From positions 2,484,001 through 2,548,000 of the forward strand of contig NZ_CP117425.1 of assembly GCF_030687295.1 (NCBI RefSeq): a stretch of DNA of 64,000 nucleotides, read 5' to 3'. Below the pieces are notes generated by a model. It worked only from the letters and a program-made list of their open reading frames with translations, had not been told where the DNA came from and made no database searches. Shown piece by piece: positions 1 through 64,000 of the stretch. Positions within the stretch are counted from its first letter, which is position 1. Each line of letters opens with the position of its first letter. The translations under genes were made by a program, and so were the position numbers. The DNA is from Pseudomonas beijingensis (GTDB lineage: Bacteria; Pseudomonadota; Gammaproteobacteria; Pseudomonadales; Pseudomonadaceae).

Positions 1-1
1 T

Positions 2-268
2 TTGTATGTCTTTGTCGTCGACCTCGATACCCGGCGCTATGTCGGTCATGGCACCAATTTGCGTTTGATCAATACTGACTTTTCCAGGGTCAAGGATCCG
101 GATGGCAAACCGGTTGGGGAGCCGATCCTGGCCATGATCGGCAAGCAGGATGTGGGGGAGTATGAGTATCGCTGGAAGAATCCGGTGACCGGGAAGGTTG
201 AGGACAAGCATGCGTATTTGAAGAAGGTTGGGCATTTTCTGGTGGCGGTGGGGTATTACAGTCCTTGA
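2..268 (+). CDS. Single-Cache-domain protein, C-terminal part (partial at window edge)
   Basis: The frame is open from the left edge, so the true start lies outside the window and only the last 88 or so residues are seen. The segment reads as the second half of a single Cache (sCache_2) sensor domain: 'YVFVVDLD', a 'GHGTNLRL' turn, 'KDPDGKPVGEPI', then 'YEYRWKNPVTGK' and a final 'HFLVAVGYYSP'. In this family the domain binds small ligands in the periplasm, either alone or fused to chemoreceptors. The protein stops right after the Cache domain, so it is probably a stand-alone secreted Cache protein. No ligand can be inferred. Confidence 0.75.
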   Translation: MYVFVVDLDTRRYVGHGTNLRLINTDFSRVKDPDGKPVGEPILAMIGKQDVGEYEYRWKNPVTGKVEDKHAYLKKVGHFLVAVGYYSP

Positions 269-285
269 GGGGGGCTTCGTTTGGT

Positions 286-1136
286 GTGTATATCCGTTGC
301 TGCGGTAACGGCTACTTAGGGTTCCGCTCTTACAGCGGGTCACTTTTGGAAGAGCGCCAAAAGTAACCAAAAGCGCTTTGCCCCACCACTCGGCACCTCG
401 CCTAGGCTCGGTGTGCCCGAACGAAGGCATTGCTCCGTGGGCCGCCGCGAAGGGCCATCCATGGCCCAGCGCGGCTACCTCGGCATCCATGCCGAGGTGC
501 CCACTGCGCAATGCCTGCGTTCGGCCATCGTGGTTAACGGGGCGCCCCAGATCAAAAACAAAAGCGAGGCGGCCTGATAGCCGACCTGGTTCTTGGTGGG
601 ACCGCGTTTCTCCTGTGGGAGCGAGCTTGCTCGCGAAGCGGAGTGTCAGTCGATGAGGATGTTGGATGTGCCGGCCTCTTCGCGAGCAAGCTCGCTCCCA
701 CAGAAGTACTGTGGCTCACATGAATTCTGTGACCACTGAAGATCAAATGTGGGAGCGAGCTCGCTCGCGATAGCGGTCGTTCAGTTACAGAGGCGTTGGA
801 TTTGCTGCCATCATCGCAAGCAAGCTCGCTCCCACAGAAGTACTGCGGCTCACATGAATTCTGTGACCACTGAAGATCCAATGTGGGAGCGAGCTTGCTC
901 GCGATAGCGGTCGTTCAGTTACAGAGGCGTTGGATTTGCTGCCATCATCGCGAGCAAGCTCGCTCCCACAGGAGAAACGCGGTCCCACCAAGAACCAGAT
1001 CGGCTATCAGGCCGCCTCGTGGTGGGGCAGAAGCGCTTTGGTTACTTTCGACTGGGCCGGCTTCCGGGCTTTTCGAAAGTGACCCGCCGTAAGGGCGGAA
1101 CCCTAAGCCGCCGTTACCGCAGCAACGGATATACAC
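286..1136. repeat. Composite intergenic repeat with long inverted ends
   Basis: The outer ends are inverted copies of each other: 'gtgtatatccgttgctgcgg' at 286 and its complement ending at 1136. The left arm (about 286-606) and the shorter right arm (about 968-1136) belong to one repeat family. Both hold the 'agcgggtcacttt' / 'aaagtgacccgc' segment, the 'gccccaccac' segment and a 'gaggcggcctgatagccgac' segment. Three REPINs lie between the arms. Another copy of the family sits at 20844-21050. No coding capacity is credible here; the short ORFs run through REP sequence. This accounts for the whole gap between the Cache gene and rapA. Confidence 0.7.
614..970. repeat. Three tandem REPINs
   Basis: Three head-to-head REP pairs lie at 614-702, 749-836 and 882-970. 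The second and third units, with flanks, repeat at a period of 133 bp and share 'gatagcggtcgttcagttac' and 'tctgtgaccactgaagatc' almost exactly. This indicates local tandem duplication of a REPIN. REPINs are mobilised in trans by RAYT transposases; no RAYT gene is in this window. Confidence 0.85.
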
Positions 1137-1172
1137 CCGATAAAAGCACCACAGCCGGCCCCCCAGCCAAAA

Positions 1173-4019
1173 TCACCCAGCCACCAACACCCGAATCGCC
1201 TCCAACCGCAACGCCGCCTTCTCAAGCATCGCCAGCCCTTGCTCGCGCTGTTGGCGCAGGGCCACCAGTTCACTGTCGCGCACGGTCGGGTTGACCGCTT
1301 GCAGGGCGGTCAGGCGGGCCAGTTCCTCGTCGGTATCGGCGGCCAGGCGGCGCTGGGCCTCGGCCACGCGTTCGGCGTGACGCGGGGCGATCTTCTCTTC
1401 GCCGGCATTGATCCGTGGCGTGAGCTGGTCGCGCTGGGCCTGGATGAACTTGTTGGCGCTGGCGCGGGGCACGCTTTCGAGTTGGTCGTTCAGGGTTTCG
1501 AACGAAACCCGGGCGGCCAGGTCGTTGCCGTTGGCGTCCAGCAGGCAGCGCAGGGCGGCCGGCGGCAGGTAGCGGCCCAGTTGCAGCGAGCGCGGGGCGA
1601 CCACTTCGCTGACATAAAGCAGTTCCAGCAACACGGTGCCGGGCTTGAGCGCCTTGTTCTTGATCAGCGCCACCGCGGTGTTGCCCATCGAGCCGGACAG
1701 CACCAGGTCCATGCCGCCTTGCACCATCGGATGCTCCCAGGTGATGAACTGCATGTCTTCGCGCGACAGCGCCTGGTTGCGGTCGTAGGTGATGGTCACG
1801 CCTTCGTCGTCGCCCAGCGGGAAGCTGGCGTCGAGCATTTTTTCGCTCGGCTTGAGGATCAGCGCGTTTTCCGAATGGTCCTCGCTGTCGATACCAAATG
1901 CGTCGAACAGGGTTTCCATGTAGATAGGCAGGGCAAACTGATCATCCTGTTCAAGAATGGCTTCCACCAGCGCATCGCCTTCACCGGCGCCGCCGGAGTT
2001 GAGCTCCAGCAAACGGTCGCGGCCGGTGTGCAACTCGGCTTCCAGGCGCTCGCGTTCGGTACGGGCTTCATCGATCAGCGCTTGCCACTGGCCATCGTCG
2101 GCTTCTTCCAGCAAGGGCAGCAGGCGCGGGCCGAACTGGTGCTGCAAGGCGTTGCCGGTCGGGCAAGTGTTGAGGAAAGCGTTCAGGGCTTCGTGATACC
2201 ACTGGAACAGCCGCGCTTGCGGGCTGGTTTCCAGATAAGGCACATGCAGCTCGATGACGTGTTTCTGGCCGATCCGGTCCAGACGGCCGATGCGCTGCTC
2301 CAGCAAGTCCGGGTGGGACGGCAGGTCGAACAGCACCAGGTGATGAGCGAACTGGAAGTTGCGACCCTCACTGCCGATTTCCGAGCAGATCAGCACCTGG
2401 GCGCCGAACTCTTCGTCGGCGAAATAGGCCGCCGCGCGGTCACGCTCCAGGATGTTCATGCCTTCGTGGAACACCGTGGCCGGAATGCCGGAGCGCACGC
2501 GCAAGGCGTCTTCCAGGTCCATGGCGGTTTCGGCGTGAGCACAGATCACCAGCACCTTGGTGCGTTTGAGCATCTTCAGGGTGTCGATCAGCCACTCGAC
2601 CCGCGGGTCGAAACGCCACCAGCGTTCTTCTTCGCTGGCGTCCGGCTGGGCCTGGAAGCTGACTTCCGGGTACAGCTCGGCGTGATCGCCCAACGGCAAT
2701 TCGAGGTATTCGGCCGGGCAGGGTAGAGGGTAGGCATGCAGCTTGCGCTCGGGGAAGCCTTGCACGGCGGCGCGGGTGTTGCGGAACAGCACGCGGCCAG
2801 TGCCGTGGCGGTCCAGCAATTCGCGCACCAGGCGGGCGCTGGCTTCGACATCGCCATCATTGACAGCGGTCAGCAATGCTTCGCCTTCATTGCCCAGGAA
2901 GCCGTGGATGGTCTTGTGGGCTTCAGGCGAGAGGCGGCCTTTGTCCAGCAACTCCTGCACGGCTTCGGCCACCGGGCGATAGTTTTCGCTCTCGGCGCGG
3001 AAGGCCTTGAGATCATGGAAGCGGTTCGGATCCAGCAGGCGTAGGCGGGCGAAGTGGCTGTCCTGACCCAGTTGTTCCGGAGTCGCGGTCAGCAGCAGTA
3101 CGCCCGGGATGGTTTCGGCAAGCTGCTCGACCAGGGCGTATTGCGGGCTGACCTGGTCTTCGTGCCACACCAGGTGATGGGCCTCGTCGACCACCATCAG
3201 GTCCCAGCCAGCGGCGAACAGCGCGTCCTGGGCCTTTTCATCGTCCACCAGCCACTCCAACGCCACCAGGGCCAGTTGGGTGTCTTCGAACGGGTTGCTG
3301 GCATCGCTTTCGATGAAGCGTTCTTCGTCGAACAGTGCGACCTGCAGGTTGAAGCGCCGGCGCATTTCCACCAGCCACTGGTGCTGGAGGTTTTCCGGCA
3401 CCAGGATCAGGACGCGGTTGGCGCGGCCGGACAGCAATTGACGGTGGATGACCAAGCCGGCCTCGATGGTCTTGCCCAGGCCCACTTCGTCGGCCAGCAA
3501 TACCCGCGGCGCAATGCGGTCGGCCACTTCACGGGCAATGTGCAATTGGTGGGCAATCGGCTGGGCACGTACGCCGCCCAGGCCCCAAAGCGAAGACTGC
3601 AATTGGCGACTGGTGTGTTCCAGGGTGTGGTAACGCAGGGAGAACCAGGCCAGCGGGTCAATCTGGCCGGCGAACAGACGGTCGCTGGCCAGGCGGAACT
3701 GGATGAAGTTCGACAGTTGGGTCTCGGGCAGGGTGACGACTTCGTTCTGCCCGTTGAGGCCGTGGTAGACCAGCAGCCCATCGACGTCATCGACTTCGCG
3801 CACGGTCATCTTCCAGCCTTCGAAGTGAGTGATCACATCGCCCGGCGAAAACCGTACACGGGTAAGTGGCGCATTCCGTAGCGCGTACTGGCGAGTGTCG
3901 CCAGTGGCCGGATAGAGCACGGTCAACAAGCGGCCGTCCTGTGCCAGAACGGTGCCTAAACCCAGCTCGGCTTCGCTGTCACTGATCCAGCGTTGCCCCG
4001 GTTGATACTGCTGCGCCAT
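1173..4019 (-). CDS. rapA: RNA polymerase-associated ATPase RapA (HepA)
   Basis: The 948-residue protein has the usual RapA length. It is an SWI2/SNF2-type ATPase that binds core RNA polymerase and helps recycle it after transcription. The N-terminus '[19 protein letters not shown]' is the RapA-specific Tudor-like region. Walker A 'DEVGLGKT' lies near residue 178 and the DEAH box '[10 protein letters not shown]' near 277. The C-terminal helicase half carries '[15 protein letters not shown]' and '[12 protein letters not shown]'. The start ATG at 4019 matches the family N-terminus. It is transcribed alone, with a roughly 230-bp upstream region shared with a divergent hypothetical gene. Confidence 0.97.
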
Positions 4020-4249
4020 GCTGCCTGACTCCCGCCTTGAAAAAGCCGGTTATCTTAACGGAAGGATCCTTCAGACCAAAGGATTTACGTACGCTGATTC
4101 ATTACCAACGGCACGGAACTTACGCTTGCCCAGCGATCAAACAAGCTCGGCCCTGGTGATCGCTGCAATTGCCAACTGGGTCACAAGTTTCAGACCGGCG
4201 GTTCAAGCTGCCACTTTAGCCGCCGACAACCTGAAGACAGGAGAACTTT

Positions 4250-4591
4250 ATGTTGCCACCCATGCTCCCTTTGAGCGCCGTACCCATCACCGCTCAACAG
4301 GATCCGGTTCGTCAGCGACCGGACATCCCGCCCGTGGTTCCGGTGCAGCAAAGCTCCAACGAAAGCACCATCGACCTGCAAAATCGTGACCCGGAAGAGA
4401 CCGCGCTGCTGCTGCGCGAGGAGCAGCGTCGCCAGCAGGAACGCGAGCGCCGCCGCCGCGAGGCCGATGAAGACCCTGAAGAGCACCTGGCCGTACCGGG
4501 TACCGAACTCAACGCCGACAACACCGTACCGGTGGTGCCGCTGATCGACGACGAGACACGCCAGGGCCTGTGGGTCGATATCCAGATCTGA
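4250..4591 (+). CDS. Conserved hypothetical hydrophilic protein
   Basis: The 113-residue product has a good ribosome binding site ('caggagaac') just before the ATG. The N-terminus is rich in Pro, Val and Gln. A highly charged Glu/Arg/Gln stretch at about residues 55-78 would form a single charged helix or coiled coil. The acidic C-terminus ends 'TRQGLWVDIQI'. No signal peptide or membrane segment is seen. I recognise no functional family. It is divergent from rapA and followed by a small basic protein gene at 4686. Confidence 0.7.
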   Translation: MLPPMLPLSAVPITAQQDPVRQRPDIPPVVPVQQSSNESTIDLQNRDPEETALLLREEQRRQQERERRRREADEDPEEHLAVPGTELNADNTVPVVPLIDDETRQGLWVDIQI

Positions 4592-4685
4592 TCCAGGCGT
4601 TTGCCTGCATCCACAGGCTGGTCAACGCCGCCAACAGCCCGCATCATGGGCGCATCCGCAATTCACTGCACGATGCCCACACGCC

Positions 4686-4847
4686 ATGAGCCAAGAAGAC
4701 AAACTGATCGACCTCAGCGCCGAGCGCGCCAAGCGCGTTCACGACCTCAACGAAAAACGCCTCAATGAAGTCCGCCAGGCCTTCGAGCAGGCCATGCCGT
4801 TGGGCAAGCCCAAGAAAAAGCCGAAGAACAAGCCGAAAAAGCGCTGA
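4686..4847 (+). CDS. Small Lys-rich hypothetical protein
   Basis: This 53-residue product starts 'MSQEDKLIDLSAERAKRV', continues as an amphipathic helix ('RLNEVRQAFEQAM'), and ends in a strongly basic tail of Lys-Pro repeats ('KPKKKPKNKPKKR'). The tail suggests contact with nucleic acid or acidic partners, but no family is recognised. It lies 94 bp downstream of the preceding hypothetical gene and in the same direction. The reading frame is clean and codon use matches the genome. Confidence 0.65.
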   Translation: MSQEDKLIDLSAERAKRVHDLNEKRLNEVRQAFEQAMPLGKPKKKPKNKPKKR

Positions 4848-4911
4848 ACCCCCTCGATCCATTGATGCAGATCAGTTATTTCCCCACCTTTGCGCTCCGT
4901 TGCGGGCGTTA

Positions 4912-4925
4912 TTGACCCCGGTCAA
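4912..4925 (+). promoter_or_regulatory. ANR/FNR-type box upstream of ccoM-like gene
   Basis: TTGACCCCGGTCAA is a perfect 14-bp inverted repeat. It has the spacing of the ANR/FNR/Dnr site (TTGAT-N4-ATCAA), with GTCAA half-sites. It ends 66 bp before the ATG of the small membrane protein at 4992. Oxygen-responsive control by ANR is inferred from this match and from the gene's likely role in a cbb3 oxidase. Confidence 0.6.
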
Positions 4926-4991
4926 TTTTCATCCAGGCCTGATTGGTTACCTTGAACCCATCGCAACAGGGGCAAGACCAGGAGGCTAGTC

Positions 4992-5108
4992 ATGTTTTTC
5001 GATAATGTGGTGTTTGCCGGGGTGTTGACGGTCGGCCTCATGTTCGTGTTTTTCGCAGGTTTCGGATTATTCATCTGGAAAGATGCACACAAGCGGAAAA
5101 AACCGTAG
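4992..5108 (+). CDS. CcoM-like small subunit of cbb3 cytochrome oxidase
   Basis: The 38-residue product starts 'MFFDNVVFAGVLTVGLM' and has a single transmembrane helix at about residues 6-28. A short basic cytosolic end 'WKDAHKRKKP' follows. It closely resembles, from memory, CcoM, the small accessory subunit of cbb3-type oxidase described in Pseudomonas stutzeri. A ribosome binding site 'ccaggaggc' lies 7 bases before the ATG. The ANR-type box upstream and the strong terminator directly downstream mark it as a monocistronic, oxygen-regulated gene. The cco operon itself is not in this window. It could be missed by annotation pipelines because of its length. Confidence 0.7.
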   Translation: MFFDNVVFAGVLTVGLMFVFFAGFGLFIWKDAHKRKKP

Positions 5109-5143
5109 GTCTTTCCGGCTACAACGAGCACGCAAGGCATTTT

Positions 5144-5170
5144 GGGCGACTTCGGTCGCCCTTTTTTTTT
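5144..5170 (+). terminator. Intrinsic terminator after ccoM-like gene
   Basis: A 7-bp GC-rich stem GGGCGAC / GTCGCCC with a TTCG tetraloop is followed by nine T residues. It lies 35 bp after the stop codon. Confidence 0.9.
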
Positions 5171-5202
5171 GAGCAGATTTCCCCTGTTCCACACAAGCCC
5201 AT

Positions 5203-5293
5203 TGTGGGAGCGAGCTTGCTCGCGATAGCGGTATGTCTGTAGATACATGTGTTGACTGACCCGGCGCCATCGCGAGCAAGCTCGCTCCCACAG
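5203..5293. repeat. REPIN (REP pair)
   Basis: Two inverted REP cores ('gtgggagcgagcttgctcgc' and complement) are separated by about 40 bp, between the ccoM-like gene and pit. Confidence 0.85.
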
Positions 5294-5319
5294 TAGTCAG
5301 GTGTCCGGGCATAAAAAAA

Positions 5320-5349
5320 GGTGCGACCCGTAAGGGTCGCACCTTTTTT
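5320..5349. terminator. Bidirectional intrinsic terminator (pit end)
   Basis: A 10-bp perfect stem GGTGCGACCC / GGGTCGCACC with loop GTAA has A residues before and T residues after it. It therefore works for the minus-strand pit gene ending at 5364. Confidence 0.9.
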
Positions 5350-5363
5350 GCAAGCCGCTAGAA

Positions 5364-6839
5364 TCAGCTACCCAGGGCCTTGGACGCCAGCCAGAACAGC
5401 CCGGCCGACAGCGCCACCGTCGCTGGCAGGGTCAATACCCAGGCCAGCAGGATGGTTCGTACCGTGCCACCTTGCAGGCCGCTCTTGTTGGCGACCATGG
5501 TGCCGGCCACGCCCGAGGACAGCACGTGGGTGGTGGAAACCGGCAGGCTGAAGATATTCGCCATGCCGATCATGCACGCGGTGGTGATCTGCGCCGACAT
5601 GCCCTGGGCGTAGGTCATGCCTTGCTTGCCGATCTTCTCGCCGATGGTCAGCACGACACGTTTCCAGCCAACCATGGTGCCCAGGCCCAGCGCCAGTGCG
5701 ACAGCCAGGATCACCCAGAACGGGGCGTATTCGGTGGTGGCGGTCAGGTCCTTGCGCAGCTTGTTCAGGTCGTCTTTCTCACGGGCTGCCAGGCCTGGCA
5801 ACTTGCCAACCTTCTTCGCCGTGTCGTCCAGGCAAAGCAGGTAGCGACGAACCTCGATGCGTCGTTCCGACGGCAGCGAGTGGTAGTCCGCCACGCCTTT
5901 GAGCGTGTCGAGCAGGGCATTGATGGTCGGCTCGGTCTGCTGCGGGTTGCAGCGGAACTTCTCCGGCAGATCGCCTTTCACGCTTTTGCCCAGCGCCAGG
6001 TATTCACCCAGGGATTCGTTGTTGCGTTGGTAGAACTGGCTCAGGTGCAGGGTCGCGTCACGGGTCCGTTCGATCTGGTAGGTGGTGCTGCCCAGGTCGA
6101 GTACGAATTGCGCCGGCACGATACCGATCAGCACCAGCATGATCAGGCCGATGCCTTTCTGGCCATCGTTGGAACCGTGGACAAAGCTGACGGCCATGGC
6201 CGAGATCACCAGTACCAGGCGATTCCAGAACGGCGGGTGCTTCTTATCGTCGATCTTGCGGCGCTGTTCCGGTGTCTTGTGCATCTTCGACAGCGGGCGC
6301 CACCATTTCAGAGCGATCAGCACCAGGGCGGCGATCAGGAAGCCGGCCATGGGCGAGAACACCAGGGAGGCGCCGATATCGATCGCCTTCTGCCAGTTCA
6401 CCCCATCGGCCAACGGGATATCGTTGATCAGGGCGTTGGCCAGGCCCACGCCGAGGATCGAGCCAATCAACGTGTGGGAACTGGAGGCCGGGATACCGAA
6501 GTACCAGGTGCCCAGGTTCCAGGTGATGGCCGCTGCGAGCAGCGAAAACACCATGGCCAGCCCGTGTCCGGTGTTCACATTGATCAGCAGCTCCACGGGC
6601 AGCAGGTGAACGATGGCGTACGCCACCCCCACGCCGCCCAGCAGCACACCGAGGAAATTGAACACACCGGAAAAGAACACCGCCAGGTGAGGCGGCATAG
6701 CTTTGGTGTAGATAACAGTGGCAACCGCGTTAGCGGTGTCATGAAAGCCGTTGATGAACTCGAAGGCGAGGACAAAAGCCAGGGCGAGCAAGAGGCTCAC
6801 GAGCACCCAAGCATCCAGTCCGCTGAATAAATCGATCAT
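5364..6839 (-). CDS. pit: Low-affinity inorganic phosphate transporter, Pit family
   Basis: The 491-residue integral membrane protein imports phosphate (as metal-phosphate) with protons. The internally repeated Pit signatures are visible: 'FEFINGFHDTANAVAT' near residue 26 and 'SFVHGSNDGQKGIG' near residue 222. The N-terminal half has about six membrane helices. A hydrophilic cytosolic domain rich in charged residues follows (roughly 245-375), then a C-terminal membrane block. This layout matches the long Pit proteins of gamma-proteobacteria. It is transcribed alone and ends at a clear terminator. Confidence 0.93.
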   Translation of the reverse strand: MIDLFSGLDAWVLVSLLLALAFVLAFEFINGFHDTANAVATVIYTKAMPPHLAVFFSGVFNFLGVLLGGVGVAYAIVHLLPVELLINVNTGHGLAMVFSLLAAAITWNLGTWYFGIPASSSHTLIGSILGVGLANALINDIPLADGVNWQKAIDIGASLVFSPMAGFLIAALVLIALKWWRPLSKMHKTPEQRRKIDDKKHPPFWNRLVLVISAMAVSFVHGSNDGQKGIGLIMLVLIGIVPAQFVLDLGSTTYQIERTRDATLHLSQFYQRNNESLGEYLALGKSVKGDLPEKFRCNPQQTEPTINALLDTLKGVADYHSLPSERRIEVRRYLLCLDDTAKKVGKLPGLAAREKDDLNKLRKDLTATTEYAPFWVILAVALALGLGTMVGWKRVVLTIGEKIGKQGMTYAQGMSAQITTACMIGMANIFSLPVSTTHVLSSGVAGTMVANKSGLQGGTVRTILLAWVLTLPATVALSAGLFWLASKALGS

Positions 6840-7204
6840 GAAGGTTTTCTGACCCGGTCGTAAGGGGGCGCGATTATGCCAGAAAACCTTGGCAATCGAT
6901 GCATTGCCTGCTCGTCGGTAACATTCTTCAACGAAATAATTTGTAGGAAAGCCTCAAGGGCGAGGTTTTCCGCGGGACGCGTAACCCCTTGATTCAGGGG
7001 GGCAAAGCGCATCTGGCCGGGATCACCGCCAGCGGTAGGACGCCTCGAGGGATTGTATGAAATATCTGAAAAGGAGGTCGGCCATGACCCTTCCCGACCG
7101 TCGGACGGGAGCGGATGGCGGCCCGCTCATGGCGGGCGTGCGCTACGGTTTCCGGCCTGGGTGGTGGCCGGAGACCTCTTCACAAGAACATCGGGCCCGG
7201 AGCG
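6840..7204. other. Gap between pit and next gene; possible small ORF
   Basis: This stretch holds the pit promoter side and one candidate plus-strand ORF. An ATG at 7083 is preceded by a near-perfect Shine-Dalgarno 'aaaggaggtc' at 8-base spacing and would encode about 46 residues ending near 7220. The predicted product (rich in Arg, Gly and Pro) matches nothing I know, and its 3' end overlaps the opposite-strand gene at 7205. Translation is uncertain. Confidence 0.25.
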
Positions 7205-7405
7205 TCACTGCTCTTCGGCTTTGAGTTCTTTTTCCATTTTCTGGAGTTCCTGGGTGAAGGCCTGGTCCTGAACGGTGGCGCGCTTACGCCAAGGCTTGCG
7301 TTCCGGTTCAGGTTGCGCGGCGTAGGTGGTGACTTCCCCGCCGTAAACTTCCTTGTAACGTTGTTCCTGGCGCTCAAGTTCCGCGCGCAGTTCGTCTTTC
7401 GTCAC
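7205..7405 (-). CDS. Conserved small hydrophilic protein
   Basis: I chose the GTG at 7405, which gives a 66-residue product starting '[17 protein letters not shown]' with 'aggt' a few bases upstream. The frame stays open further upstream (an alternative ATG at 7453), but that extension is low-complexity and lacks a binding site. The protein is highly charged, with helices at both ends ('[19 protein letters not shown]' and '[15 protein letters not shown]') and a Pro/Arg-rich middle. No function is recognised. Confidence 0.6.
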
Positions 7406-7501
7406 AGTTTTACCTAAATTAATTGAAGTTGAATCTGGTGATACGCACTGCATGTGGACATGCAGACGGCCACGGCACCAGAGCTGACAGCTGACGTAGC
7501 A

Positions 7502-7795
7502 TCAGGGCTTCGCGTTGTTGCCAAACAGGGGAAGCGACCATGAAGGTGCTTCGGGCACCGGGGTAGCGACCACGATGCCTGCGTACGGGAACGGTCGATT
7601 GGCCGTACCGTCGCTGTTTTGCATTATAGCGGTCCAGCCGAATAACACTATCGGGAAAAAGTAAAAGACGTTGTTGTTGTGTGAACTCATGTTTGTATGT
7701 GCAACTTGTATCACAGCTTGCAGAAAGATGCCGGCGAGTGCCAGTAACCAGATGCCATTGAGGCCAACAAGTTCAAATATCGCCAGCCCCTTCAC
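7502..7795 (-). CDS. Hypothetical membrane protein
   Basis: The 97-residue ORF starts with GTG. It has a hydrophobic stretch at about residues 9-32 and a second at about 43-58, then a Pro-rich tail. A stop codon lies 11 codons upstream in frame, so this is the full reach of the frame. No convincing ribosome binding site is seen and no family is recognised. The two-helix pattern is the only support. Confidence 0.35.
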   Translation of the reverse strand: MKGLAIFELVGLNGIWLLALAGIFLQAVIQVAHTNMSSHNNNVFYFFPIVLFGWTAIMQNSDGTANRPFPYAGIVVATPVPEAPSWSLPLFGNNAKP

Positions 7796-7868
7796 GGCAA
7801 ACCGCGTGTCACTGTTTCCTTCGACTTACTGGCGAACGCACGCGCGGCTGGCCAACACACGGGTCTGA

Positions 7869-7902
7869 TTGCGATTATCGGTCGACGGTTCGATAATCGA
7901 AC
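7869..7902. promoter_or_regulatory. Paired PcaR-like operators before pcaR
   Basis: GTTCGATAATCGAAC at 7888-7902 is a near-perfect palindrome. A second related 15-mer, TTGCGATTATCGGTC, lies at 7869-7883. Both match the 15-bp PcaR site known from P. putida (GTTCGATAATCGCAC, from memory). Position, about 75 bp before the pcaR ATG, suggests autoregulation. Confidence 0.7.
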
Positions 7903-7977
7903 GATCTTGGCCGGCAGCCCTTGCTTGCCCATCGTGCAGCCGTTTGAATAGCCGTCACTTCCGGGGAAGGATCAGAC

Positions 7978-8820
7978 ATGAACGACCAATTGCGCAATGC
8001 CTTCACTTCCGTCGCGCCACCGATCGTCGCCTCGCCGGCCAAGCGAATCCAGGCGCTGACCGGCGATCCTGACTTCATGACCTCCTTGGCCCGCGGGTTG
8101 GCCGTGGTCCAGGCCTTCCAGGAGCGCAAGCGGCACCTGACCATCGCCCAGATCAGCCATCGCACGGAAATTCCCCGCGCCGCCGTCAGACGTTGCCTGC
8201 ATACCTTGATCAAGCTTGGCTACGCCACCACGGACGGGCGTACCTATTCGCTGTTGCCTAAAGTGTTGACCCTCGGTCACGCCTATCTGTCCTCCACGCC
8301 CCTGGCCGTTTCTGCCCAGCCGTACCTGGACCGCATGAGCGAGCAACTGCACGAAGCCTGCAACATGGCCACGCTTGAAGGCGACGACATCCTCTATATC
8401 GCCCGTTCCGCCACCACCCAGCGCCTGATCTCGGTTGACCTGTCGGTGGGAGGGCGCCTTCCCGCCTATTGCACCTCGATGGGCAGGATTCTCCTGGCGG
8501 CCCTGGATGACGCTTCGTTGCGCGATTACCTCGACCATGCCGACCTGCAAGCCAAGACCAGCCGCACTTTGCATACACCCGAGGCGTTGCTCGAATGCCT
8601 GCAACAGGTGCGCCAGCAGGGCTGGTGCATCGTCGACCAGGAACTGGAACAGGGCCTGCGTTCGATTGCCGTGCCGGTGTACGACGCTTCCGGCCAAGTG
8701 GTGGCCGCGCTCAACGTCAGCACCCATGCTGGGCGGGTCAGCCGCAATGAGCTGGAACAGCGCTTCCTGCCAGGCTTGCTGGGGGCCAGTCGCGACCTGA
8801 GCGCGCAACTGTTCACTTAA
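7978..8820 (+). CDS. pcaR: IclR-family regulator of the pca genes, PcaR
   Basis: The 280-residue protein has an N-terminal winged helix ('LTIAQISHRTEIPRAAVRR', about residues 57-75) and a C-terminal IclR effector domain. It carries 'CTSMGRILLAAL' and ends '...ASRDLSAQLFT'. In pseudomonads PcaR activates pca genes in response to beta-ketoadipate. The ATG at 7978 has 'gaaggatca' upstream. It is the first gene of the catabolic block and is divergent from nothing nearby. PcaR-like boxes precede it and three target genes. Confidence 0.93.
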   Translation: MNDQLRNAFTSVAPPIVASPAKRIQALTGDPDFMTSLARGLAVVQAFQERKRHLTIAQISHRTEIPRAAVRRCLHTLIKLGYATTDGRTYSLLPKVLTLGHAYLSSTPLAVSAQPYLDRMSEQLHEACNMATLEGDDILYIARSATTQRLISVDLSVGGRLPAYCTSMGRILLAALDDASLRDYLDHADLQAKTSRTLHTPEALLECLQQVRQQGWCIVDQELEQGLRSIAVPVYDASGQVVAALNVSTHAGRVSRNELEQRFLPGLLGASRDLSAQLFT

Positions 8821-8823
8821 GCT

Positions 8824-8838
8824 GTTCGATAAACGCAC
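8824..8838 (+). promoter_or_regulatory. PcaR-like operator before pcaK
   Basis: GTTCGATAAACGCAC differs at one position from the P. putida PcaR 15-mer. It starts 4 bp after the pcaR stop codon and about 125 bp before pcaK. Confidence 0.65.
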
Positions 8839-8961
8839 ACAGTCGGCGACGATGAATTGACGGTATTTGCCTGGCCTCATTAATGTCGCGCAGCGTCATC
8901 CGGCGTGTTTCGCCGGTCTCTGATTCGTTCGCCTGCGTTTCTTGCGTGGAATAAAAATAAA

Positions 8962-10308
8962 ATGAACCAGCCCCAGACCTCCGTAGGCAACTGCCTTGAT
9001 GTGCAGTCCTTCATCAATGCCCAACCCATTTCGCGCTATCAGTGGCGGGTGGTGATCCTCTGTTTCCTGATTGTGTTCCTTGACGGCCTCGACACCGCGG
9101 CCATGGGGTTCATCGCCCCGGCCTTATCCCAGGACTGGGGCATCGATCGCGCCAGCCTCGGCCCGGTGATGAGCGCCGCGCTGATCGGCATGGTGTTTGG
9201 CGCACTGGGCTCAGGGCCGCTGGCTGACCGCTTCGGGAGAAAAGTCGTACTGGTGGGCGCGGTCCTGCTGTTCGGCGCGTTCAGCCTGGCGTCGGCCTAC
9301 AGCACTAACGTCGATCAATTGCTGGTCTTGCGTTTCCTCACCGGCCTGGGCTTAGGCGCAGGCATGCCGAACGCCACCACCTTGCTCTCGGAATACACCC
9401 CGGAGCGCAAGAAATCCTTGCTGGTGACCAGCATGTTCTGCGGTTTCAACCTTGGCATGGCCGGCGGCGGGTTCATCTCCGCCAAGCTGATACCGGCGTT
9501 TGGCTGGCACAGCCTGCTGCTGATTGGCGGGATCCTGCCGTTGATCCTGGCGGTGGTATTGCTGTTCTGGCTGCCGGAGTCGGCGCGTTACTTGGTGGTG
9601 CGCAATCGCGGTACCGACAAAGTGCGCAAGACCCTGGCACCCATCGAGCCGCATACCGTGGCCCAAGCGGCGAGCTTCAGTGTGCCGGAACAGAAAACCG
9701 TGAAAGCCCGTAACGTACTGGCGGTGATTTTCTCCGGCAGCTACAGCGCCGGCACCTTGCTGCTGTGGCTGACCTATTTCATGGGGCTGGTGATCGTCTA
9801 CTTGCTGACCAGTTGGCTGCCGACCTTGATGCGCGACAGCGGCGCGAGCATGGAACAGTCCGCGTTTATCGGCGCGTTGTTTCAATTCGGCGGCGTGTTG
9901 AGCGCCGTCTTCGTGGGTTGGGCGATGGACCGGTTCAATCCGCACAAGGTCATCGGCCTGTTCTATCTGATGGCCGGGGTGTTTGCCTACGCGGTGGGGC
10001 AGAGCCTGGGCAATATCACTTTGCTCGCCACCCTGGTGCTGGTGGCGGGCATGTGTGTCAACGGCGCGCAATCGGCGATGCCTTCCCTGGCGGCGCGTTT
10101 CTATCCGACCCAGGGCCGGGCCACCGGCGTCTCGTGGATGCTGGGTATCGGTCGCTTCGGGGCGATCCTCGGGGCCTGGATGGGCGCGACCCTGCTTGGC
10201 CTGGGCTGGAATTTCGAGCAGGTCCTGACCGCGCTGGTCATCCCCGCCGCCCTGGCGACCACGGCGGTGGTGATCAAGGGCATGGTCAGCCATGCGGATG
10301 CGACCTGA
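8962..10308 (+). CDS. pcaK: 4-hydroxybenzoate/protocatechuate transporter PcaK (MFS, AAHS family)
   Basis: The 448-residue MFS permease imports aromatic acids with protons. I chose the ATG at 8962 ('MNQPQTSVGNCLDVQSFIN'), the family-like N-terminus, over the earlier in-frame start at 8905. AAHS features are present: 'FLDGLDTAAMGF' in helix 1, with its essential acidic residue, and 'GPLADRFGRK' between helices 2 and 3. Twelve hydrophobic segments are apparent. In P. putida PcaK also acts in chemotaxis to these acids. It follows pcaR and has its own PcaR-like box. Confidence 0.9.
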   Translation: MNQPQTSVGNCLDVQSFINAQPISRYQWRVVILCFLIVFLDGLDTAAMGFIAPALSQDWGIDRASLGPVMSAALIGMVFGALGSGPLADRFGRKVVLVGAVLLFGAFSLASAYSTNVDQLLVLRFLTGLGLGAGMPNATTLLSEYTPERKKSLLVTSMFCGFNLGMAGGGFISAKLIPAFGWHSLLLIGGILPLILAVVLLFWLPESARYLVVRNRGTDKVRKTLAPIEPHTVAQAASFSVPEQKTVKARNVLAVIFSGSYSAGTLLLWLTYFMGLVIVYLLTSWLPTLMRDSGASMEQSAFIGALFQFGGVLSAVFVGWAMDRFNPHKVIGLFYLMAGVFAYAVGQSLGNITLLATLVLVAGMCVNGAQSAMPSLAARFYPTQGRATGVSWMLGIGRFGAILGAWMGATLLGLGWNFEQVLTALVIPAALATTAVVIKGMVSHADAT

Positions 10309-10360
10309 GCCAACGGCATAACCCTTGTGGGAAGACAAAACTGTGGGCAGGCAGGATCCC

Positions 10361-10451
10361 TGTGGGAGCCGAGCTTGCTCGCGATAGCGGTGGATCAGGC
10401 ATGTATCCATCGCTGACACATCACCATCGCGAGCAAGCTCGGCTCCCACAG
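10361..10451. repeat. REPIN (REP pair)
   Basis: The inverted REP pair has a one-base variant core ('gtgggagccgagcttgctcg' and complement). It lies between pcaK and the pcaI promoter. Confidence 0.8.
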
Positions 10452-10514
10452 GGTCTGCTCTCACGGGGGGGGGGCTCCGTGTACTTTGGTAGATCGATAG
10501 CCAAACAACAATCT

Positions 10515-10548
10515 GTTCGATAAACGAACACTCAGTCGATTATCGGAT
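10515..10548 (+). promoter_or_regulatory. Paired PcaR-like operators before pcaI
   Basis: GTTCGATAAACGAAC (10515-10529) and AGTCGATTATCGGAT (10534-10548) lie side by side about 100-130 bp before the pcaI start. This fits the described PcaR binding to two adjacent elements at pcaI in P. putida. Confidence 0.7.
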
Positions 10549-10647
10549 TGTTTGGCGTTATCCCGAAGCTTAATCTTCAGTCACCTCGGCGCTTAACCTC
10601 GCGCTTTTTTCTTCATGTCGGTCTACTGGAAAACGGGAGCCTGCCCC

Positions 10648-11508
10648 ATGGCTGAAATCCTTTCGCTGCACGACGCGGTGAAGCAATTCGTCAACGACGG
10701 CGATACCGTCGCGCTCGAAGGCTTCACTCACCTGATTCCTACGGCGGCGGGTCATGAAATCATTCGCCAGGGCAAGAAAGATCTGACCCTGGTGCGCATG
10801 ACGCCTGACCTGATCTATGACCAGTTGATCGGCGCCGGTTGTGCTCGCAAGTTGATTTTCTCCTGGGGCGGCAACCCTGGCGTCGGGTCGTTGCACCGCT
10901 TGCGCGATGCCGTGGAGAAACAGTGGCCGCACCCGCTGGAGATCGAGGAACACAGCCACGCCGACCTGGCTAACGCCTACGTCGCCGGCGCCTCCGGCCT
11001 GCCATTCGCGGTGTTGCGGGCCTACGCCGGCTCCGACCTGCCGAAGGTCAACCCGCTGATCAAGAGCGTGACCTGTCCCTTCACTGGTGAAGTCTTGGCC
11101 GCCGTGCCTTCGGTGCGCCCGGACATCACGGTGATCCACGCCCAGAAAGCCGACCGCAAGGGCAACGTGCTGCTGTGGGGCATCCTCGGTGTGCAGAAAG
11201 AAGCCGCCCTGGCCGCCAAGCGTTGCATCGTCACCGTGGAAGAAATCGTCGACGACCTGAATGCGCCGATGAACGCCTGCGTGCTGCCGACCTGGGCGTT
11301 GAGCGCGGTGTGCCACGTACCGGGCGGTGCTCATCCGTCCTACGCCCACGGTTACACCGAGCGTGACAACCGTTTCTACCAGGCGTGGGACCCGATCGCC
11401 CGGGACCGTGAGACCTTTACCGCCTGGATCAACGAATACATCCATGGCACTAAAGACTTCAGTGAATTCCAGGCCAGACTGGCAGCCGCTTCGCAGGTGA
11501 AACCATGA
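10648..11508 (+). CDS. pcaI: 3-oxoadipate CoA-transferase subunit A
   Basis: The 286-residue protein transfers CoA from succinyl-CoA to 3-oxoadipate together with PcaJ. The ATG at 10648 ('MAEILSLHDAVKQFVNDGD') has 'cgggag' upstream and fits the family N-terminus; the longer frame from 10615 is unlikely. The family I CoA-transferase alpha fold shows 'EGFTHLIPTAAGHEII' and 'SWGGNPGVGSL'. Its TGA overlaps the ATG of pcaJ (ATGA), so the two subunits are translationally coupled. It is longer than P. putida PcaI as I remember it and may belong to the CatI/PcaI-like long form. Confidence 0.9.
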   Translation: MAEILSLHDAVKQFVNDGDTVALEGFTHLIPTAAGHEIIRQGKKDLTLVRMTPDLIYDQLIGAGCARKLIFSWGGNPGVGSLHRLRDAVEKQWPHPLEIEEHSHADLANAYVAGASGLPFAVLRAYAGSDLPKVNPLIKSVTCPFTGEVLAAVPSVRPDITVIHAQKADRKGNVLLWGILGVQKEAALAAKRCIVTVEEIVDDLNAPMNACVLPTWALSAVCHVPGGAHPSYAHGYTERDNRFYQAWDPIARDRETFTAWINEYIHGTKDFSEFQARLAAASQVKP

Positions 11509-12284
11509 CCTACTCCACCAACGAAATGATGACCGTCGCCGCGGCGCGTCGCTTGAAAAACAATGCCGTGTGCTTCGTTGGCATCGGCCTGCCGTCGAAA
11601 GCGGCCAACCTGGCGCGCTTGACCTCGTCGCCGGACGTCGTGCTGATCTACGAGTCCGGCCCGATCGGTGCCAAGCCCAGCGTGCTGCCGCTGTCCATCG
11701 GCGACGGTGAGCTGGCGGAAACCGCCGATACCGTCGTACCGACCGGTGAGATTTTTCGCTACTGGCTGCAGGGCGGGCGTATCGACGTCGGTTTTCTTGG
11801 CGCGGCCCAGGTCGACCGTTTCGGCAATATCAACACTACGGTGGTGGGTGACTACCACCAGCCGAAAGTCCGCCTGCCGGGTGCCGGTGGCGCACCGGAA
11901 ATCGCCGGCTCGGCCAAGAGTGTGTTGATCATCCTCAAGCAGTCCGCGCGTTCGTTTGTCGACAAGCTGGATTTCATCACCTCGGTCGGCCATGGTGAAG
12001 GTGGCGATTCGCGCAAGCGTCTCGGTCTGCCGGGCGCAGGGCCCGTGGGCATCATCACCGACTTGTGCATCATGGAGCCGGAAGCCGGCAGTCATGAATT
12101 CGTGGTCACCGCGCTGCACCCCGGCGTGACCCGCGAACAAGTCATTGCGGCCACTGGATGGGCGATCCGTTTCGCCGACCAGGTGCAAATCACCGCCGAG
12201 CCGACCGAGGTGGAGCTGCGCGCCCTGCGCGACCTGGAAGCTCGCACCGCGGCGGCCCACGGCCAGGCACCGGGAGAAGCCTGA
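11505..12284 (+). CDS. pcaJ: 3-oxoadipate CoA-transferase subunit B
   Basis: The 259-residue beta subunit contains '[11 protein letters not shown]' near residue 48. The Glu there occupies the place of the catalytic glutamate of family I CoA transferases (assignment by analogy). Also seen is the motif '[15 protein letters not shown]'. It overlaps pcaI by four bases and pcaF by one, making a tight pcaIJF operon that finishes the pathway. Confidence 0.92.
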
Positions 12285-13486
12285 TGCGCGACGTTTATAT
12301 CTGTGATGCGATTCGAACCCCCATCGGTCGGTTTGGCGGCGGTTTGTCCACCGTGCGCGCCGATGACCTGGCGGCCGTGCCGATCAAGGCGTTGATGGAA
12401 CGCAACCCATCGGTGGACTGGAGTGCCGTGGACGAGGTGTTCCTCGGCTGTGCCAACCAGGCCGGCGAAGACAACCGCAACGTGGCGCGCATGGCGCTGC
12501 TGTTGGCGGGCTTGCCGGAAAGCATTCCCGGCGTGACCCTCAATCGTCTTTGCGCCTCGGGCATGGATGCCATTGGCACGGCGTTCCGCGCCATCGCCAG
12601 CGGCGAGATGGAATTGGCGATTGCCGGCGGCGTGGAGTCGATGTCCCGTGCGCCGTTCGTGATGGGCAAGGCCGACACCGCGTTCTCCCGCAACATGAAA
12701 CTGGAAGACACTACCATCGGCTGGCGCTTCATCAACCCGTTGATGAAAGCCCAGTACGGCGTGGATGCGATGCCCCAGACCGCCGATAACGTGGCCGATG
12801 ACTACGCCGTGTCCCGCGCCGACCAGGACGCTTTCGCCTTGCGCAGCCAACAGCGCACGGCGGCGGCCCAGGCAGCAGGCTTTTTCGCCGAAGAAATCGT
12901 ACCGGTGCGCATCACCCATAAAAAAGGCGAAACCGTGGTCGAGCAGGACGAACATCCTCGCGCCGACACCACGCTGGAGACCTTGAGCAAACTCAAACCG
13001 GTCAATGGCCCGGACAAGACCGTCACCGCCGGCAACGCCTCGGGTGTGAACGATGGCGCGGCGGCGTTGATCCTGGCATCGGCCGAAGCGGTGAAAAAAC
13101 ATGGCCTGACGCCGCGGGGCAAAGTGCTGGGCATGGCCAGTGCCGGTGTCGCGCCTCGGGTGATGGGCATCGGCCCGGTGCCGGCGGTGCGCAAGCTTAC
13201 TGAACGCCTGGGCCTGGCCGTCGCGGATTTCGATGTGATCGAACTCAATGAAGCGTTTGCCAGTCAGGGCCTGGCGGTGCTGCGTGATTTGGGGCTGGCG
13301 GACGATGCGCCGCAGGTCAACCCGAACGGTGGCGCCATCGCCCTCGGTCATCCACTGGGCATGAGTGGGGCGCGCTTGGTGATGACGGCGCTGCACCATC
13401 TGGAAAAGACCGGCGGCAGGAAAGGCCTGGCGACCATGTGTGTCGGCGTCGGCCAGGGTCTGGCATTGGCAATCGAACGCGTCTGA
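12284..13486 (+). CDS. pcaF: 3-oxoadipyl-CoA thiolase
   Basis: The 400-residue thiolase cleaves 3-oxoadipyl-CoA to succinyl-CoA and acetyl-CoA. The start at 12284 overlaps the pcaJ stop (TGATG) and gives the canonical '[19 protein letters not shown]'. The active-site Cys lies in '[10 protein letters not shown]' (about residue 90). The general-base His is in '[14 protein letters not shown]' and the second Cys in 'MCVGVGQG'. Length and motifs match PcaF. Confidence 0.96.
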
Positions 13487-13523
13487 CGCGTCGCTCTACT
13501 AATAAGAAACCGAGGAATGCTTC

Positions 13524-14228
13524 ATGACTGACAAGCCTGGTTATCGTCGCCCTCAAGCGGGCACCCAGCCGGAGTATCTGCACCCGCCGTACCAGTCCAC
13601 CAACCTGCGCTCGCCGTCCAAGCCATTGGTGTTCCTGCCGCATTCGCTGTCGGAAATTACCGGCCCGACTGTCGGCGCCGACCGCTTGCAGGAAAAGGAC
13701 CACGACCTGACCGCCCAGCATGCCGGCGAGCCACTGGGGGAGCGGATCATCATTCACGGGCGCGTGCTGGATGAGCACGGCCAGCCGGTGCCGGGCATCC
13801 TGGTGGAGATCTGGCAGGCCAACGCCGCCGGTCGCTACAACCATGACCGTGACAACCATGATGCGCCGCTGGACCCGAATTTCACCGGCACCGGTCGTAC
13901 CGTCACCGACGCCGACGGCTGGTATCAGTTCCAGACCATCAAGCCCGGCGCTTATCCGTGGGGCAACCACCACAACGCCTGGCGCCCAGCGCATATCCAT
14001 TTCTCACTGTTCGGGCCGAGCATTCTGACGCGCCTGGTGACGCAGATGTATTTCCCGGGCGATCCGTTGCTCGAATACGACCCGATCTACAACTGCGTGC
14101 CGGACACCCGCGCCAAAGAACGCCTGATCGCCCGTTTCGACCTGGAAAAAACCGTCCCTCACTATGCCCTCGGTTACCGCTGGGACATCGTCTTGCGCGG
14201 CCGCGATGCCACGCCGATGGAGAAATAA
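13524..14228 (+). CDS. pcaH: Protocatechuate 3,4-dioxygenase beta subunit
   Basis: The 234-residue catalytic subunit opens the ring of protocatechuate between the hydroxyls. The non-haem Fe(III) ligands are visible: Tyr in 'AGRYNHDRD', a second Tyr near 'PGAYPWGNHHNAW', and the two His of 'RPAHIHFS'. 'cgaggaatg' provides the ribosome binding site. It is followed one base later by pcaG. Lying inside the pca block is notable, because pcaHG is separate from the other pca genes in P. putida. Confidence 0.97.
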   Translation: MTDKPGYRRPQAGTQPEYLHPPYQSTNLRSPSKPLVFLPHSLSEITGPTVGADRLQEKDHDLTAQHAGEPLGERIIIHGRVLDEHGQPVPGILVEIWQANAAGRYNHDRDNHDAPLDPNFTGTGRTVTDADGWYQFQTIKPGAYPWGNHHNAWRPAHIHFSLFGPSILTRLVTQMYFPGDPLLEYDPIYNCVPDTRAKERLIARFDLEKTVPHYALGYRWDIVLRGRDATPMEK

Positions 14229-14229
14229 G

Positions 14230-14796
14230 ATGACGCTCACCGCCACCACGTCCCACACCGTTGGCCCGTACTACCACATCGGCCTGACCTGGCTGAACCG
14301 CGAAGACCTGACCGTCGCACAAACCCTCGGCCAGCGCGTGGCGATCACCGGGCAGGTGGTCGACGGTAACGGCCAGTTCGTCAACGACGCGATGCTGGAA
14401 GTCTGGCAGGCCAACGCCGCCGGCAAATACGCTCACCCGGAAGACGACCAGGACAAACCCCTGGACCCGCACTTCGAAGGCTTCGGCCGGGTGCCGGTGG
14501 ATGCCGAAGGGCGTTTTCGCTTCACCACCATCAAGCCGGGCACCGTACCGGGGTTGGCAGGCACGACCCAGGCACCGCACCTTGTGGTGCTGGTGTTCGC
14601 ACGCGGGCTGGTCAAGCATTTGCTGACGCGCATCTACTTCGACGGCGAACCGGCCAACGAAACCGACCCGCTGCTGGCCTGCGTGCCCGAAGAACGTCGC
14701 GCCACTATCGTGAGCAAGCCTGATGCGTCGGGCGTGTATCAGTGGAACGTAATCCTGCAGGGAACGGATGCCGAGACGGTGTTCTTCGACTACTGA
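14230..14796 (+). CDS. pcaG: Protocatechuate 3,4-dioxygenase alpha subunit
   Basis: The 188-residue subunit starts at ATG 14230, directly after the pcaH stop ('MTLTATTSHTVGPYYHIGL'). It shares the intradiol dioxygenase fold ('MLEVWQANAAGKYAHPEDD', 'FTTIKPGTVPG') but has Leu/Val instead of the His iron ligands, as usual for the non-catalytic alpha chain. An earlier in-frame ATG at 14164 lies inside pcaH and is not used. Confidence 0.96.
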   Translation: MTLTATTSHTVGPYYHIGLTWLNREDLTVAQTLGQRVAITGQVVDGNGQFVNDAMLEVWQANAAGKYAHPEDDQDKPLDPHFEGFGRVPVDAEGRFRFTTIKPGTVPGLAGTTQAPHLVVLVFARGLVKHLLTRIYFDGEPANETDPLLACVPEERRATIVSKPDASGVYQWNVILQGTDAETVFFDY

Positions 14797-14806
14797 GTAA
14801 TTGCAC

Positions 14807-14900
14807 CTGTGGGAGCGAGCTTGCTCGCGATAGCGGTGGGTCAGCTTGCATCCATTATTGATGGTGCCGCCCTCATCGCGAGCAAGCTCGCTCCCACAGG
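14807..14900. repeat. REPIN (REP pair)
   Basis: Inverted REP cores lie 11 bp downstream of the pcaG stop. They may act as a 3' mRNA stabiliser before pcaT. Confidence 0.85.
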
Positions 14901-14987
14901 GTGCCAGTACAGGCAATGCAATACTGTGGAACGGGAGTGTTACGAAGTGTGTCTAGAATTCGTCAGTCCCTAACGAGTGAACAACCC

Positions 14988-16286
14988 ATGACCATCCCAA
15001 TCAGCAGTCACTACACCGGTGAAGAGCGCAGCAAGCGCATCTTCGCCATCGTCGGTGCTTCATCCGGCAACCTGGTCGAATGGTTCGACTTCTACGTCTA
15101 TGCGTTCTGCGCGATTTATTTCGCCCCGGCGTTCTTTCCCTCGGACAACCCGACGGTGCAATTGGTCAACACGGCGGGTGTGTTTGCCGCCGGGTTCCTG
15201 ATGCGGCCCATCGGTGGCTGGATTTTCGGTCGGGTGGCGGACCGTCACGGGCGCAAGAATTCAATGATGATCTCGGTGCTGATGATGTGCTTCGGCTCGT
15301 TGCTCATCGCCTGCTTGCCCACCTATAAGGACATCGGCGTCTGGGCGCCGGTACTGCTGTTGTTCGCGCGTTTGCTGCAAGGCCTGTCGGTGGGCGGCGA
15401 ATACGGCACCACCGCCACCTACATGAGCGAAGTCGCCCTCAAGGGCCAACGTGGCTTTTTCGCCTCATTCCAGTACGTGACACTGATCGGCGGGCAACTG
15501 CTGGCGGTGTCGCTGGTGGTGATCCTGCAACAGTTTCTCAACGAAGATGAATTGCGCGCCTACGGCTGGCGTATCCCATTTGTGGTGGGGGCGGCTGCGG
15601 CGTTGATTTCCCTGTTGCTGCGGCGTTCCCTGAAGGAAACCAGCAGCAAGGAAATGCGCGAGAACAAGGACGCCGGCAGCATTACGGCGCTGTTTCGCGA
15701 CCACAAGGCGGCGTTCATTACCGTACTGGGCTACACCGCCGGCGGCTCGCTGATTTTCTATACCTTCACCACCTACATGCAGAAATACCTGGTGAACACC
15801 GCCGGCCTGCACGCCAAGACCGCCAGCTACATCATGACCGGCGCGCTGTTTCTCTATATGTGCATGCAGCCGCTGTTTGGCATGCTCGCGGACAAGATCG
15901 GCCGGCGTAACTCCATGCTCTGGTTCGGTGCCCTGGGGGCGTTGTGCACGGTGCCGATCCTGCTGACCCTCAAAAGCATCAGCAGCCCGTTCCTGGCGTT
16001 TGTCCTGATCACGTTGGCGCTGGCGATCGTCAGTTTCTACACCTCCATCAGTGGCCTGGTGAAAGCTGAAATGTTTCCACCTGAAGTGCGGGCGCTGGGA
16101 GTAGGGTTGGCCTATGCGGTGGCCAATGCGATTTTTGGCGGATCGGCCGAATACGTCGCCTTGAGCCTGAAAGCCCAGGGCATGGAGAACGCCTTTTATT
16201 GGTATGTCACGGTGATGATGGTGGTGGCGTTCCTGTTCAGCTTCCGCCTGCCCAAGCAACCGGCGTATTTGCACCATGACCTTTGA
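14988..16286 (+). CDS. pcaT: MHS-family dicarboxylate permease, probable PcaT
   Basis: The 432-residue MFS protein belongs to the metabolite:H+ symporter group (alpha-ketoglutarate permease type). It opens '[19 protein letters not shown]' and has the group signature '[18 protein letters not shown]' in helix 1 and '[13 protein letters not shown]' after helix 2. PcaT in P. putida imports beta-ketoadipate, and the position between pcaG and pcaBDC supports that assignment. The start at 14988 replaces an earlier in-frame ATG that lies in REP sequence. Confidence 0.85.
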
Positions 16287-16331
16287 CTCAACTGCGTCGG
16301 CCCGTGAGGCCGGCGCCCCCAAGGACTGTTT

Positions 16332-17696
16332 ATGAGCGAACGACCGGGCAATCAGCTGTTCGATGCCTACTTCACGGCCCGCGACATGCGCGAGGTGTTC
16401 TGCGATGCGGGGCGGGTCCAGGCCATGCTGGATGTCGAGGCCGCGCTGGCCCGGGCCGAGGCACGGGTAGGGTTGATCCCCCAGGACGCGGTGGCGCCGA
16501 TCGAGAACGCCTGCCGTGCCCAGTTGTACGATTTTTCGGCATTGAGCGAAGCGATTGCCAGTGCCGGCAATTCGGCGATTCCGCTGGTCAAGGCGTTGGG
16601 CAAGCGCATCGCCACCCAGAGCGCCGAAGCCGAACGCTACGTGCACCTGGGCGCCACTAGCCAGGACGTGATGGACAGCGGATTGGTGCTGCAACTGCGC
16701 CAGGCGTTGGGCTTGATCGAGGGCGAGTTGGCGCAACTGGCCGCCACCCTGGCCCGACAAGCCGAACGTTATGCCGCCACGCCGTTGGCCGGGCGCACCT
16801 GGCTGCAACACGCGACGCCGGTGACCCTGGGCATGAAAATCGCCGGTTGGTTGGGGGCTGTCACTCGCAGTCGCCAACGCTTGCGGGAGCTCAAGCCGCG
16901 CTTGCTGGTGCTGCAATTCGGCGGTGCCTCCGGAACGCTCGCCGCATTGGGTGAACAGGCGCTGCCGGTCGCCGAAGCCTTGGCCGCCGAACTGCAACTG
17001 ACCCTGCCGGAACAGCCGTGGCACACCCAGCGTGATCGCCTGGTGGAGTTCGGCGCGGTGCTGGGGTTGGTCGCCGGCAGCCTGGGCAAATTGGGCCGCG
17101 ACATCAGCCTGTTGATGCAAACCGAGGCCGGCGAAGCGTTCGAACCCTCCGCGCCGGGCAAGGGCGGTTCATCCACCATGCCGCACAAGCGCAACCCGGT
17201 GGGCGCGGCCGTGCTGATCGGCGCAGCGACGCGAGTACCAGGTTTGTTGTCGACGCTGTTCAGCGCCATGCCCCAGGAACACGAGCGCAGCCTGGGCCTG
17301 TGGCACGCCGAATGGGAAACCCTGCCGGAAATCTGCTGCCTGGTCTCCGGTGCCTTGCAACAGGCGCGGCTGCTGGCCGAAGGGCTGGAAGTGGATGCTG
17401 TGCGCATGGCCCGCAACCTGGAACTGACCCAGGGCTTGGTGTTGGCCGAAGCGGTGAGCATCGTTCTGGCCCAGCGTGTGGGACGCGACACGGCGCATCA
17501 TTTACTGGAGCAATGCTGCAAGCGCGCCGTGGCCGAACAGCGGCATCTACGCGAGGTGCTGGAGGACGAACCCCAGGTCACCGCGCAGCTATCCGCGACC
17601 GAGCTTGATCATTTGCTTGACCCGGCCCATTACCTCGGACAAGCCCAGACTTGGGTCGCCCGAGCCGTGGCCGAACACCTTGCCTTGAACGCCTGA
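16332..17696 (+). CDS. pcaB: 3-carboxy-cis,cis-muconate cycloisomerase
   Basis: The 454-residue member of the fumarase/argininosuccinate lyase superfamily lactonises 3-carboxymuconate. The superfamily signature 'GSSTMPHKRNPVGAA' lies near residue 280, and 'HLGATSQDVMDS' holds the conserved His-Thr-Ser region. The 'caaggac' binding site lies 8 bases before the ATG. It begins pcaBDC, with 12-bp and 10-bp gaps to the next genes. Confidence 0.95.
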   Translation: MSERPGNQLFDAYFTARDMREVFCDAGRVQAMLDVEAALARAEARVGLIPQDAVAPIENACRAQLYDFSALSEAIASAGNSAIPLVKALGKRIATQSAEAERYVHLGATSQDVMDSGLVLQLRQALGLIEGELAQLAATLARQAERYAATPLAGRTWLQHATPVTLGMKIAGWLGAVTRSRQRLRELKPRLLVLQFGGASGTLAALGEQALPVAEALAAELQLTLPEQPWHTQRDRLVEFGAVLGLVAGSLGKLGRDISLLMQTEAGEAFEPSAPGKGGSSTMPHKRNPVGAAVLIGAATRVPGLLSTLFSAMPQEHERSLGLWHAEWETLPEICCLVSGALQQARLLAEGLEVDAVRMARNLELTQGLVLAEAVSIVLAQRVGRDTAHHLLEQCCKRAVAEQRHLREVLEDEPQVTAQLSATELDHLLDPAHYLGQAQTWVARAVAEHLALNA

Positions 17697-17708
17697 AAGG
17701 AGATTGTT

Positions 17709-18509
17709 GTGGGATTCGTCAAACTCGCCGAGGGCGATCTGAATTACCGATTGGACGGGCCGCAAGACGCCCCGGTGCTGGTGCTCTCCAACTCCCTGGG
17801 CACCGATTTGCACATGTGGGACGAGCAGGTCGTGGCCTTCAGCGAACACTTTCGCGTGCTGCGTTTCGACACCCGTGGTCATGGTCAGTCGCTGGTGACC
17901 GAAGGCCCCTACAGCATCGAACAACTGGGCCGCGACGTGCTGGCGATGCTCGATGCCCTGGGCATCGACAAGGTGCATTTCTGTGGCTTGTCCATGGGTG
18001 GGCTGATTGGCCAGTGGTTGGGCATCAATGCTGGCGAGCGCCTGCGCAAACTGGTGGTGTGCAACACCGCTGCCAAGATAGGCGACCCGTCGGTGTGGAA
18101 CCCACGCATCGAAACCGTGCTGCGTGACGGCAAGGATGCGATGGTGGCGTTGCGTGACGCCTCGATTGCCCGTTGGTTTACCCCCGACTTTGCCGAGGCC
18201 CAGCCTGCGACGGCAAAAAAAATCACTGACATGCTGGCCGCGACCTCGCCCCAGGGTTATGCCGCCAACTGTGCGGCGGTGCGCGATGCCGATTTCCGCG
18301 AGCAGTTGTCATCGATCCGCGTGCCGCTGCTGGTGATCGCCGGCACCGAAGATGCCGTGACACCGCCGTCGGGTGGGCACTTTATCCAGGAGCGGGTCAG
18401 TGGGGCCGAGTACGCTGAGTTCCATGCCGCGCACCTGTCCAACGTCCAGGCTGGCGCGGCGTTCAGCGCGCGGGTGCTGGATTTCCTGCTTGATTCTGGC
18501 CGGGCCTGA
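17709..18509 (+). CDS. pcaD: 3-oxoadipate enol-lactonase
   Basis: The 266-residue alpha/beta hydrolase starts at GTG 17709 with 'aaaggagattgtt' upstream. The nucleophile elbow is 'FCGLSMGGLIG' (Ser about residue 97). The acid is in 'VIAGTEDAVTP' and the His in 'FHAAHLSNVQ'. It hydrolyses 3-oxoadipate enol-lactone to 3-oxoadipate, the substrate of PcaIJ. Confidence 0.95.
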   Translation: MGFVKLAEGDLNYRLDGPQDAPVLVLSNSLGTDLHMWDEQVVAFSEHFRVLRFDTRGHGQSLVTEGPYSIEQLGRDVLAMLDALGIDKVHFCGLSMGGLIGQWLGINAGERLRKLVVCNTAAKIGDPSVWNPRIETVLRDGKDAMVALRDASIARWFTPDFAEAQPATAKKITDMLAATSPQGYAANCAAVRDADFREQLSSIRVPLLVIAGTEDAVTPPSGGHFIQERVSGAEYAEFHAAHLSNVQAGAAFSARVLDFLLDSGRA

Positions 18510-18519
18510 GGAGTTTTCT

Positions 18520-18912
18520 GTGGACGAGAAACAACGTTACGACGAAGGCATGCAAGTACGCCGCGCGGTGCTGGGCGATGCCCACGTCGATCGCAGCCTC
18601 AATGCCCTGACCGAATTCAACAGCGAATTCCAGGAGATGATCACCCGCCATGCCTGGGGCGACATATGGACCCGCCCGGGCCTGCCGCGCCATACCCGCA
18701 GCCTGATCACCATCGCCATGCTGATCGGCATGAACCGCAACGAAGAACTCAAATTGCACCTGCGCGCCGCCGCCAACAACGGCGTGAGCCGCAGCGAGAT
18801 CAAGGAGGTGATCATGCAGAGCGCCATCTACTGCGGCATCCCGGCGGCCAATGCCACTTTCCACCTGGCCGAGTCGGTCTGGGATGAACTGGGTGTCGAA
18901 TCCCGGACTTGA
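18520..18912 (+). CDS. pcaC: 4-carboxymuconolactone decarboxylase
   Basis: The 130-residue AhpD-like-fold protein starts at GTG 18520 behind 'ctgaggag' ('MDEKQRYDEGMQVRRAVLG'). The CMD motif is visible ('WGDIWTRPGLPRHTRSLITI' and 'EIKEVIMQSAIYCGIPAANA'), without the redox CxxC of AhpD. It makes the enol-lactone used by PcaD. It is separate from pcaD here, not fused as in some bacteria (PcaL). Confidence 0.95.
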   Translation: MDEKQRYDEGMQVRRAVLGDAHVDRSLNALTEFNSEFQEMITRHAWGDIWTRPGLPRHTRSLITIAMLIGMNRNEELKLHLRAAANNGVSRSEIKEVIMQSAIYCGIPAANATFHLAESVWDELGVESRT

Positions 18913-18927
18913 GCATCACCCCAACCC

Positions 18928-19245
18928 CTGTGGGAGCGAGCTTGCTCGCGATAGCGGTGGGTCAGCTGGCGACGATGTTGAATGTGATGACGCCTTCGCG
19001 AGCAAGCCCGCTCCCACATGGATTTTTACTGGTCACCGGATCTGCGTTCACCCCCAAACTCCCTGTGGGAGTCAAGACTGTGGGAGCAAAGCTTGCTCGC
19101 GATGCAATGCCACACTCAACAGAAATGCCACTGACCCACCGCTATATCGCGAGCAAGCTTTGCTCCCACACTGGATCTTCAGTGAGTACACATTTTGTGC
19201 TCGACACAGATCCCCTGTGGGAGCGAGCTTGCTCGCGATGACGGT
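18928..19245. repeat. REP cluster downstream of pcaC
   Basis: There are two REPINs (18928-19019 and 19078-19171) and one lone REP (19215-19245). The second is preceded by a broken extra REP start at 19062 ('ctgtgggagtcaagactgtggg'). These fill the gap between convergent pcaC and the porin gene, and no gene is visible in it. Confidence 0.8.
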
Positions 19246-19272
19246 GGTACAGCTTCCATCCATGTTCGGCGT

Positions 19273-20526
19273 CTACAGCAGGCTGATCGGATAGCTGACG
19301 ATCAACCGGTTCTCATCGAACTCATTGCTGCTGTAATCCCGGCGCATCGTCGAGTTGCGCCATTTCACATTGAGGCTTTTCAGCGCACCGCTCTGCACGG
19401 TATAGGCCAGCTCACTTTCACGGCCCCATTCCTTGCCGTCGTCGACCGTGGCGGTGTGCACGTTGTCACCGCTGATGTAGCGGTTCATCAGGGTCAGGCC
19501 CGGCACGCCGACGGCGGCGAAGTTGAAGTCGTGGCGCAGTTGCCAGGATTTTTCCTTGGCGTTGTCGTAGCTGGAGTTGTAACTGTCGTTCGCCAGGGTG
19601 CCGCCGCTGGTGCCGTTGACGCGCATCCAGGCGTCATCGCCGCCGACTTTCTGCAGGCCGACATAGAAGGTGTTGCCACCGTATTTGGCCGAGAGCATGG
19701 CGAACGCGGTTTTGTTGTCCAGGTCGCCGGCCAGTGCGCTGCCGTTTTCCTTGCCGGTGAAGTAGCCGAGGTTGGCGCCCAGGGTCCAATCGCCGATGGG
19801 TTGGCTGTGGGTCAGGTTGAAATATTGCTGCTGGTAGATGTCGGACAGTTCCGCGTACCAGACACCGACCTGGGTGCGTTTTTCGTTGAAGGCGTATTCG
19901 CCGCCACCGAAGTTGAAACGGTCGGAGGTGAACGCGCCGCGGCCGTTCATCGACATGTCTTCCATGCTCGCGTCGTTGCGCGGGCTGTTGCCGCGGAACT
20001 GGCCGCCGTAGAGGCTCAGGCCGTTGATTTCGGTGGAGGTCACCTGACCGCCACGGAAGGTTTGCGGCAGGGAGCGGCCATCGTCGGAGCGCAGGATCGG
20101 CAGCACCGGCATCCATTCGCCGACCTTCAACTCGGTCTTCGACACCTTGGCCTTCAGGGCTACGCCCAAACGGCCGAAGTCATCGGCGGGGCGACCGTCG
20201 TCATGCACCGGCAGCAACTGGGTGCCGGCGGTGCCGCGACCGCCATCGAGCTTGACCGAGTACATGCCCAGGATGTCCACGCCGAAACCGACTGTGCCTT
20301 GGGTGAAACCGGACTTGGCGTCGAGGATGAAGCTCTGGGTCCATTCCTCGGCTTTGCCCTGGGCATTGTTCGGGTTGGTGAAGTTGCGGTTGATGTAGAA
20401 GTTACGCAGGTTGAGGTTGACCTTGGCATCCTCGACAAACCCCGATTCCGCGGCCAAGACGGGCAGGGCGGTGCTGGTCAGGGCGACGGCGATGAGGCTG
20501 GGGAACAAGTGCTGTGTGGGTTTCAT
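19273..20526 (-). CDS. OprD-family outer-membrane porin, probably for aromatic acids
   Basis: The 417-residue porin starts at ATG 20526. Its signal peptide is 'MKPTQHLFPSLIAVALTSTA' plus 'LPVLA', with cleavage before 'AESGFVEDAK'. The OprD/OccD-OccK hallmarks are present: 'LNLRNFYINRNF', 'QSFILDAKSGFTQG' and the final strand 'LIVSYPISLL'. These 18-strand porins admit carboxylates. A PcaR-like box about 210 bp upstream and the adjacent pca block suggest it admits protocatechuate, 4-hydroxybenzoate or a related acid. The exact substrate is inference. Confidence 0.88.
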   Translation of the reverse strand: MKPTQHLFPSLIAVALTSTALPVLAAESGFVEDAKVNLNLRNFYINRNFTNPNNAQGKAEEWTQSFILDAKSGFTQGTVGFGVDILGMYSVKLDGGRGTAGTQLLPVHDDGRPADDFGRLGVALKAKVSKTELKVGEWMPVLPILRSDDGRSLPQTFRGGQVTSTEINGLSLYGGQFRGNSPRNDASMEDMSMNGRGAFTSDRFNFGGGEYAFNEKRTQVGVWYAELSDIYQQQYFNLTHSQPIGDWTLGANLGYFTGKENGSALAGDLDNKTAFAMLSAKYGGNTFYVGLQKVGGDDAWMRVNGTSGGTLANDSYNSSYDNAKEKSWQLRHDFNFAAVGVPGLTLMNRYISGDNVHTATVDDGKEWGRESELAYTVQSGALKSLNVKWRNSTMRRDYSSNEFDENRLIVSYPISLL

Positions 20527-20737
20527 GGGCGTGTCTCTAATTGTTGTGGGCGAAGCGAGTCGTTGCCGCAACGTTGGGTTGCAGACGGTGCGGTGGAACC
20601 TGGGCGGTTAGGCGATCAAGGGATCAGCCGGGTGAGGCGGGGCGTAGGGGCATGTCGTCGAACCTGTTGTTATTGGTTTTGTGGGAGCGATGGTGAAGGG
20701 CCGCTCGGGATCGGTTCAATTGCTGTTTGCGGGTTTT

Positions 20738-20752
20738 GGGCGATTATCGAAC
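20738..20752 (-). promoter_or_regulatory. PcaR-like operator before the porin gene
   Basis: Read on the minus strand the site is GTTCGATAATCGCCC, 13 of 15 identical to the P. putida PcaR site and matching the boxes before pcaR, pcaK and pcaI. It puts the porin in the same regulon. Confidence 0.6.
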
Positions 20753-20782
20753 GGCAAAAATTACATCGGCCCAATGCCATTC

Positions 20783-20812
20783 CTGTGGGAGCGAGCTTGC
20801 TCGCGATGGCGG
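20783..20812 (+). repeat. Single REP
   Basis: One REP core ('gtgggagcgagcttgctcgc') with no partner, beside the long repeat that follows. Confidence 0.75.
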
Positions 20813-20843
20813 CCTGTCAGTTGGCTTTGCTCTTGTTGACTGA

Positions 20844-21050
20844 GTACATATCCGTTTTCGCGGTAACGGCGACTTAGGGGGCCGCCCTTACGGCGGGTCA
20901 CTTTTGAAGGCGCAAAAGTAACCAAAACGCTCCTGCCCCACCACTCGGCACCTCGCTTAGGCTCGGTGTGCCCGAACGCGGGCATTGTGGTTAACGGGGC
21001 GCCGAGATCAACGTCCACCACGAGGCGGCCTAGTAGCCGACCTGGCTCTC
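20844..21050. repeat. Second copy of the long intergenic repeat
   Basis: This shares long stretches with the left arm at 286-606: 'atatccgtt', 'cggtaacggc', 'gcgggtcactttt', 'accactcggcacctcgc', 'aggctcggtgtgcccgaacg' and 'gtggttaacggggcgcc'. The internal arrangement is shorter. No gene is visible. Confidence 0.75.
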
Positions 21051-21086
21051 CTGGTCGTACACCCATCAGATCTGTTTGAGCAGGTC

Positions 21087-21175
21087 CTGTGGGAGCAAAG
21101 CTTGCTCGCGAAACAGGCGCCTCGGTTCCTGAAAGACCGCATCGCCTCCATCGCGGGCAAGCCTTGCTCCCACAT
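21087..21175. repeat. REPIN (REP pair)
   Basis: An inverted REP pair with the variant cores 'gggagcaaagcttgctcgcg' and 'cgcgggcaagccttgctccc'. Confidence 0.75.
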
Positions 21176-21202
21176 AGGCCAGCGTTAAAGCGCACACAAA
21201 CA

Positions 21203-21226
21203 AAAAGCCCACCTTCCGGTGGGCTT
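21203..21226 (-). terminator. Intrinsic terminator of the efflux operon
   Basis: A stem AAGCCCACC / GGTGGGCTT with a 4-base loop is followed on the minus strand by a T-rich run. It lies 25 bp past the outer-membrane channel gene. Confidence 0.85.
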
Positions 21227-21251
21227 CGTGTTTCAGCGTTCAGGCTTCAAA

Positions 21252-22709
21252 TCAGAACAATTTCAGTGGCGGAGCTTTCTCCGCCACCGGCTCGTTCTTG
21301 CCCGTCTCGGCATTCCAACCACCGCCCAATGCCTTGTACAGATTGACCTCGCTGGTCAGTTGCGCAAGGCGGTCAGTGATCAGCGACTGTTGCGCGCTGA
21401 ACAACTGGCGCTGGGCGTCGAGGAAGGTCAGGTTGCTGTCGACGCCGATGCGGTAGCGACGCTCGGCCAGGCGGTAGTAGTCCTGGTTGGCGGCGACGAA
21501 GTCGGTCTGGGCCTGCAACTGTTCGTTGTAGGTCTGGCGCGCGGCCAAGCCGTCGGAAACTTCCTGGAACGCTGTCTGAATCGACTTCTCGTACTGCGCG
21601 ACGTTGATGTCTTTCTGAATCTTGGCGTAGTCCAGGCTCGCGCGCAGGCTGCCGGCGTTGAAGATCGGCAGGTTGATTTGCGGCGCGAAGGTCCAGGTGC
21701 CCGAACCGCCTTTGAACAGGCCGGACAGGTCCGGGCTCAGGGTGCCGGCGTTGGCCGTCAGGCTGATGCTCGGGAAGAACGCGGCCCGTGCGGCACCGAT
21801 GTTGGCGTTGGCGGCCAGCAAGTTGCGTTCGGCCTGGAGGATGTCCGGACGACGTTGCAGCAGGTCCGATGGCAGCCCGGCCGGCACTTCGCTGAGCAGG
21901 TCATCACTCAACGGTTGCGAGTTCAGGTTGGCCGGCAGGCCTGTACCCAGCAGCAGGGTCAGGCTGTTCTCGTCCTGGGCGACCTGGCGGGTGTAGCGGG
22001 CCAGTTGCACACGGGCGTTTTCCACCGCGGTGCGCGCCTGGCTCAGGTCCAGGGCCGAGGCGACGCCGACTTCGGCGCTGCGCGAGGTCAGCTTGAAGCT
22101 TTGCTCGTAGGCCCCGAGAGTTTCCTGGGTCAGCTTGAGCAGTTCCTTGTCGGCCTGCCAGGTCAGGTAGGCATTGGCGACGTTGGCCACCAGGCTGATC
22201 TGGGTGCTACGGCGGGCTTCTTCAGTGGCAAAATAGCTCTGCAGCGCTTGCTCGCTCAGGCTGCGAACCCGACCGAACAGGTCCAGTTCATAGGCGCTGA
22301 TGCCCAAGGTCGCCGAATAGGAACTGCTGATCGCCGCTTCGCCGGTTTGCGAAGCCCGTGCCGGTACCCGCTGACGGTTGCCGGAGCCGGTGGCCGAGAC
22401 CGCCGGGAACAGGTCCGCACGCTGGATGCGGTATTGCGCGGCGTAGGCATCGATGTTCAGCGCCGCGACGCGCAGGTCGCGGTTGTTTTCCAGGGCGACC
22501 TGGATCAGCTGTTGCAGCGCCGGGTCATGGAAAAACTGCTTCCAGCCTTGCTCGGCGGCGGCCTGGCCGGGCGCATTGGCCGCCTCGTAGGCCGGCCCTT
22601 GCGGGTATTGCGCCGCGACCGGTGCTTCGGGCCGCTGATAGTCGGGGATCAGCGAGCAGCCGCTGAGCACGATGGCGGCGATGGTCAGGGAGAGTAGCGA
22701 CTTGCTCAT
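21252..22709 (-). CDS. emhC: RND efflux outer-membrane channel (OprM/EmhC/TtgC type)
   Basis: The 485-residue TolC-like lipoprotein has a signal peptide ending in a lipobox ('[11 protein letters not shown]', Cys 18). OMF repeats are seen: '[18 protein letters not shown]' and '[20 protein letters not shown]', and again in the second half '[20 protein letters not shown]'. It forms the trimeric exit duct of the tripartite pump. Its ATG overlaps the emhB stop (ATGA). The symbol follows the P. fluorescens EmhABC naming; TtgC is the P. putida equivalent. Confidence 0.9.
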
Positions 22710-25700
22710 TGGCCAGCCTCTTTGGAAGTTTCAGGAGTGTCGTGCCCGTCGGTATTTTTGCGACGGCCTATCGACGACACGGTCACGAAGAACAATGGCA
22801 CCCAGAAGATTGCCAGGATGGTGGCGGTGAGCATACCGCCGATTACACCGGTACCGATGGCGTGCTGGCTGCCCGAACCGGCGCCGGTGGAGATTGCCAG
22901 CGGGACTACGCCGAGGACGAACGCCAGGGAGGTCATGATGATCGGTCGCAGACGCATCCTACAGGCTTCAACGGCGGCTTCCACCAGGGTTCGGCCCTGC
23001 TCGTGGAGTTCCTTGGCGAATTCCACGATCAGAATGGCGTTTTTCGCCGCCAGGCCGATGGTGGTCAACAAGCCCACCTGGAAGTACACGTCGTTGGACA
23101 GGCCGCGCAGGCTGGTCGCCAGCAGGGCCCCGATGATCCCCAGGGGAACCACGAGCATGACCGCGATCGGAATCGACCAGCTTTCGTACAGCGCCGCCAG
23201 GCACAGGAACACCATCAGCAGCGACAAGGCGTACAACGCTGGCGCCTGGGAGCCCGACAGACGTTCCTCGTAGGACAGGCCCGTCCAGGAAATGCCGACA
23301 CCGGCCGGCAGCTTCTTGGCGATGGCTTCGACTTCGGCCATGGCTTCACCGGTGGAATAGCCAGGCGCCGGGGTGCCAAGGATTTCCATCGCTTCCACGC
23401 CGTTGTAACGCGCCAGTTTCGGCGAGCCGTAGACCCATTCACCCTTGGCGAACGCCGTGAACGGCACCATGGTCCCGGCGCTGTTGCGCACGTACCACTT
23501 CTGCAGGTCTTCGGGGCTCATGCGAGAACCGGGTTGGCCCTGCACGTACACCTTCTTCACCCGACCACGGTCGATGAAGTCGTTCACATAGCTACTGCCC
23601 AGGGCAATCGACAGGGTGTTGTTGATGTCCGACAAGGTGATGCCCAGCGCACTGGCCTTTTCGTCATCGATTTCCAGCTGGTATTGCGGCTCGTCGTTCA
23701 GGCCGTTCGGACGCACCTGGGAAAGGATTTTGCTCTGGGACGCCATGCCCAGGAACTGGTTACGCGCCTCCATCAACTTGGCGTGGCCGATGCCGGCGCG
23801 GTCCTGCAGGAACACGTCGAAACCGGTGGCGTTACCCAACTCCAACACGGCCGGCGGGGCGAAGGCGAACACCATCGCGTCACGGAAGGTGAAGAAGTGC
23901 TGCTGGGCACGGGTCGCGAGCTTGAACACGCTGTTGTCGGCGTTACGCTCGTCCCATGGCTTGAGCATGATGAAGGCCATGCCGGAACTCTGGCCGCGAC
24001 CGGCGAAGTTGAAACCGGTCACTGTGAACACCGACGCCACGGCATCGCCCTCACCGCCGTCCTTGCTTGGACGCAGCAGGAACTCACGCATCTTGTCCAC
24101 CACCACTTGGGTGCGTTCGGCGCTGGAACCGGCCGGTGTCTGCACCTGGGCGAACAACACGCCCTGGTCTTCTTCCGGCAGGAACGCTGTCGGGATGCGA
24201 GTGAACAGCCAGACCATGCCGACCACGATGATGATGTAGGCCAGCAGGTACGGCGCCTTGTGCTTGAGCATATTGCCCACGCCACGTTCGTAGCTCCGTA
24301 CGCCGCGGTCGAAGTTGCGGTTGAACCAGCCGAAGAAACCGCGTTTCGGCGTGCCGTGCTCACCCTTGGGAATGGGCTTGAGCATGGTGGCGCAAAGCGC
24401 CGGGGTGAAGATCAACGCCACCATGACCGACAGGGCCATGGCCGAGACGATGGTGATGGAAAACTGCTTATAGATCACACCGGTGGAACCGCCGAAGAAC
24501 GCCATTGGCAGCAGTACTGCCGAGAGCACCAGGGCGATACCCACCAGGGCACCCTGGATCTGGCCCATGGATTTCTTGGTGGCTTCCTTGGGCGACAGGC
24601 CTTCTTCGCTCATCACCCGTTCGACGTTTTCCACCACGACGATGGCGTCGTCCACCAGCAAGCCGATGGCCAGCACCATACCGAACATGGTCAGGGTGTT
24701 GATGCTGAAGCCGAACGCCGCGAGGATCCCGAAGGTACCCAGCAACACTACCGGCACCGTCATCGTGGTGATGATGGTGGCGCGGAAGTTCTGCAGGAAC
24801 AGGAACATCACCAGGAACACCAGCACGACCGCTTCGACCAGGGTTTCCACCACGCCCTTGATCGATTCGCTCACCACCGGGGTGGTGTCGTACGGGAACA
24901 CCACCTCCACGCCTTGCGGGAAGAAGGGCTTGAGGTCGTCGATGGTCTTGCGCAGGGCCTTGGCCGTGTCGAGGGCGTTGGCGCCGTTGGCCAGTTTGAC
25001 CGCCAGACCCGAGGCCGGGGCGCCGTTGAACTGGGCGCTGACGCTGTAGTTCTCACCGCCCAGGCCCACCTCGGCAACGTCGCCGACGCGCACTTGCGAA
25101 CCGTCCGGGTTGACCTTGAGCAGGATCGCCTTGAACTGCTCGGCGGTCTGCAAACGGGTCTTGCCGATGATGGTGGCGTTCAGTTGCTGGCCGGGCAGGG
25201 CAGGCAAGCCGCCGAGTTGGCCGGACGAGACCTGGACGTTCTGCGCGGCGATGGCGTTTTTCACGTCCACCGGGGTCAGGTTGAAGTTGTTCAACTTGGC
25301 CGGGTCGAGCCAGATCCGCATCGCGTACTGGGCGCCGAAAACCTGGAAGTCGCCGACACCGGCAGTGCGCGAGATCGGGTCCTGCATGTTGGACACGATG
25401 TAGTTGGACAGGTCGTCCTTGGTCATGCTGCCGTCGCGCGACACCACACCGATGACCATCAGGAAGTTCTTCACTGACTTGGTCACGCGGATGCCTTGCT
25501 GCTGCACTTCTTGCGGCAGCAGCGGGGTGGCCAGGTTCAGCTTGTTCTGGACCTGGACCTGCGCGGTATCGGAGCTGGTGCCCTGCTCGAAGGTCGCGGT
25601 GATGGTCATGCTGCCGTCGGAGTTACTTTCCGAGGACACATACCGCAAGTTGTCGATGCCGTTGAGCTGCTGCTCGATCACCTGCACCACGGTGTCCTGC

Positions 25701-25870
25701 ACGGTTTGCGCGGAAGCGCCCGGGTAGGTCACTTGGATCGCAATGGCTGGCGGCGCAATGCTCGGGTATTGGTTGATCGGCAACTTGAGGATCGATAGAG
25801 CCCCGACCAGCATGATCACCAGGGCGATCACCCAGGCGAAAATCGGACGGTCGATGAAAAATTTCGACAT
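22706..25870 (-). CDS. emhB: RND multidrug efflux pump, inner-membrane transporter (EmhB/TtgB/MexB type)
   Basis: The 1054-residue HAE1-family pump starts '[20 protein letters not shown]'. The proton-relay Asp pair is visible in helix 4, '[17 protein letters not shown]' (about residues 407-408), and '[20 protein letters not shown]' marks the periplasmic docking/porter part. The full length is intact. It exports hydrophobic drugs, solvents and aromatics across both membranes with EmhA and EmhC. Its partner adaptor gene just upstream carries a frameshift, which bears on function. Confidence 0.95.
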
Positions 25871-25873
25871 GGT

Positions 25874-27032
25874 TTACTCCCCTTTGCCGCCGGCTGCTTT
25901 ATCAGCTGCCTGAGCGGGGGCCGGGTTCTTGGTATCGACGTTGGTGGCTTCGGTGGCTTTGACTTCAGCCCCCGGCCGTACGTATTGCAAACCTTCGGTG
26001 ATCAAGCGATCGCCGGCCTTGAGCCCGTCTTCGATCAACCACTGGTTGCCGACGGTGCGGCTGGCCTTGAGCTGGCGCAGTTCGACTTTGTTGTCGGCGC
26101 CCACCACCATGGCGGTCGGCATGCCCTTGAGGTCGCGGGTCACGCCTTGTTGCGGCGCCAGGATTGCCGCGCTGTTCACTCCGGCCCTGCAACTGTGCAT
26201 GGACGAACATGCCCGGCAACAAGGTGTGGTCGGGGTTAGGGAATACGGCGCGCAAGGTCACCGAACCGGTGGTCTGGTCGACCGACACTTCGGAGAACTC
26301 CAGCTTGCCTTCGTGCGGATACTGGCTGCCGTCTTCCAGGGTCAGCTTGACCATGGCAGCGTTTTCGCCGGCCTTTTGCAGGCGACCGCTTTCCAGCTCG
26401 CGGCGCAGTTGCAGCAGCTCGACCGAACTCTGTGTCACGTCGACATAGATCGGGTCCAGTTGTTGGATGGTTGCCATGGCATCGGTCTGGCCATTACTGA
26501 CCAGCGCACCTTCGGTCACCGAAGAGCGGCCGATGCGACCGGAAATCGGCGCATAGACCTTGGTGTAGCGCACGTTGATCTGGGCGGTCTGCAGGTTGGC
26601 TTCCGACTCCAGGCGATTGGCCACTGCGGTGTCGTATTCCTGACGGCTCACCGCCTGTTCGTCCACCAGCTGCTTGTAGCGGTCGGCAATCGACTTGGTG
26701 GAGCGCAGGTTGGCCTCGGCGCTCTTGAGAGTCGCTTCATAGACGGCCGGGTCGATCTGGTAAAGCTGCTGGCCGGCCTTGACGTCGGCGCCTTCCTTGA
26801 ACAGGCGCTTGAGAATGATCCCGTTGACCTGTGGCCGTACTTCCGCGACGCGGAACGCACTGGTGCGCCCCGGCAGTTCCGAGGTCAAGGTGAAGGCTTG
26901 GGTCTTGAGGGTTACGACGCCGACCTGAGGAGGGGGAGCAGCAGGTGCAGCCTCTTCCTTTTTGCATCCGCTGAGCAGAGATGCCAGGGCGATGGCGGTA
27001 ACCAGAGCAGTAACAGCTGGCTTGAATTGCAT
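25874..27032 (-). pseudogene. emhA: RND efflux adaptor EmhA/TtgA type, frameshifted
   Basis: The start at 27032 gives a normal lipoprotein N-terminus with lipobox 'SLLSGCKKEE' and a membrane-fusion-protein body ('GIILKRLFKEGADVKAGQQL'). After 'PGMFVHAQLQ' the frame is lost. The expected continuation 'AGVNSAAILAPQQGV...' runs in another frame to a stop at 25874. The cause is one extra base in a C-run at 26185-26187 on the plus strand (GGG where GG would restore frame on the coding strand). About 280 residues precede and about 105 follow the lesion. Without correction the product lacks the membrane-proximal domain that contacts EmhB. It may be a genuine mutation or a homopolymer sequencing error. 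Confidence 0.85.
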
Positions 27033-27124
27033 GGAAATCCTCGGGTCCAGGCGCGCAGCGGGCGCACTCGAAAGGTGGAAAGGTAAAAAAGCAGCAGTAA
27101 TTCAATTAGTAGGATGCTAAGAAA

Positions 27125-27154
27125 TATACTTACGTACATGGTTGTTTGTAAACA
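27125..27154. promoter_or_regulatory. EmhR/TtgR-type operator in the divergent promoter region
   Basis: The stretch contains 'atatacttac', then 'catggttgtttgtaaa'. From memory it closely follows the described TtgR operator of P. putida upstream of ttgABC, including the TTAC/GTAA half-sites 27130-27133 and 27148-27151. It lies 93 bp before emhA and 146 bp before emhR, so it can control both. Confidence 0.6.
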
Positions 27155-27299
27155 GCCAAATTGCGTAATATCCGGATTTACAAAAGCCTGACAAAGGCCA
27201 GCGTAGATCGGGGACGCCTTCCAGGAGACGTCGCCTCACATTTTGTTCAGCTGATTCTTACGCATTGCTGACCGCATCCTGATTGAGGTGTTTACTGCC

Positions 27300-27932
27300 A
27301 TGGTCCGTCGTACCAAAGAGGAAGCCCAGGAGACTCGCAGCCAGATACTCGAAGCGGCCGAAAAGGCCTTTTTCGAGCGTGGCGTGGCGCGTACGACCCT
27401 GGCCGACATCGCGACACTGGCCGGTGTGACGCGCGGTGCCATCTATTGGCATTTCAGCAACAAGGCGGATCTGCTCCAGGCCATGCTCGATACCCTGCAC
27501 GAGCCGCTCGACGAGTTGGCCCGTGCCAGTGAGAGCGAAGAGGAGCTTGATCCGCTGGGCTGTATTCGCAAGTTGTTGGTCCGGTTGTTCCAGCAAGTGG
27601 CCCTGGATCCGAAAACCCGACGCATTAATGAGATCCTGTTCCATAAGTGTGAATTCACCGATGAAATGTGCGATTTGCGCCAGCAGCGACGCGAGGTCAG
27701 CCTCGACTGCAATGTGCGCATCGCCCTGTCGTTGCGCAATGCGATGAAACGCGGCCAGTTGCCGGATGATCTGGACCCTGAAAGGGCGGCAGTCGCCATT
27801 CATGCCTACATCGATGGCATTTTGTACCAGTGGCTGCTGGCCCCCGACAGCTTCGCCCTGGCGGGTGAAGCCGAGCGTTGGGTGGAGATCGGGCTGGACA
27901 TGCTGCACTTGAGCCCCAGCCTGCGCAAATGA
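27300..27932 (+). CDS. emhR: TetR-family repressor of the efflux operon (EmhR/TtgR type)
   Basis: The 210-residue protein starts at ATG 27300 ('[17 protein letters not shown]'), the TtgR/AcrR-like N-terminus; an ATG four codons earlier is an alternative. The TetR helix-turn-helix is '[20 protein letters not shown]' (about residues 32-51). The C-terminal part binds drugs or phenolics in TtgR, which releases the operator. It is divergent from emhABC with a matching operator between. Confidence 0.92.
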
Positions 27933-28280
27933 AACAAAACGCGTAATTGCGTCGGTTTGTGTCAATACGAGCGCGTAAGGATGCTTTTATAAACCGACAC
28001 TGGCGCGGTTGATAGGCAACCGGCGGCGAATTTTGTAGGAAATTTGTTTCGCGTGGATGAAATGTGCAGGAAGAGCCCGGTTGACAAGGTCTTGCGAACG
28101 GGCCGCCAGACGGCCCTGGCGAGGCTGTAAAAACTATGAACCTATGGCGAGGGAGCTTGCTCCCGCGTGAGTGCGAAGCGCTCACAAGGGTTGCTACGCA
28201 GCCCAGCGGGAGCAAGCTCCCTCGCCACAAGGATTCAGGCAAGCCTTAAGTGAACAGCATCACGGGCGAGGCCGAATTTT
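27933..28280. other. Gap after emhR with an alternative REP-like inverted repeat
   Basis: No gene is visible. At 28145-28230 there is an inverted pair of a second short repeat type ('ggcgagggagcttgctcccg' and complement) enclosing 'gagtgcgaagcgctcac'. The same type occurs alone at 61420 and paired at 62801-62888. Confidence 0.7.
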
Positions 28281-28907
28281 TCAGCTCAGCGTGAGTTCCA
28301 CGGTAAAACCATAGGGCTCTTCACGGGCTGTGCGAGTGATTCGAGTCGTGCATTGGATCGGGCTTGTTCCAATCGAGGTCAGTGTGTGGGTCCGGACGGG
28401 GGTCAGCGTTGGTGAAATAACACCGAAGGATGTATTGACGCGCAAACCGAAGTCAAAACGAAAGCCAAACTCTTTATCGCCGAACACAATGAAATGTTTG
28501 AACATGTCCTTACTGGGACTGCCCAGGCGCCGGGTATACGCGAGGTCGAACTTCCAGGCTTGGATATCCCAGGGAAGAATCTGTGTGGGGTGTTGCTCGT
28601 CCGCATTCCACTGCAAGTTATGTTCACCGACTTCAAAATCCAAGTCGGTATGGTTGATCAACTTTACGACGAGACGGGTGCGGCTTGGGTTGAGGCGTTC
28701 CTGTTCCCAGGCTTGAACCTCCTTGTTGACCTTGTCATTCAGGTTCGCTTTCTCTATCAGCGCCGTGAGCATCGGCACATATTCTTGCGTATCGAGTGAT
28801 TTGAGGAATTGGTACAACACGGCCAACGGTGCCCAACTGAATTGAGAGGCGATGAGTTCATAAATACTATTGTTGGTCTGTTGGCTGTTTTCTAGGGTAG
28901 TGTTCAT
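28281..28907 (-). CDS. Hypothetical protein, beta-rich C-terminal domain
   Basis: The 208-residue ORF has 'aaaggatttcaa' before its ATG. The N-terminal third is helical and polar. From about residue 75 the protein alternates short strands ('RLVVKLINHTDLDFEVGEHN', 'FKHFIVFGDKEFGFRFDFGL', 'TRITRTAREEPYGFTVELTLS'), like a beta-sandwich. The 'NHT-L-F' strand weakly recalls aegerolysin- or actinoporin-type sandwiches, but I cannot assign it. There is no signal peptide. It is richer in A+T than its neighbours and stands alone, which suggests acquisition. Confidence 0.65.
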   Translation of the reverse strand: MNTTLENSQQTNNSIYELIASQFSWAPLAVLYQFLKSLDTQEYVPMLTALIEKANLNDKVNKEVQAWEQERLNPSRTRLVVKLINHTDLDFEVGEHNLQWNADEQHPTQILPWDIQAWKFDLAYTRRLGSPSKDMFKHFIVFGDKEFGFRFDFGLRVNTSFGVISPTLTPVRTHTLTSIGTSPIQCTTRITRTAREEPYGFTVELTLS

Positions 28908-29036
28908 TTGAAATCCTTTTCAAAGAGAGTGACTGCAAGCGGGCAAGACGTTTGGTCTTGTGGCTGGCGATAATATGGACAGTTAGATGGGTTTTAGAAG
29001 TTTGGATGTTTGACTGGATATTAAGCGCAAATAAAA

Positions 29037-29064
29037 AAGCCCTGGCTCTTTCGAGGCAGGGCTT
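29037..29064. terminator. Bidirectional terminator (end of the OYE operon)
   Basis: A stem AAGCCCTG / CAGGGCTT extended by CTC/GAG has a run of A before and T after it. It lies 15 bp beyond the old-yellow-enzyme stop codon. Confidence 0.85.
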
Positions 29065-29078
29065 TTGTTTTTTTAGAC

Positions 29079-30128
29079 TTACATCACTGGATAATCGATA
29101 TAACCCACCGGACCTTTACCATAGAAGGTCTCCGGGTGCGCTTCGTTCAGCGGTGCATCGGCTTGCAAGCGGGCCGGCAGGTCCGGGTTGGCAATGAACG
29201 GCACGCCGAAGGCCACGGCATCGGCCTTGCCCTCGGCCAGCCAGGCGTTGGCGCTGTCCTTGGTGAAGCGTTCGTTGGCGATGTACGGGCCACCGAAAGC
29301 CTGCTTGAGTTGTGGGCCGATGCTGTCGTCGCCTTCTTTCTCACGGGAGCAGATGAAGGCGATGCCGCGCTTACCCAACTCGCGAGCCACGTAGCTGAAG
29401 GTTTCCAAGCGGTTTTCGTCGCCCATGTCATGGGAGTCGGCGCGTGGCGCCAGGTGCACGCCAACCCGGCCGGCCCCCCAGACTTCGATGGCTGCGTCGG
29501 TCACTTCCAACAGCAGGCGGGCACGGTTTTCCAGGGAGCCGCCGTAGTTGTCGGTGCGCTGGTTGGTGCTGCTTTGCAGGAACTGGTCAAGGAGATAGCC
29601 GTTGGCGCCGTGGATTTCCACGCCGTCGAAACCGGCGGCCTTGGCGTTCTCGGCACCGACACGGTAAGCGTCGACGATGTCGGCGATTTCAGCGGTTTCC
29701 AGTGCGCGCGGCGTTGGGTAGTCGGCCAGCGGACGCACCAGGCTCACGTGGCCCTTGGGTTGGATCGCGCTGGGCGCCACCGGGGTTTCACCGTTCAGAT
29801 ACGACGGATGGGAGATCCGGCCCACGTGCCACAGTTGCAGGAAGATCTTGCCGCCAGCGCCGTGGATCGCCTTGGTGATATTGGCCCAGCCGCGCACCTG
29901 ATCGTTGGACCAGATACCCGGCGTGTCCGGGTAGCCCACGCCCATCGGCGTGACGGAGGTCGCTTCGCTGAGGATCAGGCCGGCGGACGCGCGTTGCACG
30001 TAGTACTCGGCCATCAACGCGTTGGGCACGCGGCCTGCGTCGGCGCGGCAGCGGGTGAGCGGGGCCATGATGATGCGGTTCTTCAGCTCGATGTCGCCGA
30101 GTTTGATGGGGTCGAAAATAGTCGCCAT
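29079..30128 (-). CDS. xenB: Old yellow enzyme, XenB/NemA-type ene-reductase
   Basis: The 349-residue FMN-dependent alkene and nitro-group reductase opens 'MATIFDPIKLGDIELKNRII'. The FMN and active-site signatures are 'MAPLTRCRA', 'LQLWHVGRISHP' and 'FDGVEIHGANGYLLDQFLQ', with the His-Gly-Ala-Asn substrate pair present. It closely resembles XenB of P. fluorescens, which reduces nitroaromatics and enones using NAD(P)H. It is the last gene of an arsR-MFS-xenB operon. Confidence 0.9.
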   Translation of the reverse strand: MATIFDPIKLGDIELKNRIIMAPLTRCRADAGRVPNALMAEYYVQRASAGLILSEATSVTPMGVGYPDTPGIWSNDQVRGWANITKAIHGAGGKIFLQLWHVGRISHPSYLNGETPVAPSAIQPKGHVSLVRPLADYPTPRALETAEIADIVDAYRVGAENAKAAGFDGVEIHGANGYLLDQFLQSSTNQRTDNYGGSLENRARLLLEVTDAAIEVWGAGRVGVHLAPRADSHDMGDENRLETFSYVARELGKRGIAFICSREKEGDDSIGPQLKQAFGGPYIANERFTKDSANAWLAEGKADAVAFGVPFIANPDLPARLQADAPLNEAHPETFYGKGPVGYIDYPVM

Positions 30129-30162
30129 GAAAATACAACCTCGAAAGTGAAAGGGTTAACAG

Positions 30163-31329
30163 TCAATGAGTTGCCGGGGCCAGGTCGGCGTTGCCGCCCT
30201 GACGGAAAGTGATGAGGGTGACGAGCAGCGCCAGCACGGCCAGCGCGCCGGCGGCCAGGGGAACGGAGGTCAGGCCCAGGCCGTGGTCGATGACACTGCC
30301 GCCGACCCAGGCGCCCAGGGCGTTGCCGATGTTGAAGGCGCCAATGTTCAGGGTGGACACCAGGTTGGGTGCGTCTTTACCGAAGGTCACCACGTTGACT
30401 TGCAGGGCCGGTACGGCGGCGAAGCAGGCGGTGGCCCAGAGGAACAGGGTGATTTCACTGGGGATCAACGCCACGCTGGTCCAGCTCAGTACGGTGGACA
30501 CCACGGCCATGGTGAGGAAGACGCCCATCAGGGTGTTCGCCAGGCTCTTGTCCGCCAGCTTGCCGCCGATGATGTTGCCCAGGGTCAGGCCCAAGCCGAT
30601 CAGCACCAGGGTCCAGGTCACGCCACGGGGCGATACGCCGGTGACTTCACCCAACAATGGGGCGACGTAGGTGAACAGGGTGAACACCGACGCGGAGAAC
30701 AGCGCGGTCATGCTCAGGGACAGCCACAGGCCAGCGCCTTTGAGCGCGATGAGTTCCGAGCGCATGTCGAGTTTTTCTTCATCGCGTTTGGCGGGCAGGA
30801 AGCGGATCAGGCCGATCAGCGCTACCACGCCAATGACGGTCACGGCCCAGAAGGTCGAGCGCCAGCCGGCTTCCTGGCCCAGTGCGGTGCCCAGCGGCAC
30901 ACCGAGCACGTTGGCCAGGGTCAGGCCAGTGAACATCAGGGCCACGGCCGAGGCGCGCTTGTTGGGCGCCACCAGGCCAGCGGCCACCACCGAACCGATG
31001 CCGAAGAACGCGCCGTGGCACAGGGCCGTGACCACCCGGGCGAACATCAGCACGTTGTAGTCGCTGGCGATGGCGCAGAGCAGGTTGCCGACGATGAAAA
31101 TCCCCATCAACGCCACCAGGGCGGCCTTGCGCGGCAGTCGGGCGGTGGCCAGGGCCATGAACGGCGCACCGATGGCCACGCCCAGAGCGTAGCCGGTCAC
31201 CAGCCAGCCGGCGCCGGGAATCGACACGCCCAGGTCGGCCGCCACATCGGGCAACAGGCCCATGATGACGAACTCGGTGGTGCCGATGGCGAAGGCGCTC
31301 AGAGCCAGGATCAGGAGTGAGAGGGGCAT
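30163..31329 (-). CDS. MFS efflux transporter (DHA1, AraJ/YdhP-like)
   Basis: The 388-residue protein has twelve predicted membrane helices. It starts 'MPLSLLILALSAFAIGTTEF', which is characteristic of the sugar-efflux/AraJ-like DHA1 group ('FAIGTTEFVIMGLLPDVA'). Substrate is unknown. It lies 17 bp after the ArsR gene and 34 bp before xenB, so probably exports the electrophile that XenB reduces or its product. Confidence 0.85.
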   Translation of the reverse strand: MPLSLLILALSAFAIGTTEFVIMGLLPDVAADLGVSIPGAGWLVTGYALGVAIGAPFMALATARLPRKAALVALMGIFIVGNLLCAIASDYNVLMFARVVTALCHGAFFGIGSVVAAGLVAPNKRASAVALMFTGLTLANVLGVPLGTALGQEAGWRSTFWAVTVIGVVALIGLIRFLPAKRDEEKLDMRSELIALKGAGLWLSLSMTALFSASVFTLFTYVAPLLGEVTGVSPRGVTWTLVLIGLGLTLGNIIGGKLADKSLANTLMGVFLTMAVVSTVLSWTSVALIPSEITLFLWATACFAAVPALQVNVVTFGKDAPNLVSTLNIGAFNIGNALGAWVGGSVIDHGLGLTSVPLAAGALAVLALLVTLITFRQGGNADLAPATH

Positions 31330-31346
31330 GATGGGTCCTTGTCAGG

Positions 31347-31658
31347 TCAGAGCTCTTGGCTCATTTGCTTGAGGAACTGCTGGATCACTTCCTCGTTGCG
31401 TTTGAAGAAGTGCCATTGACCGACTTTCTGGCTGGTGATCAGCCCCGCCCGTTGCAACACCGCCAAGTGCGCAGACACCGTGGATTGCGACAGGCCGCAA
31501 CGCTGGTCGATCTGCCCGGCACAAATGCCGAACTCGTGGTTGTGCAACTGTTCCGGGAACTGGACCTTGGGGTCTTTGAGCCAGTTGAGGATGTCTCGCC
31601 GTACTGGGTGCGCCAGGGCTTTTATTATTTCGTCGAGGTCGAGGGTCATGGGTGGCAA
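31347..31658 (-). CDS. ArsR-family regulator
   Basis: The 103-residue winged-helix protein contains 'ALAHPVRRDILNWLKDP' and recognition region 'QIDQRCGLSQSTVSAHLAV'. There are no ELCVCDL-type metal cysteines at helix 3, so it may sense an organic electrophile or redox signal through the single Cys in 'FGICAGQID' or 'RCGLS'. It is the first gene of the operon with the MFS and XenB genes and faces a repeat-rich promoter. Confidence 0.88.
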   Translation of the reverse strand: MPPMTLDLDEIIKALAHPVRRDILNWLKDPKVQFPEQLHNHEFGICAGQIDQRCGLSQSTVSAHLAVLQRAGLITSQKVGQWHFFKRNEEVIQQFLKQMSQEL

Positions 31659-31680
31659 GCTCGGGGTGAGTAAAACGCTA

Positions 31681-31781
31681 TATCGCGATGGAGCGAACCT
31701 TAAATCGTTATTTTGCGATATACCAATATGGATTTGATCTGAGGATCGAATAAATCGCTATATCGGGTTATAACGATATTG
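31681..31781. promoter_or_regulatory. Candidate ArsR operators (ATCG/CGAT repeats)
   Basis: The intergenic region to acpH holds several imperfect inverted repeats with ATCG...CGAT arms: 'atcgcgat' (31682-31689), 'atcgttattttgcgat' (31704-31719) and 'atcgctatatcg' (31754-31765), followed by 'cgatatt'. Density and palindromy suggest operator sites; the assignment to the adjacent ArsR is inference. Confidence 0.4.
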
Positions 31782-31806
31782 GCGTGACGATGCTAAGCTG
31801 CTCGCC

Positions 31807-32391
31807 ATGAACTATCTCGCGCACCTGCACCTCGGCGGCCTCGGCCGGGAACAATTGCTCGGCAGTCTCTACGGCGATTTCGTCAAAGGGCCGCTGCAAG
31901 GGCAGTACGATGCCCGGATCGAAGCGGCGATTGCCTTGCATCGGCGCATCGACATGTACACCGACCGCCATCCCTTGGTGGACGTTGCCCTGTCGCGTTT
32001 TTCCACGGGACGCCGGCGCTATGCCGGGATCGTCCTCGACGTGTTTTTCGATCACTGTCTGGCCCGGGACTGGATGCTGTACGGCGAGGGGCCGCTGATG
32101 GATTTCACCTCTCGGGTGTACCAGGTACTCAATACCGAACCGCAACTGCCGGGGCGCCTGGCGCAGATCGCGCCTTATATGGCGGCGGATGATTGGCTGG
32201 GGTCTTATCAGGAATTCGAGGTGCTGGGGCAGGTGCTGCGGGGAATCTCCCGACGCCTGTCCCGGCCGGAGGAGCTGGCAGGGGCGATGCCGGAACTGGT
32301 CAGACTCTATGAGCCGTTGAGCGAGGATTTCCGGTTGTTCTATCCGCAGCTTCAGGATTTTGCGCTGAGCCAGATTGCACTACAAAACTAA
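31807..32391 (+). CDS. acpH: Acyl-carrier-protein phosphodiesterase
   Basis: The 194-residue HD-like metal hydrolase removes 4'-phosphopantetheine from ACP. The N-terminus 'MNYLAHLHLGGLGREQLLGS' and 'HRRIDMYTDRHPLV' with 'VLDVFFDHCLARDW' carry the conserved His/Asp residues of AcpH. Length equals the family norm. It is divergent from the arsR operon. Confidence 0.92.
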   Translation: MNYLAHLHLGGLGREQLLGSLYGDFVKGPLQGQYDARIEAAIALHRRIDMYTDRHPLVDVALSRFSTGRRRYAGIVLDVFFDHCLARDWMLYGEGPLMDFTSRVYQVLNTEPQLPGRLAQIAPYMAADDWLGSYQEFEVLGQVLRGISRRLSRPEELAGAMPELVRLYEPLSEDFRLFYPQLQDFALSQIALQN

Positions 32392-32482
32392 CTGTGGGAG
32401 CGGGCTTGCTCGCGAAAGCGGCGGTTCAGTCAACATCTCTGCTGAATGTTAAGCCGCCTTCGCGAGCAAGCCCGCTCCCACA
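32392..32482. repeat. REPIN (REP pair)
   Basis: The inverted REP pair ('gtgggagcgggcttgctcgc' and complement) begins at the acpH stop codon, between convergent acpH and olsA. Confidence 0.85.
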
Positions 32483-32505
32483 AGGGATTTCCACAGGTTC
32501 TCGGA

Positions 32506-33297
32506 TCAGGCCGCAATGGCAGGCCGCATTGGCGCTTGCTGTTTCTCGGGAATCGTCCCGAACAACGCCTTGTGCACCGCCTGTTGCGCCTGGAAAGCCA
32601 GGGCCGCGCGTTCCTGGCCGTGGCAGGCAATCGGTTTCAGCAGGTGGATGTGCACCTCGCCCCGATCATTGGCGAACAGGCGCATCAGGTGCGACAGCAA
32701 ATCATCATCGCCAATGAACGGTGCCAGCGAATCCGGTTCACCGTTGCGCAGGTAACGGATCGCCACCGGTTGCAACGCGACGTCGGCATCAATGGCTGCC
32801 GACAACAAGCGCCCGTGGAAGGTGCGCAGGGAGCGGCCATCGGTGGTGGTGCCTTCCGGGAACATCAGCAGCGGATGGGCCTGTTCCAGATGGCGGCTCA
32901 TTTGCTTGCGGATCAATTGGCTGTCACCCGACCCGCGCCGGATAAACAGGCTGCCGGCCTTGGCGGCCAGCCATCCGGCGACCGGCCAGGTGCGCACTTC
33001 GGCCTTGGACAGGAATGACATCGGCGTGAGCATGCCCAGCAACGGGATGTCGGTCCAGGACACATGGTTACTGACCCACAGCATCGGCCGTTGTGGCAGT
33101 TGACCGTGGACGGTGACGGAAAAGGGCAGGGCATGGCTCAGCCGCGCCATGAAGAAGCGCGACCAGCGCTGGCGACGAACCATCGAGTTGGCGACCCCCA
33201 GGCGTTCGAACAGGCCGAACACGCTGGCCATGCTCAGGCCCAGGGTCACCACCAGCAAGACTCGCGCAATACGCGCGTACACCCGCAACCGGCTCAT
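32506..33297 (-). CDS. olsA: Lyso-ornithine lipid O-acyltransferase OlsA
   Basis: The 263-residue membrane-bound 1-acyl-glycerol-3-phosphate-acyltransferase-like enzyme adds the second acyl chain to make ornithine lipid. The acyltransferase box HX4D is 'SNHVSWTDIPLLG' and the later block is 'MFPEGTTTDGRSL'. An N-terminal membrane helix lies at about residues 10-30. The ATG at 33297 overlaps the olsB stop (TAATG), so the earlier in-frame start is rejected. Confidence 0.92.
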   Translation of the reverse strand: MSRLRVYARIARVLLVVTLGLSMASVFGLFERLGVANSMVRRQRWSRFFMARLSHALPFSVTVHGQLPQRPMLWVSNHVSWTDIPLLGMLTPMSFLSKAEVRTWPVAGWLAAKAGSLFIRRGSGDSQLIRKQMSRHLEQAHPLLMFPEGTTTDGRSLRTFHGRLLSAAIDADVALQPVAIRYLRNGEPDSLAPFIGDDDLLSHLMRLFANDRGEVHIHLLKPIACHGQERAALAFQAQQAVHKALFGTIPEKQQAPMRPAIAA

Positions 33298-34052
33298 TAC
33301 ACCGCTGCCTTGAAGTGACGGGCGTAGCGCGGGCAGAGTTCGTCGCGTTTGAGCAGGATGAACACGTCGGCCACCTGAAAGTCTTCGTCCCAGCACGGCT
33401 CGCCGCAAATCTTCGCGCCCAGGCGCATGTAGGCCTTGAGCAGCGGTGGCATTTCGGCGATCACATTGGACGGCACGTCCAGGGTCGGCAGTGGTTTTTT
33501 CGGCACGGCTTGCAGGTGTTCGGTGCACAGGTAGCGTTCGCGCAGGCGCTGCATGATCGCCTGGGCCTGGATGCCGCCATCCTGCATCGGAATGCTCGCG
33601 CAGCCCATCAGGTAGCTGTAGCCGCCTTCGTTCAGGACCTCGGCCAGCTCGCCCCACAGTACGGCGATGGTGCCGCCGTTGCGGTAGGCCGGGTCGACGC
33701 AGGTGCGGCCGATTTCCAGGATCGGGCCCTTGAGATGGACCAGGCCGTGGAGGCTGAATTCTTCTTCGCTGTAGAACCGGCCCAGGCTGCTGGCGGCCTG
33801 GTGGTCGAGCAGGCGAGTGGTCGCCACGAGGCGGCCGGTGTTCAGGTCGCGTACGCCGATGTGGGCGCAGTGAACATCATAGTCATCCATGTCCAGACCC
33901 TTTTCCGCGCCCTTGAGCTTGGCGTTGAATTCGCCGCTGAAGACGTTGAAGCGCAGGGCCTGGGCTTCTTGCAAAGCGTGGGCGCCAATCAGGCGTTCGG
34001 CTTGCAGGCGGCGTTCATTGCCGGTGTCGCTGATGCGGGCGATCTGGGTCAT
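33297..34052 (-). CDS. olsB: Ornithine N-alpha-acyltransferase OlsB
   Basis: The 251-residue GNAT-like acyltransferase transfers 3-hydroxyacyl groups from ACP to ornithine, making lyso-ornithine lipid. Family motifs are '[18 protein letters not shown]', '[22 protein letters not shown]' and '[21 protein letters not shown]'. 'cggagatt' precedes the ATG. It forms a two-gene operon with olsA. Ornithine lipids replace phospholipids under phosphate starvation in Pseudomonas. Confidence 0.95.
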
Positions 34053-34198
34053 AGCGAATCTCCGTGCGGGCTGTTCAGTTGCAGCCTGTCGACTTTCTTT
34101 ATGCAGCCATGTTGTGCAAAGTCAGGCTATGTAGCCCCGGTGTCATCGCCATGAAGCTTTGGTGATGCTTATATGACAGCCTTCAAGGAGCCCCTCTC

Positions 34199-35083
34199 AT
34201 GCCCTGGCACACCCTGATCGAACGCGGCGAACGGCTGCCCACCCATCCGGACCTGGCTGAAGGTTATGCCGCGTTGTTGCAACGCCTGGGGCCGGTGACG
34301 CCGTTCGAGTTGGCCGTGGTTGGGGCTCGGTCGATGGCCACGCCGGGGCTGGCGTTCCTGGTCGGGTACCAGGCGGCGCTGCGGGTGCTTTGGCCGAGCG
34401 CGCCGCAGAGCCTTGGCGCCCTGTGTGCCACTGAACAACGCAGCCTGCGCCCGGCGGACATGCAAACCCGCCTCGACGACTTGCGCCTGAGCGGGCGCAA
34501 GGATTTCGTCACCGCCGGCGATGCCGCCGAGTGGCTGTTGATTGCCGCCCGCTGCGAAGCGCCCGGTGAAGCGCCACGGCTGAACCTGGCGGTGGCCTAT
34601 GCGGGCGAGCCCGGCGTGACCCTGGAAAAACTGCCCGCCATGGGCCTGATGCCCGACATCAGCCATGGTCGCGTGCTGCTTGACGGCGCGTTGTGCGAGT
34701 TGCTGGCAGGTGATGGTTGGGACGCCTACGTCAAACCGTTCCGCACCCTGGAAGACCTTTATGTGCTCAGTGCGATGACGGCTTGGTTGTATGGCGTCGG
34801 GCAGGAATGTGCCTGGCCCCAGGTGTTGCAACTGCGCCTGCTGGCGTTACTCGCCGGCTGCGCGGAAGTGAGTCGCCACAACCCTTCCAGCCCTGCCGGA
34901 CATGTGCTGCTGGGCGGGTTGTTCGCCCAGTTCCAAGGGCTCGACGGCGAACTCAATGCGGCCCTGGCCGCCGGGCCTGCGGCGTGGCGCGAGATGTGGA
35001 CGCGGGATAAGGGGGTGATGGACCTTGCGGCGGGGGCGCGGGCCAAACGGCTGGTCAAGGCGTTGGGATCTTCATTGGGTTGA
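34199..35083 (+). CDS. Acyl-CoA dehydrogenase-like protein
   Basis: The 294-residue protein resembles the short acyl-CoA-dehydrogenase-like proteins often annotated in Pseudomonas. Its middle, 'SGRKDFVTAGDAAEWLLIAA', matches the beta-domain flavin-binding stretch of that fold. The normal catalytic Glu region is not recognisable and the protein is about 90 residues shorter than true acyl-CoA dehydrogenases. Binding site 'caaggagccc' precedes the ATG. Its substrate is unknown. Confidence 0.65.
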   Translation: MPWHTLIERGERLPTHPDLAEGYAALLQRLGPVTPFELAVVGARSMATPGLAFLVGYQAALRVLWPSAPQSLGALCATEQRSLRPADMQTRLDDLRLSGRKDFVTAGDAAEWLLIAARCEAPGEAPRLNLAVAYAGEPGVTLEKLPAMGLMPDISHGRVLLDGALCELLAGDGWDAYVKPFRTLEDLYVLSAMTAWLYGVGQECAWPQVLQLRLLALLAGCAEVSRHNPSSPAGHVLLGGLFAQFQGLDGELNAALAAGPAAWREMWTRDKGVMDLAAGARAKRLVKALGSSLG

Positions 35084-35090
35084 AGGGCCT

Positions 35091-35204
35091 CATCGCGGGC
35101 AAGCCTTGCTCCCACAGGTCTACGGCAGACTGTCATTTTGGGATTGCACCTGTGGGAGCAAGGCTTGCACTAGAACTGTGGGAGCAAGGCTTGCCCGCGA
35201 TGGC
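35091..35204. repeat. Lone REP plus interrupted REP
   Basis: A lone REP lies at 35091-35117. At 35150-35204 a REP is cut after 'gggagcaaggcttgc' and restarts after 'actagaa' with a complete 'gtgggagcaaggcttgcccg'. The result is a direct duplication of the REP head around a CTAG tetranucleotide. Confidence 0.7.
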
Positions 35205-35285
35205 ATCAGTACTGTCGACACAAAATATCGAAACTGTCATCAAGTCTGAATAGGCTTCGAAGGTTCATCCCTGCGAGCCCCAAGC

Positions 35286-36380
35286 ATGTCCAAAGGCTGG
35301 TTCCTGATCCCGCTGCTGTTGCTCAACCTGAGCGTTCAGGCCGAAGACTGGCCCGGCGAGCAATGGCCAAGTGGCCCGACCCCCACCGGGCAGTCCATTG
35401 AAGCCTTGGAACAATACGCCTTCCCACCCCGGGACGATGCGAGCCGCGAGGGCATCCGCACCGACGCGTTGCTGGTGATCCAGGACGGTCGGCTGGTCTA
35501 CGAACGCTACGCCGGGCCGACCACCGCCCAGACACCGCACCTGACCTGGTCCATCAGCAAAAGCCTGCTGGCGACGGTGTTTGGCGTGGCCTACGGTGAA
35601 CAGCGCTTTGTCCTGGACGATCCGGTAGCCAAATACTATCCGCCACTGAGCCAGCATTCGGACATGACCCTGGCTGATCTTTTCCACTGGGCTTCGGGCC
35701 TGGACTGGCAGGAAGACTACGAATACGCACCGCTCAAGTCATCGGTGGTGGCGATGCTCTACACCCGCGGGCGTCATGACATGGCGGCGTTCACCGCGCA
35801 GCATGACAGCTTCAGCCCACCGGGGCAGGCGTTCCGCTATTCCAGCGGTGACAGCAACCTGTTGGCGGCGGCCCTGAAAAACATCGTCGGCGCGGCACGT
35901 TATCCCGATTATCCCTGGACGGCCCTGTTCGAACCCCTGGGCATCCGCCACGCCACTTGGGAAACCGATGCCAGTGGCACGTTCGTGGGATCGTCCTATG
36001 CCTACCTCACCGCGCGGGACTTGGCGCGTGTCGGGTTGTTGATGCAGCGGGACGGTCGTTGGGGCGAACGGCAACTGATCCCCAAGGATTGGATCGCGTT
36101 CAGCCGCGAACCGTTCGTGCACTTCCTTGCCGGCCAGGACGAAGCCGTGCCGGGCGGGCACTGGTGGCTCAACCGCGGCGCCGATCCAACGCTCCACCCC
36201 TGGCCCGATGCGCCGCCGGATACCTTCGCCGCCCTTGGTCATTGGGGCCAGGCGCTGTACGTCATTCCCAGCGCCAAACTGGTGATCGTGCGCTACGGCG
36301 ACGACCGCGACGGGAGCTATCGCCATAACGAACTGCTCAAGCGCGCCATGGCGGCGTTCGCCGGGAAGGTGCAGCCATGA
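35286..36380 (+). CDS. Secreted beta-lactamase-family serine hydrolase
   Basis: The 364-residue protein has a signal peptide ending 'LSVQAEDW'. The class C/penicillin-binding-like triad is visible: 'SISKSL' (S-x-x-K, near residue 95), 'YSSGDSN' (Tyr base region) and 'LGHWGQ' (in place of KTG). Such proteins are esterases, peptidases or amidases; true beta-lactamase activity is not implied. The next gene overlaps it by four bases (ATGA). Confidence 0.85.
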   Translation: MSKGWFLIPLLLLNLSVQAEDWPGEQWPSGPTPTGQSIEALEQYAFPPRDDASREGIRTDALLVIQDGRLVYERYAGPTTAQTPHLTWSISKSLLATVFGVAYGEQRFVLDDPVAKYYPPLSQHSDMTLADLFHWASGLDWQEDYEYAPLKSSVVAMLYTRGRHDMAAFTAQHDSFSPPGQAFRYSSGDSNLLAAALKNIVGAARYPDYPWTALFEPLGIRHATWETDASGTFVGSSYAYLTARDLARVGLLMQRDGRWGERQLIPKDWIAFSREPFVHFLAGQDEAVPGGHWWLNRGADPTLHPWPDAPPDTFAALGHWGQALYVIPSAKLVIVRYGDDRDGSYRHNELLKRAMAAFAGKVQP

Positions 36381-36688
36381 AGCGCAAAATATTGCTTACC
36401 TTGCTGTCGGTGCTGCTTATCGCCTTGTTCGGTTGGGTCTGGCTGGAGCGGGTGGCGCTGCGGGCCTTTCCCGACATTATCAGCGCCTACACCGCCAAGG
36501 AATACTGCTCGTGCCGCTATGTGATGGAGCAACCGGCCGAGTATTGCCGGGGGTATGTGAAGCAGTCAGTGCCCATCAGCGATTTACTCGAAACCGTTGA
36601 GGCCAAGCGCGTCACCGTCAGTGGGTTGGGGCGCAGCAACAGTGCGCAATGGCTGGGCGAGCGGCAGGGGTGTCGGTTGGAACCCTGA
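36377..36688 (+). CDS. Small membrane-anchored Cys-containing protein
   Basis: The 103-residue protein has an N-terminal membrane helix (about residues 5-22) and a periplasmic part with 'YCSCRYVMEQPAEYC' (15 residues, three Cys) and one further Cys near the C-terminus ('QGCRLEP'), enough for two disulphides. It overlaps the preceding serine hydrolase gene and probably works with it. No named family is recognised. Confidence 0.8.
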   Translation: MKRKILLTLLSVLLIALFGWVWLERVALRAFPDIISAYTAKEYCSCRYVMEQPAEYCRGYVKQSVPISDLLETVEAKRVTVSGLGRSNSAQWLGERQGCRLEP

Positions 36689-36718
36689 GCTGGGTACAAG
36701 GTCTGACGCCGATCCTAT

Positions 36719-36786
36719 TGTGGGAGCAAGGCTTGCCCGCGATGGCGTTTTAGGAATCGCCATCGCGGGCAAGCCTTGCTCCCACA
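36719..36786. repeat. REPIN (short spacer)
   Basis: The inverted REP pair 'gtgggagcaaggcttgcccg' and complement has an unusually short spacer of about 15 bp. Confidence 0.8.
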
Positions 36787-36903
36787 AACGAATCCCTTTA
36801 CCACAGGTTCTGTGTGTTCCTGGCAGTTATTGAAACAGACAGTTTGCAAGCGCCCTCGGCCCGGTTAAGGTTCGCCACAGGTTTATCTGCCCCCCGAGTG
36901 TGT

Positions 36904-37494
36904 ATGTTCAAGCGGTTTTTCCCTCACGCGATTGCCAGTTTGCTGCTGGCCTGCGCAGCGCTGCCGGCCCAGGCCGACTGGTACCTGGACGGTGAGTCGT
37001 CGCGGCTGTCGTTTATCAGCAGCAAAAATGGCAACGTCTCCGAGGTCCAGCGTTTCCTGGTGCTGCACGGCCAAGTCCAGCCCGACGGTTTGGCGCGCCT
37101 GGAAGTGGAACTGGAATCCATCAACAGCGGCATCCCCCTGCGGGACGAGCGCATGCGCGCCGAGCTGTTCGAGATCAAGCAATTTGCCGAAGCCACCGTC
37201 ACCGCCAAGATCGACCTGGCGCCGATCCAGGACCTGGCCAACGGCGCCCAGTTGGAGTTGCGCCTGCCGCTGACGGTGAACCTGCACGGCAAGCAGCACG
37301 AGTACCCGGTCGAACTGCTGGCGACGCGCCTGGATGAACGTCGCTTCCAAGTGGTGACCCTGGAACCGGTGGTGCTCAACGCGGCGGACTTCGATCTGGC
37401 GCCGGGTCTGGAAAAGCTGCGCAACCTGGCCGGGTTGTCGGCCATCAGCCTGTCGGTGCCGGTGAATGCGGTGCTGATCTTCACGGCGCGTTGA
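36904..37494 (+). CDS. YceI-family periplasmic protein
   Basis: The 196-residue protein starts at ATG 36904, with a signal peptide ending 'ALPAQADW'. The lipocalin-like YceI fold follows ('WYLDGESSRLSFISSKNG', 'MRAELFEIKQFAEATVTAKI', 'LPLTVNLHGKQHEYPVEL'). YceI proteins bind isoprenoid or amphiphilic ligands; the exact role here is unknown. The next gene begins one base after its stop. Confidence 0.9.
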   Translation: MFKRFFPHAIASLLLACAALPAQADWYLDGESSRLSFISSKNGNVSEVQRFLVLHGQVQPDGLARLEVELESINSGIPLRDERMRAELFEIKQFAEATVTAKIDLAPIQDLANGAQLELRLPLTVNLHGKQHEYPVELLATRLDERRFQVVTLEPVVLNAADFDLAPGLEKLRNLAGLSAISLSVPVNAVLIFTAR

Positions 37495-37495
37495 C

Positions 37496-38653
37496 ATGAG
37501 CGGCCCGGTCTTTCCCTGGCGTGAAGGCAATCGCTTCGAGCTGTTGATCGACGGCCCACAGTTCTTCCCGCGCATGCTGGTGGAAATCGCCCGAGCCCAG
37601 GAACAGGTCGAGCTGGAGCTGTATCTGGTGGAAGCGGGGGCCTGCGCCGAGGCGATGGTCCAGGCACTGGTCCAGGCCTGCGAGCGCGGCGTTCGCGTGC
37701 GCTGCCTGTTCGATGACTACGGCAGCCTGGCGTTTACCCTGGCCCTGCGCAAGCGCCTGACCGAGGCCGGGGTGGAGTTGCGTTTCTACAATCGCCTGAG
37801 CTGGCGTCGCTGGGTGCGCAACCTCTACCGGGATCACCGCAAGCTGCTGTTGGTAGACCAACGCCTGGCTGTGGTGGGCGGCACCGGGGTGACCGATGAA
37901 TTCTGGAACCCCCTCGACGACCGCAGCGAGTGGCACGAAGTGATGGTGGAAATCGTCGGTCCGTTGGTGCTCGACTGGCAGTTGCTGTTCGACCGCCAGT
38001 GGCTTGCCAACCGTCATCGGCGAGCCTGGAAGCCCGCCTCCAATTTCGGCTTGCCGCGCCTGCCTCGCGTTCCGCCGGTGGGCGAGGGCATGGGCCGGGT
38101 GGCGTATGCCGACGCCCGCCAGCATCGCGACATCCTGCAGTCGCTATCGCGGGCGTTGAACAGCGGTCAGAAACGCATCTGGATGGCGACGCCGTATTTC
38201 CTGCCAACCTGGAACGTGCGCCGCTCCTTGCGCAAGGCCGCCGCCCGAGGCGTCGACGTGCGCCTGCTGCTGACCGGCCCGCGTACCGATCACCCGTCCG
38301 TGCGCTACGCCGGACACCGTTACTACCCGCGATTGCTCAGGGCCGGCGTGAAGATATTCGAGTACCAGCCGTGTTTCCTGCACCTGAAAATGGTGCTGGT
38401 GGATGATTGGGTCAGCATCGGGTCGTGCAATTTCGATCACTGGAACCTGCGCTTCAATCTGGAAGCCAACCTCGAAGCCCTGGATTCCAGGCTCAGCAGC
38501 GCCGTGGCGGCCAGTTTCGAGCGGGATTTCGCCCAGAGCCTGCAAGTCAGCCTCGACGCCTGGCAGCGCCGGCCGCTGTGGAAGCGGTTCAAGCAGCGGG
38601 TGTGGGGGTTGGTGGATCGGGTGGTGGTGAATCTGTTGGATCGGCGGGGTTAG
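37496..38653 (+). CDS. clsB: Cardiolipin synthase B-like phospholipase D enzyme
   Basis: The 385-residue protein has two HKD motifs: 'YRDHRKLLLVDQRLAVVGG' (about residue 115) and 'FLHLKMVLVDDWVSIGSCNFD' region (about 300). It lacks N-terminal membrane helices, as in ClsB. It joins phosphatidyl groups to make cardiolipin or related lipids. It is coupled to yceI-like gene upstream by a one-base gap. The C-terminus is basic and amphipathic. Confidence 0.88.
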   Translation: MSGPVFPWREGNRFELLIDGPQFFPRMLVEIARAQEQVELELYLVEAGACAEAMVQALVQACERGVRVRCLFDDYGSLAFTLALRKRLTEAGVELRFYNRLSWRRWVRNLYRDHRKLLLVDQRLAVVGGTGVTDEFWNPLDDRSEWHEVMVEIVGPLVLDWQLLFDRQWLANRHRRAWKPASNFGLPRLPRVPPVGEGMGRVAYADARQHRDILQSLSRALNSGQKRIWMATPYFLPTWNVRRSLRKAAARGVDVRLLLTGPRTDHPSVRYAGHRYYPRLLRAGVKIFEYQPCFLHLKMVLVDDWVSIGSCNFDHWNLRFNLEANLEALDSRLSSAVAASFERDFAQSLQVSLDAWQRRPLWKRFKQRVWGLVDRVVVNLLDRRG

Positions 38654-38718
38654 TCCGAACAACCAGATACAACTGTGGGAGTTTCAGCGATCACAAAAGC
38701 GTTTGTCGCAGAACCAAT

Positions 38719-38808
38719 TGTGGGAGCGAGCTTGCTCGCGATAGCGGAGTGTCAGTCGATATTAATGTGACTGATCTGACGCCATCGCGAGCAAGCTCGC
38801 TCCCACAT
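38719..38808. repeat. REPIN (REP pair)
   Basis: The inverted REP pair lies between convergent clsB and bglX. Confidence 0.85.
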
Positions 38809-38828
38809 GGGTTTTGTGTTGCCAGGGG

Positions 38829-41120
38829 TCAGAGCAACTCAAAACTCTGCTGCTTCACGTCCTGGGAATCCAGGCCGATCTGCACGTTGAACTTGCCCGG
38901 TTCAGCCCCGTACTTGAGCTGGGCATTGAAGAACTTCAGGTCGTCTTCGGTGATGGTGAAGTGGATGACTTTCTTCTCGCCGGCCTTGAGCATCACCTTG
39001 CGGAAGTTCTTCAGCTCTTTCACCGGACGAATGATCGAGCCAGTCACGTCCTGGATGTACAGCTGCACCACGGTTTCGCCGTCACGCTTACCGGTGTTTT
39101 CCAGGGTCACGCTGGCATCGAGCTTGCCGGTCTTGTTCAGCGTGGTCGACGACAGGGCCATGTCCGACAGGCTGAACTCGGTGTAGCTCAGGCCGTAGCC
39201 GAACGGGTAGAGCGGGCCGGTGGTGTCATCGAAATACTGCGAGGTGTAGTTACCCGGCTTGCCCGGCGTGAACGGCCGGCCGATGCTCAGGTGGTTGTAG
39301 TAGGTCGGAATCTGCCCCACCGAACGTGGGAAGGTGATCGGCAGCTTGCCCGACGGGTTGTAGTCGCCGAACAGCACATCAGCGATGGCGTTGCCGCCCT
39401 CGGTGCCGCTGAACCAGGTTTCCAGGATCGCGTCGGCCTGTTGCTTTTCTTCCAGCAACGACAACGGACGGCCATTCATCAGCACCAGCACCAGCGGCTT
39501 GCCGGTGGCCTTCAGGGCCTTGATCAGCTCGCGTTGGCTGGCCGGGATGTTCAGTTCGGTACGGCTCGACGATTCATGGGACATGCCACGGGACTCACCC
39601 ACGGCGGCCACCACCACATCGGCGTCCTTGGCGGCTTTTACCGCTTCGTCGATCAGCACCTGAGCTGGGCGCGGGTCATCCACCACTTCCGGGGCGTCGA
39701 AGTTGAGGAAGTTCAGGTAGTCGAGCACCTTCTTGTCGCCGGTGATGTTGGCGCCACGGGCGTAGATCAGCTTCGAGTCGGCGCCCAGGGCGCGGGTCAT
39801 GCCGTCGAACAGAGTGACCGATTGCGCAGGGCGCCCAGCCGCGGCCCAACTGCCCATCATGTCGATCGGTGCCTTGGCCAGCGGGCCGACCAGGGCGATT
39901 TTCGCGGTCTTCTTCAGGGGCAGGGTCTGGTTGCGGTTTTCCAGCAGGACCAGGCTGCGGCGCGCCACGTCACGGGCGTCGGCGCGGTGCAGGCGGCTTT
40001 CGGCGTAGGTGTCGGCCGGGTCGTCCTCGACCTTGCCGATGCGCAGGTAGGGATCCTTGAACAAGCCCATGTCGTATTTGGCCGCGAGCACTTCGCGCAC
40101 GGCATTGTCGATGTCGCTCTGCTCGATCTCGCCGGCCTTGAGCAGCCCTGGCAGTTCCTTGCCGTAGAGCGAGTCGTTCATGCTCATGTCGATACCGGCC
40201 TTGATCGCCAGCTTCGCCGCTTCGCGACCGTCCTTGGCGACGCCGTGCTTGATCAGTTCGAAGATGGCGCCGTGGTCACTGACCGCCAGGCCCTTGAAAC
40301 CCCATTCCTTGCGCAGCAGGTCGTTCATCAGCCAGGTGTTGGCCGTGGCCGGCACGCCATTGATGGAGTTCAGCGCGACCATCACCCCGCCGGCTCCGGC
40401 GTCGATGGCGGCGCGGTAGGGGGGCAGGTAGTCCTGGTACATTTTCAGCGGACTCATGTCCACGGTGTTGTAGTCCCGGCCGCCTTCCACTGCGCCGTAC
40501 AGGGCGAAGTGCTTGACGCTGGCCATGATGCTGTCGGCCGCGTTGGCGCCGTTGCCCTGGAAGGCCTTGACCATCACCCCGGCAATGCGCGACACCAGGT
40601 AGGTGTCCTCACCGAAACCTTCGGACGTTCGGCCCCAACGTGGATCGCGGGAAATGTCGACCATGGGCGCGAAGGTGATGTCCAGGCTGTCGGCGGCCGC
40701 TTCCTTGGCCGCGATGCGACCGGAGTGGTAGATGGCGTCCATGTCCCAGCTCGAGGCCAGGGCCAGGGGGATCGGGAAAATCGTGCGGTGGCCGTGGATC
40801 ACGTCATAGGCGAAGAACATCGGGATCTTCAACCGGCTGCGCATGGCCGCGTCCTGCATCGGACGGTTCTCATCGCGGGTGATGGAGTTGAACGTGCCAC
40901 CGATGTTGCCGGCGGCGATTTCCTTGCGAATCATCTCCCGGGGCATTTCCGGGCCGATGCTGATCAGGCGCAATTGGCCGATCTTTTCCTCGAGGGTCAT
41001 TTGCTTCATCAGGTTGCTGATGAACGCGTCCTTGTTCTCTATGGGGGCGGGCAGGTTGTCGGCTAATACGGATTGACTGGCCAGGGTGACAAACAGGCCC
41101 AGCAAACACAGCTTCTTCAT
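38829..41120 (-). CDS. bglX: Periplasmic beta-glucosidase BglX (GH3)
   Basis: The 763-residue protein has the signal peptide 'MKKLCLLGLFVTLASQSVLA'. It is a glycoside hydrolase family 3 enzyme with the nucleophile Asp in 'GLAVSDHGAIFEL' (about residue 280). Also seen are 'RDPRWGRTSEGFGEDTYLVS', the middle 'RRSLVLLENRNQTLPL' and a fibronectin III-like end. It releases glucose from beta-glucosides in the periplasm. It is monocistronic. Confidence 0.95.
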   Translation of the reverse strand: MKKLCLLGLFVTLASQSVLADNLPAPIENKDAFISNLMKQMTLEEKIGQLRLISIGPEMPREMIRKEIAAGNIGGTFNSITRDENRPMQDAAMRSRLKIPMFFAYDVIHGHRTIFPIPLALASSWDMDAIYHSGRIAAKEAAADSLDITFAPMVDISRDPRWGRTSEGFGEDTYLVSRIAGVMVKAFQGNGANAADSIMASVKHFALYGAVEGGRDYNTVDMSPLKMYQDYLPPYRAAIDAGAGGVMVALNSINGVPATANTWLMNDLLRKEWGFKGLAVSDHGAIFELIKHGVAKDGREAAKLAIKAGIDMSMNDSLYGKELPGLLKAGEIEQSDIDNAVREVLAAKYDMGLFKDPYLRIGKVEDDPADTYAESRLHRADARDVARRSLVLLENRNQTLPLKKTAKIALVGPLAKAPIDMMGSWAAAGRPAQSVTLFDGMTRALGADSKLIYARGANITGDKKVLDYLNFLNFDAPEVVDDPRPAQVLIDEAVKAAKDADVVVAAVGESRGMSHESSSRTELNIPASQRELIKALKATGKPLVLVLMNGRPLSLLEEKQQADAILETWFSGTEGGNAIADVLFGDYNPSGKLPITFPRSVGQIPTYYNHLSIGRPFTPGKPGNYTSQYFDDTTGPLYPFGYGLSYTEFSLSDMALSSTTLNKTGKLDASVTLENTGKRDGETVVQLYIQDVTGSIIRPVKELKNFRKVMLKAGEKKVIHFTITEDDLKFFNAQLKYGAEPGKFNVQIGLDSQDVKQQSFELL

Positions 41121-41366
41121 GAATAGTTTTCTCGCAAGCCTAAAAGGCGGTGATCACGCCGGTCAGCCAAAATGTGAGGAGCGGCTATTGTTGTTCAGTT
41201 AAATGCAGCACACTTTCGAACCCATTGGGCTGAACTTAGTTTCGCACTGCGCATCTTTTAGCCCATCGACCCGTTTCAATCCAGTGCGGCGGCAGATTAT
41301 GCCCCAGACGCCAGTGAGATAGGTGGCCGGGTTTTTCCAATGTCATGCCAGGGAGCGCTTCATCCC

Positions 41367-41975
41367 ATGAATCCACGACTGAACCACCTTCGCAGCCTGC
41401 CGATACTGGCCTTGATGCTGCTCACCACGCTGCTGGCCGGTTGCGGCATCAATAACATCCCGACCCTGGACGAACAGGCCAAGGCCGCCTGGGGCCAGGT
41501 GCAGAACCAATACCAGCGCCGTGCCGACCTGATCCCCAACCTGGTGGAAACCGTCAAGGGCTACGCCCAGCACGAACAGGACACCCTCACCGCAGTGGTT
41601 GAGGCGCGGGCCAAGGCCACGTCGATCCAGGTCGACGCCAGCACCTTGGACAACCCGGAAAAACTCAAGCAGTTCCAGCAGGCCCAGGACCAGTTGAGCG
41701 GCGCGTTGAGCCGGCTGATGGTGGTGGTCGAGCGTTATCCGGACCTCAAGGCCAACCAGAACTTCCTGGCGCTGCAATCGCAGCTCGAAGGCACCGAGAA
41801 CCGCATCGCCGTGGCCCGCCGCGACTTCATCCTGGCGGTGCAGAAGTACAACACCGAGATCCGCACGTTCCCGGGGCGTCTGTGGCACAGCGTGATGTAC
41901 AGCGACCTGCCAATCCGCGAAACCTTCGAGGCCACCAGCCCCAATGCCGAAAAAGCCCCTGAAGTGAAGTTTTGA
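41367..41975 (+). CDS. LemA-family lipoprotein
   Basis: The 202-residue protein starts at ATG 41367, with lipobox 'LLTTLLAGCGINN'. The LemA signature is 'QYQRRADLIPNLVETVKGYA' plus 'AARAK'-type helix and the ending 'RDFILAVQKYNTEIRTFPG'. It is a four-helix bundle at the periplasmic side of the membrane, of unknown role, commonly encoded with TPM-domain proteins as here. Confidence 0.93.
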   Translation: MNPRLNHLRSLPILALMLLTTLLAGCGINNIPTLDEQAKAAWGQVQNQYQRRADLIPNLVETVKGYAQHEQDTLTAVVEARAKATSIQVDASTLDNPEKLKQFQQAQDQLSGALSRLMVVVERYPDLKANQNFLALQSQLEGTENRIAVARRDFILAVQKYNTEIRTFPGRLWHSVMYSDLPIRETFEATSPNAEKAPEVKF

Positions 41976-41981
41976 AAAAAA

Positions 41982-42104
41982 CTGTGGGAGTGAGCCTGTG
42001 GGAGCAAAGCTTGCTCGCGATGAACGATAACGCCGACATTAGAAAGACCGAGGTGCCTTCATCGCGAGCAAGCTCAGCTCCCACACCCGCTCGCTCCCAC
42101 ACAG
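41982..42104. repeat. Nested/double-ended REPIN
   Basis: Each end carries an extra partial REP head: left 'gtgggagtgagcctgtggga' and right 'agctcccacacccgctcgct'. This looks like a REPIN inserted in, or duplicated within, another REP. The right end overlaps the leader of the next gene. Confidence 0.75.
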
Positions 42105-42112
42105 GAGTTACG

Positions 42113-42862
42113 ATGCGAGTGTTGAAATTTGGCCTGGTGCTGTTGCTCTGGGTCTTTGCTATCACGGCCCAGGCCGAGCTGAAGTTTCCGGCACTGACCG
42201 GACGAGTGGTGGACACTGCCCAGATGCTCGACCCTTCGGTGCGCACGCAACTGGAGACGCAGCTCAAGGCCCACGAACAGGCCACCGGCGAACAGGTGGT
42301 GGTGGTCACGCTGGCGGACCTGCAAGGCAGTAGCATCGAAGACTTCGGCTATCAACTGGGGCGCCACTGGGGCATTGGGCAGAAGGATAAAAACAACGGC
42401 GCGCTGCTGATCGTCGCCCGGGATGACCGTAAACTGCGCATCGAAGTGGGCTATGGCCTGGAGGATCGCCTGACCGACGCCCAGAGTTCGGTGATCATCA
42501 ACCAGGTGATCACCCCGGCCTTCAAGACCGGCAACTTCAACAAAGGCATCAGCGACGGCGTCGCGGCGATGCTGGTGGTGCTGGGCGGCAGCCCGCTGGA
42601 CGAGCCGGCGCCGGCGTACAGTGCGGATGGGCAGCAGGAGCAGGGCGATTTCGTCGAGCGCCATCCCGGGCTGTTCATCTTCCTGGTGATACTGTTTATT
42701 TTGACGATATTGGTCTGCCAGATGCTCGGTATCCTGCCGACTGGAGGCGGCGGCTCCAGTCGTTCGGGCGGCTCCGGTGGGGGAGGCTTCGGCGGTGGAG
42801 GCGGCGGCTTCAGCGGTGGCGGTGGCAGTTTCGGGGGCGGCGGTTCGTCGGGCGGCTGGTGA
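42113..42862 (+). CDS. TPM-domain membrane protein with Gly-rich tail
   Basis: The 249-residue protein starts at ATG 42113 behind 'caggagtta'. The signal peptide ends 'ITAQAELKF'. The TPM (TLP18.3/Psb32/MOLO-1) domain spans about 30-150 ('TGRVVDTAQMLDPSVRTQLE', 'LGRHWGIGQKDKNNGALLIV', 'GYGLEDRLTDAQS'). A membrane helix lies at about 182-205, then a roughly 40-residue Gly/Ser tail. The earlier in-frame ATG lies in the REPIN and is rejected. Confidence 0.92.
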   Translation: MRVLKFGLVLLLWVFAITAQAELKFPALTGRVVDTAQMLDPSVRTQLETQLKAHEQATGEQVVVVTLADLQGSSIEDFGYQLGRHWGIGQKDKNNGALLIVARDDRKLRIEVGYGLEDRLTDAQSSVIINQVITPAFKTGNFNKGISDGVAAMLVVLGGSPLDEPAPAYSADGQQEQGDFVERHPGLFIFLVILFILTILVCQMLGILPTGGGGSSRSGGSGGGGFGGGGGGFSGGGGSFGGGGSSGGW

Positions 42863-42896
42863 CAATAATAATGAGAATGGGCAGGCACTTTTAACC

Positions 42897-43514
42897 ATGG
42901 CATTACTGACTGAACACGAACAACGCAAGGTCGCCGAGGCCATCGCCCGGGTCGAGCGGCATACCGACGCCGAACTGGTCACGGTGCTGGCCGCCCGCGC
43001 CGACGACTACGCTTACATCCCACTGCTATGGGCGAGCCTGCTGGCCCTGGTGGTGCCTGGCGTGGTCCATTACCTCACCGGTTGGCTGGCCCTGCACAGC
43101 CTGTTGCTGGTGCAGTGGGTCAGTTTCATCGTGTTGTGCCTGGTGTTCCGCATCCCCAGGGTCACCACGCACCTGATCCCTCGTTCCGTGCGTCACTGGC
43201 GGGCCTCCAACCTGGCGCGCCGGCAATTCCTCGAACAGAACCTGCACCACACCGTGGGCAGCACGGGCGTGCTGATTTTTGTCTGCGAGGCCGAGCGTTA
43301 TGTGGAAATCCTGGTCGATGAAGGCATCTCCAAGCACCTGGATAACAAATGCTGGGACGCCATCGTCGCAACGTTCACCCAGCAGGTTCGCCAGGGGCAG
43401 ACCTTGCAGGGGTTCGTGACCTGCATCGAAGCCTGTGGCGAATTGCTCAAGGTGCACGTACCGGTGACCCACGAGCGCAATGAACTGCCGAATCGGTTGG
43501 TGGTGCTGGGCTGA
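42897..43514 (+). CDS. Second TPM-domain protein
   Basis: The 205-residue protein opens 'MALLTEHEQRKVAEAIARVE' and has two membrane helices ('YIPLLWASLLALVVPGVV', 'LLLVQWVSFIVLCLVF') between the halves of a TPM domain ('RHTDAELVTVLAARADDYA', 'VEILVDEGISKHLDNKCWDA'). Third gene of the lemA-tpm-tpm operon. The frame open upstream of 42897 is a shadow of the Gly-rich tail gene. Confidence 0.88.
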   Translation: MALLTEHEQRKVAEAIARVERHTDAELVTVLAARADDYAYIPLLWASLLALVVPGVVHYLTGWLALHSLLLVQWVSFIVLCLVFRIPRVTTHLIPRSVRHWRASNLARRQFLEQNLHHTVGSTGVLIFVCEAERYVEILVDEGISKHLDNKCWDAIVATFTQQVRQGQTLQGFVTCIEACGELLKVHVPVTHERNELPNRLVVLG

Positions 43515-43535
43515 AAATTTCCCGCCAGCACAAGT

Positions 43536-43641
43536 CTGTGGGAGCACAGCCTGTGGGAGCAAAGCTTGCTCGCGATGAACGATAACGCGGTGAGCCTGCA
43601 CTATCGCGGCGTATCCATCGCGGGCAAGCCTTGCTCCCACG
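43536..43641. repeat. REPIN with duplicated REP head
   Basis: As at 41982, a truncated 'gtgggagcacagcctgtggg' precedes the complete REP, followed by the same 'gatgaacgataacgc' sequence. The two loci flank the TPM genes and probably derive from one event. Confidence 0.75.
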
Positions 43642-43742
43642 GAGGCTACTGCTCACTACACGAACTTTTCCGTGCCCTTGCCTCCCATCCCCCCTAAAAT
43701 ACCCGCCATTCCCGATCCGCCCGCCCCGAGGCCGCTTTTTTC

Positions 43743-44960
43743 ATGTCTGTCATCGCCACCCCCGCCCGTCCTGCGCCGGATCACCACGCCCAGTTCATCG
43801 AGCTGCTGCAAACCAGCCTCGAGCAAAATGCTTTCATCAAACTGGTGCTGGCCAAATATGTCGGGGATGAGGCGGACCTCCAGCGGCTGATCATCAAGCA
43901 ACTGACGGTCAAGGACCAGCCATGCCTGTCCTTCGTCTACCGCTACAAGACCCGCGACATCACCAAGAATTTCCCGCTGGCCGAAGGCGTGGCGACCATC
44001 GCCGCGCTGTTGCCGGCATCGTTCAAGAACGCGCATTTGCTGGCGGTCACCGACGAGGCGCAGTTGGAGTACAGCAAGAAGGGCAAAAGCTCGCTGTTCA
44101 AGAGCAAACCCCAGCAACTGCGGGAAGTGCCGTCTGCCGAGCACAACCGCGAGAAAAACCGCTTCCTCGACCTGAGCCGGCCATTCTTGGCGGACCTGGG
44201 CGTGACCAACCACAAGCACGAGCTGATTCCGGCGATGTCGCGCAAGTGGAAGCAGATCAACAAGTTCATCGAGGTCTTCAGCCATGCGCTGACGTCTTCG
44301 CCACTGGCCCTGGACAAACCGGTGCGGGTCTCGGATTTCGGTTCGGGCAAGGGCTACCTGACCTTTGCCATCCATGATTACTTGCGCAACACCTTGCAGG
44401 CCGAAGGCGTGGTGACCGGTGTCGAGCTGCGCGAGGACATGGTCAAGCTCTGCAACGAAGCGGCCGCGCGGCTGGAACACCCGGGCCTGAGCTTCCAGCA
44501 CGGTGACGTGCGCAGCGTGGCGCCGAGCGCGGTGGACGTGATGATCGCCTTGCACGCCTGCGACATCGCCACCGACTACGCGATCCACATGGGCATTCGC
44601 TCGGGCGCCTCGATCATCATGTGCTCGCCGTGCTGCCACAAGCAGATCCGCCTGCAGATCCAGAGCCCGGCGTTGCTCAAGCCGATGCTGCAATACGGCC
44701 TGCACCTGGGCCAGCAGGCGGAAATGGTCACCGACAGTTTGCGGGCGCTGTTCCTGGAAGCCTGCGGCTACGAGACCAAGGTCTTCGAGTTCATCTCCCT
44801 GGACCACACCAACAAGAACAAGATGATCCTGGCCGTCAAACGCGCAGAACCTGCGGACCCCACCGAGCTGCTGGCAAAAATCGACGAACTCAAGGCCTTC
44901 TACCACATCACCGAGCACTGCCTCGAAACGCTGCTGCGGGCGGATGGTTATCTCGCCTGA
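43743..44960 (+). CDS. Class I SAM-dependent methyltransferase (GSTCD/METTL-like)
   Basis: The 405-residue protein has a Rossmann methyltransferase domain: 'VRVSDFGSGKGYLTFAIHDY' (motif I, about residue 200), 'VVTGVELREDMV' and 'DVMIALHACDIATDYA'. The 'MCSPCCHKQI' stretch is typical of the GSTCD/YtxK-like family, thought to modify RNA. The N-terminal 180 residues are family-specific. 'gaggccg' precedes the ATG. The substrate is unknown. Confidence 0.85.
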   Translation: MSVIATPARPAPDHHAQFIELLQTSLEQNAFIKLVLAKYVGDEADLQRLIIKQLTVKDQPCLSFVYRYKTRDITKNFPLAEGVATIAALLPASFKNAHLLAVTDEAQLEYSKKGKSSLFKSKPQQLREVPSAEHNREKNRFLDLSRPFLADLGVTNHKHELIPAMSRKWKQINKFIEVFSHALTSSPLALDKPVRVSDFGSGKGYLTFAIHDYLRNTLQAEGVVTGVELREDMVKLCNEAAARLEHPGLSFQHGDVRSVAPSAVDVMIALHACDIATDYAIHMGIRSGASIIMCSPCCHKQIRLQIQSPALLKPMLQYGLHLGQQAEMVTDSLRALFLEACGYETKVFEFISLDHTNKNKMILAVKRAEPADPTELLAKIDELKAFYHITEHCLETLLRADGYLA

Positions 44961-44992
44961 CTCCTGTTTACGCCAACTCCTGGAGTAGGGGG

Positions 44993-45083
44993 CTGTGGGA
45001 GCAAAGCTTGCTCGCGACGAAGGATGACTCGGTTCTACTGTCGAGTCATGGTGCCTGCATCGCGAGCAAGCTGTGCTCCTACA
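44993..45083. repeat. REPIN (degenerate)
   Basis: The inverted pair of variant REP cores includes one arm with a mismatch ('agctgtgctcct'). Confidence 0.7.
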
Positions 45084-45217
45084 AGGTTGAGTCTGGCCTG
45101 TGAGAACAGCGTATCGATGCAGCCCGTCAGGTAATCACTGCTTATCCTTCATCCACCGACGTACCGGTCTACCTTTAATGCGTTCACCCCTCACGCATTC
45201 CCAAAGGAGCCCTTCCC

Positions 45218-45799
45218 ATGGCCGCCAAGAAAATCCTGATGCTGGTCGGCGATTACGTCGAAGATTATGAAGTCATGGTGCCATTCCAGGCCTTGCAGAT
45301 GATCGGCCACACCGTGCACACCGTGTGTCCGGGCAAAAAGGCCGGGCAGACGGTGCGCACGGCGATCCACGATTTCGAAGGCGACCAGACCTACAGTGAA
45401 AAACCGGGGCACTTGTTCGCCCTCAATCATGATTTTGCCAGTGTCCAGGCCGCCGACTACGACGCGCTGCTGGTGCCAGGTGGGCGTGCGCCGGAATACC
45501 TGCGCCTGAACGAAGCGGTCTTGCAACTGGTGCGCGATTTCGATCTGGCGGGCAAACCGATTGCCGCGGTGTGCCACGGTGCGCAATTGCTGGCGGCGGC
45601 GGGCATCCTCGAAGGGCGCGAATGCAGCGCCTATCCAGCGTGTGCCCCGGAAGTACGGCTGGCGGGTGGGACCTATATGGATATTCCCGTGACCCAAGGC
45701 CATGTCCAGGGCAATCTCGCGACCGCACCGGCCTGGCCTGCGCACCCGAACTGGTTGGCGGGGTTCCTGACCCTGTTGGGCACCGCTATCACTTTGTAG
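45218..45799 (+). CDS. DJ-1/PfpI-family protein
   Basis: The 193-residue protein has the class I glutamine-amidotransferase-like fold. The nucleophile elbow is '[14 protein letters not shown]' (Cys about residue 120), preceded by '[13 protein letters not shown]'. The family includes stress-response glyoxalases, chaperones and proteases; the activity cannot be fixed. A strong 'aaaggagcccttccc' precedes the ATG. Confidence 0.92.
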
Positions 45800-45870
45800 T
45801 AACGCACTGGCAGGACAAGCGCAGCGGGTCTTTACTCTCGGGGCATGCCCTCATTGCCTGGAGAACAATC

Positions 45871-46215
45871 ATGTCTGGATGGTACGAAATCAGCAAAAGC
45901 AGCAGTGGCCAGTTTCGGTTTGTACTCAAGGCGGCCAACGCCGAGACCATCTTGACCAGCGAGCTGTACACCACCCGCAGCGGCGTCGACGGTGGCATTG
46001 CTGCGGTGCAGAAAAACAGTCCGTTGGCCGAGCGCTATGAACTCAAGAATACCAAGGACGGCCATCCGTACTTCAACCTCAAGGCCGGCAACCACGAAGT
46101 GATTGGCAGCAGTGAGGCGTATTCATCGGACGCTGCGCGGGACAAAGGCATCGCCAGCGTCAAGGCCAATGGACCGACGACGGTCATCAAGGACAAGACC
46201 GTGGTTGCGCTCTGA
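45871..46215 (+). CDS. YegP-like DUF1508 protein
   Basis: The 114-residue protein is made of two tandem DUF1508 repeats: 'MSGWYEISKSSSGQFRFVLK' with 'SELYTTRSGVDGGIAAVQKN', then 'DGHPYFNLKAGNHEVIGSSE' with 'SDAARDKGIASVKANG'. YegP is a small stress-associated protein of unknown activity. The ATG at 45871 has 'ctggagaacaatc' upstream. Confidence 0.92.
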   Translation: MSGWYEISKSSSGQFRFVLKAANAETILTSELYTTRSGVDGGIAAVQKNSPLAERYELKNTKDGHPYFNLKAGNHEVIGSSEAYSSDAARDKGIASVKANGPTTVIKDKTVVAL

Positions 46216-46250
46216 CAGGACGGCAATAAGAGGATCTGTGGCGAGGTTAC

Positions 46251-46342
46251 CTGTGGGAGCAAGGCTTGCCCGCGATGCAGGCGCTGCGATTGTGCAGGCT
46301 AGCCGAGTTATCGTTCATCGCGAGCAAGCTTTGCTCCCACAA
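46251..46342. repeat. REPIN (REP pair)
   Basis: Inverted REP cores of the 'caaggcttgcccg' and 'gcaagctttgctccc' types lie between convergent genes. Confidence 0.75.
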
Positions 46343-46376
46343 GTGAACCCCCTCGCCACTCAGGTTTAGCCTGCCT

Positions 46377-47396
46377 TTAAACCTCCACCGGCACCGACAG
46401 CTTCGGATCGCCCAATGGATGGCTCTTGGCATCGAAGAAGCGCAATTGCACCTCCAGCCCCTGGAACACCTTGGCGTAATGCCGCTTCTGATGCTGGATG
46501 AAGGCCTGGCTACGGGGATAGATCGAGATCGCCACGGTTTTCGGGGCGGCCAGGCGCAGGGCATGGACAATGTGCCGGTCCTGCTCGCCCAAGGCATGGC
46601 CGAACAGGCACAGGTTGTCGCCATGCTGCAGCAACTGGTCGTAGCAGAACGACAGGTAATCGCTGCTGCGGATGGTCTTGAGCTTGTCGGCGCTGGGGCC
46701 TTCATTGACGAACAGTGGCACGTCGTCGAGGGTCTTGATCGTGTTGTTGATGGCGAAACTGCCCAGCAAGGTGCCTTCGGTGGACGTGAGCTTGCGCGCT
46801 GTCCCGTCCTGGTTGCGCACCAGGTGCAGACCGCCGTGCAAGTACAGCAGGCGCGGTTTGTCTGTGGCCGCCTGGCTCAGGTCGAAACTGTGGTCATCGC
46901 CGAAGAACAGGTCGCTGATGGTCTCGGCGCTATGCTGGATCGCCCAGTAGTTGAGCAGGTCGTAGTTGGTGGTGAACACCGTGCGGTAGCGGCTCAGCTC
47001 CTGGTTGAGCGTCGCCAGGGTCGACGGTTGCACCAGCCGCCACGGGATGTGTACCGCGTGCATGGTGTTGATCAGTGCTTCCTTGATCGCGTAATAGCGG
47101 TTGCGCGGGGCGGCGGAGCTGACGGCCAGGGCCTTGTTGACCCGGCTGGTGGTTTTCAGCGCCCCGAGTACCTGTTCGAAACTGCGGGTCTGCATCGCGT
47201 CGAACACGCTCAGTTCCGACGGGCTCAAGGGCTTCTCCTCGACGGTGCGGGCATTTTCGAACAGCGAGTCATAGCCGAAATCGTCCCACACCGCGCGGCT
47301 GGCCCCATTGCCCACCAGCAGGCCGCTGAAGGCGGTATCGGCGCGCACGGCCTCCCAGTCTTCGAGCCGGGTGTCGTATTCCTGGAAATCGGTCAT
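46377..47396 (-). CDS. DUF4917 / SIR2-like protein
   Basis: About 339 residues from the ATG at 47396 ('MTDFQEYDTRLEDW'); an upstream ATG at 47423 would add nine. The SIR2-like nucleotide-binding pattern is visible: 'LLVGNGASRAVWDDFGYDSL' near the N-terminus, 'TVFTTNYDLLNYW', 'LLYLHGGLHLV' and 'LCLFGHALGEQDRHIVHAL'. SIR2-like proteins of this shape can hydrolyse NAD and several act in phage defence. DUF4917 itself is uncharacterised to my knowledge. Confidence 0.75.
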   Translation of the reverse strand: MTDFQEYDTRLEDWEAVRADTAFSGLLVGNGASRAVWDDFGYDSLFENARTVEEKPLSPSELSVFDAMQTRSFEQVLGALKTTSRVNKALAVSSAAPRNRYYAIKEALINTMHAVHIPWRLVQPSTLATLNQELSRYRTVFTTNYDLLNYWAIQHSAETISDLFFGDDHSFDLSQAATDKPRLLYLHGGLHLVRNQDGTARKLTSTEGTLLGSFAINNTIKTLDDVPLFVNEGPSADKLKTIRSSDYLSFCYDQLLQHGDNLCLFGHALGEQDRHIVHALRLAAPKTVAISIYPRSQAFIQHQKRHYAKVFQGLEVQLRFFDAKSHPLGDPKLSVPVEV

Positions 47397-47536
47397 CGCA
47401 AGGATCATCTCAAAACGTGGCAAAGGCAGGTCGCGACTTTATCACGACCCAGTCTTGAGCCAGATCAAGATGCGTCATGACTAGTCGGTCATTCTGTAGG
47501 CCCTGCCGATCCGGCCTCAACCAGGAGCGTGACCCC

Positions 47537-48685
47537 ATGAGCAGCACTTTTTTCATTCCCGCCGTGAACATCATGGGGCTGGGCTGCCTCGATGAAGCGA
47601 TGACTGCCATTCGCAACTACGGCTTTCGCAAGGCCCTGATCGTCACCGACGCGGGGCTGGCCAAGGCCGGCGTCGCCAGCAAGGTGGCTGAACTGCTGGC
47701 TCTGCAGGATATCGATTCGGTGATTTTCGACGGCGCCAAGCCCAACCCAAGCATCGCCAATGTCGAGCTCGGGCTGGGGCTGCTGAAGGAGAGCCAGTGT
47801 GATTTCGTCGTGTCGCTGGGGGGCGGTTCGCCCCATGATTGCGCCAAGGGCATTGCCCTGTGCGCCACCAACGGCGGGCAGATTCGCGACTATGAAGGCG
47901 TCGACCGTTCGAGCAAGCCGCAATTGCCGCTGATCGCTATCAACACCACGGCAGGCACCGCCAGCGAAATGACCCGCTTTTGCATCATCACCGACGAGAC
48001 ACGCCACGTGAAAATGGCGATTGTCGATCGCAACGTGACCCCATTGATGTCGGTGAACGACCCGGCGCTGATGGTGGCGATGCCCAAGGGCCTGACGGCC
48101 GCCACCGGCATGGATGCGCTGACCCACGCGATCGAGGCTTATGTCTCCACCGCCGCCACGCCGATTACCGATGCCTGCGCGCTGAAGGCCATCACCCTGA
48201 TCAGCAACAACCTGCGCCTGGCCGTGCGCGACGGCAACGATCTGGCGGCGCGGGAAAACATGGCTTATGCGCAGTTTCTCGCGGGGATGGCGTTCAACAA
48301 TGCGTCGTTGGGGTTCGTGCACGCCATGGCGCATCAACTGGGTGGTTTTTACGACTTGCCTCATGGCGTGTGCAACGCGGTGCTGTTGCCTCATGTGCAG
48401 AGCTTCAACGCCTCGGTATGCGCTGCTCGCCTGACCGACGTGGCCCATGCCATGGGCGTCGATACGCACAGGGCCGGCCCAGAAGAGGGGGCCCGGGACG
48501 CTATTGCGGCGATCCGCAGCCTGGCCCTTGACGTGGACATTCCGGCTGGTTTGCGTGACCTGGGTGTGCGCCTCAACGACATACCGGTGCTGGCCACCAA
48601 CGCCTTGAAAGATGCGTGCGGCCTGACCAACCCACGGGCGGCGGACCAGCGGCAGATCGAAGAGATTTTCCGCAGCGCGTTCTAA
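47537..48685 (+). CDS. yiaY: Iron-containing alcohol dehydrogenase, YiaY-like
   Basis: The 382-residue type III alcohol dehydrogenase starts at ATG 47537 behind 'ccaggagcg'. It aligns closely with E. coli YiaY: '[11 protein letters not shown]', '[16 protein letters not shown]' (NAD site) and '[18 protein letters not shown]'. The metal ligands are Asp in '[10 protein letters not shown]' and His in '[11 protein letters not shown]' and '[15 protein letters not shown]'. It oxidises short alcohols; the physiological substrate is unknown. Confidence 0.93.
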
Positions 48686-49845
48686 GCGACCCGGGGCGGC
48701 ACGAACCGCACACAGAGCATCGCCGCCGCCCCCAGCAGTGCGCACAACGCCGCCAGTGGCCAAGCTTGTTGGCTCAACAACAGGCTGGCCATGGCGCCGA
48801 TCACCGAGGCCATAAGTTGATGCAGGAACCCGCTCAACGCCATGGCATAAGCGCCGGCCACCGGTGCGCCTTCATTGGCCAGGGACAGGCTGATGGGATA
48901 GATCAACGACTGGCCAAACACCGCGAAGCAATACGGCAGCCAGAAGAGCAACGCGATGCTGCTCAGGGTGAGGCTGCCTGCCAGCATGGTCATGCTGCCG
49001 CCCAGCACCAGTGCGATGCCCCAGCCCATCATCCGCCGTTGGCCGGTGCGCAGTACAAACGCGTTCACCGCTAGCGCCCCGAGCAGGTACGCCGCACTGA
49101 TCGGCCAGCCCAGCAGGCCGTATTCGATGGCCGACCAGTGGAAGCTCTCCTGCAGGATCAGCGGCGCTGCGGTATTGAAGGCGACGATCACGCCGTAACC
49201 CAGCCCACCGGCCAAGGCCGGCAACAGGAACGCCCGTTGCCGGAATATCTGCCCGTAGATCCCCCACGCCGATTGCCCATTGCTGGCGTGCACCAGTATC
49301 GGGAACCTGGCCTGGGACACAGCCGCTGCCATGGCCAGACTGACGGCACCCAAGCCCTGGAAAATCGCCTCCCAGCCGAAAGCGGCCTGGATCAGCGAGC
49401 CCAGGTATTGGCCGATACCGAGGGCAATCACAAAGGCGATCGATATCCAGGACAGGGCCTTGGCCAACAGGTCGCCGCTGAAACTGTCGCGAATCAAGAC
49501 CCGCGCCATCACTGAGATACCGCTGGCACCGATGCCCTGGATCAACCTGAACGTCAGGAATGCCTCCACGGTTGTGCTCAGCGGCAGGGCCAGGTTGCCC
49601 AGGCCGTACAACCCCAAGGCCGCCAGCAAGACCGGCTTGCGCCCCAAGCGCTGGCTCAGGCTGCCCCACAGCAACATGGGCAGCGCCATGCCGATCAGGT
49701 ACACCGACAGGCCCCAGGAAACCCGCGACGCATCGGCACCAAGATCCCGGGCGATAGCGGGCAGGGCCGGCAAGTAGATGCTCATGCCCAGTTGTGCCAG
49801 GAAGACGGTGGTGCAGGTGACGATCAGGGTGGTACGGTTCTTCAT
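48682..49845 (-). CDS. MFS drug exporter, Bcr/CflA type
   Basis: The 387-residue protein starts at ATG 49845 with 'aggacgctcg' upstream. Bcr/CflA features: '[20 protein letters not shown]' in helix 1 and '[20 protein letters not shown]' after helix 2. It lies 13 bp after the stop of the PLP enzyme gene, so is probably co-transcribed and may export that enzyme's product. Its stop overlaps the convergent yiaY stop. Confidence 0.87.
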
Positions 49846-49858
49846 CGAGCGTCCTGTC

Positions 49859-51094
49859 TCAAGGGCGAAGGTCACGCCCGTGGGTCAGCAGCAGTTCGGT
49901 GATCTGTTCGCAAAACGAGCGAATCACGTCCGGCTCCATGTCGGCGCGCAGGGTAATGCGAATGGCGGCCTTGCCTTGCGGCACCACGGGAAAAAACACC
50001 GCCGAGGTGAAATACCCCAGTTCGGCCAGTTCGACCGCCAGGCTGTTGGCCAGGGTCGCTTCACCGCAAGGCACCATGCGGATCGCCATGGGGGTGCCGC
50101 GCTGTCCGGTCCGCACGAGGCTGTCGAAGAGGCGGATATTAGCTTGTAAACGCGCCTGCAATGCACTGAATTCCCGGCTGCGGTGCAGGCGGATCGACGC
50201 CATGCCGGCGCCAATGGCCGCGGCGTCCAGGCTCTGGGACCAATTGCTCGGCCCACCGTAGCGCTGCACCAGAGCCTTGTGCCGCTCACAGCCAAACATG
50301 ACCAGCCCGCCACTGGCGCCGAATGACTTGGCCAACGAGGCCACGATCAGGGTGCGCTCGTCCACCGCCGGGATGCGCGAACGGACCAGACCAGCGCCGG
50401 ATTCCCCGACGGCAGACAGGGCGTGGGAATCGTCCAGGTAAAGAAACAGGCCATAGCGCTGCTTGAGGTACATCAGGCTGTCCAGGTCAGCCATCCCGCC
50501 CATGCTGTAGGCGCCGTCGGCCACATACGCCACCTCGCGCTGGCGTTTGCACACGTCTTCGATGAAGTCCATGTCGTTGTGCGGGCAGGTGATAACCTGG
50601 GTTTCGTCGGCGCAGGCGGCCTTGCTGTGGTTCATCGAATAATGGGCATGTTTGTCGAACACCATGACGGGCGCGCGATTTTGAGTGAATGCGCCGCTGG
50701 CCAGCAGCGGCAGGATCCCGGCGCTCGCCGCACTGCACGACAGGGCACTGAGGCAACTGGCGCCAAACAGCTCCGACAATTGGCTTTCGTACTGCTCCAG
50801 GATCGCCAGCTTGCAGCGATTCCTTGAGTTGGCGACCCGCAAGGTCCCGGCTTCCCATAGGGCGGTCATGGCGCCGTCCAGCAACGCGGGGTGATAGTCC
50901 AGGCCCAGGTAGGACGTGGTGCAGAAGTGATGAAACGTCCGACCGTATTGATCGACCAGTACATTGGGTGTCTTGACCTCGACATTCAGCCCTGAGATTT
51001 TTCCGGCTTCGGTGCCCTGCCAATCCAGGTCAGCAAGGGAAATGAGCTTGCGGTAGTTGGTGAAGTAATGAGGTGGTTGAGCAGTCTGGTCCAT
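49859..51094 (-). CDS. PLP-dependent alpha-oxoamine synthase (BioF/CqsA/KBL family)
   Basis: The 411-residue fold-type I PLP enzyme condenses an amino acid with an acyl-CoA or acyl-ACP. 'HFCTTSYLGLDYHPALLDGA' is the family N-terminal mark. 'LDDSHALSAVGESGAG' holds the PLP-contact Asp and His, and 'VASLAKSFGASGG' the Schiff-base Lys (about 250). No biotin genes are nearby and the N-terminus differs from BioF, so it is more likely a specialised synthase, like CqsA. The exporter gene follows in the same operon. Confidence 0.8.
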   Translation of the reverse strand: MDQTAQPPHYFTNYRKLISLADLDWQGTEAGKISGLNVEVKTPNVLVDQYGRTFHHFCTTSYLGLDYHPALLDGAMTALWEAGTLRVANSRNRCKLAILEQYESQLSELFGASCLSALSCSAASAGILPLLASGAFTQNRAPVMVFDKHAHYSMNHSKAACADETQVITCPHNDMDFIEDVCKRQREVAYVADGAYSMGGMADLDSLMYLKQRYGLFLYLDDSHALSAVGESGAGLVRSRIPAVDERTLIVASLAKSFGASGGLVMFGCERHKALVQRYGGPSNWSQSLDAAAIGAGMASIRLHRSREFSALQARLQANIRLFDSLVRTGQRGTPMAIRMVPCGEATLANSLAVELAELGYFTSAVFFPVVPQGKAAIRITLRADMEPDVIRSFCEQITELLLTHGRDLRP

Positions 51095-51351
51095 GGCGCG
51101 ATTACATTCCTTGGTTGATGGTGCTGTCCGTGGGGTGTTTCGATAGCGGTGTGTTTCCAGACTTTACAGATTGTTGTGCAGGGCTTTGAATCGGCTGTTT
51201 CCGGCGTGTTTGAGTGTCACTGGAGATTTCCACGTAGGACTTTGCCTAGGACCCTGGCCGGGGAATCCATCGGCGCTGTCGGAGCTTGGGAGCACCCAGG
51301 TTTTGCCCCAAGCCCGCTGGGTTATCACTCTTTTCTGAAGGTTGCTTGCTG

Positions 51352-51768
51352 ATGCTCTCTGGCCTCAATCATCTGACCCTTGCGGTCACCGACCTGGATC
51401 GCAGCGTGGCTTTCTATGGCGAACTCTTGCAGTTGCGTCTTGAGGCCAAATGGAACAGCGGGGCGTATTTGTCGCTGCCGGAGCTGTGGTTGTGCCTGTC
51501 TTTCGACCCGTTGCGCAGGACTGAGCCGAGCGCGGACTATACCCATTACGCATTCAGTACCAGCGCCGAGCATTTCCCGCTGCTGGTGGCGCGGCTGAAA
51601 GCGGCCCAGGTGTCATCGTGGCGAGACAACCGCAGCGAGGGTGATTCGTTCTACTTTCTCGACCCGGACGGGCACAAGCTGGAGGTCCATGTGGGTGACC
51701 TGGCGTCGCGGTTGAAGGCCTGTCGGCAGGCACCGTATGCTGGCATGAGGTTTTTTACCGCGCGGTGA
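51352..51768 (+). CDS. fosA: FosA-family fosfomycin resistance glutathione transferase
   Basis: The 138-residue vicinal-oxygen-chelate protein starts at ATG 51352 ('[19 protein letters not shown]'). Metal ligands are His 7 ('NHLTLAV'), a His in 'DYTHYAFS' and Glu in '[14 protein letters not shown]'. FosA uses glutathione and Mn2+ to open the fosfomycin epoxide. This is the intrinsic chromosomal type of Pseudomonas. The upstream in-frame ATG is not supported. Confidence 0.92.
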
Positions 51769-51919
51769 TGGGGCGGCGTCGAATCGAGTAGGCGTTTGAT
51801 CCTCTGCACTCTGATCGCCTGCGCTATCCTCATCGATATCGGGGGCGCGTCGGTCTCGCTCGTTGTATCGGCGTCACGAACTGACGATCACCCGCTTCGC
51901 TCACCGCTGCATTACCCGG

Positions 51920-53284
51920 ATGACCACCAGCCCCATGGACACTTCAAGTTCCGCGCCGCTGGCCAGCTACATCGACCTTCTGCTGGACGCCGTATGTGCC
52001 GTCGACGGTCAAGGGCGTTTCGTGTTTGTCAGTGCCGCCTGCGAGCGCATTTTTGGTTACACCCCGCAAGAATTGATCGGTCAGCCAATGATCGATCTGG
52101 TACACCCTGCCGACCGCCAGCGAACCCTCGAGGCGGCGCGGGAGATCATGGAGGGCGAGCCCAAACTCAATTTCGAGAACCGCTACCTGCGCAAGGACGG
52201 GCGGGTGGTGCACATCCTGTGGTCGGCACGCTGGTCGCCGGTGGACCAACTGCGCATTGCCGTGGCCCGGGACATCACCGAACGCAAGCAGGCCGAGTCC
52301 CGCCAGGCGGCGTTGTATGCGATTTCCGAGGCGGCCCATGCCGCGGCCGACTTGCTGGCGCTGTTCAAGCGCATCCACCTGATTATTGGCGAGTGGCTGC
52401 CGGCGCTGAATTTTTCGGTGGCGCTGTATGACGAACAATGTTCGCAGTTGAACTTCCCCTATCACGTCGATGATCGGGAAGGGCAGCCCGAATTGCCGGG
52501 CACGGTCACAGGGCGTTTGTGCGCCGAGGTGATTCGCAGTGGCCAGCCGATCCTCCTGACGCCCGGTTGCAGCCAGTTGCCAGCGGGGTTCGACGACCTG
52601 GTGGCGCAGCCGGACGCGCCGTGTTGGCTGGGCGTGCCGCTGAACTCACAGAGCGGCACGATTGGCGCGTTGATCGTCAAGAGTGCGCCGGACAACGAGC
52701 GCTACACCGAACAGGACAAGGAACTGCTGCAGTACGTCTGCGTACAGATCACCATCGCCATCGAGCGCAAGCAGTTGCACGCCCGCTTGCAGCACATGGC
52801 TCAGTACGATCAGTTGACCCAGGTGCCCAACCGCGAATTGCTCCGTGAACGGTTCAAGTGCGCACTGGCGACTGCCCGCGCTGCGTCCGGGCGCATGGCC
52901 TTGCTGTATATCGACCTGGACCGTTTCAAACAGGTCAACGACACCTATGGCCACGGCGTGGGCGACATGCTGTTACAGGCGGTGGCCAATCGTATCAAGG
53001 GCTGTATTCGCGACACCGACACCGTGGCGCGCATTGGCGGAGACGAGTTCGTAGTCTTGCTGCACAGCATCCAGGCCTTGGAGGATGCCCATCGCGTGCA
53101 GGAAAAAATCCGCCATGCACTGGCCCAGCCGCTGCGTCTGGACGGGCACTGTCTGAGCATCGAACCGAGCATCGGCGTGGCCTGCTTCCCCGAGCATGGC
53201 ACTGAAGATGTCGCGCTGTTTCGCCACGCCGACGAGGCGATGTACGCGGCCAAGCGTCACAATCACAGGGCATTCGGCATCTGA
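51920..53284 (+). CDS. Diguanylate cyclase with PAS and GAF domains
   Basis: About 454 residues from the ATG at 51920 (the frame extends to a TTG at 51863). A PAS domain spans about 15-125 ('FVFVSAACERIFGYTPQELI', 'ARDITERKQAE'). A GAF-like domain covers about 140-295 and a GGDEF domain about 300-454. The cyclase site 'ARIGGDEFVVLL' is intact and the inhibitory RxxD ('RDTD') lies five residues before it, so product inhibition by c-di-GMP is expected. No EAL domain. The sensed signal is unknown. Confidence 0.88.
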   Translation: MTTSPMDTSSSAPLASYIDLLLDAVCAVDGQGRFVFVSAACERIFGYTPQELIGQPMIDLVHPADRQRTLEAAREIMEGEPKLNFENRYLRKDGRVVHILWSARWSPVDQLRIAVARDITERKQAESRQAALYAISEAAHAAADLLALFKRIHLIIGEWLPALNFSVALYDEQCSQLNFPYHVDDREGQPELPGTVTGRLCAEVIRSGQPILLTPGCSQLPAGFDDLVAQPDAPCWLGVPLNSQSGTIGALIVKSAPDNERYTEQDKELLQYVCVQITIAIERKQLHARLQHMAQYDQLTQVPNRELLRERFKCALATARAASGRMALLYIDLDRFKQVNDTYGHGVGDMLLQAVANRIKGCIRDTDTVARIGGDEFVVLLHSIQALEDAHRVQEKIRHALAQPLRLDGHCLSIEPSIGVACFPEHGTEDVALFRHADEAMYAAKRHNHRAFGI

Positions 53285-53534
53285 TAGCGCGTCGCCGTTC
53301 GTCGCGGCGCCAAAGTCTTTTTCAACCTTTCAAGCGTTGTCCTTTTCAGATGTCAGGCGGGCTCCGCTCGCCGGAAACATCGTCCATGATCGAACGAAGA
53401 GGTTTGAAGTGGGTCGCAGAAGTAGGAGAACCACTCTCGCGGCTGTCGACAGCTACTCAGCGGAAAGCGAAATCGGGTGGTTCTGATTCAGAGGCGGGAA
53501 CCCGTCAGAACTTTTATCAGAGGAGGGCGCGACT

Positions 53535-54038
53535 ATGAGCCGTATGGCCAGCTTCTTTCGCACCACCAGTGTCATCGTGTTGATGGGTCTGGGTGCCAAC
53601 AGTGCCTGGGCCCAATCGCCTGCCGAATTCATCAACGATGCTTCAGCCAAAGGCATGGCCGATATCGAGGCCAGTCGCATGGCCCACGGAAAAGCCGAAT
53701 CCAGGGAGGTCAAGGACTACACCATCATGGTGATCAACGACCGCACCACCGCTAATCAACATCTGGCGAAGATCGCCAAGAAGCTCGACTTGCCTGTCGC
53801 CCCCCGGGAGGAGGTGGCTGACAAGGCCAAGACCCTGATGCCGCAGGTCAAGGAAGGCGAGTCGTTCGAAGCCGCGTATGCCGCCAGCCAGGTCAAGGCC
53901 ACCGAGGAGGCCATCGCGCAGATCCAGCAGCAGGCTCAGACCACCGAAGTGCCGGAGATCAAGGCTTTCGCCGACGAAACCCTGCCCAAGTTGCAGACCC
54001 ATCTCGAAATGGCCAGGGCACTGCAGGCCAGCCGCTGA
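53535..54038 (+). CDS. DUF4142 periplasmic protein
   Basis: The 167-residue protein has a signal peptide ('VIVLMGLGANSAWA', cleavage before 'QSPAEFI'). DUF4142 is a ferritin-like helical bundle: 'FINDASAKGMADIEASRMAH', 'VKDYTIMVINDRTTANQHLA' and 'LPKLQTHLEMARAL'. No metal ligand set is evident. 'cagaggaggg' precedes the ATG. The family is induced in stationary phase or stress in some bacteria; its role here is unknown. Confidence 0.88.
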   Translation: MSRMASFFRTTSVIVLMGLGANSAWAQSPAEFINDASAKGMADIEASRMAHGKAESREVKDYTIMVINDRTTANQHLAKIAKKLDLPVAPREEVADKAKTLMPQVKEGESFEAAYAASQVKATEEAIAQIQQQAQTTEVPEIKAFADETLPKLQTHLEMARALQASR

Positions 54039-54124
54039 TCCACATGTTGTTGCATCCTGGGCCGGGACGTTCGCGTCCCGGCTGATGTTTGCCCGCTAGA
54101 TGGGGGCCTTCCAGCGCATCTGCC

Positions 54125-54529
54125 TCAGCACTGGTTCAGGTCCACTTTGCTGTCTTTTTCCAAACCTTCAAGGTTCTTGGCTTCGCCCTGGCCCATGGCC
54201 TGGTAATGCTTTCTCAGCGCTTCCAGTTGCTTGAGGTCCAGCGACTCGAGGCCGAGCATCGCATTCTGTGCTTCCTTGGTCGCCCGCAGCAATTCGTCCA
54301 CTTTCAAATGCAAGATGTCCGTATCGCGGTTCTGCGTGTTCTGGATCAGGAACACCATGAGGAAGGTGATGATGGTGGTCGAAGTATTGATGATCAATTG
54401 CCAGGTGTCGTTGAAACCGAAGAAAGGTCCGCTGGCGGCCCACAGCGCCAACAACACGATGGCCCCCAGGAATGTCTTGGGGCTCCCCGCCCAGAGGGCC
54501 AGTTTTTGAGCGATTTTTGCGAACGTCAT
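54125..54529 (-). CDS. Low-affinity iron permease-like protein
   Basis: The 134-residue protein has two hydrophobic helices ('FLGAIVLLALWAASGPF' and 'LIINTSTTIITFLMVFLI') followed by 'QNTQNRDTDILHLKVDELLR', the hallmark of the low-affinity iron permease (Fet4-like) domain family. Bacterial members are short and their transport function is unproven. 'aaggaaacac' precedes the ATG. It lies just outside the AT-richer island that follows. Confidence 0.85.
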   Translation of the reverse strand: MTFAKIAQKLALWAGSPKTFLGAIVLLALWAASGPFFGFNDTWQLIINTSTTIITFLMVFLIQNTQNRDTDILHLKVDELLRATKEAQNAMLGLESLDLKQLEALRKHYQAMGQGEAKNLEGLEKDSKVDLNQC

Positions 54530-54682
54530 TGCCGTGTTTCCTTGTTGGATGCACCTGTCTGGTGTGACAGCAACGAGGCGGTGAAAATTCTACTTACATT
54601 TCAGCCGGTCCCCCACGTTCATCGTCCGGCGCGATGACAGTCGCAACCAGTGCTTCTGCCGCAGGTCCTCTGAACACCCTCT

Positions 54683-56518
54683 TCAATCCAATTTTATTTT
54701 GAGGCAGCTAACTACACCGGACAGGTTGTTCCCGAAAGATTCGAAGAACGGTATGAGTCCGTGCGGCATCGCCTGATAGATTTCCATCCCTTGATAAAAG
54801 CGCCGCAGATAACGAGGCTTCACCGGTAGCCCCATATGGAAAATCGCCTGGGCTATGAACTGCTTTGGGACATTGTTGTAGGTCGCCTTGCAGTTAATGT
54901 AATAGGCGCTCAATCCACAACGCTTGGCGAATTCACCAACGCTGTCCAAGATGTCCAACAGCCGTTCTTCAGATTGCAGCAGGCGACCGCCGCCTTCGAC
55001 GCCGTCAAGCAATAGCCCGGGCACACCTTTGACATCTGCCACGGCAATCAGATTAATACGGCCAATGCGCCGCCCTTGATACCAGACATACAGGCGACAT
55101 AAATTTGGTTCAACCAAATATCCTGGGGCATTGTTGACCGCGTAGTCACCGATACCGGTACAAGAATAAAACTCGTCGGAGCGACTGTAGTCCTGCCATG
55201 GATTTCTGTTCCAGGTACTAATGAACCCCCTCTGCCTTGATTGACGTTCCCTTAAACCCTCCCAATCCTTATCGTCAAGGAAGGTTCTGATACTTGTAAT
55301 ATTTTCAGGTTCTGGCGATCCAATGCTGTCTCTGGGGAAGGCCGCATCTATTATTGACTGCAAACGGGTTTCGGTGTACTCGGCATGTCGGTCGAACAAT
55401 GATTTGTTCCGGTACACCAAGGTTTGCCGGGCGACTTTGTCGTAGGTCGCGTCTATCGCCTGTCCGATCAGCGTTCTGAAACGGGCGATACCCATTTCAC
55501 CGCCCCAATAGTTGAACGGTAAAAACCAAGCGCCAGCATAAGCATCGGTGATATGCCTACGGGCATTGGCAAAGGCGTGTTGCTGTTCGAACCATTTATT
55601 GAAATTATCAATCGCCAACTGATACCGCATGTTTTCGATTGTTTTCGGGTCCATGAGATTTATATTGGAAAGAATCGCGGAGATCAGCCCGCCATCGAAT
55701 ACCCCAGGTGCATCGATATGCGAGATCAGACTCGCTGCATTCAATTGCTCAAGCGAAGCGGTGATGGTACGAACCGCCCCAACCTCCGGCAAACCATTGA
55801 CCAACAGGTAATGGAAGTAGTCAACACTTCCGTCTGACAGCGCGTCAAGACGTTTGTGTACCGTCTGAATACTATGGTGTTCAAATACCACATCAGCATT
55901 TTCCAGCAACGCAACGGCACCAAAACTGCCGTAACGAGCGTGTACGGCGCAAACCAATGCCACCAGCGCATCCAGCTCCGTGGCGGGCAGGTGCCGATGA
56001 TAGTGCTTGATATGGATGAGCAAAGGGGCGCAGCAAGGGCCTAGTACATCCTTGTGGCGTAGCACGCAGCCCATGGCGGCCTGATAATAAGCCACGCCTA
56101 CCGCCTCAAGGATCGACTCCAGATCATCACACAAGGCGGAGTCGGATGTGCCGATCAGACAGGACACGCCGCGTGCAGATTGATCCTTGATGGCCAACAG
56201 GAACTCCACGAACGCCTGCATATCCAAGTGACGCTTGAGCAGCGGGATTTTTTCTATCAGATACGCCGCGACAAAGGCGCTGTTGCGTTCCAATTCAAGA
56301 ATGCCGGGCAAGAACCACGCCCATTCCTCAGCGCTGAGTTCAAGTACATGGCCATGATGCTTAAGTACATTGTTGACCAGTACATCATCGCAGGCGGCAA
56401 TTCGCGACAGTAATTCACCTACCGCCGTCGCAAGCTCGACGCCATGTAACTGCTCAAGGCAGTTGATTGCAACTTCATAAGCGTCGATGTAAGTAGCCAG
56501 TACTTCACGCATACGCAT
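54683..56518 (-). CDS. 611-residue protein of unknown family, possible C-terminal GNAT-like domain
   Basis: I do not recognise the full-length family. Residues 1 to about 300 are mostly alpha-helical and Leu-rich, resembling a helical-repeat scaffold. About 320-420 contains 'HITDAYAGAWFLPFNYWGGE'. About 440-600 alternates strands and helices in a GNAT-like order: 'CRLYVWYQGRRIGRINLIAV', 'VPGLLLDGVEGGG', a helix 'ERLLDILDSVGEFAKRCGL', then 'YYINCKA' and 'FHMGLPVKPRYLRRFYQGM'. If it is a GNAT, it could transfer an acyl or aminoacyl group. It is the last gene of the cluster with the tRNA-like array and MATE exporter, 84 bp after the MATE stop, with 'gagggg' before the ATG. Confidence 0.75.
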   Translation of the reverse strand: MRMREVLATYIDAYEVAINCLEQLHGVELATAVGELLSRIAACDDVLVNNVLKHHGHVLELSAEEWAWFLPGILELERNSAFVAAYLIEKIPLLKRHLDMQAFVEFLLAIKDQSARGVSCLIGTSDSALCDDLESILEAVGVAYYQAAMGCVLRHKDVLGPCCAPLLIHIKHYHRHLPATELDALVALVCAVHARYGSFGAVALLENADVVFEHHSIQTVHKRLDALSDGSVDYFHYLLVNGLPEVGAVRTITASLEQLNAASLISHIDAPGVFDGGLISAILSNINLMDPKTIENMRYQLAIDNFNKWFEQQHAFANARRHITDAYAGAWFLPFNYWGGEMGIARFRTLIGQAIDATYDKVARQTLVYRNKSLFDRHAEYTETRLQSIIDAAFPRDSIGSPEPENITSIRTFLDDKDWEGLRERQSRQRGFISTWNRNPWQDYSRSDEFYSCTGIGDYAVNNAPGYLVEPNLCRLYVWYQGRRIGRINLIAVADVKGVPGLLLDGVEGGGRLLQSEERLLDILDSVGEFAKRCGLSAYYINCKATYNNVPKQFIAQAIFHMGLPVKPRYLRRFYQGMEIYQAMPHGLIPFFESFGNNLSGVVSCLKIKLD

Positions 56519-56602
56519 TTCCCCTCATACCAACCGGTGATGGTTGCAAAAGCTCTGATGATCAGCCTCTCGGCCTGCTTCGACTGGCGTGATAAATGGC
56601 GA

Positions 56603-57985
56603 CTAGTCGTGTGTAGGGCTTGCGCTCAGTAAGGGACTGTTGGGTTTTGTGACCAGTGCCAGCCGTACCGTCAGCATCAGCAACGAAAGGAGATGACTGA
56701 GGATCAGCGCCACCCATAGACCGACTACGCCTTGATCCATGTTGAATGCCAAGTGATATCCACCGGCCACGCCGACCAACCAGGCGGTAGCGGTATTGAT
56801 AAGGAAGGGCACCTTGGTATCTTCCAAACCCTTCAATGCGCCCAGCAGCATGATCTGGACGCACTCAAAGACGATGCTCAGTGTCGCCAGGCAAACAATC
56901 AGATTGAACTGGGTTAGAAGATCAGAGTTCGAGGAGGCTTTGACGTCGAAGAACATGGAAGCTACCAACGTGGAATCGAAAAATACGATAAGGGCAAAAG
57001 GCAACAAGACCAGCATGCCGACCATGGATGCCACCACCGTCAGTTTTCGCACTTTGTGCACGTTATCCAGCGCATGCTCTTGAGCGACACGAATGGCAAT
57101 GGCTTCACGAACCCCTTCAACCAGCATGTATACTGGAAAGATATAGGAGAACACCAGTTGTGCCGCTGCCAACTCCAATGTGCCCACCTTCTCTGTAAAG
57201 AGCATAAGGAGGATGATCATCAGCGAAATGACAAAGCTAGTGGCAGAGAGTGGCAACCCCATCGCCAAGTATTTTTTTACCAGGGATAGTTTAGGTGCCG
57301 CCCAGCCTGTGAAGATGGCGTATGCCTTGGCGGATTTGCGGTTGCTCAGTGAGTAGAGTCCGACCTCCGCAGCCAGCATTCCCCAGCTTACCAAGGAGGT
57401 TGAAAGCCCCGCACCATATGCACCCAGCCGCGGAAAACCGAACTCACCTAGGATCAGTGCGTAGGAAATCACCGCTTTAAATACGCATGCAAACAGCGTG
57501 ATGTAGAAAATGGACGAAAAGTCGGAAACCGCCGCCGAGTGGTCCCGCAGGACGCAGAACAACGCTAACGGCAAGATTGAGTAGACCGCGCCTTGTGCGT
57601 ATTGATCAGCCTGGAAAGACACCGCTGGGTCGACATTGAAGGCAAGCAGCAAGCTGCCAAGATTCAACGTCACCAGAACGACTGGGAGACCAAGTAGAAA
57701 GCACATGTAGAAACCATGTTGCACATGCACTTCCACGGCTCGTTTGTTCTGAATGGCGTCGTACTTGGCTGAAAAAACCGCAACCATGCCAATGACGCAC
57801 ACGCAAATGACATTAGCGGTGTCGAAAACAATACGAGCGCCTAAACCATAGCCAGCAATTTCATCTGCACGAAATCTGCCCATGAATACGGAGTCAACGA
57901 ATGCCATCATGCTCTCAATCAGATAGACGATTGAAAGTGGTACCGCAATTTTGATGATGCGCCGACCCTCTGAAACCCACTGCAT
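56603..57985 (-). CDS. MATE-family exporter
   Basis: About 460 residues with twelve predicted membrane helices. I chose the ATG at 57985, which has 'gaaggatgcaggat' upstream; an ATG at 57994 abuts that site. MATE marks: 'FVDSVFMGRFRADEIAGYGL' in the first helices and 'YGAGLSTSLVSWGM' and 'TEKVGTLELAAAQLVFSYIF' in the middle. MATE proteins exchange Na+ or H+ for drugs or secondary metabolites. Its place between the tRNA-like array and the 611-residue protein suggests it exports the cluster's product. Base composition is AT-richer than the genome. Confidence 0.88.
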   Translation of the reverse strand: MQWVSEGRRIIKIAVPLSIVYLIESMMAFVDSVFMGRFRADEIAGYGLGARIVFDTANVICVCVIGMVAVFSAKYDAIQNKRAVEVHVQHGFYMCFLLGLPVVLVTLNLGSLLLAFNVDPAVSFQADQYAQGAVYSILPLALFCVLRDHSAAVSDFSSIFYITLFACVFKAVISYALILGEFGFPRLGAYGAGLSTSLVSWGMLAAEVGLYSLSNRKSAKAYAIFTGWAAPKLSLVKKYLAMGLPLSATSFVISLMIILLMLFTEKVGTLELAAAQLVFSYIFPVYMLVEGVREAIAIRVAQEHALDNVHKVRKLTVVASMVGMLVLLPFALIVFFDSTLVASMFFDVKASSNSDLLTQFNLIVCLATLSIVFECVQIMLLGALKGLEDTKVPFLINTATAWLVGVAGGYHLAFNMDQGVVGLWVALILSHLLSLLMLTVRLALVTKPNSPLLSASPTHD

Positions 57986-58090
57986 ATCCTGCATCCTTCA
58001 TTCAAGTCAGCACAGACAAGAAGATCGAATGTGCTTACAAACTGTTCAAGTTGTCCCTCGCTGAGCTGAACAAACCGAACTGCCGATAAT

Positions 58091-58168
58091 TGGTGGAGGA
58101 GAGTGAGACTCGAACTCACGACTACCAACTTAAGTAGTTGGCGCCCAAGCCACCGGGCGTTCTCCCCC
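58091..58168 (-). tRNA. tRNA-like gene, copy A (unusual, with encoded CCA)
   Basis: The 78-nt element folds as a cloverleaf on the minus strand. The acceptor is GGGGGAGA / TCTCCTCC, 8 bp with one G-U. One A joins it to a 5-bp D stem CGCCC/GGGCG with loop GGTGGCTT. Anticodon stem is CCAAC/GTTGG with loop TACTTAA, variable region TAGTC, and T arm GTGAG-TTCGAGT-CTCAC. Discriminator A and CCA follow. Oddities: 8-bp acceptor, single-base connector, no base between D and anticodon stems, and A at the usual U33. The central triplet is CTT (would read AAG); a weaker register gives TAA. Amino-acid identity is therefore unassigned. Confidence 0.65.
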
Positions 58169-58185
58169 GTTACATGCCTTGCCTG

Positions 58186-58338
58186 TCGAACGCGAAGCAA
58201 TCGCGATCGAATAAAAAATGGTGGAGGAGAGTGAGACTCGAACTCACGACTACCAACTTAAGTAGTTGGCGCCCAAGCCACCGGGCGTTCTCCCCCGTTA
58301 CATGCCTTGCCTGTCGAACGCGAAGCAATCGCGATCGA
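58186..58338 (-). repeat. Spacer hairpins in the tRNA-like array
   Basis: Each 50-bp spacer holds an inverted repeat (58186-58210 and 58314-58338): arms TCGA and CGCGA around a 5-base loop, with one T-T mismatch. It lies just after the T-run that follows each CCA end. It could be a processing or termination signal between tRNA units. In the third spacer (58442-58466) pairing is largely lost. Confidence 0.55.
58219..58296 (-). tRNA. tRNA-like gene, copy B
   Basis: Identical over all 78 nt to copy A and offset by exactly 128 bp. Its CCA end is followed on the minus strand by a T-run, then the 25-bp hairpin of the spacer. Confidence 0.65.
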
Positions 58339-58346
58339 ATAAAAAT

Positions 58347-58424
58347 TGGTGGAGGAGAGTGAGACTCGAACTCACGACTACCAACTTAAGTAGTTGGCGC
58401 CCAAGCCACCGGGCGTTCTCCCCC
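58347..58424 (-). tRNA. tRNA-like gene, copy C
   Basis: Identical over all 78 nt to copies A and B, again at a 128-bp offset. The exact identity of three copies indicates recent duplication or ongoing homogenisation. The upstream spacer (58425-58473) is more diverged than the other two. Confidence 0.65.
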
Positions 58425-58473
58425 GTTACATGCCTTGCCTCTCGAATGCGAAGCAACCGAGACCGAGTAAAAA

Positions 58474-58560
58474 TGGTGGAGAGGAGTAAAATCCCAATTC
58501 ACTCCACCAGTTTAAGTAGCTTAAGTCCGTTCCGGACGTAGTTGCGTTATTGCGTTGTTC
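58474..58560 (-). pseudogene. Decayed fourth tRNA-like copy D
   Basis: Read on the minus strand it keeps 'CTACTTAA', a T arm GTGAA-TTGGGAT-TTTAC and the end 'TCCTCTCCACCA', all aligned with copies A-C. The 5' acceptor and D arm cannot be recognised. It starts directly after the dehydrogenase-like gene and is the promoter-proximal unit of the array. It could also be a diverged, differently folded element. Confidence 0.5.
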
Positions 58561-58566
58561 CTGCCA

Positions 58567-59640
58567 CTAGCCTTCCAGTACCGCAGAGTGGAATAAGTCA
58601 GCGCTGGCACGTTGCGCATGCATGGCCATATCCAGGTTCCGGTTGTAAAGATGTTCATCTGTTCCATGCTTGAGATAGTTCACTACCGAGCTGATTGCCA
58701 CGCTTGCCATCTCATCCCACACGGCAGCGGTCGACGCTCCTACATAGGGGGTGCAGATGAAACGGTCATCAGGCAGCTCAAGCATGGCGATCGGCATGTT
58801 GATCGCCTCGCCATTCTTGATGAGTGGTGGCATATCCCAGTTCTTGTCGTCAAACGCGGCCCCTGCAATTTTCTGCTCGAGCAGGGCCTTGTAGAGTGCC
58901 CGGCCATCAACTAACGAGGCCTCTGATGTATTGATCAGCATGGCGGAGGATTTCATCAGGGCAATTTCCTGCTCTCCGATGAGGCCCAATGTGGAGTCGT
59001 TGTACGGACAGGCCAGAATCACCACGTCACTACTTTCCAATAATGAGGCCATCGACAGTCGTTGGGCCTGGATATCGCGTTCTATGTCGAGTTTCTGCGA
59101 GTTAGCGGTGTAGACGATCCTGGACTTGAACCCATCGTGCATTATTCGGGCAATGCGGGAGCCGACCCTGCCCATACCGATGATGCCGATCACCGCATCC
59201 TTGAGAAGCGGAGTATCCATTTCATGCAGACGACCTTTTTTTTGTTCGGTATGGAAGTAGATCAATTTCCTTCTTAGCGCGATAACCAGCCCCACGAGAA
59301 ACTCGCCCATGGCGTCGTACATCACTTTCAAGCCTGGCGTATTGGTAACCGAGATACCGAGGCGATCTGCTGCATCAATATCGACCAAATGCTCGGCCCC
59401 GGTAGCCAGGCATGCCACGAGCTGCAATTGGGCAGCGTGCCGCAGGACCTCTTCGGTCAGTATTTCCTCACCAGCTTGAATATAAATATGTGCGTCGGTG
59501 ATTGCGGAGATAAGCCGTGCCTGATCGGGAAACGATTCATGGATCAGATCCACATCGTAATGCGATGAATTAAATTTGCAGATTTGGTTTTGAGCCAGGC
59601 GATCAGCCCCGGAAATAACTACTTTAATTCGCTCTGACAC
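58567..59640 (-). CDS. D-2-hydroxyacid dehydrogenase-like protein with altered catalytic site
   Basis: The 357-residue protein starts at GTG 59640 with 'caaggatattgcc' upstream. It has the formate/glycerate dehydrogenase fold, with NAD motif 'IGIIGMGRVGSRIARI' (about residue 155). The usual catalytic Arg position ('NTARG-VD') reads 'INTSEASLVDG', the Glu region reads 'GAAFDDKNWD', and the catalytic His ('TPH-G') is Tyr in 'ICTPYVGAST'. All three triad residues thus seem replaced. It probably binds NAD(H), but classical hydroxyacid oxidation is doubtful. First gene of the cluster, ending just before the tRNA-like array. Confidence 0.85.
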   Translation of the reverse strand: MSERIKVVISGADRLAQNQICKFNSSHYDVDLIHESFPDQARLISAITDAHIYIQAGEEILTEEVLRHAAQLQLVACLATGAEHLVDIDAADRLGISVTNTPGLKVMYDAMGEFLVGLVIALRRKLIYFHTEQKKGRLHEMDTPLLKDAVIGIIGMGRVGSRIARIMHDGFKSRIVYTANSQKLDIERDIQAQRLSMASLLESSDVVILACPYNDSTLGLIGEQEIALMKSSAMLINTSEASLVDGRALYKALLEQKIAGAAFDDKNWDMPPLIKNGEAINMPIAMLELPDDRFICTPYVGASTAAVWDEMASVAISSVVNYLKHGTDEHLYNRNLDMAMHAQRASADLFHSAVLEG

Positions 59641-60329
59641 GGCAATATCCTTGGGTAGTGTTGTGAAGGTGAATTTGAAATATAAGAATAAGGTGCAATC
59701 AAGTGACTGAAAACAAAGGTGTCAACATGAGAGGTGTCTTCTTTAATCTGGTGCGTGCTGTGCCAGAAATTAATTGGGGTCATTATCTTGTTCGAGAATT
59801 TTTCAGTGTCTTGAAAGTAAGTCGCCATATGAAATGATGGTTTGTTCCTTGTGTCAAATTTCCTTTGTAAATCTTTATGCTTGATAAGTTGTTCGCCGAT
59901 GAATATTTGTTTAAATGTCGTTGGTGGTAAGGTCTGCGAATGAACGCGTCAATCTGTTCATATAATAGTTGGTTTATTTTGGACAGGACGGAGTCCTTTG
60001 TTGCGTTGTTTTTCAACGCTGAACAAATTATTTCCATGAACGATTATTCGGCGACGGCTGAGCCAGTGGCGGGGAAGGGAGGGTGGCATCCTTTCGAGCC
60101 GCAAACCCGTCATGGGCGGGACGTGGCGCTTGAGCGGTGCCATACGCGACACATTGAACCACCCGTAGGTGATCAAGTTGAATTGGTCTGTCGAGGGGGC
60201 GGCAACAACGAGGTGGTGAAATAGCAAGTCACAAACATCCGCGCCATTCCTCGCTCGGCACGATGGTCATTCGCAACCATTGGATCTTTCGCAGGTCACT
60301 GCTGAAAGTCCTCAGTATTGGAGTACACC
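59641..60329. other. AT-rich region upstream of the cluster
   Basis: 59641-60040 is strongly AT-rich, unlike the 60% GC surroundings, and probably holds the cluster promoter. It carries two weak minus-strand ORFs: 59783-60037 (84 codons) and 59619-59828 (69 codons, overlapping the dehydrogenase start). Neither has a good ribosome binding site or a recognisable family. 60041-60230 returns to high GC with no credible gene. The boundary near 60040 may be an island edge. Confidence 0.45.
59783..60037 (-). CDS. Possible small protein upstream of the cluster
   Basis: An 84-codon ORF starts 'MEIICSALKNNATKDSVL' and contains an amphipathic N-terminal helix ('LSKINQLLYEQIDAFIRR') followed by a basic, polar tail. 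It is on the same strand as and about 140 bp upstream of the dehydrogenase-like gene. No ribosome binding site is seen. It may be a leader gene, a precursor-like peptide or chance. Confidence 0.25.
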   Translation of the reverse strand: MEIICSALKNNATKDSVLSKINQLLYEQIDAFIRRPYHQRHLNKYSSANNLSSIKIYKGNLTQGTNHHFIWRLTFKTLKNSRTR

Positions 60330-60476
60330 ATGAGTACCACCCGCACCCTTTGCCTCGCCTGCTGCCTGTTCGCCCTGCAAGGCTGTTTCGACAACTCGGA
60401 TAACGAGACCAAGGACAACACCGATGGCACCAAGTCTTCGGTGCAGATGCAGGAGTCTGGAAAGACGAACAAATAG
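60330..60476 (+). CDS. Small lipoprotein
   Basis: The 48-residue product 'MSTTRTLCLACCLFALQGCF...' has a short basic start, a hydrophobic stretch and the lipobox 'ALQGC' (Cys 19). An Asp/Asn/Lys/Thr-rich tail of about 29 residues follows. 'attggagtacacc' gives a ribosome binding site. Signal peptidase II should cleave before the Cys. Function is unknown; it would be missed by length cut-offs. Confidence 0.7.
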   Translation: MSTTRTLCLACCLFALQGCFDNSDNETKDNTDGTKSSVQMQESGKTNK

Positions 60477-60491
60477 TCGTCTAGCTGAACC

Positions 60492-60578
60492 CTGTGGGAG
60501 CTTGCTCGCGATGGCGTCGGCTCAGCACTATACGGGTGGCTGACACACCGCTATCGCGAGCAAGCTCGCTCCCACAGG
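60492..60578. repeat. REPIN (one arm shortened)
   Basis: The left REP is shortened ('gtgggagcttgctcgcgat'), paired with a full inverted REP, between the lipoprotein gene and hicB. Confidence 0.75.
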
Positions 60579-60600
60579 TTCGTGTTTCGTCAGCGCTTGC

Positions 60601-61011
60601 TCACCGCCCCTGCTGCAACACCTTCAGCGCTGCCGACGCCAGGAAGCCGGAGCGGCTCTTCTCTTCAGGATGGTGCAACACATACTCATCGATACGGTTG
60701 AGCAGGTAGCCGGGCAACGTGATGTTGAGTTTCTGCGCCTTGCCCAGGTATTTGGTCACATCGATATCCACCAGTGCCCAGGTGCAACCGGCATATTGCG
60801 GATTGGCTACGTGCAAGGTGACGGTGTTGGCCGGCGGAATCGGCGAGCCGTCTTCAGCCAGAATCTCGAAGTGACCCTCGATAGCCTCACGCGCCATCGC
60901 CATGGCTTCGTCCAGGTCGTCGCCAGCGGAAAAACATCCTGGAATATCTGGCACTTCAACACCCCAGGCGTGGTTGTCATCGCCCATGGAAATCGCAATC
61001 GGGTAAAGCAT
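60601..61011 (-). CDS. hicB: HicB-family antitoxin
   Basis: The 136-residue protein starts at the ATG 61011, chosen because 'cggaggacgatgaat' puts GGAGG at proper distance; an ATG two codons upstream is too close. The HicB partial RNase H-like domain is 'MGDDNHAWGVEVPDIPGCFS' with 'EAMAMAREAIEGHFEIL'. A ribbon-helix-helix C-terminus ('LNITLPGYLLNRIDEYV') would bind DNA. Pair with hicA upstream, whose frame is broken. Confidence 0.88.
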   Translation of the reverse strand: MLYPIAISMGDDNHAWGVEVPDIPGCFSAGDDLDEAMAMAREAIEGHFEILAEDGSPIPPANTVTLHVANPQYAGCTWALVDIDVTKYLGKAQKLNITLPGYLLNRIDEYVLHHPEEKSRSGFLASAALKVLQQGR

Positions 61012-61227
61012 ATTCATCGTCCTCCGGGAACGTCGCGCAACGGGCCGGCTGAAGCAGCGCCTGTTGCAAAATACTGATGGCCGTTTTCTTGAGCAGGTCC
61101 TCTTCGGATGAGGAACCGTGACCAATCCCGGTTTGGTAGGGTGCTTGAAGTGATGGTGACTGCCCCGAACCCGCACCAGATACCAACCGTCTGCAATGAT
61201 CTGGCTTATCAAAAATCGGCTATTCAC
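60977..61227 (-). pseudogene. hicA: HicA toxin gene, frameshifted
   Basis: The start at 61227 gives a normal HicA: 'MNSRFLISQIIADGWYLVRV', then 'RGSHHHFKHPTKPGLVTVPHPK' with the catalytic His. One base is missing near 61100-61105, after 'PHPK'. The expected 'DLLKKTAISILQQALL' continues in a second frame, which has no stop until 60977, inside hicB. The toxin is an RNA-cleaving dsRBD-like protein; as sequenced it would be a long frameshifted product fused in frame to hicB. Confidence 0.75.
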
Positions 61228-61419
61228 AACACCTCCGTGTGGCGTGCTTGGTGGGTACTATACCTACTGAAGAGAAATGATCAACACTATAACCACCACG
61301 GACGCCATGGGTGGGCTCGGGCAGGTATTGCAACGAAGTCTAGAAGCGGTGTCGCACAAGGGCGGCAGAGGGGCGGGGTGGGTTTATTTCGGGATGTGAA
61401 ACAGGGTGCAAATGCGTGA

Positions 61420-61444
61420 GTGGCGAGGGAGCTTGCTCCCGCTG
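61420..61444 (+). repeat. Single alternative-type REP
   Basis: One copy of the 'ggcgagggagcttgctcccg' type, downstream of the broken lysE. Confidence 0.7.
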
Positions 61445-61503
61445 GCTGAAGCAGCCCTGGATTTATAGCTGAAATACCAGGAGCCGCTTGCGAATTGCTG
61501 TCG

Positions 61504-62132
61504 CTATGACTGCTGCACAAACGTCAGCCGTATCGCAAAACCAATCAAAAGACTCCCAAACAACCACTGCTGTACACGCTGGGCCGAAGGCGATCGCTGG
61601 AGCCAGCGTCCAAGTGCGACACCCACCAATGCGTAGGTGCTGTCGAACAACAGGCCGACGCCGACCAGCACCATGCCCAGGATCGAATTGCCCCAGCACC
61701 GGTCCAGCTTGTGGATCGATAAATTGCGGCAATAACACTGAGCAAAACAGCAAGGCCTTGGGATTGAGCAGATTTGTCAGCAACCCGCGCCGAATCGCCT
61801 GGCACCAATGCCGCTTTCCGGCCTCGACAGCGGCGCCTTCAAAACTCGGCAACAAGGTGGTCCGCAGGCATTGAAAACCGATCCATAACAAATAAGCAGC
61901 CCCCGGCCAGACGCACTGCATCAAAGGTCCATGGCGCTGTCTTGAACAACGCTGAAAGTCCCAGCGCCGCCAACGCAACATGGCATCCCCGAGCAACTCC
62001 CAGGCCCATTGCCGTCGCCAGCGCCGCGCCCCTGCCCTGACGGGCACCGGTTTGCAGCAGCAGGATCATGTCCGGCCCGGGCAACAGATACGCCACCGTC
62101 AACGCCATCAAAAACAACCCGAGCTCTGCCAT
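61504..62132 (-). pseudogene. LysE/RhtB amino-acid exporter, two frameshifts
   Basis: The N-terminus 'MAELGLFLMALTVAYLLPGP' and 'DMILLLQTGARQGRGAALAT' is typical of LysE. After 'AVRLAG' the frame shifts, because of one extra base in a C-run at 61900-61904, to 'AAYLLWIGFQCLRTTLLPSF' and 'TNLLNPKALLFCSVLLPQF'. A second one-base shift near 61683 leads to 'ILGMVLVGVGLLFDSTYALV' and a normal end at 61504. The full exporter (about 209 residues) can be rebuilt, but the sequence as given is non-functional. It is divergent from its likely Lrp-type regulator. Confidence 0.85.
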
Positions 62133-62277
62133 GCCACACCCCTTTCATCAACGATTCGCAAGTGCCAAGTCTATGGCTGACGGGCAGGGCAGGTGGTTGC
62201 GAAGATGGCTTCTAAAGCTTCAAGAATTGGCATAACCTGCCAAATATCTGCATCATTCAATCGGAAAATGCCAACTC

Positions 62278-62754
62278 ATGAAACTGGATGCCTTCGACCG
62301 CAAAATCCTCGTCGCGCTGCAACGCGACGGCCGCCTGAGCAACGTGCAACTGGCCGAAGAAATCGGCCTGTCCCCCTCACCCTGCCTGCGCCGTGTGCGG
62401 ATGCTCGAAGAAGCGGGGGTTATTCGTGGTTACCAAGCCGTCCTGGACCGCGACGAAGTGGGCCTCGGGCTGACAATCTTCGTAGGCGTCAAGGTCGAAC
62501 GGCACAACGACGAGCGAGCCGAAGCATTTCGCCAGGCAGTGACGGCATTGCCCGAAGTGATCTCGGCGTTCCTGGTATCGGGCGAGTCGGATTTTCTATT
62601 GCAAGTCGTGGTGCCAGACCTGCGGGCTTATGACCGTTTTGTCACGGGGCAGTTGTTGAAATTGCCCGGGATCAGCGATATCCGGAGCAATTTTGCGATT
62701 AATACGGTGAAGACACCGGGGGCGTTGCCGTTGGGGCATTTGCCGAGTGCTTGA
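62278..62754 (+). CDS. Lrp/AsnC-family regulator
   Basis: The 158-residue protein has the Lrp helix-turn-helix ('LSNVQLAEEIGLSPSPCLRR', about 20-39) and a RAM ligand-binding domain ('VISAFLVSGESDFLLQVVV'). It is divergent from the LysE gene with a roughly 145-bp promoter region, the classical arrangement for an amino-acid-responsive activator of an exporter. Confidence 0.92.
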   Translation: MKLDAFDRKILVALQRDGRLSNVQLAEEIGLSPSPCLRRVRMLEEAGVIRGYQAVLDRDEVGLGLTIFVGVKVERHNDERAEAFRQAVTALPEVISAFLVSGESDFLLQVVVPDLRAYDRFVTGQLLKLPGISDIRSNFAINTVKTPGALPLGHLPSA

Positions 62755-62800
62755 CTGGATACTGAGGGCGACGCAACGCAGGGAGAGCACCGCGGAACCC

Positions 62801-62888
62801 GTGGCGAGGGAGCTTGCTCCCGCTAGGCTGCGCAACAGCCCTCTTGTGAGCGCTTCGCACTCAAGCGGGAGCAAGCTCCCTCGCCACG
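62801..62888. repeat. Inverted pair of alternative-type REPs
   Basis: 'ggcgagggagcttgctcccg' and its complement enclose 'gtgagcgcttcgcactcaag', like the pair at 28145. The remaining stretch to 63040 shows no gene. Confidence 0.8.
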
Positions 62889-63043
62889 AGATTCATTTCT
62901 CTCAGGACAATTGTCTATCTTTCCTGCAAAGGTCCCGTTGTTGAGGTTGTGCAACGTCTCGCTGGCCATAGTCGGCTTTCCAAACTTGCCGGCGTGCCCA
63001 TAGGCGCCAGAGCGTGAGAGCAGGTTAACAGCGGAATGAAAAA

Positions 63044-63062
63044 GCCCGGCGGTCGGCCGGGC
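63044..63062 (-). terminator. Intrinsic terminator
   Basis: A stem GCCCGGC / GCCGGGC with a 5-base loop; the minus-strand transcript then has a U-run. It ends the small two-gene operon 63434-63086. Confidence 0.8.
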
Positions 63063-63085
63063 AGTTTTGGAATCCAGCAACGTGA

Positions 63086-63243
63086 TCAGGCTGGCTTTGC
63101 ACGCGCAGCCAACATCACTTCATTCTGTTTTTTGGTAGCTTCGATCAGCACTTCACTGTAGACGCGTTTTTTTCTTCCGATTTCGCATTACGAATGAAGT
63201 CTGCGAATGGGCTCGTGGACTCCTTTGTGGATCCGAGTTTCAT
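63086..63243 (-). pseudogene. Small conserved protein, frameshifted in a poly-A run
   Basis: From ATG 63243 the product reads 'MKLGSTKESTSPFADFIRNA' then 'KSEEK'. A 7-base A-run in the coding strand (T-run 63167-63173) breaks the frame. With 8 A the protein continues 'KRVYSEVLIEATKKQNEVM' and 'LAARAKPA' to a TGA at 63086, about 52 residues. The continuous helical, charged sequence in both frames and the terminator after it argue that this is a real gene. Its function is unknown. Confidence 0.65.
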
Positions 63244-63434
63244 GGTAAACAGGGAGTTGCTCCGTCATTTATCCCAAGCATGGCCATCAGTTCGTGTCCC
63301 GTATGCTTCTCGGGGATATGGTAGTCGATCTTGTCAACGCCAGCCTTGTAGAGGCGTCCAGAATTATCAATGTGCTTCACAAGCTGATCGACATGTAGAT
63401 CCTCGGCGCGACCACCAGGGGAGCAAACCACCAC
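63240..63434 (-). CDS. Small hypothetical protein
   Basis: A 64-codon ORF with GTG start (63434 or the next codon) behind 'ctggag'. The sequence 'VDQLVKHIDNSGRLYKAGVD' and 'KIDYHIPEKHTGHELMAMLG' looks like a compact folded domain. Its TGA overlaps the ATG of the next small gene (ATGA), so both are probably translated together. No family is recognised. Confidence 0.5.
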   Translation of the reverse strand: MVVCSPGGRAEDLHVDQLVKHIDNSGRLYKAGVDKIDYHIPEKHTGHELMAMLGINDGATPCLP

Positions 63435-63450
63435 AAACTCCAGACCAAAA

Positions 63451-63478
63451 AAAACCGGCCACCAAGAGCCGGTTTTTT
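63451..63478. terminator. Bidirectional intrinsic terminator after tRNA-Gly
   Basis: A stem AAAACCGGC / GCCGGTTTT with an 8-base loop and flanking A and T runs, 45 bp after the tRNA 3' end. Confidence 0.85.
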
Positions 63479-63522
63479 TAATCCCCCGTCAAAAAACATA
63501 CGACGCGGGACCAGAATTCGAT

Positions 63523-63596
63523 TGGAGCGGGTGAAGGGAATCGAACCCTCGTTATCAGCTTGGGAAGCTGGAGTAATGCCATTATACGACACCCGC
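63523..63596 (-). tRNA. tRNA-Gly (anticodon CCC)
   Basis: The 74-nt cloverleaf has acceptor GCGGGTG/CACCCGC, T arm with 'GGTTCGATTCC', and an anticodon loop TTCCCAA giving CCC. Discriminator T and encoded CCA end at 63523. It matches the standard bacterial tRNA-Gly(CCC) and contrasts clearly with the odd tRNA-like array at 58 kb. Confidence 0.95.
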
Positions 63597-63758
63597 TCGG
63601 AGCGGCTGACTTTGTACCAGATGTGGGCACGGATTTGAAGTTTTTCTTCACTTGGGGTGCGGTCAGTCGTCTACGCGAGCCTCAAACCAGAGCGGTCGTT
63701 GGCGGGCAAACCCCATTGCTGAAGGCGCAAGAAGGGGCTTGCTCGCCAAGACTCGGTT

Positions 63759-64000
63759 TCAGATAGCCAATGCATGGTAGCCCTGCACGTAGCTATAGCG
63801 CGGTCGGCTTTCGTGTTGTTCCGGTGTGAGGAAACTCATCAAGGCGTTGCGACTGTCGCGGCAAGCGGCTTTGTGTTCCATGTCCAGAAAGTGCCCGGTG
63901 GCTTGCAGCGTGCTGAAGCTGCTGTGCTGCACATGATCGGCAAAGAGCTTGGCGTCGTCGGCCGCGGTGTATTCGTCCCATTCGCCATTCAGGAACAGCA
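63759..64000 (-). CDS. phaG: PhaG, 3-hydroxyacyl-ACP thioesterase/transacylase, C-terminal part
   Basis: The gene runs off the right edge; only the last 80 or so codons are present. The end of an alpha/beta hydrolase is visible: 'LFLNGEWDEYTAADDAKLFA' (acid residue region) and 'ATGHFLDMEHKAACRDSRNA' (catalytic His), finishing 'YVQGYHALAI'. This matches the C-terminus of P. putida PhaG as I remember it. PhaG diverts 3-hydroxyacyl groups from fatty-acid synthesis to medium-chain polyhydroxyalkanoate. RhlA is the nearest alternative. Confidence 0.85.
   Translation of the reverse strand, partial: LFLNGEWDEYTAADDAKLFADHVQHSSFSTLQATGHFLDMEHKAACRDSRNALMSFLTPEQHESRPRYSYVQGYHALAI

Follow-up and report, generated by a model that had tools for sequence, protein, structure and literature searches.

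The use of aminoacyl-tRNA in natural-product synthesis is known, and several described systems resemble in part the locus reported here, a tandem array of tRNA genes in a putative metabolite operon, found in a 64,000-nucleotide stretch of the Pseudomonas beijingensis genome (hereafter, the window). In Staphylococcus aureus, extra tRNA-Gly isoacceptors are likewise thought to escape translation and to feed non-ribosomal transfer, in that case by FemXAB (PMC4052509). The staphylococcal tRNAs work in cell-wall synthesis and owe their escape to weak pairs in the T stem and a lost D-loop GG, whereas the array tRNA has an 8-bp acceptor, keeps G51-C63 in the T stem and GG in the D loop, and is located in a metabolite operon. 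For most instances, that source calls the diversion of charged tRNA away from translation “somewhat unclear”. GNAT-fold natural-product enzymes also belong to small clusters that draw on charged tRNA, PacB using alanine (PMC12945691). They differ from our locus in that no tRNA gene is described for these clusters in the sections of that article consulted, and the 611-residue protein encoded beside the array shows no detectable sequence kinship with any Pfam or NCBIfam family and is assigned to a fold only weakly. Pearlin pathways, for example that for 3-thiaglutamate of Pseudomonas syringae with TglB, provide another Pseudomonas small-molecule cluster that uses aminoacyl-tRNA (PMC12945691), but they rely on a ligase of the LanB type together with a peptide as carrier, and no LanB-like ligase was found among the genes scanned around the array.

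As for the RNA itself, tRNASec and Sec-like RNAs (selC* tRNA-Cys and allo-tRNA; PMC7609411) share with the array tRNA the 8-bp acceptor; when folded freely, the array tRNA further has their long D stem and an anticodon stem of 6 bp. The array tRNA departs from this group by its 5-nt variable loop in place of a long arm, the absence of a UCA anticodon, its A73, and its tandem arrangement in a metabolite operon. It resembles tRNA-Ala in G1-C72, G2-C71, G3-U70 and A73, and differs from it in having a YUU anticodon, no U33, an 8-bp acceptor and a one-nt connector. As far as our literature search could tell, what is new about the array is the combination, its kind being familiar from non-proteinogenic tRNAs and from tRNA-dependent natural products; an open-access search, in which many journals are missing, returned no paper describing such an array.

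Our leading interpretation, drawn from the sequence and given chances close to even, is that the array provides a donor tRNA private to its operon. It would be charged with alanine by alanyl-tRNA synthetase (AlaRS) and take no part in translation, the 611-residue protein would transfer the aminoacyl group to a metabolite, and a MATE transporter would export the product. A cluster that owns a multicopy, non-decoding tRNA in which the acceptor code of one amino acid is combined with the anticodon of another would be a clean natural test, in which identity, escape from EF-Tu and enzyme docking could each be altered within one small RNA. The locus further draws attention to a protein family without a name and to the product of the operon.

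The tRNA array and its fold

The minus strand has three 78-nt tRNA genes of identical sequence, encoded CCA included, at 58347..58424, 58219..58296 and 58091..58168 (copies 1 to 3 in transcription order), all recognized by ARAGORN. They are located between a dehydrogenase-like gene (58567-59640) and a MATE gene (56603-57994), and their spacings measure 128 and 128 bp, so the exact copies, the 128-bp period, the strand and the placement are all as originally predicted. The prediction was also right about a decayed fourth copy at the upstream edge of the array, where 34 nt at 58469-58502 are 76% identical to the tRNA gene; judged by eye from the period, this copy spans 58474..58551 on the minus strand. 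Across the four loci described below, the 5’-most copy is decayed in three (window 58474-58551, L039 567-644, L007 ~4809-4886) and intact in G361; the outer edge of the array looks as if it were escaping homogenisation.

Folded without constraints, the 78-mer forms a cloverleaf (z -3.45; none of 200 shuffles was equally stable) with an 8-bp acceptor, a one-nt connector, no linker, a 5-nt variable loop, a 5-bp T stem, A73 and CCA. The D stem has 7 bp and the anticodon stem 6 bp, compared with 5 each in the earlier drawing, and the anticodon loop is left with 5 nt. The odd anatomy first described is seen again in the acceptor, the connector and the missing linker, with a longer D stem in the free fold. 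The acceptor, presented as perfectly paired, is indeed fully paired, but its third pair is a G-U wobble that had gone unmentioned. The replacement of U33 by A was seen in 17 of 17 copies.

RF00005, the model for tRNA in general, scored each of the three copies at 40.9 bits, over its cut-off of 29, which supplies the covariance support that the original prediction had named as a test. In an alignment of eight distinct rows, 98.9% of the cells of the cloverleaf were paired, against at most 59.2% when the structure was slid, and this percentage was equalled in 6 of 500 shuffles. Changes on both sides affected 2 of 23 pairs, a number reached by 203 of 500 shuffles; covariation inside the array tRNA appears real but small.

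Special tRNA classes were considered and rejected. A tRNASec carries a long variable arm and a UCA anticodon, and the anticodon of tRNA-Pyl is CUA. The array tRNA was discarded as a tRNASec on its score (34.2 bits against the Rfam cut-off of 47), its 5-nt variable loop and its YUU anticodon; its acceptor and T stem (8/5) form a 13-bp acceptor domain, matching the 13 bp (8/5) given for tRNASec (PMC7609411). The 8/5 domain and the 5-nt variable loop also spoke against an allo-tRNA, in which a 12-bp acceptor domain (8/4 or 9/3) is combined with a long variable arm (PMC7609411). A tRNA-Pyl was dismissed because the array tRNA has YUU, A as connector and GG in the D loop; the M. barkeri-type tRNA-Pyl taken for comparison has U as connector and a D loop without GG. 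A separate RF00005 match of 113 nt, at G000:C1:5036046-5036158 (L094), scored 32.6 bits and received no tRNA call from ARAGORN.

Acceptor end and anticodon

ARAGORN labels the 78-mer as tRNA-Lys(CUU) from its anticodon. All 17 copies have either CUU or UUU there, U35 and U36 being invariant. The most telling feature of this tRNA, we think, is the G-U wobble at acceptor pair 3, since G3-U70 and A73 are present in all 17 copies. Like tRNA-Ala, the copies begin the acceptor with two G-C pairs, the second being G2-C71 in 16 of the 17 and A2-C71 in one G309 copy; in the window copies, G4-C69 is a further pair in common with both tRNA-Ala of the host. One of the L007 copies has CAA at its end. The host tRNA genes were sampled as 42 distinct sequences, the odd one included, and apart from it G3-U70 is combined with A73 only in the two tRNA-Ala; tRNA-Arg(UCU) has G3-U70 but G73. 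Over its whole length, the odd tRNA aligned with 23 host tRNAs gave tRNA-Gly(GCC) as the best match (50/78 columns), with tRNA-Lys at 46/79 and tRNA-Ala at 46/80.

To decode, a tRNA-Ala uses an NGC anticodon in a 7-nt loop after U33; here CUU or UUU occupies the anticodon position and A position 33. Compared with an elongator tRNA-Lys, the array tRNA has YUU and A73 (17/17) and lacks U33, the 7-bp acceptor and the two-nt connector. Two ordinary tRNA-Lys(UUU) genes are among the sampled host genes, so the array tRNAs would be dispensable for translation, and from their anatomy we predict that they should not decode. AlaRS depends on G3-U70 and makes no contact with the anticodon, and a transplanted pair gives alanylation (PMC6451123, PMC9976931). 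The sequence of the acceptor end thus points to alanine, and not to the amino acid of the anticodon.

In an unlikely variant of the private-donor mechanism the cargo is lysine, with the host LysRS recognizing the tRNA by its YUU anticodon and by A73. Lysine keeps some probability because the anticodon and A73 set lysine identity in E. coli (PMC9976931) and all 17 copies of the array have CUU or UUU with U35 and U36 unchanged. However, G3-U70 would draw AlaRS, an A stands in place of U33, the free fold pairs into the loop until 5 nt are left, and the C/U variation at position 34 is equally expected from neutral drift.

Proposed pathway and neighbouring genes

Returning to the private alanine donor, the host AlaRS would charge the expressed array tRNA with alanine, because its recognition rests on G3-U70 and A73, whatever the anticodon; no aminoacyl-tRNA synthetase is found among the annotated genes beside the array. 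The 13-bp acceptor/T stack, the missing U33 and the shrunken anticodon loop would exclude the RNA from translation, and the charged form would escape EF-Tu; in tRNASec, the 8-bp acceptor weakens EF-Tu binding ~100-fold (PMC7609411). An alanylated tRNA with a lysine-like anticodon would mistranslate lysine codons, and these three features look like guards against that outcome. Evidence against an escape from translation is that the array tRNA keeps both G51-C63 and the D-loop GG, which the S. aureus non-proteinogenic tRNAs have lost (PMC4052509). The 611-residue protein, with its weakly assigned GNAT-like C-terminal domain, may take the aminoacyl group off the array tRNA and join it to a small metabolite. 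This metabolite would come from the dehydrogenase and, in relatives, also from a flavin oxidase of the EncM type and a PLP enzyme related to MppP. MATE would export the finished product. GNAT-fold enzymes of antibiotic pathways use aminoacyl-tRNA (PMC12945691), and FemX needs G2-C71 (PMC4052509).

The dehydrogenase, the array, MATE and the 611-residue gene follow each other in this transcription order, all on the minus strand, and we infer that they form one operon. The first gene (58567..59640, 357 aa) belongs to the D-2-hydroxyacid dehydrogenase family (PF02826, 7.5e-36; PF00389, 1.4e-15). The MATE efflux transporter gene (56603..57994, 463 aa) matches PF01554 (6.4e-34) and is over the cut-off of TIGR00797, and the gene at 54683..56518 encodes the 611-residue protein, of no named family. 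A possible promoter lies at 59827..59857 on the minus strand, with TTGACA in four of four aligned upstream regions, a weak -10 and a long spacer. This candidate is absent from the output of a consensus scan, in which promoter and terminator counts are at chance level. Two further minus-strand features of the window were noted: one frame at 60601-61227 matches a HicA toxin (residues 6-47) and a HicB-like antitoxin (residues 75-200), overlapping or fused, and at 48682-51094 a BioF/Kbl-type PLP enzyme gene adjoins an MFS transporter gene, a possible small-metabolite pair.

G361 and G309 have two genes more than the window. One, between the dehydrogenase and the array, encodes a flavin oxidase with the Pfam domains FAD_binding_4 and BBE, whose PDB relatives are led by EncM (query, the L007 protein); the L007 oxidase has copies 90% identical in G309 and 76% identical in G361. 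The other, coming after the 611-residue gene and closing the cluster, encodes a PLP enzyme (G361, L005:6693-7865; G309, L006:7014-8189; both minus strand). Its best PDB relatives are 7n79 (306 bits), the arginine hydroxylase MppP 5dj1 (195 bits) and 6c3a; against the NCBIfam MppP equivalog, with a cut-off of 450, the G361 and G309 enzymes score 159 and 147 bits, which makes them relatives and no equivalogs. In L007 the oxidase is present and the PLP gene is reduced to its start. The window lacks the PLP gene, and its genome contains a single PLP relative, a 38% match far from the locus, and no flavin oxidase relative at 1e-20. The window may have a reduced version of the cluster. Since such oxidases and PLP enzymes tailor amino-acid-derived metabolites, the product of the operon is likely a small natural product, perhaps derived from arginine; the EncM-like oxidase and the MppP-related enzyme of the relatives suggest a small natural-product cluster.

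Of 10 members of the 611-residue family, none had a significant match to a family of Pfam or NCBIfam, and a PDB sequence search found nothing of note (best E 0.27). By fold, the last 147 residues of the protein are GNAT-like in weak models, so that a GNAT enzyme is a possible assignment; the first 245 residues have a designed helical cage as their single match. The protein has 57 K+R and 71 D+E, that is, no net positive charge. The fold matches of the GNAT-like part include the tRNA-acting toxins AtaT and TacT, and bear on an improbable alternative, in which the tRNA is a carrier and not a donor, its aminoacyl group being acylated or oxidised while on the private tRNA and released later. AtaT and TacT are GNAT toxins that acetylate aminoacyl-tRNA, and carrier-based synthesis on a peptide is known from pearlins (PMC12945691). 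However, the two toxins are tied with many other GNATs, and the parts of the literature looked at contain no precedent for tRNA as a carrier. A similarly small chance may be given to a tRNA that is donor and carrier at once: the host AlaRS would load it, the 611-residue enzyme and the oxidases would modify the esterified amino acid, much as happens on the carrier peptides of pearlins, and the odd body would be a docking handle. Natural-product synthesis would then have an RNA carrier of its own.

Distribution and conservation of the cassette

The 611-residue gene is present in 3 of 398 Pseudomonas genomes, and the array in the same three (G000, G309 and G361). A covariance model built from 11 array copies (R1) and run on the 398 genomes gave 97-111 bits only in these three, with at most 55 bits for the best of any other genome and 57.5 bits for the decayed G309 copy. 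At an E of 1e-6, R1 matched 397 of the 398 genomes, because it is close to the general tRNA model; at 1e-10, its only match among 390 genomes of the order, and again among 360 of the class, was the window’s own genome. The protein family is rare, with the same 9 proteins found in both protein searches (scoring covered the 7,997 candidates with the most words in common), one of which (P0001) is the window’s own protein, 99% identical; P0008 and P0009 are 68% and 62% identical. A scan of one genome per species (84,980 species) with two short conserved peptides, by which divergent relatives could be missed, found loci in P. frederiksbergensis 36C6 (L007) and P. orientalis DSM 17489 (L008). The latter is counted with G309, giving four distinct loci in all.

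In the four distinct loci the array is always between the dehydrogenase side and MATE, and its linkage to MATE and the 611-residue gene, another proposed test, holds in four of four genomes examined. There are three intact copies in the window and four in G361. In G309, one contig ends with three copies and another begins with four more and a decayed one, and we infer that these contigs are adjacent; L007 has three copies, besides a decayed one and a partial one that borders a stretch of N. Given this linkage and the score over the RF00005 cut-off, a private tRNA feeding non-ribosomal amino-acid transfer stays the best explanation of the sequences, qualified by an acceptor end that says alanine, by the lack of a synthetase beside the array and by the oxidative, natural-product-type enzymes of the relatives.

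A phage or plasmid origin was rejected. The array had no match in plasmids and, in phages, just short tRNA matches in one Synechococcus phage (two records); the 611-residue protein had no match in plasmids or, searched with two short peptides, in viral contigs, where the tRNA pattern was not found either. The GC content of the cassette genes and array is 51-54% in a 60% window, that of the L007 cassette 50-52% (right flank 60%, left flank 50%), and that of the G361 cassette 60-65% beside 65%. Horizontal movement of the cassette appears likely.

The cassette protein genes have no internal stop and differ between genomes at dS 0.25-1.92, with dN/dS of 0.040-0.191 in 21 of 22 comparisons (one was saturated), values indicative of purifying selection. 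Mean identity between genomes is 95-98% in the tRNA and 63-83% in the drifting spacers, which identifies the mature tRNA as the conserved part. This conservation also bears on a very unlikely reading, that of a regulator or decoy without aminoacyl transfer, such as a sponge or a self-protection RNA against the operon product: regulatory pseudo-tRNAs exist, for instance tRNAOther of Bacillus cereus (PMC3399842), and a multicopy dosage suits a sponge, but the CCA, the discriminator and the identity pairs are conserved and would be needless for a decoy. Least probable is a functionless, decaying tRNA repeat riding on a mobile cassette, which would agree with the decayed 5’-most copies in three of four loci and with a cassette GC below the surrounding window, but not with inner copies 95-98% identical beside drifting spacers and genes at such dS, nor with the co-occurrence of array and 611-residue gene, and a stray decayed repeat is contradicted by the same placement in three further Pseudomonas genomes.

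The spacers of the window, at 58297..58346 and 58169..58218 on the minus strand, contain a small hairpin seen in relatives, with moderate support in the former (z -1.80 when folded alone); the latter has the same hairpin. In ten hand-chosen spacers, two of them beside decayed copies, 91.3% of the hairpin cells were paired, and 4 of the 8 pairs were unpaired in at least one sequence. Double changes affected two pairs, a count attained in 207 of 500 shuffles, and the covariation score was 0.331, against 0.275 when slid by -1. In the spacer hairpin loop of G361 (L005 ~11366-11415), the eight letters of the tRNA’s D loop, GGTGGCTT, recur.
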